Part shown: positions 1 to 40,096 of the stretch, piece after piece | Numbering within the stretch: position 1 is the first letter of the stretch | Layout of the letters: the number at the start of each line of letters is the position of its first letter | Translations under genes and position numbers: made by a program | NCBI GenBank assembly: GCA_003565775.1 | Contig: PXAT01000214.1 | Coordinates: 1 to 40,096 of the forward strand | Reading direction: 5' to 3' | DNA length: 40,096 bases | From: Ectothiorhodospiraceae bacterium | GTDB lineage: Bacteria; Pseudomonadota; Gammaproteobacteria; Nitrococcales; Aquisalimonadaceae | The notes under the pieces: model-generated | What the model was told of the DNA's origin: nothing | Seen by the model: the letters and a program-made list of their open reading frames with translations, nothing else | The model's database searches: none

Positions 1-2
1 AT

Positions 3-83
3 AGCGTAGCCAGGCAAGGTGGAGAAGTCGTTCAGCACATATGGGATGAGCTGGAGGCTGAGGGATTCTTCGATTTACCATGA
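3..83 (+). CDS. C-terminal fragment of an unrecognised protein (partial, runs off the window)
   Basis: The third frame is open from the window edge for 26 codons and stops with TGA at 81-83. The peptide ends in EGFFDLP and is acidic and helix-like (HIWDELEAEG). A strong hairpin followed by a T-run begins 24 bases after the stop, which supports a genuine gene end here. Too little is present to name a family. The position on the 3' side of a tRNA gene would also suit the edge of an integrated element, but no integrase signature is visible. Confidence 0.35.
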   Translation, partial: SVARQGGEVVQHIWDELEAEGFFDLP

Positions 84-106
84 ATCCCGACGCGGGAAGA
101 TATGGC

Positions 107-143
107 AGGGGCATTTTTTGGATGAATCATGCCCCTCCTTTTT
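107..143 (+). terminator. Rho-independent terminator
   Basis: Arms AGGGGCAT (107-114) and ATGCCCCT (129-136) pair perfectly around a 14-base loop and are followed by CCTTTTTCT. It sits just behind the stop of the partial gene at the window edge. Confidence 0.5.
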
Positions 144-438
144 CTGGTTGAAGGCGTGCCGATGCTTTTCCGCATTTGCATTCAACGTGCTTCCTGGGCT
201 CGCTTGCCCTGGCAGATGGCGGCATTGAAGAGTTGCCGCCCCGGTCTTCCATGCGAACTTCACCAAGACCTGTGAAAACAGGAAATGCAACTCGGTCCGG
301 CAACACGGTACGGCAAGCAATACCATCATCTGCGACTGGCGCTCGGGCCCCGGGTCCTGACCCGGACAACGAGATGCTTACAATGCGTCACCAAGCTCCA
401 CGCCAGGGACGGAAGGCTGTCACAATCTATCGTAATAT

Positions 439-515
<77 letters not shown>

Positions 516-561
516 TTTTCCAGGCTCGGCACACACCTCTGCCGTCACCCGAACGGCCGCC

Positions 562-567
562 AGTATA
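562..567 (-). promoter_or_regulatory. Probable -10 box of the tRNA promoter
   Basis: The minus strand reads TATACT here, about 47 bases before the tRNA 5' end. No good -35 hexamer is seen at 16-18 bases, so only the -10 element is supported. Confidence 0.35.
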
Positions 568-792
568 ACCATCCGCCAGTTGGTTCGATAGCCGAGTCGG
601 AGCGGTGCCACAGCGTCGGAGTCGGGCGGCGCCGAAGTCACGCAACCCGGATGAACCAACGCATCAAGCCGAGCGGGCGGATACCGGCGGAGGAATGTCG
701 ATCGCAGGGACGCGATCGTCAAGCCCCCGGAGATGGGTTCACGGCGGTTCCGGAGCCGGCATCCGACCGCTCGGCATCGAAACCACCGTTGG

Positions 793-884
793 CGCGCATC
801 TCCCCCGATTCCGGCGCAGCGCGCCTTGCCTCGGAAAAACCCGGACTCCAACGCAGGCGCGGAAACAGGTCGGTGTTTCCCTAG
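793..884 (-). repeat. Dispersed palindromic repeat, copy A (shortened)
   Basis: Read on the minus strand it starts CTAGGGAAACACCG, continues CGCCTGCGTTGGAGTCCG, then TTTTTCCGAGGCAAGGCGCGCTGCGC, and ends with CGGGGGAGATGCG. These blocks match, in order, the copies at 32608-32724 and 39862-39989, but the middle of the stem-loop is missing. It lies in the gene-free stretch ahead of the DUF447 gene. Confidence 0.7.
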
Positions 885-980
885 ACTCGACGGCGGCGTT
901 CCTCCGAGGAAATGCCTCACCCCGGGACGAACTGCCGCGCCACTGGCCTCCAGCCGGGGGCCGATAGCCGGGCGCGGGGC

Positions 981-1022
981 GCCGTACTCTCCAGGCGTGC
1001 GAATTCATCGCCACTTCCCTAG
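981..1022 (-). repeat. Dispersed repeat, copy D (5' part only)
   Basis: The minus strand reads CTAGGGAA, then GATGAATTCGCACGCCTG and GAGAGTACGGC. This lines up with the first ~45 bases of the copy at 39862 (CTAAGGAAACGCTG, ATTCGCACGCCTG, GGAGTCCGC) and then diverges. It is in the same orientation as copy A, 97 bases away. Confidence 0.5.
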
Positions 1023-1065
1023 ACTACGGCCTCCCACATGAAGCTTGAACTGGTAACCCGAAGGC

Positions 1066-1650
1066 ATGGCCGGACCCGCCCAGCGTATCCTGGAAACCGT
1101 CGTTGTCAGCCGCAATGCGGACGGCACGCCGCACATTGCACCGCTGGGCGTGCGTCTGGTGGGCGAGGAGATGCTGCTGGCGCCGTTTCATCCGTCGCGT
1201 ACGCTGGAGAATCTGCGGCGCGAGCGGACCGTGACCGTGAACGCGATTACCGATGTGCGCATCATGGCCGGCGCCCTGACCGGTCGCCGGGACTGGCCGG
1301 TGGAGCCGGCGGAGCAGATCAAGGGGTTCCGGTTGGCGGCAGCTCTCAGCCACACCGAGCTGGACCTGCATCGGGTCGAGGACGACGAAATGCGGCCGCA
1401 CTTCTACGGTCGCGTACTCGGATGCTATGCCCATGCGCCGTTCCCGGGCATGAACCGGGCCCAGGCGGCGGTGCTGGAAGCAGCGATCCTGGTCAGTCGC
1501 CTGCACATGCTGGAGCGTGACAAGGTCGAACAGGAACTCCTTTACCTCACCATCGCCATCGACAAGACGGCGGGCGCGGAGGAACTGGAGGCCTGGGGCT
1601 GGTTAATGGAGGCGGTGGACGCATGGCGACAGTCACACGCGAAGGCCTAG
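1066..1650 (+). CDS. DUF447 family protein of the H4MPT C1 cluster
   Basis: 194 residues. The start (ILETVVVSRNADGTPHIAPLGVR) and the later block FPGMNRAQAAVLEAAILVSR are the hallmarks of the DUF447 family, which methanogens and H4MPT-using methylotrophs share. The fold is related to the FMN-binding split barrels of flavin reductase-like proteins, so a flavin-linked step in making or reducing the pterin or furan cofactor is possible, but the function is not established. Its last 28 bases overlap mfnB, so the two are almost certainly cotranscribed and translationally coupled. The ATG at 1066 is the first that fits the family N-terminus; the Shine-Dalgarno (CGAAGG) is modest. Confidence 0.85.
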   Translation: MAGPAQRILETVVVSRNADGTPHIAPLGVRLVGEEMLLAPFHPSRTLENLRRERTVTVNAITDVRIMAGALTGRRDWPVEPAEQIKGFRLAAALSHTELDLHRVEDDEMRPHFYGRVLGCYAHAPFPGMNRAQAAVLEAAILVSRLHMLERDKVEQELLYLTIAIDKTAGAEELEAWGWLMEAVDAWRQSHAKA

Positions 1651-2336
1651 GCCTGCTGGCCAGCGTGCGCGACCTGGACGAGGTCGCACTGGTCCTTGCT
1701 GCCGGCGTCCCACTGATCGACCTCAAGGAGCCGGCTCGGGGCGCACTCGGCGCGGTCGCGCCGGATCTGATCCGGGATGCGGTGACCCTGGTAGCAGGAC
1801 GCGCCCTGGTCAGCGCTACCATTGGTGACACGCCGACCAATACCGATGAATTGCAGAACCGCGTCCGTGCAATCGGCGATTGCGGTGTCGACTTCGTCAA
1901 GGTCGGCCTGCTGGCCGACGCAACACTCCCCTCCGCACTCGCTGCAATGGCGCCGCTGAGCGACCGCTATCGCCTGGTTGCTGTGCTGCTCGCGGACCGC
2001 GCCCGGCCCACGCGGCAAACCCTGCAGGAGATCGCTGACGCCGGTTTCGCCGGCGCCATGCTGGACACCGAGGACAAGGCACGGGGTTCCCTGCCGCAGA
2101 TCATTCCGCCGCAGGAACTGACAGCATTCGTTCGGGCAGCGCGGGAACGTGGCTTGCTGACCGGGCTTGCCGGATCGCTGAGGCTTGCCGACATCCCTTC
2201 TCTGACACCGCTCGGTGTCGACTACCTGGGATTTCGTGGCGGCCTTTGTGACGGCGGTCGGGTGAGCGCCCTCAACGCCGAGAAGGTCCGGAAGGCAATG
2301 GCAGCCCTGGCAGCACCCAGGGCCCGAACCGCCTGA
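1623..2336 (+). CDS. mfnB: (5-formylfuran-3-yl)methyl phosphate synthase, MfnB (Orf5/DUF556)
   Basis: 237 residues. In archaea MfnB condenses two glyceraldehyde-3-phosphates into the furan phosphate precursor of methanofuran; the bacterial homologue (Orf5) should do this for methylofuran. The N-terminus GLLASVRDLDE and the block LIDLKEPARGALGA are diagnostic. Four catalytic residues reported for the Methanocaldococcus enzyme have counterparts with the same spacing: Lys35 and Lys93 (58 apart), Asp148 and Lys152 (4 apart). GGAGG lies 9 bases before the ATG, inside the end of the DUF447 gene. It converges with mfnE, 30 bases away. Confidence 0.93.
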   Translation: MATVTREGLGLLASVRDLDEVALVLAAGVPLIDLKEPARGALGAVAPDLIRDAVTLVAGRALVSATIGDTPTNTDELQNRVRAIGDCGVDFVKVGLLADATLPSALAAMAPLSDRYRLVAVLLADRARPTRQTLQEIADAGFAGAMLDTEDKARGSLPQIIPPQELTAFVRAARERGLLTGLAGSLRLADIPSLTPLGVDYLGFRGGLCDGGRVSALNAEKVRKAMAALAAPRARTA

Positions 2337-2340
2337 AAAC

Positions 2341-2356
2341 GCAACGTCGCCGTTGC
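2341..2356. terminator. Small hairpin between convergent mfnB and mfnE
   Basis: GCAACG (2341-2346) and CGTTGC (2351-2356) pair around a 4-base loop. On the minus strand it is followed by GTTTTC, on the plus strand by nothing T-rich, so it is at best a weak terminator, better for the minus-strand operon. Confidence 0.4.
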
Positions 2357-2366
2357 GAGCATGGAT

Positions 2367-2942
2367 TCAAAGCGGCGTCTCCGGTTCCGGCAGATGGTCC
2401 GGCCCCAGCACCCGCAAGGCCACCGGGAACCGCTCCAGCAGGTCCGGGAACCGGCCATCGACGATCCCGGTGTCTGCCAATTGCCGAATGCAGGGACTGC
2501 TGCCGCCCGGCAGATCGGCCGACTTCACCAGGATCAGTTCGTCGGCACCGAGGGTTGCTGCCAGCCATAGCGACAGGCTGTCCGAGGTGAAGTCCCAGGT
2601 CTCGTGGATATCCGGATGGCCGTCGGCGAGTTCCGTTGACGGCAACCAGACCGGCACGCGCCCCTGATCGATGAGCTGCGGGATCATCGCCGCTTTGCTG
2701 ACCAGGCCCAGCCGCTCATCCATCGCCGCCAGCATCAGGCCGAACTGATCCATCGCCAGCAGCGCCATGCGGTGCGCCACCGTCTCGTGAAACTCCCAGA
2801 ATTCCTGCGCCTGTCGCACGGCATCGGCGAACAGGCCACCGCCGGGCACGATCACCGCACCGGGTGTGCAACAGGCGGCATTCAACCAGGGCCTTAGCCA
2901 TGGGCCTTGCATCAGGCTTCCGCCCAGCTTAATCACGCGCAT
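2367..2942 (-). CDS. mfnE: MfnE-like kinase of the amino acid kinase superfamily (Orf17)
   Basis: 191 residues. Archaeal MfnE phosphorylates (aminomethyl)furan methyl phosphate to the diphosphate used to build methanofuran. The N-terminal MRVIKLGGSL and VIVPGGGLFADAVR are the phosphate-binding loops of the amino acid kinase fold, and WDFTSDSLSLWLAATLGA is the typical mid-protein block of the COG2054 group that includes MfnE and the methylotroph Orf17. It ends shortly after this domain, the normal length for the group. The start is fixed by GGGAGG 6 bases upstream. It is the last gene of mfnD-mfnF-pabB-mfnE and overlaps pabB by 14 bases. Confidence 0.87.
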   Translation of the reverse strand: MRVIKLGGSLMQGPWLRPWLNAACCTPGAVIVPGGGLFADAVRQAQEFWEFHETVAHRMALLAMDQFGLMLAAMDERLGLVSKAAMIPQLIDQGRVPVWLPSTELADGHPDIHETWDFTSDSLSLWLAATLGADELILVKSADLPGGSSPCIRQLADTGIVDGRFPDLLERFPVALRVLGPDHLPEPETPL

Positions 2943-4329
2943 GGCCGACCTCCCGCAGTGTCAGCAACTGCATCAGATTGTCCGCCCGCTCAGTCGTTTC
3001 AGCGTAACTGTCGGCGGGGGCAGAGTCGCCGGTGATGTTGCCGGCGGCGGAAAACTGCAGCTTGCCGCGGGCATGAACCAGCGTATGCACCGCCACGTTC
3101 AGATCCATGTGACCGTTGCCGCCGAGGTAACCGATGGCACCGCTGCAGATGCCACGTCCGCAGGGTTCGACCTCGTCGATGATCTGTATGGCCTGCTGGC
3201 GTGGCGTGCCGGTCGTGGACGCGCCGGGGAAGCAGACCCGCAGCGCATCCAGCGCGTTGTAGGGCGTGTCCAGTTCGCCGCCGAGACGGTTGATCAGGTG
3301 GTGCACGTGGGCAGAGCTTTCCAGCCGATGCCGCTCCAGCACGCGCACGGTGCCGTCGCGGCAGAACCTGTTCAGATCCTGCTGCATCAGTTCGACCAGG
3401 GCATCGCTGGCTGCCTGTTCGCGCGTGTCGCTGAGCAGACGACGCATCAGATCGGCATCGCTGAGAGCATCCACCGACCGGCTGCGCGCTGCGCCCACGG
3501 GACTCGCCTCGACACGACCCTCATGCACCCGCAGAAACCGCTCGGGTGAATTGCTCAGTACGGTACAGTCCGGCAGCCGCAGGAAGGCGCCGAAGGCGGC
3601 CGGGTTAAGCTTGCGCAGGCGCTTGTAGCCGTTCCACGGGTCACCCGACACCGAGACATCAAAGCGGCGTGACAGGGTGACCTGTCGGCAGTCACCGGCC
3701 TGCAGATAACCCATCATGCGATCGAAGCAGCGTCGATAGGCGGATTCATCGAGATTGGAGTGCAGTCCGGGTGCCACGCGCAGGCGGTGGCGGCGATGGC
3801 GCTTGTCAGCCGGAGGCCGGCTGAACAAGGCGATCAGTTCCGGCCACATGTGCGTGGTTTCGTTGCTCTGGCCCTGACTTGCCAGCCAGGCCTGCTGCTC
3901 CTGGTGGTCAATGACCACGACCCAGTCATAGATCCCGACCGCCATCTCCGGCAGCCCTTCACCGCCGCTGGCCGCGCTGCGACGGCCATCCAGCCGGTGC
4001 GCAAGATCATAGGCGAAGTAACCGAGACAACCACCGGCCAACGGCAGGAAATCGGGTGTCTCGACAGTCTCGCCGAGTTCGCGACCGAGCAGTTCAAGCG
4101 GATCGGCCGAGGACAGCAGCGACTCGCGCTCGCGCCGGATCTCGGTCAATCGACCCCGCGTCATCAGGACAGCCATCGGGTTGGCGGCAATGATGTCGTA
4201 ACGACCATGCCGCCGGCCGGCCGGTCCGCTGTCGAGAAACACCGACCACGGCCAGTGCGCAACGGCCTCGAACAGGCGACTGCCCTCTTCCACGTAGGGC
4301 AGGCTGCCGATGCGGATCGACCTAGCCAT
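2929..4329 (-). CDS. pabB: PabB-like chorismate-binding enzyme (aminodeoxychorismate synthase component I homologue)
   Basis: 466 residues from ATG at 4329 (MARSIRIGSLPY); the frame stays open for 51 more codons upstream but those lie inside mfnF. An N-terminal TrpE/PabB lobe (GGCLGYFAYDLAHRL) is followed by the chorismate-binding domain (SNSPERFLRV, CFPGASTTGTPRQQAIQIIDEVEP, GAIGYLGGNGHMDLNVAVHTL). PabB makes the p-aminobenzoate precursor, which is built into H4MPT as well as folate, so its place among mfn genes is logical. Odd feature: the PIKGTxPR motif, whose Lys (Lys274 in E. coli) is catalytic in PabB, reads PVGAARSR (residues 277-284), and the KDRAEN/RNDLGR region is also divergent. 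It may be a PabB with altered chemistry. No glutaminase partner is in the window. Confidence 0.8.
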   Translation of the reverse strand: MARSIRIGSLPYVEEGSRLFEAVAHWPWSVFLDSGPAGRRHGRYDIIAANPMAVLMTRGRLTEIRRERESLLSSADPLELLGRELGETVETPDFLPLAGGCLGYFAYDLAHRLDGRRSAASGGEGLPEMAVGIYDWVVVIDHQEQQAWLASQGQSNETTHMWPELIALFSRPPADKRHRRHRLRVAPGLHSNLDESAYRRCFDRMMGYLQAGDCRQVTLSRRFDVSVSGDPWNGYKRLRKLNPAAFGAFLRLPDCTVLSNSPERFLRVHEGRVEASPVGAARSRSVDALSDADLMRRLLSDTREQAASDALVELMQQDLNRFCRDGTVRVLERHRLESSAHVHHLINRLGGELDTPYNALDALRVCFPGASTTGTPRQQAIQIIDEVEPCGRGICSGAIGYLGGNGHMDLNVAVHTLVHARGKLQFSAAGNITGDSAPADSYAETTERADNLMQLLTLREVGHARD

Positions 4330-5353
4330 GGGCCCCACCTCGCAGCAGAGCCACGGCAATCGCCGGAGCGAAATTGGCCAGATCCATGTCCGGATCGAGC
4401 GCCCGAATCGCACAGGCCTGTTCGTAGTCCTCGCAGGGTCGACCAACCTGCTGCGCCAGTTGACGCACCAGAAACCGTCCATTGCCGGCGGCGATCAGCC
4501 CCGCGCCGGTGTCGCCATCGGCCTTGCCCAGCGCCCGCGCCAGGGTCCGCAGTTGCTGCCCTCGCAGCTGTCTGGCCAGGGCGCGGGCACCGTCCAGGCC
4601 GGCGTCGGCGAAGTCCAGGCCGACCATGCGCAGCAACCGCCGGGCGCTGCCCTCGGTGGTTGCCGCTCCGCCATCCACCGGCGGCCAGGGGTCGGCATCA
4701 GCCCCGAGATCACCGGTGAGCCGATAAACGTCAGCAGCATTGGCGAACAGTTCGGCGATCAAGGGCACCTGTCGACGGCCCATGCGCACCGAACGGGCCA
4801 TGGCCATCACCGGGGTGCGCAGCACCCCGGCATAGACCAGTTCGCCGCTGACCAGTCGTTCATGGTCGGTAAGCCCCTGATGACAGACTTCGCCCGCGCG
4901 GACCGGAATGAGGTCACTGGTGGTGCTGCCGACATCCACCAGCACGCCGTCGGCGCCGGCCAGAGCGAGCAAACGGGCGCTGCCATGCCAGTTGGCCGAC
5001 GCCACACTGGCGGGATGCTGCCGGGCCTCGGCTGCAGACAGCAGGCCCCGTGGCCCGGCGTAGATCGACAGTGGACCGGGCAGGCGAGCGGTCACGATCT
5101 CGAGAATGCGACAAACACCGGTGGTTCGGTCCGGAAACAGATCCACCAGTTCGCCGGTCAGCGTCACCACATGCCGTGTGCTGGAGGACGCCGAATCAAT
5201 GTGCTGGCACGCCTGACCCAGAGCCTGCTCGAGGCGTTCCAGGCCGCGCCATAGCGGGCAGGGCAACTGCAAGGTGGTCTGTACCACGGCATCGTTCAGC
5301 ACCGAAAGCTTGAGATTGGCACCGCCGATGTCCCAGCCCACCACCGTGCTCAT
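4322..5353 (-). CDS. mfnF: H4MPT-linked C1 pathway protein Orf9, MfnF-like (hydantoinase/oxoprolinase fold)
   Basis: 343 residues. It has an ASKHA-type N-terminus (VVGWDIGGANLKLSV) and a second phosphate loop (GVLVDVGSTTSDLIPV), then VSGELVYAGVLRTPV, the signature of the COG1548 group. Archaeal MfnF, in this group, joins the aminomethylfuran diphosphate to glutamyl-tyramine to complete the methanofuran core. The bacterial enzyme should do the same for methylofuran. GGAGGAG lies ahead of the ATG. Its start overlaps the mfnD stop by 4 bases (ATGA) and its stop overlaps the pabB start by 8, so the operon is tightly coupled. Confidence 0.9.
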   Translation of the reverse strand: MSTVVGWDIGGANLKLSVLNDAVVQTTLQLPCPLWRGLERLEQALGQACQHIDSASSSTRHVVTLTGELVDLFPDRTTGVCRILEIVTARLPGPLSIYAGPRGLLSAAEARQHPASVASANWHGSARLLALAGADGVLVDVGSTTSDLIPVRAGEVCHQGLTDHERLVSGELVYAGVLRTPVMAMARSVRMGRRQVPLIAELFANAADVYRLTGDLGADADPWPPVDGGAATTEGSARRLLRMVGLDFADAGLDGARALARQLRGQQLRTLARALGKADGDTGAGLIAAGNGRFLVRQLAQQVGRPCEDYEQACAIRALDPDMDLANFAPAIAVALLRGGAHG

Positions 5354-6297
5354 GACGCTCCTCCGTCATCGCGCAAGGGGTGCGAATGGCCGGCCAGCAA
5401 GGTCATCAGATGCCGGCCCAGACCGGTGCCGGTGGCCCGACGCAGGTCGGCAAACGATGTGGTCAGACGCGGATTGACCTCGAGCACGGTGAGCAAGCCG
5501 TCATGATCCAGATAATCGATTCCGACGAAACCGTAGAGGCCGGGAATGGCGGCATACAGCACTTGCGCGATCTGTCGGTGCGCATCGGTGATCGGTTCCG
5601 CCGCCACATCGCTGCCGAGATAGCGGAACCCTCGATCGCTGCGCGCGATCTGCTGATGGTTGACGCTCAGCACCTTTACGCCGTCGGCGTCGCAGCGCAG
5701 ACAAAGACTGCAAGCGCGTCCGGGCAGCAACGGCTGCAGCACCTGCCCGGCCGGAATCGCCGATGGATGCGGTGCACGCGACAGCCGACGTATGCCTTCG
5801 CAATCGACGCCGTCATCCGGCTTCAGCAGCCAGTCACCGGCATGGCCAGGCAGCGGATCACCGGCCCGACTGGTCGGCACCACACGGAGACCGGCTCGCT
5901 TCAGCACCGCGGCTGTAGCGGCCTTGCTGGCAGCAATACGTACTGCCTGCGGACGACTGCCGAGCACCGTCGCCCCGGCATTCCTCAGCAGTCGCGTCAG
6001 GGCCTCCAGCGCGTTGCCGGTCTCCGGGGCCACGGGTAATACGGCATCCGCGTCGGCGATGGCTCGACGCCAGAAGCGGGCAATCTCCTCACCCGGTTCC
6101 GGCAGGATGCGGCGGTCGGCCGGGACCTGGTCGGCCAACTCCGGGGTCACCAGTACGACCGGCTCGAGCCCCTGTTCGAGAATGCTATCCTCGACCAGAG
6201 CCAGCACCATCTGGTGCGCCTCCAGGGCCAGCGCCCGGGCCAGTGCCTGATCCCGCAAGCCGCCGGCAAACACGTATTCGAGAATCGCGAGCCGCAT
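5350..6297 (-). CDS. mfnD: ATP-grasp ligase Orf7, MfnD-like
   Basis: 315 residues. ATP-grasp elements are visible: the lysine block SKAATAAVLKRAGLRVVPT, WLLKPDDGVDCEGI, and the metal-binding end GFVGIDYLDHDGLLTVLEVNPRLTTS. The N-terminus MRLAILEYVFAGGL is typical of the COG1821 group, in which archaeal MfnD ligates tyramine to glutamate for methanofuran. In bacterial methylofuran the aromatic part has been reported to be tyrosine rather than tyramine, so the exact substrate here is open. A GGAGGGGG Shine-Dalgarno lies within the start of the divergent HisA-like gene, and the two start codons abut as CATATG. First gene of mfnD-mfnF-pabB-mfnE. Confidence 0.87.
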   Translation of the reverse strand: MRLAILEYVFAGGLRDQALARALALEAHQMVLALVEDSILEQGLEPVVLVTPELADQVPADRRILPEPGEEIARFWRRAIADADAVLPVAPETGNALEALTRLLRNAGATVLGSRPQAVRIAASKAATAAVLKRAGLRVVPTSRAGDPLPGHAGDWLLKPDDGVDCEGIRRLSRAPHPSAIPAGQVLQPLLPGRACSLCLRCDADGVKVLSVNHQQIARSDRGFRYLGSDVAAEPITDAHRQIAQVLYAAIPGLYGFVGIDYLDHDGLLTVLEVNPRLTTSFADLRRATGTGLGRHLMTLLAGHSHPLRDDGGAS

Positions 6298-6996
6298 ATG
6301 TCAGCCCCCCTCCAAGTCATTCCGGCGGTGGACCTGATGGACGGTCGCGTGGTGCGCGCCCGCGGGGGCCGGCGATCGGACTATCAGGCACTGGATTGCG
6401 CGCTTGTCGCCGACAGTCGACCGCACGCGGTACTGGACGCGCTGCTGGCGTTTCACTCCTTTGACACGCTGTATATTGCCGACCTGGACGCGATCGACGG
6501 CCGCGGCGATCAGCTGGCGCTGGTGCGCGAACTGGCAGAGCACTGGCCCGGCGTCATCTGGCTGGATGCCGGCGCGCTGACACCGCCGGGCGGCGTGCGA
6601 CCGGTATTCGGTAGCGAGGCCTTTGTCGACAACGAAACCTTGCAGGCCGCGCTGGCGATGGCCGAGCAACCAATCCTTTCGCTGGACCGCCGCGACCGGG
6701 GGCTGATCGGCCCGGCCGGGCTGGAACACGAACCGTCGCTGTGGCCACAGGATCTGATCCTGATGGAGCTGGACCGAGTCGGTAGCGGTCGCGGCCCGGA
6801 ACTCGAACGTCTGGCGGCCCTGCGCGCCCGGGCGCCTGGCTATCGCTTTCATCTGGCCGGTGGAGTGCATGGCCTGGCCGATCTGGAGGCCGCACGAACG
6901 GCGGGGGCCGCCGGCGTGCTGCTGGCCTCGGTGCTGTGGGACCGAACGCTGGACCCGGACCGCCTGACAGCGATCTGCATGCAGCACGCTGACTGA
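6298..6996 (+). CDS. HisA/HisF-like TIM-barrel protein of the H4MPT cluster
   Basis: 232 residues from ATG at 6298. It resembles the HisA-type (beta/alpha)8 barrel: the opening LQVIPAVDLMDGRVVRARGG, the phosphate-binding LAGGVHGLADLEAARTAGAAGVLLASVLWD, and the central TLYIADLDAIDG. It belongs with the COG1411-type HisA relatives common in methanogens and methylotrophs, not with true histidine biosynthesis: no other his genes are near. The substrate is not known; a phosphosugar or ribosyl intermediate of H4MPT is plausible. The frame is open for 28 codons further upstream, but those lie inside mfnD and do not match the family. The Shine-Dalgarno is weak. Convergent with the CitG-like gene. Confidence 0.78.
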   Translation: MSAPLQVIPAVDLMDGRVVRARGGRRSDYQALDCALVADSRPHAVLDALLAFHSFDTLYIADLDAIDGRGDQLALVRELAEHWPGVIWLDAGALTPPGGVRPVFGSEAFVDNETLQAALAMAEQPILSLDRRDRGLIGPAGLEHEPSLWPQDLILMELDRVGSGRGPELERLAALRARAPGYRFHLAGGVHGLADLEAARTAGAAGVLLASVLWDRTLDPDRLTAICMQHAD

Positions 6997-7010
6997 CGGC
7001 CGGGTCCGCC

Positions 7011-7922
7011 TCATGACCGCGCCCTGCCCGAGACGGCCGAGGGGCTGTAGCGCCGCCGCACCCCGGGATCCGGTTCCAGCAGCGCAGCGCAAAGGGTTGC
7101 CACGGTCAGATCGGCACAGGTGCCGGGATTGATGCCCTCGGCATGCAACTGTCTGTCGAACACCAGCAAGCGCTCGCGGAACGCCGTGGGATCTTCGCTT
7201 GCCGCGACCGCATCGGCCAGTGGCGCCGCCTGCTCCATGACGCGGCGAGCCAGCGGCGCGCCCTGCCGACGCAGTGTATGGCTGTCCGGCCCTTCGGCCA
7301 GAAAGCGCAGATACAATGCGGTAGTGGCCCAGGTCAGCGACTGCCATCGCCGCCAGTCACGCAGCAAGGCTCGTCGCTTGGCACCGAGCAGATCGCGAAA
7401 GCCATCCAAGTACTGGGCTGCAACCCGGTCGCGATGAGCCGCCTCGGTCATCGCCGCCAGCAGAGGTGCCTCCGCCGGTTGATTCACATCGTGTCGTGGC
7501 GCATCGCCCAGGCCGCCTGGCGCCGCGACCCGGATCGCCTGGAACAGATCCTCGGTATCGCGCAGATCATCCGTGCCGAGCAACCCGGCAACCACCGGCT
7601 GGAGATCCTGCTCCCCGGTCCGCGTCTGCGCCGCCATCAGCAGCGGTGCACACAGCAGCAGAATGCCGAGATTGGTATTGCAGCCGACCGCCTCGCGGGT
7701 GGCACGCGCGGCCTCCAGAATGCGCGCACCGAGGCGGGCCTCCACGCGGCATAGCGCCGGGGCCGAACGCCGGGCACTGAGCAGGAAATCCCGGCCGCTC
7801 ATACCGTGGCCTGGACGGCTGGCAGCCACGTTACCGGGCTTCAGTGCACGCAGATCCATGCAGCAGGCCCAGCGGAAAGCCCGTTCCGGCGGCAGCGCCA
7901 GCGTGACCGGTTGCGCCATCAT
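7011..7922 (-). CDS. CitG/MdcB-like triphosphoribosyl-dephospho-CoA synthase family protein
   Basis: 303 residues. CitG-type enzymes transfer a ribosyl triphosphate from ATP to dephospho-CoA by an alpha-glycosidic bond. The conserved blocks are LRALKPGNVAASRPGHGMSGRDF and, near residue 80, VGCNTNLGILLLCAPL (usually TNTHLG). No citrate or malonate lyase genes, the usual CitG customers, are present. Homologues of this type recur in methylotroph H4MPT clusters, so a ribosyl or phosphoribosyl transfer in H4MPT side-chain synthesis is a reasonable inference, not shown. It overlaps the RimK-like gene by 4 bases (ATGA) and is the last gene of the mptG operon. Confidence 0.82.
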   Translation of the reverse strand: MMAQPVTLALPPERAFRWACCMDLRALKPGNVAASRPGHGMSGRDFLLSARRSAPALCRVEARLGARILEAARATREAVGCNTNLGILLLCAPLLMAAQTRTGEQDLQPVVAGLLGTDDLRDTEDLFQAIRVAAPGGLGDAPRHDVNQPAEAPLLAAMTEAAHRDRVAAQYLDGFRDLLGAKRRALLRDWRRWQSLTWATTALYLRFLAEGPDSHTLRRQGAPLARRVMEQAAPLADAVAASEDPTAFRERLLVFDRQLHAEGINPGTCADLTVATLCAALLEPDPGVRRRYSPSAVSGRARS

Positions 7923-8830
7923 GAGACCACCTCCAGCGCCGGATGCTGCAGGTACCGGCGCAGCAGGTCGTCGGCCAGATGCTGGGCGATATCCATGTCC
8001 ACCACGGTTTGCAGGCCGCGCCAGGCGGGCACCGAATTGACCTCCAGCACGTGAATCCGGCCATCGGCGTCGCGGATCAGGTCGACGCCGCCGTAATCCA
8101 TGTCGAGCACGGCGACGGCCCGTTCGGCCGGTTCCGCCAGCTCCGGGGCCAGGGGTACCGAACGTACCTCGCCGCCACGGGCGACATTGCTGATCCAGTC
8201 GAGACCGATGCGCTGCATCGCGGCCACGGCTCGGCCGCCGACTACCAGCACCCGCCAGTCACGACCGCGCGCGTGGCCGGTATCGACGAACCGCTGCAGG
8301 TAGTAGACCCCGTCGCAGTCGGTCGCCGAGGGCAGTTCGCCGGGGCGATCCAGACGCTGCACGCCTTCGCCCTGGGCCCCGAACAGCGGCTTGACCACCA
8401 CCCGGTGGCCGGCGGCGAATTCGAGGTGCAGGATCGATTCGGCCTCGTCACGGTTTCCGCAGACCCAGGTCGGTGGGGTGCGGATGCCGTCCCGGGCCAG
8501 CAACGCACTGGTCAGGGCCTTGTCGACGCTGCGCTCGATGGCACGACCGTCGTTGTACACCGGCACGCCCAGGGCCTGCAGGATGTGCAGGATATTCAGA
8601 TGAAACACGACCTGCTGCAGACTGCCTCCCGGAATGCCGCGAACGAACACGGCGTCCGGCAGGCGCCCGCCGAAGCCCGGCAGACGCACGCCGCCGGGGA
8701 GGCTGGTATCGATGACGCAGTCCTGCAGTTGCAACCACGGAGCATCACAGCCACGCCGCCGGAAGGCGTCGCGCAGGCGCGCGCCATGCCAGCCGGGCGT
8801 GTCGGTGACGATGGCGACCGTGATGCCCAT
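7919..8830 (-). CDS. RimK-type ATP-grasp glutamate ligase-like protein
   Basis: 303 residues. It has the RimK plan: N-terminal Rossmann-like lobe (VAIVTDTPGWHGARL), central VYNDGRAIERSVDKALTSALLARDGIRTPPTWV, ATP-binding VVVKPLFGAQGEGVQ, YYLQRFV, and metal-binding GVDLIRDADGRIHVLEVNSVPAWRG. The closest functional relatives are archaeal MptN and CofF, which add alpha- or gamma-glutamates to pterin and F420 cofactors. Bacterial methylofuran carries a polyglutamate chain, so glutamate addition to methylofuran is a good guess. It sits 4 bases after the mch start side of the operon and overlaps the CitG-like gene. Confidence 0.85.
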   Translation of the reverse strand: MGITVAIVTDTPGWHGARLRDAFRRRGCDAPWLQLQDCVIDTSLPGGVRLPGFGGRLPDAVFVRGIPGGSLQQVVFHLNILHILQALGVPVYNDGRAIERSVDKALTSALLARDGIRTPPTWVCGNRDEAESILHLEFAAGHRVVVKPLFGAQGEGVQRLDRPGELPSATDCDGVYYLQRFVDTGHARGRDWRVLVVGGRAVAAMQRIGLDWISNVARGGEVRSVPLAPELAEPAERAVAVLDMDYGGVDLIRDADGRIHVLEVNSVPAWRGLQTVVDMDIAQHLADDLLRRYLQHPALEVVS

Positions 8831-8834
8831 GGCG

Positions 8835-9815
8835 CTAGTTGTCCAGCGCCCGGGTCAGGGCGTCCTCGTCGACGCGGCCGGCGGCGAAGCGCTTGCCGCT
8901 GGGCAGGGCATTGACGATGATTCGGGCCGGGCTGAACAGGTTCGGATCCATCTTGTAGAAATCGAAATCGAACTTCTTCAGCAACTCGGCGAACGGCGTT
9001 CCGTAGTCCTTGGAGACCTGGCTCGGCATTTCCAGCGCGAGCTTTTCCGCCTCGGCATCATCGGCGTCCACCTGCAGCACCACGGTGCCGCCGAAGATGA
9101 TGGCGTCATTGCTGCGGCCCATGGCCTTGAGGAAATCGCCGCCGGCGGGCGGCAATGGTGCCCAGCCGAGACCGTCCACGACCCGATCCAGGTCGAAGCC
9201 CAGGGTGTGCACCTTGTGCAGGGCGACTTCCAGCACGCGGCCGACGACCTGGGTGATGCCGGCCATGCTCTGGGTCGGGGTCAGGATAATGGTCAGCTGG
9301 TCAGCGCTGGCCAGGCCGCAATCGGCAACAATCTTTTCCAGCAGTTCGTCCGGCGGCACCTGATCGACTTCCAGAACCAGGCTCGTGCGACCACTACGAT
9401 CGCGATAGGCCAGTTCCTCGAACAGAGGCTCCTTCTGCGCCAGGGCGCGCGCCGGGCCGGAACCCAGGGCCATGAACTTGGTTTCCCTGTGCGACAGGCT
9501 CCAGCCGGCGTATTGACTGGCCAGGCAGGCGAGCACCGGGTTGACGCTGTGGACGCTGATCGCCACCGGCCATTCGGCGATGCCCGAGCCGCCATGGATG
9601 CTGACCCGGCCCTGGCCACCCATGCAGATTTCGGTGATCAGGCGGCCCGCCTCCATGCTGCCGCGATGCTTGATCCCGGCATCGATGATGGTGACACCGC
9701 TGCTGCTGCGGCTGACGCCCAGGCGCAGGCCGTCGGCATTGTCCACCAACTGCCTGACGATCCGGTCGGCGCCGTCGCTGATACTCGGTGCGTTGGCTAG
9801 GCTTTTCAGTGACAC
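8835..9815 (-). CDS. mch: Methenyl-H4MPT cyclohydrolase
   Basis: 326 residues from GTG at 9815, with GAGGGGG 9 bases upstream. The frame runs 140 codons further back, but that is antisense-type sequence inside the ATP-grasp gene. Mch hydrolyses methenyl-H4MPT to 5-formyl-H4MPT in the cytoplasm, between MtdB and the Fhc complex. Conserved blocks include GVTIIDAGIKHRGSMEAG, GSGIAEWPVAISVHSVNPVLACLASQYAGW, ALGSGPARALA and FGGTVVLQVDADD. The length is normal for the family. It lies third in the mptG operon, 34 bases after the ATP-grasp gene. Confidence 0.96.
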   Translation of the reverse strand: MSLKSLANAPSISDGADRIVRQLVDNADGLRLGVSRSSSGVTIIDAGIKHRGSMEAGRLITEICMGGQGRVSIHGGSGIAEWPVAISVHSVNPVLACLASQYAGWSLSHRETKFMALGSGPARALAQKEPLFEELAYRDRSGRTSLVLEVDQVPPDELLEKIVADCGLASADQLTIILTPTQSMAGITQVVGRVLEVALHKVHTLGFDLDRVVDGLGWAPLPPAGGDFLKAMGRSNDAIIFGGTVVLQVDADDAEAEKLALEMPSQVSKDYGTPFAELLKKFDFDFYKMDPNLFSPARIIVNALPSGKRFAAGRVDEDALTRALDN

Positions 9816-9849
9816 GTGGTAAATCCCCCTCGAAAGAAAATCAAAGTGT

Positions 9850-11040
9850 TCAGATCGTTGCGACGGCCTCACTGCCGAGCCAGCGTCGCCAGAGTGGTCG
9901 GCGATCCCCGCGCAGGCCCTCCAGCACGCGCTGCTGACGATCGGCAAGTTCCGCATACCGGGACTCGATATCGCCGCCGTCGGCATGCACCGTGCAAACC
10001 GGCGCTCCTGCCATGATTCGCGTTCCTGCCGCGGGTCTGTCCGTGGCCCAGGATGGCCATTGCAGTCCCCGCGGGACACGCAGTTCGTGGTCCGCGTAAA
10101 GGATCTGATAGGCGCGCCGAACCGGGTCCGGCGCCGTGGCCGGCAACTCGCCGGCACTGGCCCGCAGGTGCCAGTGGAACAGGCCGCCGGGAAGCGCGGC
10201 ATCATACAGATCCAGACTGGCGCATGGACGCGCATTCAACTCCAGTAGCCAGAGCACCTGGCCGTCGTAGACACAATCGACGCCGTTCAGACCCCGCAGT
10301 CCCGCCGCCGCGGTCAGGCGCTGCACCAGACTCTCAAGCAGCCCGGTCAGTCCTGCCGGCAGGTCGGGTCGGCTGGCCGCGCCGCCGTGCAGAAAACTTC
10401 CCGCTTCGCTGTTATCCGGTCGGCACCACTGCTGGTGCACGCCCAGCACGCACGCGCGCTCACCGTTCGCCAGAAACTGGGCCGACAGGGACAGTCCGCG
10501 GACCCGGCGCTGATACACCTCGTCCGGCCCGGCCGTGGTGCTGCTGGCCGTCTGGATGCCGCTGCCACCGCTGCCGGCCAGCGGCTTGATCAGCCAGGCC
10601 TCGCTATCCGCCGGCCGTGCCGTGCGGGTCTCGGGAAAGCGCACCGGACTGCCCGCAAGCCAGCGCCGCAATTGCTCCGGTGACTGCGCCGCGGCAAACA
10701 CCGACGGGGCGTTACCGAACACCGGCAACAACTCGGTCAGGGCCTGCAATGCCGACACCTGGGTCTCCAGCCCGCTGCCGTACACCAGGCCGGCCAGTGG
10801 CCGGCGCGCACCGAGGTTTCTTACCCGTCGCACCAGTTCGACGCCGTTGACCCTGAGGCCATGCAGAGGCAGCGGCTCGAAAGCACCGGCAGACTGCCTG
10901 GTGTCGACATCGCCGAACGCGTCCATCGCGATGACTGCATGACCAGCGGCCTTCGCCGACTGCACCAGCCCCCGAACACTCGTGCCCACGACCAGATACG
11001 GCTGGCCGGCAGGGTCCTGTCTGTCCGCGCTCTGTGGCAT
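9850..11040 (-). CDS. ATP-grasp domain protein of the H4MPT cluster (COG2232-like)
   Basis: 396 residues from ATG at 11040, which follows the mptG stop by 4 bases; TGAGG just before it may serve as ribosome site. The N-terminal lobe (LVVGTSVRGLVQSAKAAGHAVIAMD) is a Rossmann-like preATP-grasp domain. ATP-grasp features follow: WLIKPLAGSGGSGI, SLSAQFLANG, and GLNGVDCVYDGQVLWLLELNARPCASLDLYD. Members of this group occur in H4MPT gene clusters of methanogens and methylotrophs; the reaction is unknown, but an ATP-dependent amide or peptide-like ligation in methylofuran or H4MPT side-chain assembly fits. The ~100 codons open upstream of this start lie antisense to mptG sense and are not part of the gene. 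Confidence 0.8.
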   Translation of the reverse strand: MPQSADRQDPAGQPYLVVGTSVRGLVQSAKAAGHAVIAMDAFGDVDTRQSAGAFEPLPLHGLRVNGVELVRRVRNLGARRPLAGLVYGSGLETQVSALQALTELLPVFGNAPSVFAAAQSPEQLRRWLAGSPVRFPETRTARPADSEAWLIKPLAGSGGSGIQTASSTTAGPDEVYQRRVRGLSLSAQFLANGERACVLGVHQQWCRPDNSEAGSFLHGGAASRPDLPAGLTGLLESLVQRLTAAAGLRGLNGVDCVYDGQVLWLLELNARPCASLDLYDAALPGGLFHWHLRASAGELPATAPDPVRRAYQILYADHELRVPRGLQWPSWATDRPAAGTRIMAGAPVCTVHADGGDIESRYAELADRQQRVLEGLRGDRRPLWRRWLGSEAVATI

Positions 11041-11044
11041 TGCC

Positions 11045-12034
11045 TCAGGTCGACGCCAGGCGCCGGGCCTGATGCTCCAGCACCTCTGCGCCGGTGTTCC
11101 GGCCCTGACAGATTCGAAAGTCCAGCGCCGGCTGGGCCTGTTGCAGCGTGGCCCGGTAACGCTCGGCGGCGGCCTGATCGGGCAGCACGACGAAGCCGGT
11201 AGGCCCCCAGGAACTCTGCCCGGCCGGCAGACCCGCGGCAGCGGCCTGTTCCAGCAGTTCAGCCACCAACGGACTGGTGAAGCGCGCACCCTGCGCCGGT
11301 GCAAAGTGATCACCGACCCGGGTCTGCAGCGCCCAGATGGCTTCGGCGAACCCCGCCAGATCGGCCTCATGGATGGCCGGTAGCAACTGCATCAGGGCAA
11401 TCCGGCAAAGCTCGGCGGCACTGGCCGCCGGGAAACGGGGAAGATCCCGAAACGCCTGCAACTCTGCATTGCCGTGCAGGCCGTGTTCGCCGGTGTCGAG
11501 CAGCAACAGCACGCGCCAGGCCGACGGAAACGGCAGCCGTGACAGCAGCGGCGGCGGCCGGTCGGTCGCGCCGCGACCACCGTCCAGCAGAAAACCGCCA
11601 TGATCAAAGGCCCCGACACCGATTCCGGATCGCGCACCGCGATCCAGCTCGTGGGCTATGCGGGGTGTCTCCCAGCTCAGGCCGTAGAGGCGGCTGGCCG
11701 CGGCACCGATCGCAAGCGCCAGCTGGGTACCGGAGCCCAGGCCGACATGTTCGGGAATCGCCGTTTCCAGATGCAGGCGGATGCCGCCGGGGCGACCGAG
11801 CTGGGCCAGCATCCTGTCGGCGACACGCGCGGTGCGCTCAGGGGCATCACCGGACACTTCAACACTGTCGGCGCGCTCGGCATGCAGCCGTGTGCAAACC
11901 GGGTCCAGCGCCAGCCCGACACTGCCGAAGCGCCGGCCGAGTTCGCCGTTGAGGTCGAGAAACCCCATGTGCAGGCGGCCCGGCGCGGAGACCTGAACAC
12001 TGGCCGGCCAGCGATTTGAAGGAAACATGGTCAT
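11045..12034 (-). CDS. mptG: Beta-ribofuranosylaminobenzene 5'-phosphate synthase, MptG
   Basis: 329 residues, GHMP-kinase-like fold. MptG condenses PRPP with p-aminobenzoate (or hydroxybenzoate), the first step specific to methanopterin. The opening VSAPGRLHMGFLDLNGELGRRFGSVGLAL, the glycine-rich loop IPEHVGLGSGTQLALAIGAA and the end SSWGPTGFVVLP are characteristic. First gene of a five-gene minus-strand operon. Two in-frame start codons (12034, 12028) exist; a sigma-54 promoter at 12046-12061 would place the transcript start about one base before the first, so the message may be nearly leaderless. The family usually begins near VQVSAPGRLH, so either start is acceptable. Confidence 0.93.
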   Translation of the reverse strand: MTMFPSNRWPASVQVSAPGRLHMGFLDLNGELGRRFGSVGLALDPVCTRLHAERADSVEVSGDAPERTARVADRMLAQLGRPGGIRLHLETAIPEHVGLGSGTQLALAIGAAASRLYGLSWETPRIAHELDRGARSGIGVGAFDHGGFLLDGGRGATDRPPPLLSRLPFPSAWRVLLLLDTGEHGLHGNAELQAFRDLPRFPAASAAELCRIALMQLLPAIHEADLAGFAEAIWALQTRVGDHFAPAQGARFTSPLVAELLEQAAAAGLPAGQSSWGPTGFVVLPDQAAAERYRATLQQAQPALDFRICQGRNTGAEVLEHQARRLAST

Positions 12035-12045
12035 AAGCGAGCGGC

Positions 12046-12061
12046 TGCAACCCTTGTGCCA
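12046..12061 (-). promoter_or_regulatory. Sigma-54 (RpoN) promoter of the mptG operon
   Basis: On the minus strand: TGGCAC A AGGG TTGCA, matching the -24/-12 consensus TGGCACGN4TTGCW at every invariant base, with GG and GC exactly 10 bases apart. Predicted transcript start is near 12035. Confidence 0.75.
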
Positions 12062-12155
12062 GAGAAACGCATCACACCTTTTAATAGGTGTATGCCAAGA
12101 CGGATGGTTTGAGGCCCAATTGCCAAACCGGGTGGCGAAGATTACCGGATCCTGT

Positions 12156-12191
12156 CGACCGGTAGCAGACCAATCGATCTGCTACCGGTCG
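12156..12191. promoter_or_regulatory. Perfect 14-bp inverted repeat, candidate enhancer/operator
   Basis: CGACCGGTAGCAGA (12156-12169) and TCTGCTACCGGTCG (12178-12191) are exact inverses around an 8-base spacer. It lies about 100-130 bases upstream of the sigma-54 -24 box for mptG, the usual place for an activator binding site, and also ahead of the divergent fhc operon. There is no T-run to make it a terminator. Confidence 0.65.
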
Positions 12192-12514
12192 CACCTTCCG
12201 ATGGCCTCGTAGCAGCCGCAAGGTAAACGTCGCTGACCCTCCGTCTGTCATATTTCATGCACAGTCTGTTCAGACGGCGGTCTCACCGGATCGCAGCACG
12301 CGGAATGCCCCACCCGGAGCCGTGCAAAATTCGACAACAACGTTCCAGTTTTGCCGCGGCGGACCAAGCCCTGTTCTGCTGCGCAACATGACATGTAATC
12401 CGCAATGATGATTAAATGACCTGCTAGCCGGCCACTGTAACGCCTCAGCATAAGAAGCGATGCGGCCGACTCAGAACGGAATTCCCACACATTCCCGATC
12501 CGGAGATTTCGGAC

Positions 12515-13783
12515 TTGGAAAATGCACGCGACGTGCCCTGCCCGTTTTGCGGCCTGGGCTGTGACGATCTTGCGCTTCGCGCCGATGGCCCGGCCTTCGC
12601 CGTCGAGCAGGGCGCCTGCCCGCGCAGCGCGACCGGCTTTGGCCGCGCTGCGCCGTCGGCACAGGCATACATCGCCGGCAATCCGGTCGAGCTACCGCAA
12701 GCCGTCGACCAGGCGGTGACGCTACTCCGTGCAGCACGACTGCCGATGGTGACCGGCCTGGCAACCGACGTCGCCGGATCCCGCTCCGCACTGCGCCTGG
12801 CACAGCGCGCCCAGGCGGCGATGGATCATCTGCACGGGAGCAGCGGCTTCCAGGGCGTACTCGCCATGCAGTCATCGGGCGGCATGAGCACAACCCTGTC
12901 GGAACTGCGCAATCGCGCGCAAATGGTGCTGCTGCTCGGCAGCAACGGCTCCGATGTGGCGCCACGACTGGCCGAGCGCTTTCTCGACGGGCGTGGTGGT
13001 GCGTTTCTCGACGGCAGACCGCGCGACGTGATCCTGATCGGCCCCCACGCGCCGGCCGAGACCGACAATGCGGGCATCCGCTGGCAACACATTGCTTGCG
13101 ACACCGAAACCGTGCCCTATGCCATCGCCGCACTCCGCTGCCTGCTGGAAGAACGCGCCCTGGATGAGCGGGCCGCCAACGAGCTGCCGCTGACCGAACT
13201 GGCGGAACTGGCGGAGCGGATGCGCGCGATCGACTACGGCGCCGTGGTCTGGGGGCCATCAGGACTCGGCGCCGACGGCGACCTGCTGGTCGAGGCGCTG
13301 CAGACACTGGTGCAGTCGCTGAACGCCGAGAAACGCTGGGGCGGATTGGCCCTGGCCGGCAACGAAAGCGCGACCACCTTCGAGGAAGTCTGTCTGTGGT
13401 CCACGGGCTACGCGGGACGGCTGCGCTATCGCGGTGATCAGGTGCTGTACGAACCGCGCTTGATCGATGCGAAACGCATGCTCGCCTCCGGCGAAAGCGA
13501 CTGCATGGTCTGGATCGGTGGTCTGGAAGGCGACCATCTGCCAGGGCGACCCGGCGTTCCGGCGATCGTGCTGACATCGAACCCGGAGGCGCTGGACTGG
13601 CAGCCGGACGTGCTGATCCCGATCGGCGTTCCCGGCATCGACCATGCCGGTACCAGCGTGCGCAGCGACCATGTGGTCAGCCTGCCGCTGAGAAAGCTGC
13701 GCGACAGCGACCTGCCCGCGGCTGCCGACGTTCTCGACCGGATCATCGCCGGTCTGCCTGTTCCGGAGACCACCTCATGCTGA
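12515..13783 (+). CDS. fhcB: Formyltransferase/hydrolase complex subunit B
   Basis: 422 residues. FhcB is the bacterial counterpart of the archaeal formylmethanofuran dehydrogenase subunit FwdB, but acts as part of a hydrolytic complex and is thought not to carry an active molybdopterin. The N-terminus keeps CPFCGLGCDD and then GACPRS, the remains of the iron-sulfur motif. Middle blocks such as FQGVLAMQSSGGMSTTLSELRNRA and VLLLGSNGSD resemble the molybdopterin oxidoreductase fold. The start is an unusual TTG at 12515: it is in frame, gives the expected N-terminus, and has GGAGA 8 bases before it, while the nearby ATG at 12522 is out of frame. First gene of fhcBADC; its end overlaps fhcA by 7 bases. 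Confidence 0.93.
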   Translation: MENARDVPCPFCGLGCDDLALRADGPAFAVEQGACPRSATGFGRAAPSAQAYIAGNPVELPQAVDQAVTLLRAARLPMVTGLATDVAGSRSALRLAQRAQAAMDHLHGSSGFQGVLAMQSSGGMSTTLSELRNRAQMVLLLGSNGSDVAPRLAERFLDGRGGAFLDGRPRDVILIGPHAPAETDNAGIRWQHIACDTETVPYAIAALRCLLEERALDERAANELPLTELAELAERMRAIDYGAVVWGPSGLGADGDLLVEALQTLVQSLNAEKRWGGLALAGNESATTFEEVCLWSTGYAGRLRYRGDQVLYEPRLIDAKRMLASGESDCMVWIGGLEGDHLPGRPGVPAIVLTSNPEALDWQPDVLIPIGVPGIDHAGTSVRSDHVVSLPLRKLRDSDLPAAADVLDRIIAGLPVPETTSC

Positions 13784-15420
13784 CTCTGCTCCGTGGCGGT
13801 ACCGTGTATGACCCGATCCAGGGCATCAAAGGCGAAACCCGCGACATCTGGATCCGCGACGGTCGCATCGTCGCCGATCCGGGCGCCGACGCACGGCCGG
13901 ACGAAACCCATGACCTGAGCGGCAAGGTGGTGATGGCCGGCGGCGTCGACATGCACACCCATGTGGGCGGCGGCAAGGTGAACATCGCCCGTACGCTGCT
14001 GCCGCCGGAACTGCGGGCCGAAGCCGAAGACAGTCTGCGCGGCCCGGTACCGACGGCCTGGGAAACCGGTATCGAATATGCCCGCATGGGTTACACCGCG
14101 GTGTTCGAGCCGGCATTGCTGCCGGTCAACGCCCGACTCGCGCATCAGGAAATGGGCGATATCCCGATCATGGACAAGGGCGCCTTCGCCATGCTCGGGA
14201 ACGACGACTTCCTGCTCAAGCTGCTGGCCGCCGATGCGCCGCAGGCGCAGATCAACGATTACGTCAGCTGGATCCTGCGGGCCACGCGCTCGATGGCGAT
14301 CAAGGTGGTGAACCCGGGCGGCATCAACGCCTTCAAGTTCAACCAGCGCAAGATGGATCTGGACGAGACCAATCCGCACTACGGCGTCACCGCCCGGCGG
14401 ATTCTGGAGACGCTGTCGGCGGCGGTGCAGGAACTGGGCGTGCCGAAACCGCTGCATGTGCACACCTGCAACCTGGGCATACCGGGGAACGTCGACACCA
14501 CGCTGGCCACGATGGCGGCCACCGGCGGCATCCCCGTGCACCTGACCCACCTGCAGTTTCACAGTTACGGCACCGAGGGGGACATGGGTTTCTCCTCCGC
14601 CGCGGCGCCGATCGCCGAATACATCAACAGCCACGACAACATCAGTGTCGATGTCGGTCAGGTGATGTTCGGCCAGACCTGCACGATTTCTGCCGACACC
14701 ATGCTGCAGTACGCCGCGCACCAGCATGCCAACCCGAAACGCTGGCTGGCGGCGGACCTGGAATGCGAGGCCGGCTGCGGTGTGGTGCCGTTCAAGTACC
14801 GGGACAAGAGTTTCGTCAATGCCCTGCAGTGGTCCATCGGCCTGGAACTGTTCCTCGCCGTGAATGACCCCTGGCGCGTGGTCCTGACCACCGATCATCC
14901 CAACGGTGCCTCGTTCACCAGCTACCCGCATCTGATCCGGCTGCTGATGGATCGCAGCTTCCGTAACGATCGGCTTTCCAGCCTGCATGTCGAGGCGCAG
15001 GCCAGCACGCATCTGGCGTCGATGGAACGGGAATACGATCTGTACGAGATCGCCATCGTGACACGCGCGGCACCGGCCCGCCTGCTGGGGCTGACCGAAC
15101 GCGGCAATCTGGCGCCGGGCTCGGCCGCCGACATCGCCGTGTATACCCCGGGCGATGACTGGGAAGCGGTGTTCCGCGATGCCAGCCTGGTGTTCAAGGA
15201 CGGCAAGCTCGTGGTGCGCGACGGCAAGCTGGTCGACATTTCCTGGGGCGTGACCCACTGGATGGAAACCGAACACGATGCCGGCATCGAGACCGCGCTC
15301 GACGAACACTTCCGCAAACATTACGCCATGAGCCTCAGCAACTATCCGGTCCGCGACGATGACATCGAGGCGGATGGACGCGGCAAGCTGGTGGCTCATG
15401 CCTGCCGGAGGGAACGGTGA
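13777..15420 (+). CDS. fhcA: Formyltransferase/hydrolase complex subunit A (formylmethylofuran hydrolase)
   Basis: 547 residues, amidohydrolase superfamily. It hydrolyses formylmethylofuran to formate. The metal-binding HxH motif is at residues 60-62 (GGVDMHTHVGGGKVNIART); the carboxylated-lysine region AIKVVNPGGINAFKFNQ, HVHTCNLGIPGNVDTTL, the second histidine block PVHLTHLQFHSYG and VVLTTDHPNGASFTSYP are all present. The end (NLAPGSAADIAVYTPG, FKDGKLVVRDGK) is the C-terminal amidohydrolase barrel-sandwich. Normal length for FhcA. It overlaps fhcB by 7 and fhcD by 4 bases (GTGA). Confidence 0.97.
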   Translation: MLTLLRGGTVYDPIQGIKGETRDIWIRDGRIVADPGADARPDETHDLSGKVVMAGGVDMHTHVGGGKVNIARTLLPPELRAEAEDSLRGPVPTAWETGIEYARMGYTAVFEPALLPVNARLAHQEMGDIPIMDKGAFAMLGNDDFLLKLLAADAPQAQINDYVSWILRATRSMAIKVVNPGGINAFKFNQRKMDLDETNPHYGVTARRILETLSAAVQELGVPKPLHVHTCNLGIPGNVDTTLATMAATGGIPVHLTHLQFHSYGTEGDMGFSSAAAPIAEYINSHDNISVDVGQVMFGQTCTISADTMLQYAAHQHANPKRWLAADLECEAGCGVVPFKYRDKSFVNALQWSIGLELFLAVNDPWRVVLTTDHPNGASFTSYPHLIRLLMDRSFRNDRLSSLHVEAQASTHLASMEREYDLYEIAIVTRAAPARLLGLTERGNLAPGSAADIAVYTPGDDWEAVFRDASLVFKDGKLVVRDGKLVDISWGVTHWMETEHDAGIETALDEHFRKHYAMSLSNYPVRDDDIEADGRGKLVAHACRRER

Positions 15421-16316
15421 AGATCAACGGCGTATTCATTGAAGACACCTACGCCGAGGCCTTCGACATGCGGGCCACGCGGGTGATCATCACCGGTCCG
15501 GACGAGACCTGGGCCAATCACGCGGCGACCGCCTTTACCGGCTTTGCCACGTCGGTGATCGGCTGCGGCGTCGAGGGTGGCATCGAACAACAGCTGCCGG
15601 CCGACGAAACGCCGGACGGCCGACCCGGTGTCGCCTGTCTGCTGTTCGCGGTCAGCAGCAAGGACCTGGGCAAGCAGGTCTCGAACCGGGTCGGGCAGGC
15701 GGTACTGACGGCGCCGGGCTCGGCGATCTATTCCGGCATTGCGGGCGAACGCCAGGTGCCGATGGGCAGCCAGATCCGCTTCTTCGGTGACGGCTACCAG
15801 GCATCCAAGGTGGTTGACGGCGTGCGTTACTGGCGGGTGCCGGTCATGGACGGCGAGTTCATCTGCCAGGAAAGCACCGGCATGGTGTCGGCGGTCGGTG
15901 GCGGCAACCTGATTTTCACCGCGCGCAGCCATCGGCAGGCACTGGATGCCGCCGCCGCCGCCGTCGCCGCGATGAAACAGCTGGCCGGCGTGATCATGCC
16001 GTTCCCGGGCGGCGTGGTGCGTTCCGGTTCCAAGGTCGGCTCGCAGTACAAGGCACTGATGGCGTCCAGCAATGATGCCTACTGCCCGACATTGCGCGGC
16101 ATCTCGCCGAAAAGCGAACTCACGCCGGAGGTCGGCGCGGTGCTGGAAATCGTGGTCAACGGTCTGACGCCGGATCATGTGGCCCGTGCCATGCGCGCCG
16201 GGATCGAGGCCATTGCCGAACGCGGCGCCGACGAGGGCGTGCTCGGCATTACCGCCGGCAATTACGGCGGCAAACTCGGCAAGCATCACTTCCAGTTGCG
16301 GGAGATCATGGCATGA
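15417..16316 (+). CDS. fhcD: Formylmethylofuran:H4MPT formyltransferase, subunit D of the Fhc complex
   Basis: 299 residues, starting with GTG inside the fhcA stop (GTGA). It moves the formyl group from 5-formyl-H4MPT to methylofuran. Recognisable blocks are the start MKINGVFIEDTYAEAFDMRATRVIITG, GVEGGIEQQLPADETPDGRPGV, SKDLGKQVSNRVGQAVLTAPGSAIYSG and the end GITAGNYGGKLGKHHFQLREI. Length is that of archaeal Ftr. Its stop overlaps the fhcC start (ATGA). Confidence 0.97.
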   Translation: MKINGVFIEDTYAEAFDMRATRVIITGPDETWANHAATAFTGFATSVIGCGVEGGIEQQLPADETPDGRPGVACLLFAVSSKDLGKQVSNRVGQAVLTAPGSAIYSGIAGERQVPMGSQIRFFGDGYQASKVVDGVRYWRVPVMDGEFICQESTGMVSAVGGGNLIFTARSHRQALDAAAAAVAAMKQLAGVIMPFPGGVVRSGSKVGSQYKALMASSNDAYCPTLRGISPKSELTPEVGAVLEIVVNGLTPDHVARAMRAGIEAIAERGADEGVLGITAGNYGGKLGKHHFQLREIMA

Positions 16317-17125
16317 GCGGTCTGACACTGCGCCTGCGTGATGCATCCGGCGTCCCGGTGGACGTCAGCCATCTCACGCCGGAGCGCCTCGAGGGGCTGG
16401 ACACCGCGGCCATCGCTGAACTGATGGTCTGGCAGGGCGCCGAGCGCCTGCCCCTGCGCGAGGTGTTCACGGTCGACGGCACGCCCGGCGACACCCTGAC
16501 AGTCGAAACCGAATCCACCGGCCTTTGGGGCGTCGGTCATGGCATGACCCGTGGCACCATTCGCGTCACCGGGCCGGCCGGCCAGTACGCCGGGCGACGC
16601 ATGCGTGGCGGCCTACTGGAGATTCATGGCGATGCCGGTGATCATGCCGGCAATGGCATGCGCGGCGGGCGCATCATCATCGACGGCAACGCCGGCGATT
16701 ATCTCGGCGCCGCCCGCCCGGGTGAGAAATACGGCATGGAAGGCGGTCTGGTACTGGTACGCGGCAATGCCGGTGACCGTGTCGGCGAACGCATGCGCCG
16801 GGGCTCGGTCCTGATCGAGGGTGATGCCGGTAGCTGGGTCGCGGCGCGCATGCGCGCCGGCACCATCGGCATCCTGGGCACGACCGGCAGCGGCCTCGGC
16901 TGGGCCATGCGCCGCGGTACGATTCTGCTGCGCGAACAGCCCGCAGCCCTGTCGCCACTGTTCCGTGACAACGGCGAACAGCGGCTTTCGATACTGGCTC
17001 TGATGGCCAGGGCATGGCGCGAACTGGACGGCCCGTTTGCTGCGCTGAACCCGGAGCGGGTTCAGCGCTGGCTGGGTGACCGCAGCGTGCAGGGGGTCGG
17101 TGAGATCCTGCTGCTGAAGGATTGA
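16313..17125 (+). CDS. fhcC: Formyltransferase/hydrolase complex subunit C
   Basis: 270 residues. Like archaeal FwdC it is a right-handed beta-helix made of glycine-rich repeats: successive units such as GGLLEIHGDAGDHAGNGMRG, GGRIIIDGNAGDYLGA and RRGSVLIEGDAGSWVAARMRAG are plain in residues ~80-200. It is a structural subunit, with no catalytic residues expected. Last gene of fhcBADC. The convergent pterin dehydratase-like gene ends 12 bases beyond. Confidence 0.95.
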   Translation: MSGLTLRLRDASGVPVDVSHLTPERLEGLDTAAIAELMVWQGAERLPLREVFTVDGTPGDTLTVETESTGLWGVGHGMTRGTIRVTGPAGQYAGRRMRGGLLEIHGDAGDHAGNGMRGGRIIIDGNAGDYLGAARPGEKYGMEGGLVLVRGNAGDRVGERMRRGSVLIEGDAGSWVAARMRAGTIGILGTTGSGLGWAMRRGTILLREQPAALSPLFRDNGEQRLSILALMARAWRELDGPFAALNPERVQRWLGDRSVQGVGEILLLKD

Positions 17126-17137
17126 GCGCGGGCTCGC

Positions 17138-17524
17138 TCAGTCGTACTTGATGTACTTGAAGCGCGGATCGTCGGGAACACCCTCAAGCGCGCCGTCCTC
17201 GATCAGACCGGGCTGCCACTGGACGACCTCTTCGATTTTGCGTGCCAGTTCGAAGTCCTTGTCGGTGACGCCCTTGGCGGCATGGTTCATGAGCTTGACC
17301 ACGACAAAGGCGTAGGATGCGGACAGGTCAGGATGGTGAAAGGCGGCCTCCGCCAGATGGCCGACCGTATTGATGACCATAAGGGTGGATTTCCAGCCGG
17401 AGGTCTTGTACTTGCGGCGAATCCAGCCGTTTTCGAAGTACCAGTGCGGCAGTTCGTCGGCCAGCCGCGACTTGATGGTGGCCTCGTCGTAAACGGTGTC
17501 CTCGCGGCGATCAGTGGGACTCAT
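17138..17524 (-). CDS. Pterin-4a-carbinolamine dehydratase-like protein
   Basis: 128 residues from ATG at 17524, with GGAGG at good distance; the longer open frame upstream has no family similarity. PCD proteins dehydrate 4a-hydroxy-pterins and can bind reduced pterins. The motif is present: HHPDLSASYAFVVVKLMNH with His63, His64 and His81, followed by GVTDKD. There is no phenylalanine hydroxylase nearby, and PCD-like genes are frequent next to C1 genes in methylotrophs, so protection or recycling of H4MPT is a fair inference. Both N-terminal and C-terminal (FKYIKYD) tails are longer than in PhhB. It diverges from the fdh operon across about 200 bases. Confidence 0.85.
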   Translation of the reverse strand: MSPTDRREDTVYDEATIKSRLADELPHWYFENGWIRRKYKTSGWKSTLMVINTVGHLAEAAFHHPDLSASYAFVVVKLMNHAAKGVTDKDFELARKIEEVVQWQPGLIEDGALEGVPDDPRFKYIKYD

Positions 17525-17604
17525 GGCAATGCCTCCTGCTTTGGGGGTTGTGCGGGGCGCGCCGACTGGCGCGAACGCGAAACCGGGGCGATGCGTCCAA
17601 GGTA

Positions 17605-17620
17605 CAGCCTGTTCAGGCTG
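17605..17620. promoter_or_regulatory. Inverted repeat upstream of the fdh sigma-54 promoter
   Basis: CAGCCTG TT CAGGCTG is a perfect 7-bp inverted repeat, about 60 bases upstream of the -24 element. Possible activator site or operator; the sequence differs from the palindrome at 12156. The adjoining TGCGTCCAAGG (17592-17602) recurs near mtdB. Confidence 0.4.
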
Positions 17621-17677
17621 CGCCACAATGGCCGCGGACCTCGAGAGAACGAACGGCATGCGCGAGCCGGTACGTAG

Positions 17678-17693
17678 CGGCACGAGCATTGCA
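17678..17693 (+). promoter_or_regulatory. Sigma-54 (RpoN) promoter of the formate dehydrogenase operon
   Basis: CGGCACG AGCA TTGCA differs from TGGCACGN4TTGCW only in the first base, with GG (17679-17680) and GC (17691-17692) 10 bases apart. The start would be near 17704, giving a leader of about 27 bases before the fdhB ATG. Confidence 0.72.
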
Positions 17694-17730
17694 ATACGAT
17701 TTCAATAACAGTTGGACGGAGCGCTCCGGA

Positions 17731-19356
17731 ATGAAGTTGTTGCAAACCATGCTCGCCCTGCAGGAGCGAGAGGGCTGGCTGAGTGACGAAACCCTCGGTC
17801 GGCTGGCAAGGGAAACCGGCGAACCGCTGTATCGGCTCGAAGGCCTGAGAAGCTTCTACCCGGTCTTTCAGGAACAGCCCGGTGCCAAACATGTGATCGA
17901 GGTCTGCCGGGATGTGGTCTGCCGCATGCAGGGCGCACCAGCGTTCCGCGAGGAATTGCTGCGCGAACTGCGCGACGACCCGGACGTGGAAGTCCGCGAG
18001 GTGTCCTGCCTCGGTCGTTGCGAGCAGGCACCCGTGGCCGTGGTGGACCATCATCACGACGCCAGCAACGCCACCGAAGTGAAACTGGCCCTGTCCGGGC
18101 ATCCCGGCCAGAACGGGGTGATGCAGGCACACGATGCCGCCACCGACCCTTACGCTTCCGCCGAAGATCATTACGGCGTGTTCCGCGGCCTGCGGGATGG
18201 CGACCCCGATGCGGGCCGTGATTCGGTGATCGACCAGCTCAAGGCATCCGGCCTGCGCGGCATGGGCGGCGCCGGTTTCCCGACCGGTATGAAGTGGGCC
18301 TTCACCCGCGGCGCCAAGGGTGGACCGAAACAGCTGGTCTGCAATGCGGACGAGAGCGAACCGGGCACCTTCAAGGACCGTTGCCTGATGGAAACCCTGC
18401 CGCATCTGATGATCGAAGGCATGATCATCGGCGGCTGGGTGATCAATGCCGAACGGGGTATCGTCTATCTGCGTCACGAGTACGGCGCCGCTGCCGACGC
18501 GCTGCGCCGGGAACTGGTTCGGGCACGCGAATTCGGCGTACTGGGACCCGACGCCTTCGGCCCGGGCAAGCCGTTCGACATGGAGATCTTCATCTCTCCC
18601 GGCGGCTACATCCTCGGTGAGGAAACCGCACTGCTGGAGGCTCTGGAGGACAAGCGGGGCGAACCGCGCAACAAGCCGCCGTTCCCGACCAATTTCGGCC
18701 TCAACGGCCTGCCCACGCTGATGAACAACGTCGAAACCTTCGCCGCCGTGCCGATGATCGTCGACAAGGGCGGTGACTGGTGGAAGGCGCAGGGCGTCAA
18801 CGACTGCCCAGGGCTCAAGTACATGGCAGTATCCGGTGACGTGTCCCGGCCGGGAGTGTACTGCGTACCGATGGGAACCACGGTGGCCGATCTGATCCAG
18901 CGGGCCGGTGGCGTCGCCGGCGGCGAAAAGCTGCTGGCGTTCTCGCCGGGTGGCGCGTCCACGCGCTTCCTGCCGGCCGACAAGGCCGACACGCCGCTGG
19001 ACTTCGATGCCCTGCAGAAGGCCGGCAGCTCGCTGGGGTCCGGCGCCTTCGTCGCCGTGGCCGAGGGCCGCGACCTGCTGGATCTGGCGACGGCACAGGC
19101 GCGCTTCTTCCGCAATGAGTCCTGCGGCAAGTGCGTGCCCTGCCGGGTTGGCAGCAACAAGGCCGTGGCCATGCTGGAGGATGCACTGCGCGGCGATATC
19201 GAAGCCGGGCTGCCGGACTTGCTGAATGAACTTGACGACACCCTGGCGCAGACTTCCATCTGCGGCCTGGGGCAGGTCGCACTGTCGCCGGTCACCGGCG
19301 TCATGGAACTGTTTCCGGAAGTCGCGCGGCGGCTGGAAAAACGGGAGGACGCATGA
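17731..19356 (+). CDS. fdhB: NAD-dependent formate dehydrogenase beta subunit (fused NuoE-NuoF type)
   Basis: 541 residues from ATG at 17731; the 61 codons open upstream include the promoter. Residues ~1-130 form a NuoE-like thioredoxin-fold [2Fe-2S] domain with Cys-x4-Cys (EVCRDVVC) and Cys-x3-Cys (SCLGRC). The rest is NuoF-like: GMGGAGFPTGMKW for FMN, CNADESEPGTFKDR, GYILGEETALLEALE, and the [4Fe-4S] site SCGKCVPCR with the fourth Cys in TSICGLG. It would pass formate electrons to NAD+. The fused architecture is that of Methylorubrum Fdh1B, a tungsten enzyme. Its stop overlaps the next start (ATGA). Confidence 0.93.
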   Translation: MKLLQTMLALQEREGWLSDETLGRLARETGEPLYRLEGLRSFYPVFQEQPGAKHVIEVCRDVVCRMQGAPAFREELLRELRDDPDVEVREVSCLGRCEQAPVAVVDHHHDASNATEVKLALSGHPGQNGVMQAHDAATDPYASAEDHYGVFRGLRDGDPDAGRDSVIDQLKASGLRGMGGAGFPTGMKWAFTRGAKGGPKQLVCNADESEPGTFKDRCLMETLPHLMIEGMIIGGWVINAERGIVYLRHEYGAAADALRRELVRAREFGVLGPDAFGPGKPFDMEIFISPGGYILGEETALLEALEDKRGEPRNKPPFPTNFGLNGLPTLMNNVETFAAVPMIVDKGGDWWKAQGVNDCPGLKYMAVSGDVSRPGVYCVPMGTTVADLIQRAGGVAGGEKLLAFSPGGASTRFLPADKADTPLDFDALQKAGSSLGSGAFVAVAEGRDLLDLATAQARFFRNESCGKCVPCRVGSNKAVAMLEDALRGDIEAGLPDLLNELDDTLAQTSICGLGQVALSPVTGVMELFPEVARRLEKREDA

Positions 19357-20030
19357 GCGAAGAAACCGTCAATCTGACCATCGATGGCCAGTCCATCGAG
19401 GTTCCGGCCGGCACCACCATCTGGGATGCGGCACGCGAACTGGGCATCGACATTCCGGTGCTCTGCCACAGTCCGCGCATGCGTCCGGTCGGCGTCTGTC
19501 GCATGTGTGTGGTCGATGTCGGCGCGCGCAACCTGCAGGCCTCCTGTGTGCGGCCCTGTGAAGACGGCATGGACGTGGACACCCGTTCGGAGAAGGTGGA
19601 GAAGCATCGCCGCATGCTGCTGGAGATGCTGCTCGCCGATTATCCGGAAGACAGCGCCCGTGACGCCGCCACCGGCGACGACGAACTGCTGAACATGGCC
19701 CGTGATTACGGCATCACCGAAGTGCGGCTGAGGGACGGCGCCGCCGGTCGACCGGCGGGCGTGGACCTGTCCTCGCCGGTGATCGCGGTCGATCACCAGG
19801 CCTGCATCCTCTGTGATCGCTGTGTCCGCGGTTGCAACGAATTGCAGCACAACGACGTCATCACCCGATCCGGCAAGGGCTACGGCACGCGCATCGCCTT
19901 CGATCTGGATACCGCCATGGGCGAAAGCACCTGCGTGTCCTGCGGTGAATGCATGGCCGTCTGCCCCACCGGCGCGCTGACCAATCGGGCGCTGGCCGAT
20001 CTCAAACTGGAGCCGCTGGGCAGCGACTGA
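19353..20030 (+). CDS. NuoG-like iron-sulfur subunit of formate dehydrogenase (separate gene)
   Basis: 225 residues. A plant-type [2Fe-2S] domain (Cys38, Cys49, Cys52, Cys65 with normal spacing) is followed by a ferredoxin-like pair of [4Fe-4S] sites (Cys151/154/157/161 and Cys194/197/200/204). In FdsA or Fdh1A this part is fused to the catalytic subunit; here it stands alone and ends before the catalytic region. The His-Cys3 cluster site that normally lies between the two (HPLDC-x2-C-x5-C) is gone: the corresponding stretch at residues 97-112 reads YPEDSARDAATGDDEL, with no His or Cys. It should link FdhA to the NuoEF subunit. Confidence 0.88.
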   Translation: MSEETVNLTIDGQSIEVPAGTTIWDAARELGIDIPVLCHSPRMRPVGVCRMCVVDVGARNLQASCVRPCEDGMDVDTRSEKVEKHRRMLLEMLLADYPEDSARDAATGDDELLNMARDYGITEVRLRDGAAGRPAGVDLSSPVIAVDHQACILCDRCVRGCNELQHNDVITRSGKGYGTRIAFDLDTAMGESTCVSCGECMAVCPTGALTNRALADLKLEPLGSD

Positions 20031-20055
20031 GGCTGCCGGCAAAGGAGAAGTCATC

Positions 20056-22278
20056 ATGCGCAAGATTCCCGCATCTACCGGTGAACAGCGAAAGGCGGTG
20101 GGTTTCGAGGGCGTCGATTCCCTCTGCCCCTATTGTGGCGTCGGCTGTGCGCTGACCTATCGGGTCGACAGCGAACACAAGCGGATTCTGGACGTCAGTG
20201 GTCGCGATGGCGCCGCCAACTCCGGCCGCCTGTGCGTCAAGGGCCGCTACGGCTTCGACTACGCCATGCACGCCTCACGGCTGACCAAACCGCTGATCCG
20301 GCGTGAGGACAGCTACCCGAAGACCGCCCTGTCGGCGGATGTCCTCGGCGAAACCGGCGGCAAGCGAAAGCGCAAGCCGGGCGGGAAGGTGAATTACGAG
20401 GACGTCAGCCAGCACTTCCGCGAAGCCAGCTGGGATGAAGCGCTGGAACTGGTCGGTCGGCGTCTGGGCGAAATCCGCGACACCCATGGCGGTGATGCGC
20501 TGGCCGGCTTCGGTTCGGCCAAGGGCTCCAACGAGGAGGCCTACCTGTTCCAGAAGCTGATTCGCACCGGCTTCCGCACCAACAATGTCGATCACTGCAC
20601 GCGTCTTTGCCACGCCTCGTCCGTTGCAGCGCTGCTGGAAGGCGTCGGTTCGGGCGCGGTCACCAACGTGGTGCGCGACATCGAGAACGCGGACAGCGCC
20701 CTGCTGGTCGGCTGCAACCCCACCGAAAACCACCCGGTGGCGGCGACCTTCATCAAGGAAGCGGCGGAGAAAGGCACCAAACTGGTGATCGTCAACACCC
20801 GCCGTCCGCGTCTGGCCGACCACGCCGAGGTCTACCTGCAGATCCATCCGGGCACCGACGTGGCGCTGTTCAACGGCATCATGCACGTGCTGATCAAGGA
20901 AGACCGGATCGATCACGACTTCATCGCCAGGCGGACCGAGGGCTTCGACGAGATCCGCGAGACCGTGCAGGACTACTCCCCGGACGTCGTTGCCAATCTC
21001 TGCGGCGTCGACAGGGACGAACTGATCAAGGCCGCGCGTCTGCTGGGTGCCGATCAGCGGTCGATGTACTTCTGGGGCATGGGCATCAGCCAGCACACCC
21101 ACGGCACCGACAACTCGCGCTGCATCATCGCCATGGCGATGATCACCGGCAATGTCGGCAAGTCGGGAACCGGCCTGCATCCCCTGCGTGGACAGAACAA
21201 CGTGCAGGGTGCCTCCGACGCCGGCCTGATTCCGATGGTGTATCCGGACTATCAGCCGGTCAACGACCCGGAAATCCAGAAGAAATTCGAGGAATACTGG
21301 GGTTGCGAATTGTCGCCGACTCCCGGCCTGACCGTGACCGAAATCATGCATGGTGCGCTGGATGGCAGCATCAAGGGCATGTACGTCCAGGGTGAAAATC
21401 CGTTCGTCTCCGACCCGGATACCAACAAGGTCCGCGAGGGCCTGATGGCGCTGGACTTCCTGGTGGTCCAGGACATCTTCATGACCGAAACGGCGGAATT
21501 CGCCGATGTTATCCTGCCCGGCAGCTCGTTCATGGAAAAACTGGGTACATACACGAACACCGACCGTCGTGTGCAGATCGGCCGGCCCGCACTGGCGCTA
21601 CCCGGCGATGCGCGTCAGGACCTGGACATCATCTGCGAGATCGGTCGCCGCATGGGCGCACCGATGGAGTACGACTCCGTGGCACAGGTGTTCGACGAGT
21701 TCGTCGGCTGCACCACCGAGTATCAGAACCTCAGTCATGACGCGCTGGGCCGGAATGGCAAATGGTATCCCTGCCACGATCCGGTCAATTCCGAAGGCGA
21801 GCGCATCGTGTTCGCGGAACGCTTTCCGCGGCCCAACGGCAAGGCCCTGCTGGTGGCAGCACGGCAGAGCCCGCCGCACGAGAAGACCGATACCGAGTAC
21901 CCGCTGGTCCTCAACACCGGCCGCATGCTCGAGCATTGGCACACCGGCAGCATGACGCGCCGTTCGGTGGCACTGGACACCATCAGTCCGGAGGCTTTTG
22001 TCGAGCTGAACCCGAATGATGCGGCGCAGCTACAGATCACCGACGGGCAGATCGTCGAGGTGCGTTCGCGCCGCGGTTCAATCCAGCTGAAGGCACAGTT
22101 GATGGATCGCATCGCCGAAGGCTCGGTCTTCATCCCGATGCACTTCCGCGAGGCGTCCGCCAACGTGCTCACGGATCCGGCCGTGGATCCCCAGGGCAAG
22201 ATCCCGTCGTTCAAGTACAGTGCCGTTTCGGTAAAGCCGCTGGCCGAGCCCACGGCACGTGCGGGCGGCAGCAACTGA
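20056..22278 (+). CDS. fdhA: Formate dehydrogenase catalytic alpha subunit (Mo/W-bis-MGD)
   Basis: 740 residues, with AAGGAGAA 8 bases before the ATG. It oxidises formate to CO2 in the cytoplasm. The N-terminal [4Fe-4S] site is Cys24, Cys27, Cys31 and Cys60 (CPYCGVGC, GRLCVKGR). The active-site pair Cys185-His186 is in DHCTRLCHASS, so it is the cysteine, not selenocysteine, form; no in-frame TGA occurs. Typical blocks are SNEEAYLFQKLIR, GCNPTENHPVAATFIK, GMGISQHTHGTDNSRCIIAM, LRGQNNVQGASDAGLIP, NTGRMLEHWHTGSMTRRS. A basic insert (GKRKRKPGGK, residues 101-110) is unusual. Whether it takes Mo or W cannot be read from sequence. Confidence 0.95.
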   Translation: MRKIPASTGEQRKAVGFEGVDSLCPYCGVGCALTYRVDSEHKRILDVSGRDGAANSGRLCVKGRYGFDYAMHASRLTKPLIRREDSYPKTALSADVLGETGGKRKRKPGGKVNYEDVSQHFREASWDEALELVGRRLGEIRDTHGGDALAGFGSAKGSNEEAYLFQKLIRTGFRTNNVDHCTRLCHASSVAALLEGVGSGAVTNVVRDIENADSALLVGCNPTENHPVAATFIKEAAEKGTKLVIVNTRRPRLADHAEVYLQIHPGTDVALFNGIMHVLIKEDRIDHDFIARRTEGFDEIRETVQDYSPDVVANLCGVDRDELIKAARLLGADQRSMYFWGMGISQHTHGTDNSRCIIAMAMITGNVGKSGTGLHPLRGQNNVQGASDAGLIPMVYPDYQPVNDPEIQKKFEEYWGCELSPTPGLTVTEIMHGALDGSIKGMYVQGENPFVSDPDTNKVREGLMALDFLVVQDIFMTETAEFADVILPGSSFMEKLGTYTNTDRRVQIGRPALALPGDARQDLDIICEIGRRMGAPMEYDSVAQVFDEFVGCTTEYQNLSHDALGRNGKWYPCHDPVNSEGERIVFAERFPRPNGKALLVAARQSPPHEKTDTEYPLVLNTGRMLEHWHTGSMTRRSVALDTISPEAFVELNPNDAAQLQITDGQIVEVRSRRGSIQLKAQLMDRIAEGSVFIPMHFREASANVLTDPAVDPQGKIPSFKYSAVSVKPLAEPTARAGGSN

Positions 22279-22289
22279 GGACACCAGAG

Positions 22290-22970
22290 GTGGTTGATCG
22301 CCCGGCCCGTCGTCCGCGTGCACTGCGGGCCATGCCCGCAACGGGCATGGATGCCTGGCTTGCGTCCGGGGTGCCGGCGCCACTGCCGCTGGCGCTGGAA
22401 CGCGAGTGCGGGCTGGCGGCGGACTCCGGGCAGGGCTACCTCATTTCCCTGGGCAGCAACGAAGACCCGCAGACGCGGATCGTTACCGCCTTGAGCATGC
22501 TGGTGCGGCGTCACGGGGCTCTTGTCGTCAGTCGCGTCTACAGCACCGAAGCCGCCGGCGATCAGGTCGGCGGGCCGCGCTTTCTGAATCTGGCTGCGTA
22601 TCTGCGTAGCTTTCTGAGCCCGGCGCAGCTGAAGGCCGAGTTACAGCGCATGGAGATTCGTCTGGGTCGCCAGCGCTCAGCCGACGGCCGGCCACTGCCC
22701 GTCAGCATTGATCTCGATATTCTGGCCGGGCCGCTAGATCAGGCCCGGGTTCTGGGCGATGACGGCCGCGCGCTGGATGTCCCGGAATTCATGCAACGCC
22801 CGGTGCACGAATTGCTGATCGCCCTGAATGCGAGTCGGGCACCGGTGCCGCTGGCGCCGGGACCTTGCTGCGAACTCGACCTGAACGGCTGGCGCATCGG
22901 CCAGCAACCGGTTCTGCTGCGGACCCAGGGCGAGCAGCGCATCACTACCGCCGGCCCCCTGGTGCACTGA
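22290..22970 (+). CDS. FolK-like hydroxymethyldihydropterin pyrophosphokinase
   Basis: 226 residues from GTG at 22290. HPPK transfers pyrophosphate from ATP to 6-hydroxymethyl-dihydropterin, needed before fusion to the arylamine in folate and H4MPT. The HPPK start YLISLGSNEDP (from residue 50), FLNLAAYL, and the Mg-binding SIDLDIL (Asp141, Asp143) are clear. Compared with E. coli FolK it has about 48 extra N-terminal residues, lacks the RWGPRT loop before the Asp pair, and has a long C-terminal tail. Being 11 bases after fdhA in a C1 operon, a dedicated role in H4MPT synthesis is likely, but folate synthesis cannot be excluded. Confidence 0.78.
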   Translation: MVDRPARRPRALRAMPATGMDAWLASGVPAPLPLALERECGLAADSGQGYLISLGSNEDPQTRIVTALSMLVRRHGALVVSRVYSTEAAGDQVGGPRFLNLAAYLRSFLSPAQLKAELQRMEIRLGRQRSADGRPLPVSIDLDILAGPLDQARVLGDDGRALDVPEFMQRPVHELLIALNASRAPVPLAPGPCCELDLNGWRIGQQPVLLRTQGEQRITTAGPLVH

Positions 22971-23334
22971 CCCGGTCTGTCGGACCCCGCCATATCCGCC
23001 GAACTAGAAGACAAGCTGCCGGTCAAATCAACAACCTGCACGTTCCGGTTGCCTTGAATACTGGACTGGGCACTGCCATATTGCTAATTGCCTCAGGGAA
23101 GACCGGCGACGATCGGTCACGGGAAACGTCGCAGATGGACGGATCCCCGAGAATCAGGTGGCCATCGCTGACCGCCCCGAACAGGATGCAGCAGGAATTC
23201 CGCCGACCCGTGCGCGCCGGCAAAAGGTTTCTGCGCACAATGTTGCCGTAGAACGGAAAGGATTCGGATGAAGACAGACGGCAAAAATACAAATAATTGA
23301 TAATAATAAACAAATCCGGAAGAGAGCTTTTGAC
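22971..23334. other. 364-base intergenic region ahead of the sigma-54 activator gene
   Basis: No gene is credible. The last ~50 bases (23282-23317) are strikingly AT-rich for this genome (AAAATACAAATAATTG, ATAATAATAAAC) and probably include the activator's promoter. No acceptable sigma-54 site was seen. GGTCTGTCGGACC at 22974 is a small hairpin just after the FolK-like gene with no T-run. Confidence 0.5.
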
Positions 23335-25314
23335 ATGACGATGCCTGATAGTGCAGTTGATCATGCGGCCCTGGTACGGGCGACCCTGGATGGAGAGAGG
23401 AAAATTGCGAAAACGGCCATCGAGGCGTCCTGGCGACGCTGCGCCGAACATTACGGACTGGAGCCGGACGACAACAAGGCGCCGCCGGTCCTGACTCTGC
23501 CGGAACTGCGCGAACGTGAAGATCGCCTCAGCGATCTGATCGAAATCGCCGATTTCGAAATGCAGACCCTGTACCAGCAGGTTGCCGGCTCCAAGTACGC
23601 CGTGGTCCTGACCGACCATGAGGGCGTGATCCTGCGGTGCCTGTCCGAGGCCGGCTTCGATCAGGCAGCCCGCGACAGCGGCCTGCGCGCTGGTGGCCTC
23701 TGGAACGAACCGGAACAGGGCACCAACGGCATGGGTACCTGTCTTGTCGAAGAGCGCCCGGTCGTGATCCACCACGCGGAGCACTTCCTGTCCCGCAACA
23801 CCGGTCTGACCTGTGCCGCCGTGCCGATCCACAGCCCGGATGGCACGCTGCTCGGGGTTCTCGATGCCTCCAGCGACTCCCAGTATGCCCAGCAGCACAC
23901 GATGGCACTGGTGGACATGTCCGCCCAGATCATCGAGAACCGTCTGTTTCTGAAGCAGCACGAGGAAGACTTCGTGCTGCGGTTCCACAGCCGCGCCGAA
24001 TACGTCGCGACATCCGGCGAGGGCATGATCGCCATCCGCGGTGACGGACAGATCCTCAACGCCAACCGCAGTGCCCTGATGCAACTTGGTTTCGAGACCC
24101 AGGCCGAACTGCGCAAGCTGATGATCGACGAAGTGTTCGAAACCGGGATGGACGAACTCTGCCTTGGGCCGCGTTTTCAGGGCCTGCATCCCAAGGCCTT
24201 GCGCGAAGTCAGGCACAGTCGCCTGTTCTTTGCCGTGGTGCAGAGACCGCGCGGCATGGAAGATCATCTGCTGCTGCCCGGAAGCGATGTCGCCGATGGC
24301 GCCCGCACGGCCCGTGGTGCCGTTCGCGAAGGCAGCGATGTCTCACCGCTGGATTCACTGCATTACGGCGACAGCACGATGGCCTACAACATCCGCTGTG
24401 CAAAACGGGTTCTGGAGCGGGACATCCCGCTGCTGCTCCAAGGTGAGACGGGTACCGGGAAAGAGGTGTTCAGTCGTGCGATTCACGACTCCGGCACGCG
24501 GGCGGAGCAGCCGTTCATCGCGGTCAACTGCGCCTCGATCCCGGACACTCTGATCGAAAGCGAGTTGTTCGGCTATCGTGCCGGCGCCTTTACCGGCGCC
24601 AACCGCAAGGGGCAGCGGGGCAAGATCCTGGACGCCAACGGCGGCACGCTGTTCCTCGATGAAATTGGCGACATGCCGGTAGAACTTCAGGCACGCCTGT
24701 TACGGGTGCTCGAGACCAAGGAGGTCTTGCCACTGGGTAGCAGTACCGCGGTCAAGGTCGACATCCGGATCATCAGTGCCACACACCGTTCACTCAAGGA
24801 GATGGTCAAGCAGGACCGATTCCGTGAGGACCTTTATTACCGTATCAACGGCCTGACCCTGACCCTGCCGTCGCTGAACGAACGGACTGACAAGAAGCGT
24901 CTGATCGCCGAAGTGCTGGCGTCGGAGATGCCCGATGACCGTGCCGTGGAGATCGATGACAGCGTCTGGGACACCCTGATGGACTATCACTGGCCGGGCA
25001 ACGTGCGGCAACTCCGGCTGGTATTGCGCACGGCATTGGCCCTGTCGGACGAGGTCATGGACCTGGAGCACCTTCCGGCCGAAGTCCGCCAGATGGAAAG
25101 CAGCGGCAGGACCATGCCGGAGTCGTCGGACGGCGATGACGAGGATCCGCCGGTCAGCAGCAATCCGCTGGAAGCCGCCGAGCGGGAGGCGCTGGTGGAG
25201 GTCCTCGAACGGTATCGCTGGAATATCACGCGGGTCGCCAAACACCTCAATGTCTGCCGTAACACGCTTTATCGGAAGATGCGGCGGCACAACGTGAAGC
25301 TGGGTAACTCCTGA
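23335..25314 (+). CDS. Sigma-54-dependent transcriptional activator, AcoR type (GAF - AAA+ - Fis HTH)
   Basis: 659 residues. No phosphoreceiver domain. Residues ~50-210 are an AcoR-like GAF sensor (EPEQGTNGMGTCLVEERPVVIHHAEHF, CAAVPIHSPDGTLLGVLDAS); ~220-305 look like a degenerate PAS domain. The AAA+ domain has Walker A GETGTGKE (370-377), the sigma-54 contact loop GAFTGA (417-422) and Walker B GGTLFLDEIGD, so it should be a functional enhancer-binding protein. The end carries a Fis-type helix-turn-helix (WNITRVAKHLNVCRNTLYRKMRRH). With three sigma-54 promoters on C1 genes in the window, it is the obvious candidate to activate them, probably sensing a small metabolite through GAF. GGAAGAGAG precedes ATGACGATG. 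Confidence 0.93.
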   Translation: MTMPDSAVDHAALVRATLDGERKIAKTAIEASWRRCAEHYGLEPDDNKAPPVLTLPELREREDRLSDLIEIADFEMQTLYQQVAGSKYAVVLTDHEGVILRCLSEAGFDQAARDSGLRAGGLWNEPEQGTNGMGTCLVEERPVVIHHAEHFLSRNTGLTCAAVPIHSPDGTLLGVLDASSDSQYAQQHTMALVDMSAQIIENRLFLKQHEEDFVLRFHSRAEYVATSGEGMIAIRGDGQILNANRSALMQLGFETQAELRKLMIDEVFETGMDELCLGPRFQGLHPKALREVRHSRLFFAVVQRPRGMEDHLLLPGSDVADGARTARGAVREGSDVSPLDSLHYGDSTMAYNIRCAKRVLERDIPLLLQGETGTGKEVFSRAIHDSGTRAEQPFIAVNCASIPDTLIESELFGYRAGAFTGANRKGQRGKILDANGGTLFLDEIGDMPVELQARLLRVLETKEVLPLGSSTAVKVDIRIISATHRSLKEMVKQDRFREDLYYRINGLTLTLPSLNERTDKKRLIAEVLASEMPDDRAVEIDDSVWDTLMDYHWPGNVRQLRLVLRTALALSDEVMDLEHLPAEVRQMESSGRTMPESSDGDDEDPPVSSNPLEAAEREALVEVLERYRWNITRVAKHLNVCRNTLYRKMRRHNVKLGNS

Positions 25315-25337
25315 CGGCGGAAGCAAGCCGTTCCCGT

Positions 25338-25375
25338 CCCGAATCCTGTTTCGGGCTGAGCGTTAAGGAAACGCT
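25338..25375. other. Two adjacent small hairpins after the activator gene
   Basis: CCCGAA/TTCGGG (25338-25343, 25350-25355) and AGCGTT/AACGCT (25359-25364, 25370-25375). Neither has a clean T-run; TTACCCTTTCCCC follows. They may act as an inefficient terminator before the DHPS-like gene. TAAGGAAACGCTG within the second is also the first 13 bases of the dispersed repeat. Confidence 0.35.
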
Positions 25376-25457
25376 GTTACCCTTTCCCCTGTCAGTCCCT
25401 GATTCCTTCAGTCGCACGCGCTCCGGCGCTGCGGCCGTCACAGCCGGTAGCCGAATC

Positions 25458-26879
25458 GTGAGTGAGCGCATTCTATTCCTGACCGGACATCTGGCCGAGC
25501 CGAGCCTGCGACGTGTCCTTGGTGAGCTGGACACCGACAGCGAGCGGTTCCGTGTGCACAACATCGGCATCAATGTAGCGGCGCTGATGACCGTGAGCAT
25601 GATCGCCCGCCGTCTGCCGACTGTGGACTCGGTCGACCGCATCGTGCTGCCCGGACACTGCCGGGGCGACATCGCGGAACTCCAGCAACGCTACGGCGTA
25701 CCCGTGGAGCGTGGACCCAGTGACCTCAAGGATCTGGCCGTACACCTGGGGTTTCGTGGCAAGCAGCCGGACCTCAGCCGCTACGATCTGAACATCTTTG
25801 CCGAAATCACCGATGCACCGCGCCTCACCGTGGAACAGATCGTGGAGCGGGCCGGCAGCCTGCGTGCAGAAGGTGCCAATGTCATCGATCTGGGCTGCCT
25901 GCCCGAAACGCCATTCGAACACCTCGAAGACTCGGTGCGTGCGCTGCATGAAGCAGGCTTTCAGGTCAGTGTCGATTCGCTGAATACCGACGATCTGCTG
26001 CGCGGCGGCAGGGCCGGCGCGGATTATCTCCTGAGCCTGACGGAAAACACCCTGTGGATCGCCGACGAGGTGCCGTCGACCCCGATACTGATTCCGGCCG
26101 AAGCCGGTGATCTGGACTCTCTCAGCCGTGCCATCGAAGGGATGGAAGAACGTGGACGATCGCACGTGGCCGACGCCATCCTGGATCCGATTCACTTCGG
26201 CTTCACCGACGCCATCTGCCGCTACCGCGATTTGCGGCAGCGGCACCCGGAGACGGAGATCATGTTCGGCGCCGGCAACGTAACCGAGCTGACCGAGGCC
26301 GACACGCTGGGCATCAGCACCATGCTGATGGGAATCTGCTCGGAACTGCGGATCCGTTACATGCTGACCACCCAGGTCTCCGAGCATGCGCGCACCGTGG
26401 TCCGGGAGACCGACCGGGCCCGACGGATCATGTATGCGGCGCGTGAAAACAGTGACCTGCCCAAGGGCTATGGCGGTGACCTGCTCGCCCTGCACGAGCG
26501 CAAGCCGCACCCGGACACTCTGGATGAGATTCATGCGCTGGCGAGCAGGATTCGCGATCCGAACTTCCGCATTCACGTGACCGAAGAGGGAATTCACATT
26601 TACAACCGCGATGGCCTCCACAGCCATCACGATCCGTTCGAGCTGTTCCCGCACCTGGGAGTGGAAGAGGACGGAGGGCACGCCTTTTATCTCGGCGTCG
26701 AGCTGGGGCGCGCCCAGATCGCGCTGCAACTGGGCAAGCGCTACGTGCAAGACGAGGAATTGCGCTGGGGTGCGCTGGTGGCCCCACCACCGGAAGACAA
26801 GCTGGTGCACCGTAACCCGGGACCGACCATGGTGGCCCGCAAGAAGCACAACAAACGAAAAAAAGCCGCCGGCGAATAA
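25458..26879 (+). CDS. Dihydropteroate synthase-like protein of H4MPT users (DUF6513 + DHPS barrel)
   Basis: 473 residues from GTG at 25458. The first ~105 residues (RILFLTGHLAEPSLRRVLGEL, VDRIVLPGHCRGD, LKDLAVHLGF) form the N-terminal domain peculiar to this family. A DHPS-like TIM barrel follows (LNIFAEITDAPRLTVEQIVERAGSLRAEGANVIDLGCLP, VSVDSLNTDDLLRGGRAGADYLLSLT, IMFGAGNVTELTEADT). Such proteins are found in archaea and methylotrophs with H4MPT and probably join the pterin diphosphate to the ribofuranosyl-aniline produced from the MptG product. The C-terminus is lysine-rich (KKHNKRKKAAGE). Its stop codon falls in the loop of the terminator. Confidence 0.87.
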   Translation: MSERILFLTGHLAEPSLRRVLGELDTDSERFRVHNIGINVAALMTVSMIARRLPTVDSVDRIVLPGHCRGDIAELQQRYGVPVERGPSDLKDLAVHLGFRGKQPDLSRYDLNIFAEITDAPRLTVEQIVERAGSLRAEGANVIDLGCLPETPFEHLEDSVRALHEAGFQVSVDSLNTDDLLRGGRAGADYLLSLTENTLWIADEVPSTPILIPAEAGDLDSLSRAIEGMEERGRSHVADAILDPIHFGFTDAICRYRDLRQRHPETEIMFGAGNVTELTEADTLGISTMLMGICSELRIRYMLTTQVSEHARTVVRETDRARRIMYAARENSDLPKGYGGDLLALHERKPHPDTLDEIHALASRIRDPNFRIHVTEEGIHIYNRDGLHSHHDPFELFPHLGVEEDGGHAFYLGVELGRAQIALQLGKRYVQDEELRWGALVAPPPEDKLVHRNPGPTMVARKKHNKRKKAAGE

Positions 26880-26892
26880 CATCGCCGGCGGC
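26858..26892 (-). terminator. Rho-independent terminator shared by the DHPS-like gene and the xox cluster
   Basis: GCCGCCGGCGA (26865-26875) and TCGCCGGCGGC (26882-26892) pair perfectly around 6 bases. On the minus strand the stem is followed by seven T (26858-26864), a classic terminator for the gene at 26933. On the plus strand the tail is only TATCTTGATT. The plus-strand stop codon TAA lies in the loop. Confidence 0.85.
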
Positions 26893-26932
26893 TATCTTGA
26901 TTGCGTGACCCTGATCGGTCGCTTTACAGCGT

Positions 26933-27622
26933 TTACGGCCGCTCGATGGATTCCAGCGTCAGGATATCCTGGTAGTAGGGCTCCTCCGCATCACTGTTCG
27001 GTGCGACCGCTTCCAGTTGATAAATGAAGCCGGGAACATCCTCCGACACGGTGAACGTGTAGTACTTTTCCCAGAATTCCCGATCGTAGCGGTTACGATC
27101 AGAATCGCCTTTGTATGGCGTGACCGTAATGCGATGGCCAGTCACGTCCTCACCCTCGTACTCGAAAGTGATCTCTTCGATCACCGGTTCGTCCTCGAGC
27201 ACCGTCTTGATCCGGTTCTGGAAGTAGCGCACCGGCTGACCGGCAGCTTCGCTCATCCGGTTCACGTCATGCTGCAGGAAACCGGCGAGCACCGGGTTAC
27301 CACGAGCCTGGCGGAACCCCGGGAACGGCCGCTCCCGGTCGCCGGTAAAGAACTGCACCTCACCAGCGCGGAAGCTCTCTTCCAGCACGTCGGTGATCGT
27401 CAGGGAAATATGATCGGAAAAGACGTTTTCGGGCTCCTGATGCGTTCCGGAACGTTCATAGCGGTAATGAACCGTCGTACCCGCCTCGTCGAGCGCATCC
27501 ATGTGCGGCGTCAGAAACAACATCTGGTTGGCCTTCGAGAATTCGTCCCGATTATCGGCCTGGGCACTCAGAGAAACGGTCAGGGTCAGGGCCAGCGCGG
27601 CCAGCGATGGTTTCAGATTCAC
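26933..27622 (-). CDS. Exported protein of unknown function, last gene of the xox cluster
   Basis: 229 residues, not recognised. Residues 1-22 form a clear signal peptide (LAALALTLTVSLSAQADN), so it should be periplasmic. The mature part is acidic, without cysteines, and appears beta-rich, with two halves each ending in aromatic/charged stretches (VHYRYERSG, YYTFTVSEDVPGFIYQLEAVAP). The middle has RPFPGFRQARGNPVLAGFLQHDVNRMSEAAG. AGGAGT lies ahead of the ATG, 90 bases after xoxJ, with the same orientation and a terminator right behind it. Position suggests an accessory role for XoxF, its lanthanide or its electron transfer, but that is inference only. Confidence 0.85.
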   Translation of the reverse strand: MNLKPSLAALALTLTVSLSAQADNRDEFSKANQMLFLTPHMDALDEAGTTVHYRYERSGTHQEPENVFSDHISLTITDVLEESFRAGEVQFFTGDRERPFPGFRQARGNPVLAGFLQHDVNRMSEAAGQPVRYFQNRIKTVLEDEPVIEEITFEYEGEDVTGHRITVTPYKGDSDRNRYDREFWEKYYTFTVSEDVPGFIYQLEAVAPNSDAEEPYYQDILTLESIERP

Positions 27623-27657
27623 GAAAGACTCCTCCAGTCTGCTTTTTCTTGCAATAC

Positions 27658-27693
27658 GCCGGACAACGACCTCGTACCAGGTCGTTATCCGGC
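27658..27693. other. Long hairpin between xoxJ and the unknown exported protein gene
   Basis: GCCGGACAACGACCT (27658-27672) pairs with AGGTCGTTATCCGGC (27679-27693), 15 bp with one mismatch and a 6-base loop. On the minus strand GTATTGC follows, without T-run, so it is more likely an mRNA-processing or stability element than a terminator. Confidence 0.6.
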
Positions 27694-27712
27694 AAACACG
27701 TCCTGATTTCGT

Positions 27713-28627
27713 CTACCGACGGCGGCGTTCCGGTCGATCGACCTGGGGCACGTTGAACTCATCCAGCAGTGCCTTGATCTCGTCCTCATGCTCGCGCAGA
27801 GCGACCTGCAGTGGCCGCATCATTTCATGATCACCGGCCCGCACGCCGATGGAGACACCGAAGTCAAACTGCGCCCGGACGTCGGACTGCATCGGCAGCA
27901 TCGTGAATTCCTGCCCGGTCTCTTCGGTCACCTGCTGCGCGTAATAGCCGGCAATCGGTCCCCAGATAATCGCGGCATCGATATTGCCTTCCGCCAGATC
28001 CCCTTCAATGACCTTACCGGGGTAGAAACCGATATCACCGTCAGCCTGCACATAGCCCTTGAGATGGCCGCGCAGGCCGTTACGAATGAGCCATTCGTTG
28101 GCCGGGGAGCGGTCGAAGGCACCGATTTTCAAATCCGCCGGCAAGCCGATGGTGAGCAGATCGTTGGACTGCTCAAGCTCACTCAGAACCGGATGATCCT
28201 TCTTGAACACGAGCATATGCGTTGTGTAGTAGTACGGCGTGGACGTGGTCAGGCCGGACGCCTCCTGCGGCACCCCCATCATGATGTCGCAACGATACCG
28301 TCGTTCGTTGTCCATCCAACTGCGCAGGGTCGCGCGGATGTAACCGAAGCGCTGCGGCAACCAGAAGAATTCCACCGGGAGTTCCATCGACTCGCCGAAC
28401 AGATTCGCCATCTTGTTCTCGAAGCCGACCTCGCCGGCGCCGGAGAACGGCAAGTTATTGGGGTCCGCGCAGATACGCAGCGCGCCCCGTTCTTCCGGCG
28501 GCCCGCCATGATCACGAGTGAACATGTTGTCCGCGACGGCGGTCGGGGCCGCCAGAAGCAACGCCGCAGCCGGCAAGATGGCCAGCCCTGTGCGGCGAAT
28601 CCAGGTCACCGAAAATACCGACATCAT
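27713..28627 (-). CDS. xoxJ: XoxJ, methanol dehydrogenase-associated periplasmic binding protein
   Basis: 304 residues. Signal peptide at residues ~1-32 (ILPAAALLLAAPTAVADN). The mature protein is the MxaJ/XoxJ-type solute-binding fold: LRICADPNNLPFSGAGEVGFENKMANLFGESM, FFWLPQRFGYIRATLRSW, CDIMMGVPQEASGLTTSTPYYYTTHMLVF, LKIGAFDRSPANEWLIRNGL, DAAIIWGPIAGYYA. XoxJ is thought to help activate or mature XoxF rather than transport a solute. It lies between xoxG and the unknown exported protein, as in other xox clusters. The C-terminus is basic (RPERRRR). Confidence 0.93.
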   Translation of the reverse strand: MMSVFSVTWIRRTGLAILPAAALLLAAPTAVADNMFTRDHGGPPEERGALRICADPNNLPFSGAGEVGFENKMANLFGESMELPVEFFWLPQRFGYIRATLRSWMDNERRYRCDIMMGVPQEASGLTTSTPYYYTTHMLVFKKDHPVLSELEQSNDLLTIGLPADLKIGAFDRSPANEWLIRNGLRGHLKGYVQADGDIGFYPGKVIEGDLAEGNIDAAIIWGPIAGYYAQQVTEETGQEFTMLPMQSDVRAQFDFGVSIGVRAGDHEMMRPLQVALREHEDEIKALLDEFNVPQVDRPERRRR

Positions 28628-28648
28628 TGTGACTCCTCACCATGAAAG

Positions 28649-28671
28649 ACGGGCGGTCAGACGCCGCCCGT
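28649..28671. other. Hairpin between xoxG and xoxJ
   Basis: ACGGGCGG and CCGCCCGT pair around TCAGACG. A second small hairpin (CCGAA/TTCGG) lies at about 28689. Neither is followed by a T-run on the minus strand, so they probably do not terminate fully. Confidence 0.4.
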
Positions 28672-28708
28672 TCTCGTTATCAACGATCCGAAGACGGTTC
28701 GGACAGTC

Positions 28709-29305
28709 TCAGTCCTGCAATCGTTCGGGCCGCCCCGCGGGCAGATCGCCGTTGGCGCGTGCCTTCAGGTAAGCGTAAATTCCCTCGCGACGCGGCCAGA
28801 CATTCGGATTGTCTTCAAAGCCGGGCATGGCACTGCCTTCGGTCTGAATGCCTTTGGCCAGGACCTCGTAGAACCGTTCTTCCGAGATCTCGGTTACCCG
28901 CCGGATCAGATTCGGTGCGAACGAGGAACCTGCCGCTTCCTGTCCATGACAGACCGCGCAGCTACTACCGAGGGTGCGCCAGCCAATGAAGGTCTCCTGG
29001 TCGACGGCGCAGCTGGTCCGTCGTCCCTGGTCATCCGTTTCACAGACCACGGTGTAAAGGTCGCTACCGTTGGCCTCTTCCTCGACTGCCGCATCATCGT
29101 CCACTGCCTCGGCCTCTGGTTCGTCAGACACCGCTTCCATCTCATTGTTCGCCACGTCTTCCGTCTCGTCGATGGCGTCGGCATCGACCTGCTCGTCCGC
29201 ACCGTCACCGCAGCCCACGAGCAGGAGGCCTGCGAAAAGAGCCAGGATCAAAAGCCGCGTAGACCGCCCGAGAACCGGGCGCTGTTCGTTTGAATCGCAT
29301 TTCAT
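28709..29305 (-). CDS. xoxG: XoxG-like c-type cytochrome, predicted lipoprotein
   Basis: 198 residues. One heme-binding motif, CAVCH at residues 116-120, and a likely axial Met160 in SAMPGF; surrounding sequence (FIGWRTLGSSCAVCHGQEAAGSSFAPNLI, GIYAYLKAR) is that of methanol dehydrogenase cytochromes. It should take electrons from XoxF. Unusually, the N-terminus is a lipoprotein signal (LALFAGLLLVGC, Cys32) followed by a tether of ~48 residues (33-80) in which nearly half are Asp or Glu. The cytochrome is therefore probably membrane-anchored on a long acidic arm. Two more Cys (88 and 99) flank a short insert before the heme and could form a disulfide. Confidence 0.9.
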   Translation of the reverse strand: MKCDSNEQRPVLGRSTRLLILALFAGLLLVGCGDGADEQVDADAIDETEDVANNEMEAVSDEPEAEAVDDDAAVEEEANGSDLYTVVCETDDQGRRTSCAVDQETFIGWRTLGSSCAVCHGQEAAGSSFAPNLIRRVTEISEERFYEVLAKGIQTEGSAMPGFEDNPNVWPRREGIYAYLKARANGDLPAGRPERLQD

Positions 29306-29333
29306 TCAGAATTTCTCCAGATCGTGTCGTTTT

Positions 29334-29348
29334 CCGGGTTGGACCCGG
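29334..29348. other. Hairpin in the xoxG leader
   Basis: CCGGGT and ACCCGG pair around TGG, 29 bases ahead of the xoxG start. It could be a leader structure affecting translation or mRNA ends; no T-run. Confidence 0.35.
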
Positions 29349-29413
29349 CCCCTCGCTTCACCCATCAGCCGGAGACCGTGAGGTCAACAGCTCTTTTTAG
29401 TCATTTTTCGTTC

Positions 29414-29445
29414 AAAAAAAAAGGCCGGTCGCAGTGCGACCGGCC
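29414..29445 (-). terminator. Rho-independent terminator of xoxF
   Basis: GGCCGGTCGC (29423-29432) and GCGACCGGCC (29436-29445) pair perfectly with a 3-base loop; on the minus strand nine T follow. It lies 27 bases after the xoxF stop, so xoxG-xoxJ would be expressed by read-through or from their own promoter. Confidence 0.88.
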
Positions 29446-29471
29446 CGACTGTATTGCCTACCTGGACTCGA

Positions 29472-31292
29472 TTACTCGAAGTCGGGCAGAGCAAACACGG
29501 TCAGCGTTCCACCCAGACGGGTGTGGTCGTAAAGACCGCGGAACGCACCGACAGCACCAAGGCCTTCGGAATCACCTTCCAGGCCAGCCGCCATGCCGAT
29601 ACCGGCCCAGCCACCAATGCCCGACAGCACACCAACATACTGCTTGTCGTCGTGCTCGTAGGTGAACGCGTTGCCGATGATGCCGGACGGCGTACGGAAG
29701 CTCCACAGCTCTTCACCGGTATCGACGTCACGCGCCTTGAAGTGCCCCTCAAGGGTACCGTGGAAGGCCAGACCGCCGGCGGTGGTCAGAGCACCTGCCC
29801 AGACAGCGAAGGCTTCTTCCTGTTCCCAGACCACTTCACCCTTGGCGGCGTCCCAGGCAATGAACTTGCCCATGCCACCGAAGCTGTCCGGAGTCGGGAA
29901 CATGCTCAGGGTCGCACCGACGTACGGCTGACCGGCCACATAGGACACTTCGTACGGCTCGTAGTCCATGCAGATGTGGTTGGTCGGCACGTAGAACAGG
30001 CCGGTCTGCTTGCTGAACGAGGCCGGCTGCTGATCCTTGTAACCCAGAGCGGCCGGGCAGATGCCCTGCACGTTCACGTCAGCACCCTGGACGCCAGGAG
30101 CGTACTCGTCCACAACCTGCGGACGGCCGGTTTCCATGTCGACATGGGTGGCCCAGTTCACGGTGTCATCGTACTTCTCGGCGACGAGAAGCTCACCGGT
30201 TTCGCGATCCAGGGTGTAGGCGAAGCCGTTACGGTCGAAGTTGACCATCACGTGACGCATTTCACCGTCGATTTCGATGTCGGCGAGGATGTTTTCGTTA
30301 ACACCGTCGTAGTCCCACTGGTCCCACGGGGTCTTCTGGTAGAACCACTTGGCTTCGCCGGTATCCAGATCGCGGGCCATGATGGTCATGGACCACTTGT
30401 TGTCGCCCGGACGCTGTTCCGGGTTCCAGGTGCCGGGGTTACCGGTGCCGTAGTACAGCAGGTTCAGGTCGGGATCATAGGAGAACCAGCCCCAGGTGGT
30501 GCCACCACCGCGGGTCCACTCGTCGCCTTCCCAGGAGTCGAGGCCGGTGTTGGCGCCGATCGGCTCACCCATGGCGGTAGTGGTGTCCGGGTCAACCAGC
30601 ATTTCGTCGTCCGGACCGGTGCTGTAGGCCTTCCAGGCCAGCGAGCCGTCTTCGATGTTGTAGGCGATCGCGAAACCGCGAACACCGAACTCACCACCGG
30701 AAATACCGGTCACGACCTTGTCGCCGGCAACCAGCGGGGCGTTGGTGTTGGTTTCACCGATGGCCGGATCACCGTTCTTCACCGACCACTGCTCTTCACC
30801 GGACTTGGCGTCCAGCGCGACCAGAGTGGTATCGGCCTGCTGCAGGAAGATCTTGCCGCTGCCGTAGGCTAGGCCACGGTAAACGGTGTCGCAGCACATC
30901 ACGCCGATAACATTGCTGTCCTGGCTCGGCTCGTAGGCCCACACGATTTCACGCGTATCCAGGTCGATGGCATAGACGTTGTTCGGAAACGGCGTGTGCA
31001 CGTACATGATGCCGTCAACAACCAGCGGCTCACCTTCGTGACCACGGAGAACGCCGGTGGAGAAGGTCCATGCCGGAACCAGACGGTGAACGTTGTCACG
31101 GTTGATCTGGTCCATTTCGCTGTAGCGCGTCTGCTGGTAGTCACCGCCCGTGATCGGATGGTTGACGTGCGTGCCAATGCGTTCCTTGACGTCATCATTG
31201 GCCACGGCGCCGCCGGACATCAGCATTGCACCCATGGAAGCAGAGGCCATAAAGGCCAGAGTCGTACGAGAAATTCTCGTCGGAGTCATCAT
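29472..31292 (-). CDS. xoxF: Lanthanide-dependent methanol dehydrogenase XoxF
   Basis: 606 residues from ATG at 31292, preceded by AGGAGGGGGAG; the 168 codons open upstream are intergenic. PQQ beta-propeller enzyme of the periplasm that oxidises methanol. Signal peptide at ~1-31 ([19 protein letters not shown]). The vicinal disulfide is Cys133-Cys134 ([11 protein letters not shown]). Metal/PQQ ligands are Glu201 (GGEFGVRG), Asn285 (GTGNPGTWN) and catalytic Asp327. Asp329, in WDYDGVN, is the extra acid that marks the lanthanide enzymes; MxaF has Ala there. Trp dockings such as [13 protein letters not shown] are conserved. No mxaF or mxaI is present. The mature protein is acidic. Confidence 0.97.
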
Positions 31293-31341
31293 TCTTCTCC
31301 CCCTCCTAATGTTTTGTGTGACGGTAGTCGGCGCTTTGGGG

Positions 31342-31360
31342 GTTGCCGGTACCGCAAGAC
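31342..31360 (-). promoter_or_regulatory. Candidate operator half, xoxF-proximal
   Basis: The minus strand reads GTCTTGCGG TACCGG CAAC. The same words without the 6-base insert (GTCTTGCGGCAAC) occur at 31472-31484. It lies about 60 bases ahead of the xoxF start. Confidence 0.35.
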
Positions 31361-31471
31361 AGATCCGGTCTGGTTTCACCCAGGCTTTTGTCTGCCCGGG
31401 CGGTGGCGACCGGGATCCACCGCACAGTAGGGTATTCAAGATGCAGGCCAACCGGGGCGGACAGCGCTCAA

Positions 31472-31494
31472 GTTGCCGCAAGACCTTGTCTTGC
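31472..31494. promoter_or_regulatory. Inverted repeat upstream of xoxF
   Basis: GCAAGAC CTT GTCTTGC (31478-31494) is a perfect 7-bp palindrome about 190 bases ahead of the xoxF start, extended by TGCC on one side and GGCA on the other. It could bind a regulator of xoxF. Confidence 0.45.
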
Positions 31495-31637
31495 AGGGCA
31501 TGATCGCTGTGCGCGCCGGGAACGAAAGCGGACCGGACCGGTTCACGGTGTTCACCCATGAAAATACGGTGCGTCGTTTCTGTCACAAACCGTTGACGCG
31601 CTTGGTCGGACGAGGGAAACCCTCTTCGGATTGCCGG

Positions 31638-31665
31638 TGCGGGGTGCGGGGTGCGGGGTGCGGGG
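31638..31665. repeat. Four tandem copies of a 7-base unit
   Basis: TGCGGGG is repeated exactly four times with no spacers. Such a run could vary in copy number by slippage. It lies in the non-coding region behind the small Cys-containing exported protein gene and ahead of xoxF. Confidence 0.9.
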
Positions 31666-31801
31666 CAAAGAATATGCTCCGGACTGGGCGCCCGACGACA
31701 AGCGCCCTGCGCCAAGGACCGGGCGCCGGAACCGGCCGAATCACAAGCAAGGCAGGGGAAGCGTTTCCCCGGCTCCCGAGGCTTGCGCGGCTGCAAAAAT
31801 C

Positions 31802-31832
31802 AAAAAACCCCGGCTCCGCCAGGAACCGGGGT
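31802..31832 (-). terminator. Rho-independent terminator of the small exported protein gene
   Basis: ACCCCGGCTCC and GGAACCGGGGT (to 31832) pair with one mismatch around GCCA; on the minus strand six T follow (31802-31807). Confidence 0.78.
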
Positions 31833-31857
31833 CTGAAGCCTTCGAACTGACCGGGTT

Positions 31858-32253
31858 TCAGAACTCGGGCCAGATGTTTTTCAGCCGGTTCGGCCGGACG
31901 AAGCAACGCTGGTCGGCTTCGTTCTTCGCTTCACCATAAGCCAGGCGCAGTTCCTGGATACCGCGTGCCGGTTCGCGCATATACTCGCCCGATTCGCCGG
32001 AGATGGTGGCAGCCTTTTCCGCCGTGTCGGCCTGCACGAACTTGTCGTGCGGCATTTTTTCGGCGATCACGTCGATGGCGCAGGTGCAGGCATACAGGGT
32101 TTCAAGGTTACGCTCGCCCTGGTAGTACATGCACTCCTCGATCCACTGGTAGCGATCGAGGGTCGGATAGTTATGCGGATCCTTTTCCGCCAGCGCCGGT
32201 GCCGCGAAGAACAGGACGGGCATCAGCAATGCGACGATACTGAATCGCTTCAT
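31858..32253 (-). CDS. Small exported Cys-containing protein of unknown function, upstream of xoxF
   Basis: 131 residues. Signal peptide at ~1-22 (IVALLMPVLFFAAPALAEK). The mature part, ~109 residues, has four cysteines: one in EECMYYQG, two in ACTCAID (CxC) and one near the end (QRCFVRP), likely two disulfides. Strongly charged helices follow (AEKMPHDKFVQADTAEKAA). I do not recognise a named family; it does not have EF-hands, so it is not lanmodulin-like. It has its own terminator before xoxF, so it is a separate unit in the same direction. Its position makes a periplasmic methanol oxidation role plausible. Confidence 0.82.
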   Translation of the reverse strand: MKRFSIVALLMPVLFFAAPALAEKDPHNYPTLDRYQWIEECMYYQGERNLETLYACTCAIDVIAEKMPHDKFVQADTAEKAATISGESGEYMREPARGIQELRLAYGEAKNEADQRCFVRPNRLKNIWPEF

Positions 32254-32837
32254 TGTTCACTCCACTCGTTTTAATGTTGTCACGGAGAACGCGCTACCCA
32301 ATGGATCTCGCGCTTTCCTCTCCTCTCGATGTTCCACGCGAACACCTTTTAATGGTCCGGATGGTGCCGAGGCAAGCTCTTTCTGCAACTGCCTGGCAGG
32401 CGCCCCCGGTTCGGTCACGCTCATATGACAACAAACACGGCGGGAATGCTCAGTGGCCGGTGTCTCTTTCGGCACGCGGGCAGCAATGCAAGCGTCCCGG
32501 CGAGCCGGAATCGGGATATTTTCCCGGAACAGTGGCCGCGCCACGGAGTCCCAACACCACTGAGCAAGAATCTGTCCCGACCAGAATGGTCGGGTGAAAC
32601 GCAAGCCTAACGCTGCTTTGTTCACACGCCTGCCCTGGTGTCCGCGTGTTTCCGAGGCAAAGGGCGCGGCGCGGCGGTTATCATCCGGTGAAGCAGCGCC
32701 ACGGAGCGGTCCGGTAAAATGCTGCCCCGGAGGCCCGGGAATTGAAGCCAGTGTTTCCCTGGCAGGAATTCATGTTCACCGAACGTTCATGTGGTCACGG
32801 GACACTGAACAGTTACGTACCGACTCAGAGGAAGCCC
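32254..32837. other. Gene-free region of 584 bases between divergent genes
   Basis: Holds repeat copy B and presumably the promoters of the minus-strand exported protein and of the cytochrome b561 gene. CGACCAGAATGGTCG (32579-32593) is a small palindrome (CGACCA/TGGTCG). The frame upstream of the cytochrome is open from 32742 but has no family similarity there. Confidence 0.5.
32608..32724 (+). repeat. Dispersed palindromic repeat, copy B
   Basis: TAACGCTG, TTCACACGCCTGCC, GTCCGCGTGTTTCCGAGGCAA, GGGCGCGGCGCGGCGG, CCGGTGAAGCAGCGCCACGG and CCGGTAAAATGCTG match in order the copy at 39862-39989 with scattered differences. The outer arms remain partly complementary. Confidence 0.7.
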
Positions 32838-33413
32838 ATGCAGCAGGATGCCACCCCTAAGGCAAGGACCCGCTACACCCGTCTCGCAATGACACTCCAC
32901 TGGCTGATGGCCATCATGATCGTCGTCGCATTCGCCATGGGAGTCTACATGGTCGACCTGCCATTCGATGACACGCGTGCATGGTTTTTCCGGCACCACA
33001 AGAATATCGGCCTGACCGTCGGCCTGCTTCTGCTGCTGCGGGTCTGGTGGCGGATTCGGCATCCCGCGCCACCGCTACCGCCGGAAACGCCGGATTGGGA
33101 AAAACGGGCTGCGAAGATCAGCCATCGACTGCTCTACATCATGATGGCGGTAATGCCGATCAGCGGTTTCTTCACTACCTCGTTCACCGGTTATCCAACC
33201 TATTATCTGGGCATTCCCGTCGACCTCGGCAAATGGGGTGGCGAGAACGAGCTGGCCAACGATATCTTTGCGTTCATTCATATCGGTTCGGCCTATTTCC
33301 TCGCGTTCCTGGTCGTGATGCATGCCGCAGCGGCGCTACGCCATCTAATCATCAAACGTGATACCGTTTTTCAGCGTATGGTGCCCGACAGGGCGGAGAG
33401 GAGATCAGAATGA
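32838..33413 (+). CDS. Cytochrome b561 family protein
   Basis: 191 residues from ATG at 32838 (GAGGAAG just upstream); the 32 extra codons open before it lack similarity. Di-heme b-type membrane cytochrome with four transmembrane helices: LAMTLHWLMAIMIVVAFAMGVYMV, HKNIGLTVGLLLLLRVWWRI, ISHRLLYIMMAVMPISGFFTTS and FAFIHIGSAYFLAFLVVMHAAAALRHL. Heme-ligating histidines are expected at HW in helix 1, HH/HK before helix 2, H in SHRLLY and H in the last helix. It moves electrons between quinone and periplasmic carriers. Its stop overlaps the next start by 4 bases (ATGA), so the DUF3280-like protein is its partner. Confidence 0.92.
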   Translation: MQQDATPKARTRYTRLAMTLHWLMAIMIVVAFAMGVYMVDLPFDDTRAWFFRHHKNIGLTVGLLLLLRVWWRIRHPAPPLPPETPDWEKRAAKISHRLLYIMMAVMPISGFFTTSFTGYPTYYLGIPVDLGKWGGENELANDIFAFIHIGSAYFLAFLVVMHAAAALRHLIIKRDTVFQRMVPDRAERRSE

Positions 33414-33931
33414 AGAATTTTTGTATTCGCGGCTTGCTGCTTGCGGCGGGCGTGGCCTTTGCAGTAACTAGTGCGGCCGCCGAACCGATCAAGGTTGCGG
33501 TGCTTGATGCAACGATGACCTTCGGCAGCATCGAGCAGCCGATCACCGAGCATGAAAAGGCGCGACTGCAACGCTTCTCCGCCGAACTGAGGGACGCGCT
33601 GGACCGCTCCGACAGGTACGAACTGGTCGATCACGGCGAACTCGAAGCGCTGACCAAGCAATATGTCGGCGGTCGCCGGATCAACAGCTGCAACAGCTGT
33701 CAGGCGAACATCGGTCGGGACCTCGGGGCCGAACGGGTCATGATGCCGGTGGCGGACAAGATGAGTGAATTGATCATGTCCCTGCGAGTAGAGGTCCGCG
33801 AGACCGAGACCGGGAATCCGATTGACGTGAAATCCGTACGGATCGCCGGCAACACTGACGAGTCCTGGCGCCGCGGACGTATTGCGATCCACCGGGACCG
33901 GGACTGGCCGGAACCACAGCCTGCCGAATAA
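33410..33931 (+). CDS. DUF3280/DUF2380-like periplasmic protein
   Basis: 173 residues with a signal peptide (LLLAAGVAFAVTSAAAEP, ~1-24). The body is the DUF3280-like fold seen in methylotrophs: IKVAVLDATMTFGSIEQPITEHEKARLQRFSAELRDAL, YELVDHGE, then NSCNSCQANIGRDLGAERVMMPVADKMSELIMSLRVEVRE and SWRRGRIAI. The CNSC pair probably forms a disulfide in the periplasm. These proteins resemble the small TolB-N/CsgG-like domains that sense or bind envelope components; the function is unknown. Translationally coupled to cytochrome b561. Confidence 0.8.
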   Translation: MKNFCIRGLLLAAGVAFAVTSAAAEPIKVAVLDATMTFGSIEQPITEHEKARLQRFSAELRDALDRSDRYELVDHGELEALTKQYVGGRRINSCNSCQANIGRDLGAERVMMPVADKMSELIMSLRVEVRETETGNPIDVKSVRIAGNTDESWRRGRIAIHRDRDWPEPQPAE

Positions 33932-33970
33932 ATCCGGTCACGTCGCCAGACACGCGGCCCGACCGGCCAC

Positions 33971-34007
33971 AAAAAAGGCCGCCATCCTGATGGATGGCGG
34001 CCTTTTT
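33971..34007. terminator. Bidirectional rho-independent terminator
   Basis: GGCCGCCATCC (33977-33987) and GGATGGCGGCC (33992-34002) pair perfectly with a 4-base loop; five T follow on the plus strand and six on the minus strand. It serves both the DUF3280-like gene and fae. Confidence 0.93.
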
Positions 34008-34038
34008 CATGACTTCGTATCAGCCTGACGCGACTTTA

Positions 34039-34551
34039 TCAGTCGTGCGCGGCAAACGGATGCGAGGCCTTGCCCTTCTGAGCCACGACTTCCGCAGCGG
34101 ACGGCTCGTTCTTCACCGCACGCTTGATGGACATCTTGACCGCTTCGTAGTTGTAGTCCTGGATCTTGGCATCATCCTTGGCTTCCCAGTGGATAAAGAC
34201 GCCGACACAGATGAACAGGTCATCGGCTTCGTCCTGGGAAATGGTGCCGTCCTCGACGCAGTCGGCAACGGCCATGGCCACGCCACGCTGGGCCGGACCG
34301 AACATCTGGGCGGCCTGGGTACCATTCTTGATGGTGACCTTGTTGAACATCACGGTGGCCGGCTTGCACAGCAGGTTCGGCGCAACCACGGCCAGCAGGG
34401 ACGTGAAACCGTCCTTGTTGTTGGTCAGGGAGTTGGTGAACGCGCTCTCGGCGGTGCTGCCACGCGGACCGATGATCAGATCGATATGCGCGACTTCGGC
34501 GCCATCACCAACCAGTGCTTCACCAACACGCATGCTGTTAATTCGTGCCAT
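34039..34551 (-). CDS. fae: Formaldehyde-activating enzyme
   Basis: 170 residues from ATG at 34551, with AAGGAGT 9 bases upstream. Fae speeds the condensation of formaldehyde with H4MPT to methylene-H4MPT in the cytoplasm. Nearly every landmark is intact: [24 protein letters not shown] with the catalytic His (His22 here, reported as His17), [43 protein letters not shown], and [21 protein letters not shown]. An alternative GTG at 34605, in frame with GGAGGG 8 bases before it, would add 18 residues that the family lacks. Single gene between terminators and the mtdB end. Confidence 0.97.
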
Positions 34552-34708
34552 CTTACTTACTCCTTGCGCTTGCTCTTGTGATTTGAAGAGATTGAAAATT
34601 CCCACAGTCCTGACCCTCCTTCTTGGACTCTGAATGCCCGGCGACTCGATAGATCAGGTCAGGCGTCGCCGTCCGAGCGCCGCTTGGCCCAAAAAAACCA
34701 AAGGCGCC

Positions 34709-35617
34709 CTATCCGAGCAATTCCATTGCCCGTTTCATGGCGGCCCGGAATTCGAGATCGAGTGTCCCGTCGCCCGCCAGCATATCCTGAAATAGCTTGT
34801 TCTGCGTTTGGTATTTCACGTTACCGACCGCCAGTGCGCCGACGCCACGTGCGCCGCGCGCCGACCCTTCGATAATTTTGCCCTTATCCATGACGTCGAC
34901 GCCTTCGAGGCCCAGCGGCGGCACCGCATTCGCGTCAGCCGCCACCAGCAACTCCGGCGCCGCACAGAGTTGCTCATTGGTGAGGATCTGAATCCCGGCC
35001 TTGGCCGTGCTGATGACGGCCTGCACGTCCTGCAGGATTGCGGCCTTGCTCTCGTCGGTGGAACCGTCGCCCGGAATCACGTCGATACCGTACCGCTCCT
35101 TGATGACGGCGGTGTGCTTGGCGGCCGCCTCGGCTGAACGGTGACTGACGACAACCACCTCGGCACCGTGATCGGCGGCGAGAATCGCGGACACAAGCCC
35201 GACCGGGCCGGTGCCACCAAAAATAGCGACCTTCGTGCCGTCAAGACCACCCTTTCGGCCAGCCTCGATCAGTTGGGCATTGACCACGGCGACCAGCCCG
35301 GCTGCCGTGGTGAAGCCGCCGGACGGGTCGGCAAAAACCGCCATCTCGAAGGGTGGCACCATCGAATCGCGCGCGATCCTGACCATGTCCAGCGCCAGCC
35401 AGGGGTCACGGCCTCCGATAAAGAGGCCGGTGGCTTTCACACCGGTCGGCCCGCGAGAAAAGATCGCATCCTGCACCAGTCCGAGCACTTCGTCCTCGCC
35501 GACATTGGTATACGGAATGATGTGCTGGAAACCCGCATCGATGGCCATGTTGACATCGAAGGGGCTGACCCGCGGATTCGGGTCGAGCATATGCAGAATC
35601 GTCGGCTTTTCACTCAC
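34709..35617 (-). CDS. mtdB: NAD(P)-dependent methylene-H4MPT dehydrogenase
   Basis: 302 residues from GTG at 35617, with AGGGGGAAA before it. MtdB oxidises methylene- to methenyl-H4MPT with NAD+ or NADP+. The N-terminal half carries the pterin site (ILHMLDPNPRVSPFDVNMAIDAGF, FIGGRDPWLALDMV, VFADPSGGFTTAAGLVA), and the Rossmann domain has GGTGPVG at 134-140. SHRS after the second strand would suit NADP as well as NAD. Transcribed from a sigma-54 promoter at 35685-35700. About 100 bases further on begins the fae leader. Confidence 0.95.
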   Translation of the reverse strand: MSEKPTILHMLDPNPRVSPFDVNMAIDAGFQHIIPYTNVGEDEVLGLVQDAIFSRGPTGVKATGLFIGGRDPWLALDMVRIARDSMVPPFEMAVFADPSGGFTTAAGLVAVVNAQLIEAGRKGGLDGTKVAIFGGTGPVGLVSAILAADHGAEVVVVSHRSAEAAAKHTAVIKERYGIDVIPGDGSTDESKAAILQDVQAVISTAKAGIQILTNEQLCAAPELLVAADANAVPPLGLEGVDVMDKGKIIEGSARGARGVGALAVGNVKYQTQNKLFQDMLAGDGTLDLEFRAAMKRAMELLG

Positions 35618-36016
35618 GCCGCGGTTTCCCCCTGAAAATTCATGTAATGACTAGAAGAGTCGTTATATTTTGGCTCACTGCAGAAGCAATGGCCGTGCCA
35701 CGTAGCCGATAAGGAGAACATCACCGCGCGCCTCCTTGCAAGTCCGGCGTCTGCAGCAACGCTGCCAGGCCTGCAAAAATAGCGATGAATTGTCGCCACT
35801 GAACCGAACTTGGCACAGTGCGTCCAAGGATGTGAACACAAGGCTGCGGGAAGTTTTCCCTTGCGGCCCCCGAATGCACTCGGCAGGCTCGATAGCCGAT
35901 GGATGTTCAGACCCCGTTAATGTCAGCCGTGGAAGACTGGCAGACGACAGTCCGGAGAGGGGCGCGGTTTCTGGATCGTTGGCCGCGCACCGGGATAACT
36001 ACAAGGAGGAGGATCG
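35618..36016. other. 399-base intergenic region between divergent mtdB and the PQQ-system binding protein gene
   Basis: Holds the mtdB sigma-54 promoter. TGCGTCCAAGG (35819-35829), about 120 bases upstream of the -24 box, also occurs near the fdh promoter. GCAGC AAC GCTGC (about 35753-35765) is a short inverted repeat. The plus-strand gene has AAGGAGGAGG before its start but no clear promoter. No gene is credible. Confidence 0.5.
35685..35700 (-). promoter_or_regulatory. Sigma-54 (RpoN) promoter of mtdB
   Basis: The minus strand reads TGGCACG GCCA TTGCT, a perfect match to TGGCACGN4TTGCW. The transcript should start near 35674 with a leader of about 57 bases. Confidence 0.82.
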
Positions 36017-36820
36017 ATGAGTCGGATTGGACGCAGCAGTGCCGCCATCGGCTGGCTCGCCGCCGTGACCCTGTCCACGGCCGCGACCGCGGACGAAATC
36101 GTGCAGATCGCGTTTATCGGTGATGACAGCGGAGACGCCTATCAGGGTGCCAGCATGGGGCTTGACGAGATTAACCGCGCCGGCGGCTTTCTCGGTTTCG
36201 AGTTTGCCCTGACTGCCGTTGCCGATCATGAACAGATCGACGACGACGCTATCGCCGTGCTGGTAACCGTTGATGGCGCCAGCGCCGGAGATGTGGCGGG
36301 CGCATTCCCGCAACTCGCTGTATTCAATACCGGCTCGGATGACGATGCGCTGCGCGCTCTGTGCCGGGACAATCTCTTCAGCATCATGCCCAGTGCCAGC
36401 ATGCGCAGTGACGCCATTGCACAATGGCAGCAGCAGGCGGATGACGAGGACATATCGGCAGTGGCGCATCATCATCGATTCCGGCGTTACTCGTCCGGCG
36501 ACCTCAACGGCCGGTACGTGGAGGCGTTCGATGAGCCGATGACGGAGAGCGCCTGGACCGCATTTGTCGCGGTGCGCATGGTCGGCGACGGCGTCACTCG
36601 AACCACCAGCCGTGAACCCGACGCCCTGATCGAGCATCTCTGGGGTCTCGAGAGCTTCGATGCCTCGAAAGGCCAGCCGCTCAGTTTCCGGGAAAACGGT
36701 CAGTTGCGGCAGCCGCTGTGGATCGTGCAGGGCGATGATGTGCTGGGTGAATCTCCTGTCGAGGGTGTGGTTGATCCGGATGATCTCGACACCCTCGGCG
36801 GTGTCTCGTGTTCCAAATAA
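36017..36820 (+). CDS. ABC-type substrate-binding protein of the PQQ-dependent alcohol oxidation system (TIGR03863-like, short form)
   Basis: 267 residues with signal peptide (~1-25, AAIGWLAAVTLSTAATA). Blocks match the binding protein that accompanies PQQ dehydrogenases: QIAFIGDDSGDAYQGASMGLDEINRAGGFLGFEFAL, AVFNTGSDDDALRALCRDNLFSIMPSASMRSDAIAQW, and the end FDASKGQPLSFRENGQLRQPLWIVQGDDV, PVEGVVDPDDLDTLG. Family members I know are nearer 350-400 residues; the region between the first lobe and RFRRYSSGDLNGRY seems missing, so it may not bind a ligand the usual way. AAGGAGGAGG precedes the ATG. Likely cotranscribed with the beta-propeller gene, 61 bases on. Confidence 0.8.
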   Translation: MSRIGRSSAAIGWLAAVTLSTAATADEIVQIAFIGDDSGDAYQGASMGLDEINRAGGFLGFEFALTAVADHEQIDDDAIAVLVTVDGASAGDVAGAFPQLAVFNTGSDDDALRALCRDNLFSIMPSASMRSDAIAQWQQQADDEDISAVAHHHRFRRYSSGDLNGRYVEAFDEPMTESAWTAFVAVRMVGDGVTRTTSREPDALIEHLWGLESFDASKGQPLSFRENGQLRQPLWIVQGDDVLGESPVEGVVDPDDLDTLGGVSCSK

Positions 36821-36835
36821 CAATCAGGTTAAGCC

Positions 36836-36853
36836 GGAGCGCGCTGGCGCTCC
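36836..36853. other. Hairpin between the binding protein and beta-propeller genes
   Basis: GGAGCGC and GCGCTCC pair around GCTG, with no T-run. Possible mRNA-stabilising or differential-expression element. Confidence 0.4.
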
Positions 36854-36881
36854 GCCAGCCGACTTGGAGGGTAGTTCAGTC

Positions 36882-37883
36882 ATGAAGATCAAGCACTGGT
36901 GTCTGGCAATCGGTCTGTATCTCGGGGCGACGGTTCCGGTCGCCGCCGAGGAGCTTACCGGCCGTCTGTTCGTGTCCAACGAGTGGGATCACACCATCTC
37001 GGTGATCGACCCGGAAACCTGGGAGGTCATCAAGGTCATCGAGGATGTCGGCGGTCAGCGCCCGCGCGACATGGGCTTTTCCCGTGACGGGACCAAGTTG
37101 TACGTGGCCCTCGGTATCGACGATCTGATCGCCATCATCGATCCCTACGAGATGGAACTGATCGAGACCATTCCGGGCGGTGAAGACCCGGAAGCCTTTA
37201 CCGTGCACCCGGAGACCGGCCACATTTATGTGTCCAACGAAGCGACTGCACAGCTGATGCAGATCGACCCGGAAGCGGGCGAACTCAAGGGCGGCATAGA
37301 CGTCGGTCTGGAACCGGAAGGGGTCGTATCGACGCCTGACGGCAGCATCATCGCCGTGGTCAGCGAATCCAGCCATATGGTGCACCTGATCTCCTGGCCG
37401 GATCATGAGGTGGTTGCGAATATCCTGGTCGGCACGCGCCCCCGCGAGCTGACCGTGACCGCCGACGGCAAGTTGCTTTACGTGACCTCCGAAGTCGCCG
37501 GGGAAATCAGCATCATCGACATCGAAAGCCGCGAGATCGTCAAGAACCATCGCTTCAGCCAGCGCCGTGCACGGCCCAAGGACGTGCGCCTGAACGCGGA
37601 TGAGTCCCTGGTCTTTGTCTCGCTGGGTCGTGACAACACAGTCGCGGTGCTGGACGCCGAGACGCTCGAAGAAGTCGATCTGATTGATGTCGGCGACCGA
37701 CCCTGGGGCCTGGCGATGAACCGTGAGCGGACGCTGCTGGCCGTCGCCAATGGCGAGAGCGATGATGTCTCGATCATCGATACCGAGACCCGGGAAGTGA
37801 TCAAGGATATCTACGTCGGCGACTCGCCCTGGGGCGTGATCTTCCACGACTTCATGGTCGAAAAGGAAATGCCGCCGCGGTAA
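36882..37883 (+). CDS. PQQ-dependent catabolism-associated beta-propeller protein (YVTN repeats)
   Basis: 333 residues from ATG at 36882, with TTGGAGGG upstream; earlier codons in the frame lie in the previous gene. Signal peptide ~1-23 (LAIGLYLGATVPVAAEE). Seven or so repeats of the YVTN type follow: LFVSNEWDHTISVIDPETWEVI, LYVALGIDDLIAIIDPYEMEL, IYVSNEATAQLMQIDPEAGEL, LYVTSEVAGEISIIDIESREI, VFVSLGRDNTVAVLDAETLEEV, LAVANGESDDVSIIDTETREV. Periplasmic. Members sit beside PQQ dehydrogenases (TIGR03866); the role is unproved. A strong terminator follows. Confidence 0.9.
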   Translation: MKIKHWCLAIGLYLGATVPVAAEELTGRLFVSNEWDHTISVIDPETWEVIKVIEDVGGQRPRDMGFSRDGTKLYVALGIDDLIAIIDPYEMELIETIPGGEDPEAFTVHPETGHIYVSNEATAQLMQIDPEAGELKGGIDVGLEPEGVVSTPDGSIIAVVSESSHMVHLISWPDHEVVANILVGTRPRELTVTADGKLLYVTSEVAGEISIIDIESREIVKNHRFSQRRARPKDVRLNADESLVFVSLGRDNTVAVLDAETLEEVDLIDVGDRPWGLAMNRERTLLAVANGESDDVSIIDTETREVIKDIYVGDSPWGVIFHDFMVEKEMPPR

Positions 37884-37920
37884 CGCCGTCATCCACGAAC
37901 CCGGACTGCGCGGGTCGCGA

Positions 37921-37956
37921 AACCCCGACCACCCTGAATGGCGGTCGGGGTTTTTT
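37921..37956 (+). terminator. Rho-independent terminator of the beta-propeller gene
   Basis: AACCCCGACC (37921-37930) and GGTCGGGGTT (37943-37952) pair perfectly, and the run of six T ends at 37956. Confidence 0.9.
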
Positions 37957-38000
37957 ATCGTTCGGCGCCCGGAACGGTCGGCAGCGGCGCGGAACCGCAC

Positions 38001-38768
38001 TCAACTGGTCAAGCCACCATTGATCATCAACACCTGACCGGTGATGTAGGCCGCCGCCGGGCTCGCCAGATAGATCACCGCCTCGGCGACATCATCGCCG
38101 GTGCCGAAGCGTTGCATGGGCATGCGGTTGGCGATCTCCCGATACGCTTCAGCCGAAAGATCCTCCTGCGCGAACGCGGTCTCGATCCAGCCCGGGGCAA
38201 TCACATTGACCCGCCGATCCGGCGCCAGGGACCGGGCCAGGCTCAAACTGAAGCCGGTCACTCCGCCCTTTACCGCGCCGAACATCTCGGCCTCGCGCCC
38301 GGCCATGCCGCGCAGCGCCAGATCCCAGGAGGTGTTGATGATGACACCACCCGGTTGCAGGCAGTCGGCCGCAGTCCACGAGCCATGCACCGTCCCCAGC
38401 AGGTCCACGGCGACCAGTCGTTGCAGCTTCTGCTGATCGGTCTGTCGCGAGAACTCACCGGTCAGGATATCCGCGCCGGCCAGATTCACCCAGATCCCGG
38501 GTGGACCGAGCTGGCGGGCGGTTTCCGCGGCAAGATCCTGCAACTGGCCGGGTTCGCTGACGTCGGTTGCCAGCGCCAGGCACCTCTGCCCCAGCGCCCT
38601 GACATCTGCTGTCACGGCGTCCGCTGCCTCCGTCGAGCGATGATAGGTGATTGCCACGTCAGCGCCGGCCGCGGCCAGGCCGCGGGCGACGGCCGCGCCG
38701 ATCCCCCGGTTGCCACCGGTCACTACCGCGATCTGGCCCGAAAGTCTTGCATCCTGCTGTCTGTGCAT
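38001..38768 (-). CDS. Short-chain dehydrogenase/reductase with Phe in place of the catalytic Tyr
   Basis: 255 residues. Classical SDR plan: cofactor loop TGGNRGIG (17-24), NLAGAD (95-100), Ser147 in NTSWD, PGWIETAF and the C-terminal GQVLMINGG. The YxxxK motif reads FGAVK (163-167): the codon is TTC, one base from TAC. Similar SDRs with Phe and the SWD motif occur, to my knowledge, beside C1 genes of methylotrophs and planctomycetes, so this is probably a family trait rather than a defect. It may bind a reduced pterin or NAD(P) without classical alcohol chemistry; a FolM-like pterin reductase is one option. It diverges from the hydrolase gene. Confidence 0.85.
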   Translation of the reverse strand: MHRQQDARLSGQIAVVTGGNRGIGAAVARGLAAAGADVAITYHRSTEAADAVTADVRALGQRCLALATDVSEPGQLQDLAAETARQLGPPGIWVNLAGADILTGEFSRQTDQQKLQRLVAVDLLGTVHGSWTAADCLQPGGVIINTSWDLALRGMAGREAEMFGAVKGGVTGFSLSLARSLAPDRRVNVIAPGWIETAFAQEDLSAEAYREIANRMPMQRFGTGDDVAEAVIYLASPAAAYITGQVLMINGGLTS

Positions 38769-38895
38769 GCCGCTTGTTCGCCTCTCACTGGATGAGTGCG
38801 CATGGATACTGGACGCCGCCGAGACTTCATTGCAAGATGCTTTTGGGGGGACAGTCCATCACGTGCGTTCGCGCACCACAAGGAGGCACGCGACC

Positions 38896-39864
38896 ATGAG
38901 ATCGCGACTCGTCCCGTTCTCCGCAGCCCTGGCGCTGCTTGGCCTGATCCTTGCCCAGGCCACGGCTCACGCATCCCGTATGCCGGCTCCCGGCGTTCTG
39001 CTACCCACGTTTGCCGGCGAACACCGCATGCATCTGCATTGCCAGGGCCGTGGTCAACCGACGGTCATTCTTGACGCAGGACTCGGTGGCGACTCGCTCG
39101 AGTGGACCCGGGTCCAGGGCGAGCTCGCAGAACACACCCGCGTCTGCAGCTATGATCGCGGAGGCCTGGGCTGGAGCGATGCAGCCTCCGGCCCGCGAAC
39201 GGCCGGCCGCATGGCCACCGATCTGCGGCGGCTGCTGGACCGCAGCACTGAGAACGGCCCTTTCGTGCTCGTCGGACACTCCTTCAGTGCCTACACGCTA
39301 CGCATCTTCGCCCGGCGCTTCCCTGCGGACGTGGCTGGCATGGTGCTGGTGGACCCGTCTCATGAAGAACAGATTCTGCGGTTCTACGAGGCAGTTGGCG
39401 TCAATATCGCGCCGAGCAATCCTCGCGGACAGGTCTACTATCGGCCGGAGTTGCCACCGAATCTGCCGGAGGACGTTATTCCGATCGCAACCCGATTGAT
39501 GATCACCGATTTGCGCGTGCAGACAACGCGCGACGAACTGCTCGGGTTCCGGGCAAGCGCCGCGCAGGTGGCGTCGTCCCCGACCATGCCCAACGTGCCA
39601 ATCATCGTGCTCAGCCGCGGTTCGCGCACATGGCCCGACAACGAGCGCGGGGACCGCATGGAAGCGCTATGGCGAGAACTGCACGAGGATCTCGCCGAGC
39701 GCGCGCCCTACGGTGAGCTGCGCGTGGTTCCGGGCAGTGGCCACCATATCCACCTGGAACAACCCGCCTCGGTCATCGACAGCGTGCGCAGCGTCATGGA
39801 GAGAATCGCCGCCAGGGATCAGATGGCCGGTGAGCCGACGCTCCGCCGATCGGGCATGCACTAA
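38896..39864 (+). CDS. Exported alpha/beta hydrolase
   Basis: 322 residues from ATG at 38896, with AAGGAGG 9 bases upstream. The first ~27 residues are a signal peptide (AALALLGLILAQATAHAS). The fold is clear: LHCQGRGQPTVILDAGLGGDSLEW (oxyanion loop), VCSYDRGGLGWSD, nucleophile Ser129 in VGHSFSAY, MVLVDPSHEEQ and the catalytic His region PGSGHHIHLEQP. The elbow is GHSFS instead of the usual GxSxG. The substrate cannot be predicted; an ester or amide is likely. It is not obviously part of C1 metabolism. A repeat copy begins at its stop codon. Confidence 0.87.
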   Translation: MRSRLVPFSAALALLGLILAQATAHASRMPAPGVLLPTFAGEHRMHLHCQGRGQPTVILDAGLGGDSLEWTRVQGELAEHTRVCSYDRGGLGWSDAASGPRTAGRMATDLRRLLDRSTENGPFVLVGHSFSAYTLRIFARRFPADVAGMVLVDPSHEEQILRFYEAVGVNIAPSNPRGQVYYRPELPPNLPEDVIPIATRLMITDLRVQTTRDELLGFRASAAQVASSPTMPNVPIIVLSRGSRTWPDNERGDRMEALWRELHEDLAERAPYGELRVVPGSGHHIHLEQPASVIDSVRSVMERIAARDQMAGEPTLRRSGMH

Positions 39865-39989
39865 GGAAACGCTGAAATATTCGCACGCCTGCGTTGGAGT
39901 CCGCATTTTCTCCGAGGCAAGGCGCGCTGCGCAGTGCCGCAGTCATTCTGCGGTCAAGCAGCGCAACGCCGCATTCGGGGAAAATGCGG
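39862..39989 (+). repeat. Dispersed palindromic repeat, copy C (most complete)
   Basis: Begins CTAAGGAAACGCTGAAATAT at the hydrolase stop, then TTCGCACGCCTGCGTTGGAG. The rest folds on itself: CCGCATTTTCTCCG (39901-39914) with CGGGGAAAATGCGG (39976-39989), GGCGCGCTGC with GCAGCGC, and CCGCAG with CTGCGG at the tip. Related copies lie at 32608, 793 and 981. It looks like a non-coding REP- or MITE-like element. Confidence 0.78.
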
Positions 39990-40071
39990 CCCAAGCGGAG
40001 GGAAGCATGCACCGTTGCACGCCGCCACGCTCGAGAGCCGTTCTTGCGAACTGGCCAGGAGCAGGTCGCCT

Positions 40072-40090
40072 CGGGTAGCGGGGCTACCCG
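40072..40090. other. Hairpin near the right edge
   Basis: CGGGTAGC and GCTACCCG pair perfectly around GGG. The sequence ends too soon to tell whether a T-run or a gene follows. Nothing else is recognised in 39990-40096. Confidence 0.4.
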
Positions 40091-40096
40091 GGGTGG

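Follow-up and report, generated by a model that had tools for sequence, protein, structure and literature searches.

The window analysed here, i.e. the whole stretch of 40,096 nucleotides (contig PXAT01000214.1 of an Ectothiorhodospiraceae bacterium), carries a CitG-like gene close to mch and mptG (Table 1). The CitG-like ORF (7011-7922, reverse strand) is intact, starts with ATG and encodes a protein of 303 amino acids. This protein matches PF01874 (CitG) with an E-value of 8e-57 (193 bits for a curated cut-off of 27), and its residues 14-279 align with positions 2-283 of the 284 positions of the model, which makes it a member of the superfamily. No NCBIfam family was matched at E ≤ 0.01, and 3h9p is one solved relative detected by sequence. 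The start of the ORF lies inside the end of the preceding RimK/MptN-like gene, with a 4-bp overlap (ATGA), and a GGAGG motif is located upstream. The sequence-only reading had placed a CitG-like gene here, co-operonic with mptG and mch and without any citrate or malonate lyase, and these observations bear it out. The genes are on the same strand, the operon being deduced from strand and spacing, and the genome (G000, 96.8% complete) has a single CitG match and no match to PF06857, the carrier protein of citrate lyase and malonate decarboxylase, by which both lyases were judged. The 9850-11370 ORF overlaps mptG, and its true start is probably internal. The pabB-like gene would supply p-aminobenzoate, the substrate of MptG. 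The window also contains MfnE-, MfnF- and MfnD-like genes, plus Fhc genes in divergent orientation.

Table 1. Features of the window around the CitG-like gene
Feature	Coordinates	Strand	Evidence and remarks
CitG-like protein (orf7 by gene order)	7011..7922	-	PF01874, 193 bits; clade, residues, profile; proposed alpha-ribosyl transferase of H4MPT side-chain synthesis
RimK/MptN-like ATP-grasp ligase (orf5; MyfB in Methylorubrum)	7919..8830	-	Overlaps the CitG ORF by 4 bp; Methylorubrum function from PMC8141765
mch, methenyl-H4MPT cyclohydrolase	8835..9803 (start approximate)	-	PF02289, 381 bits
ATP-grasp protein (MyfA-like by position only)	9850..11370	-	PF02655, 57 bits
mptG, beta-ribofuranosylaminobenzene 5'-phosphate synthase	11045..12034	-	TIGR00144, 168 bits, cut-off 113.5
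orf17-like HisA/HisF-related protein	6214..6996	+	Convergent with CitG; the Methylorubrum orf17 serves methylofuran synthesis (PMC8141765)
DUF447 protein	1066..1650	+	PF04289/PF20766
MfnB-like (5-formylfuran-3-yl)methyl phosphate synthase	1623..2336	+	PF04476, 200 bits; methylofuran marker
pabB-like, aminodeoxychorismate synthase component I	2929..4482	-	PF00425/PF04715

In Candidatus Thiodictyon syntrophicum, the genes are arranged in the order mch-RimK-CitG-fae-HisA-like. This equals the order mch-orf5-orf7-fae-fae-orf17 given for Methylosinus trichosporium in the accessible part of PMC3615186, and we therefore take the CitG-like gene as the orf7 of the methylotroph H4MPT clusters. In that part of the paper, orf7 is labelled as an H4MPT-linked C1 transfer pathway protein and is given no function. 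In two related clusters (L161 and L163), mtdB follows mptG and fae separates citG from the HisA-like gene, whereas neither gene is found at those places in the window (6997-12034). In three annotated plasmid clusters, mptG and mch precede CitG on its strand. Genes of this kind are annotated in PLSDB as triphosphoribosyl-dephospho-CoA synthase.

The neighbourhood of CitG was counted by tblastn with the proteins of the window in 80 related loci, 59 of which include 5 kb upstream of the gene. Either mch or mptG was found upstream on the same strand in 44 of these 59 loci, showing a conserved clustering with H4MPT genes, and orf5 was present in this position in 54. Among the 15 loci with neither mch nor mptG upstream, 12 still have orf5. 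Three of the 15 (L033, L056 and L074), together with L046, for which a shorter upstream part was available, belong to genomes that encode Mch elsewhere. A search for Mch in six genomes with a CitG away from mch found it elsewhere in four of them and not in the other two, both Thiodictyon. In Azospirillum ramasamyi, one of the three annotated plasmid clusters, the order is mptG-mtdB-mch-citG, with no orf5 between mch and citG. However, the available sections of PMC8141765 show that Methylorubrum uses orf5 (MyfB) and orf17 to make methylofuran, and that methenyl-dH4MPT is still detected in an orf17 mutant. Because the nearest neighbours of CitG are thus methylofuran genes in that organism, we rejected operon position alone as proof of a role in H4MPT synthesis. 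The context argument of the sequence-only reading keeps the conserved position of the gene in its favour, but is weakened by the identity of these neighbours.

The two Thiodictyon genomes without an Mch match are uncultured MAGs of unstated completeness, in which the search was genome-wide. They contain an mptG-citG pair followed by pabB (L032:8660-12694 and L043), and none of the other 13 cluster proteins gave a match within these loci of ∼20 kb each. Possibly, a methanopterin-type side chain is made there without the usual C1 enzymes.

The distribution of CitG was established in a sample of 299 genomes of Pseudomonadota. A total of 40 CitG copies occur in 33 of them, and the carrier protein PF06857 is present in 24 genomes (26 copies). 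For each of the 26 carrier genes, a CitG gene is located no more than about 3.2 kb away. The remaining 14 CitG copies are found, one each, in 14 genomes that have MptG and Mch. The search for Mch covered the 36 genomes in which CitG, MptG or the carrier protein had been detected, and Mch was found in 14. In every one of the 299 genomes sampled, the number of CitG copies equals the number of carrier-protein copies, plus one where Mch was found. Five genomes that possess both systems (G028, G143, G151, G249 and G271) have two CitGs, one beside each gene set. The phyletic profile proposed earlier as a check thus gives a clear outcome: CitGs that are not beside carrier genes track MptG and Mch, and all 14 genomes of the phylum sample with MptG and Mch have a CitG. 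These 14 genomes represent seven families and nine genera and so are not independent; the Fisher value of 2.6e-24 ignores this kinship and treats the 263 genomes outside the Mch search as lacking the gene.

MptG (TIGR00144) exceeds the cut-off in 16 of the 299 genomes, and one weak match lies below it (G027, 25 bits). Two of the 16 genomes, G015 and G174, are mismatches, having MptG over the cut-off and no CitG. Mch, DUF447 and MfnB were all searched for and not found in these two genomes, and their MptG-like genes lie in another gene context; TIGR00144 alone was therefore rejected as a marker of H4MPT synthesis. Both genomes belong to the class of the window's organism, and the genes (L145:6871-7947 and L146:6864-8045, both on the reverse strand) are flanked alike, by an ORF in which an ATP-binding-loop motif was recognized by eye and by a similar membrane-protein-like ORF. 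They are part of a common cassette apart from the H4MPT genes, perhaps concerned with defence or nucleotide metabolism.

A second sample consisted of 230 genomes of the class of G028, a different class of Pseudomonadota (presumably Alphaproteobacteria); among the genomes with hits, G004, G028 and G163 were already in the first sample. It contains 11 CitG copies in nine genomes. Four of these go with four carrier proteins (three genomes), and the other seven are in genomes with Mch. MptG is over the cut-off in six genomes, G415 has a partial match (65 bits), and four other TIGR00144 matches (20-27 bits) come from genomes without CitG. Two mismatches were noted. G350 has CitG and Mch but no MptG, and its contig ends ∼95 bases beyond mch, while G438, which is 79% complete, has MptG but no CitG, and its contig ends inside mch.

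Among 14 named control genomes, CitG matches were obtained in Escherichia coli, M. jannaschii, H. volcanii, S. acidocaldarius and M. acetivorans, and a carrier-protein match in E. coli only. All four archaeal CitG controls have MptG and DUF447. Mch was detected in three of the four, with no match in Sulfolobus, and MfnB was detected among the controls in the two methanogens only. No match to MfnB was obtained in Haloferax and Sulfolobus, although CitG, MptG and DUF447 are present, so that CitG is not confined to organisms with MfnB, as would be expected of a methylofuran enzyme. In the 21 genomes and 14 controls searched for both proteins, DUF447 is present in 14/14 H4MPT genomes, in 0/7 others tested and in the four archaeal controls, and MfnB in 14/14 H4MPT genomes and 0/7 others tested. 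Apart from the carrier-protein systems, MptG and DUF447 accompany CitG, even where Mch or MfnB was not found. On a Natrinema plasmid (L162:7893-9337), the CitG homologue and DUF447 share a 4-bp overlap. DUF447 is therefore a likely partner of MptG and CitG. It has solved relatives (3b5m, 2iml and 2ptf) and presumably a flavin-binding fold; a role in ring opening is our guess.

For sequence comparison, 127 distinct CitG stretches gave 98 H4MPT-linked rows of at least 240 amino acids, the remainder being carrier-linked or shorter. The 98 rows were thinned to 31 (<65% mutual identity), to which the window protein was added, and the 26 carrier-linked rows to 25. The identity of the window protein to H4MPT-linked CitGs is about 43% on average, a mean that includes the window's own sequence (L001), and 36% at the lowest, whereas it is 23% on average and 26% at the highest for the 26 carrier-linked CitGs. 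In an unrooted tree of 59 rows, the 25 carrier-linked rows form one side of a branch with support of 100/100, and the 32 H4MPT-linked rows are grouped with 97/99. Two archaeal rows, 3h9p of Archaeoglobus fulgidus and the Natrinema homologue, form a third group (97/89), in which the 3h9p branch is long. With profiles of the two bacterial groups, Natrinema scored 103 bits for the H4MPT-linked profile and 39 bits for the carrier-linked one, and 3h9p scored 72 and 11 bits, respectively.

Eighteen positions are conserved at ≥90% in both the H4MPT-linked and the carrier-linked groups: K28, P29, V32, G38, S49, G65, G80, N82, T83, G86, A97, G137, D213, G221, P266, G267, A270 and D271. Two further columns flagged as common (285 and 286) are gap columns and were left out. 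Of the 18 positions, Natrinema retains the residue at 15 (all but G38, S49 and G137), and the 3h9p fragment, which covers 14 of them, at 10. The window protein differs from carrier-linked CitGs, in which the corresponding residues are L, H, L, S, G and L, by N31, N84, P93, N265, T268 and T273, and its residues around 147-166 have no counterpart in these proteins. The archaeal homologues share P93, L154, M158, N265, T268 and T273 with the H4MPT-linked CitGs, although they form their own tree group and the Natrinema gene, unlike the CitG gene of the window, overlaps DUF447. At 17 discriminating positions, gaps included, both archaeal rows agree with the H4MPT-linked group at nine and with the carrier-linked group at three (3h9p) or four (Natrinema); when residues only are counted, the difference is weak (5 versus 3 of 9 for 3h9p, and 5 versus 4 of 11 for Natrinema).

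An AlphaFold model of the window protein, obtained with 19 aligned sequences, has a mean pLDDT of 88. It superimposes on 3h9p with a Z score of 23.4 and a deviation of 2.5 Å over 219 residues, with 25% identity over the structural alignment, and 3h9p was the only Foldseek match at E ≤ 0.001 (E 2.5e-6). The core residues and the fold of the superfamily are thus both present. In a second structure comparison, ARH3 ADP-ribosylserine hydrolases account for 13 of the 50 matches listed and align over most of the model, but with Z scores of 2.6-3.3, which are not significant; this likeness lies in an uninformative range and was set aside as a clue to the donor.

The CitG/MdcB enzymes, ATP:dephospho-CoA triphosphoribosyl transferases, build an alpha link from ATP and release adenine, and methanopterin contains an alpha-ribosyl bond for which ribitol is the acceptor. 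To our knowledge, ribosyl transfer is the only step of the H4MPT pathway that resembles this chemistry, and it is on this ground that we propose it for the protein. According to the comparative genomics, the CitG-like protein very probably works in H4MPT biosynthesis. That its step is the alpha-ribosyl transfer is likely, and for ATP as the ribosyl donor the chances appear about equal either way. As a whole, we propose, with a probability of roughly 0.68, that these proteins constitute an H4MPT-dedicated branch of CitG, which would transfer ribosyl phosphate from ATP (or PRPP) to the ribitol side chain of H4MPT with formation of an alpha bond. From the ribosyl transferase suggested by the sequence-only reading, the link to the pathway is thus upheld by profile, gene position and clade, while the step and the use of ATP rest on family chemistry and on the conserved residues. 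Points that speak against this reading are the CitG of Haloferax, the missing Mch match in Sulfolobus, the neighbours that serve methylofuran synthesis in Methylorubrum, the PRPP donor reported from White's work, the phosphatase that the bacterial product would need, and the 15 of 59 loci with neither mch nor mptG upstream.

In the route that we envisage, MptG would begin the 1-(4-aminophenyl)-1-deoxyribitol side chain, and the CitG-like enzyme would then transfer a unit of ribosyl phosphate to the terminal hydroxyl of this side chain. The group transferred would most likely be the 5-triphosphoribosyl of ATP, with adenine being released. If the beta-N-glycosidic bond is attacked with inversion, as it is in CitG, the alpha-ribosyl bond of methanopterin would result. 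Methylorubrum and similar bacteria would next remove the phosphates, a reaction that would need a phosphatase; the dH4MPT of Methylorubrum extorquens is described as having neither phosphate nor hydroxyglutarate (PMC8141765, accessible part). In archaea, the 5-phosphate would serve as the bridge to 2-hydroxyglutarate, and the triphosphate might be a ready precursor of this phosphodiester, as in CitX chemistry. In the malonate decarboxylase system, the carrier bears 2'-(5''-phosphoribosyl)-3'-dephospho-CoA, which is added by MdcB and MdcG (PMC5534430, in the portion consulted).

The profile ties CitG to MptG but does not name the step, which leaves room for a role in another step of side-chain synthesis, for instance on the product of MptG prior to attachment of the pterin, or for PRPP as the donor. 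PRPP is reportedly the ribosyl donor in White's work, and the differences between the two groups at N31, N84, N265 and T268 would allow a changed donor or acceptor. On the other hand, conservation of 18 positions across both groups suggests that the transfer chemistry has been kept, and no other step known to us in the pathway is like it. As regards the donor, inversion of a beta-N-glycoside gives an alpha product, whereas alpha-PRPP would require retention; this favours ATP, though it is no proof. We consider this other step or donor unlikely.

The gene neighbours would instead fit an enzyme of methylofuran synthesis. CitG overlaps orf5, converges with orf17 and is accompanied by orf5 in more loci than by mch or mptG, and MfnB occurs in all 14 H4MPT genomes tested and in none of seven others. 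This is nevertheless highly improbable, since Haloferax and Sulfolobus have CitG with no MfnB match, Azospirillum ramasamyi has citG directly after mch, and the two Thiodictyon loci keep mptG and citG with pabB while the other cluster proteins are unmatched. In addition, the accessible part of PMC8141765 does not mention a ribosyl unit in methylofuran. The Pfam name, the family core and the PLSDB annotation would all suggest an ordinary CitG/MdcB enzyme whose product, triphosphoribosyl-dephospho-CoA, serves a carrier protein or another use, but this can hardly be upheld: the genome has no PF06857 match, the window protein stands apart from carrier-linked CitGs in both identity and tree, and the five genomes with two systems have one CitG per system. 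Our preferred reading therefore remains the H4MPT-dedicated transferase.

A broader view, which we advance tentatively and regard as rather doubtful, is that MptG, DUF447 and CitG form the core set for a methanopterin-type side chain in both Bacteria and Archaea. MptG would make the C-riboside, the DUF447 protein would reductively open the ring to deoxyribitol, and the CitG homologue would attach the alpha-ribosyl unit of ATP in triphosphate form. In archaea, a CitX-like reaction would then use this triphosphate to make the phosphodiester to 2-hydroxyglutarate, releasing pyrophosphate. If so, Haloferax and Sulfolobus, which keep all three genes, would make such a side chain. Haloferax is described as using tetrahydrofolate, and in the available text of PMC8305020 methanopterin-specific enzymes are considered absent from haloarchaea and the MptG homologue is doubted. 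In contrast to this view, H. volcanii gave matches to MptG, CitG, DUF447 and Mch in our searches. The product of the CitG pathway in Haloferax may be different.

Our literature search found no gene assigned to the ribosyl transfer of H4MPT synthesis, nor the term triphosphoribosyl together with methanopterin; subscription papers were mostly outside its scope, and an earlier prediction is possible. Tetrahydromethanopterin is the carbon carrier in methanogenesis, in anaerobic methane oxidation and in much of methylotrophy, and one gene family is now tied to its pathway. These results suggest that the name triphosphoribosyl-dephospho-CoA synthase is a mis-annotation in H4MPT organisms, and they reopen the question of whether haloarchaea synthesize a methanopterin-type side chain.
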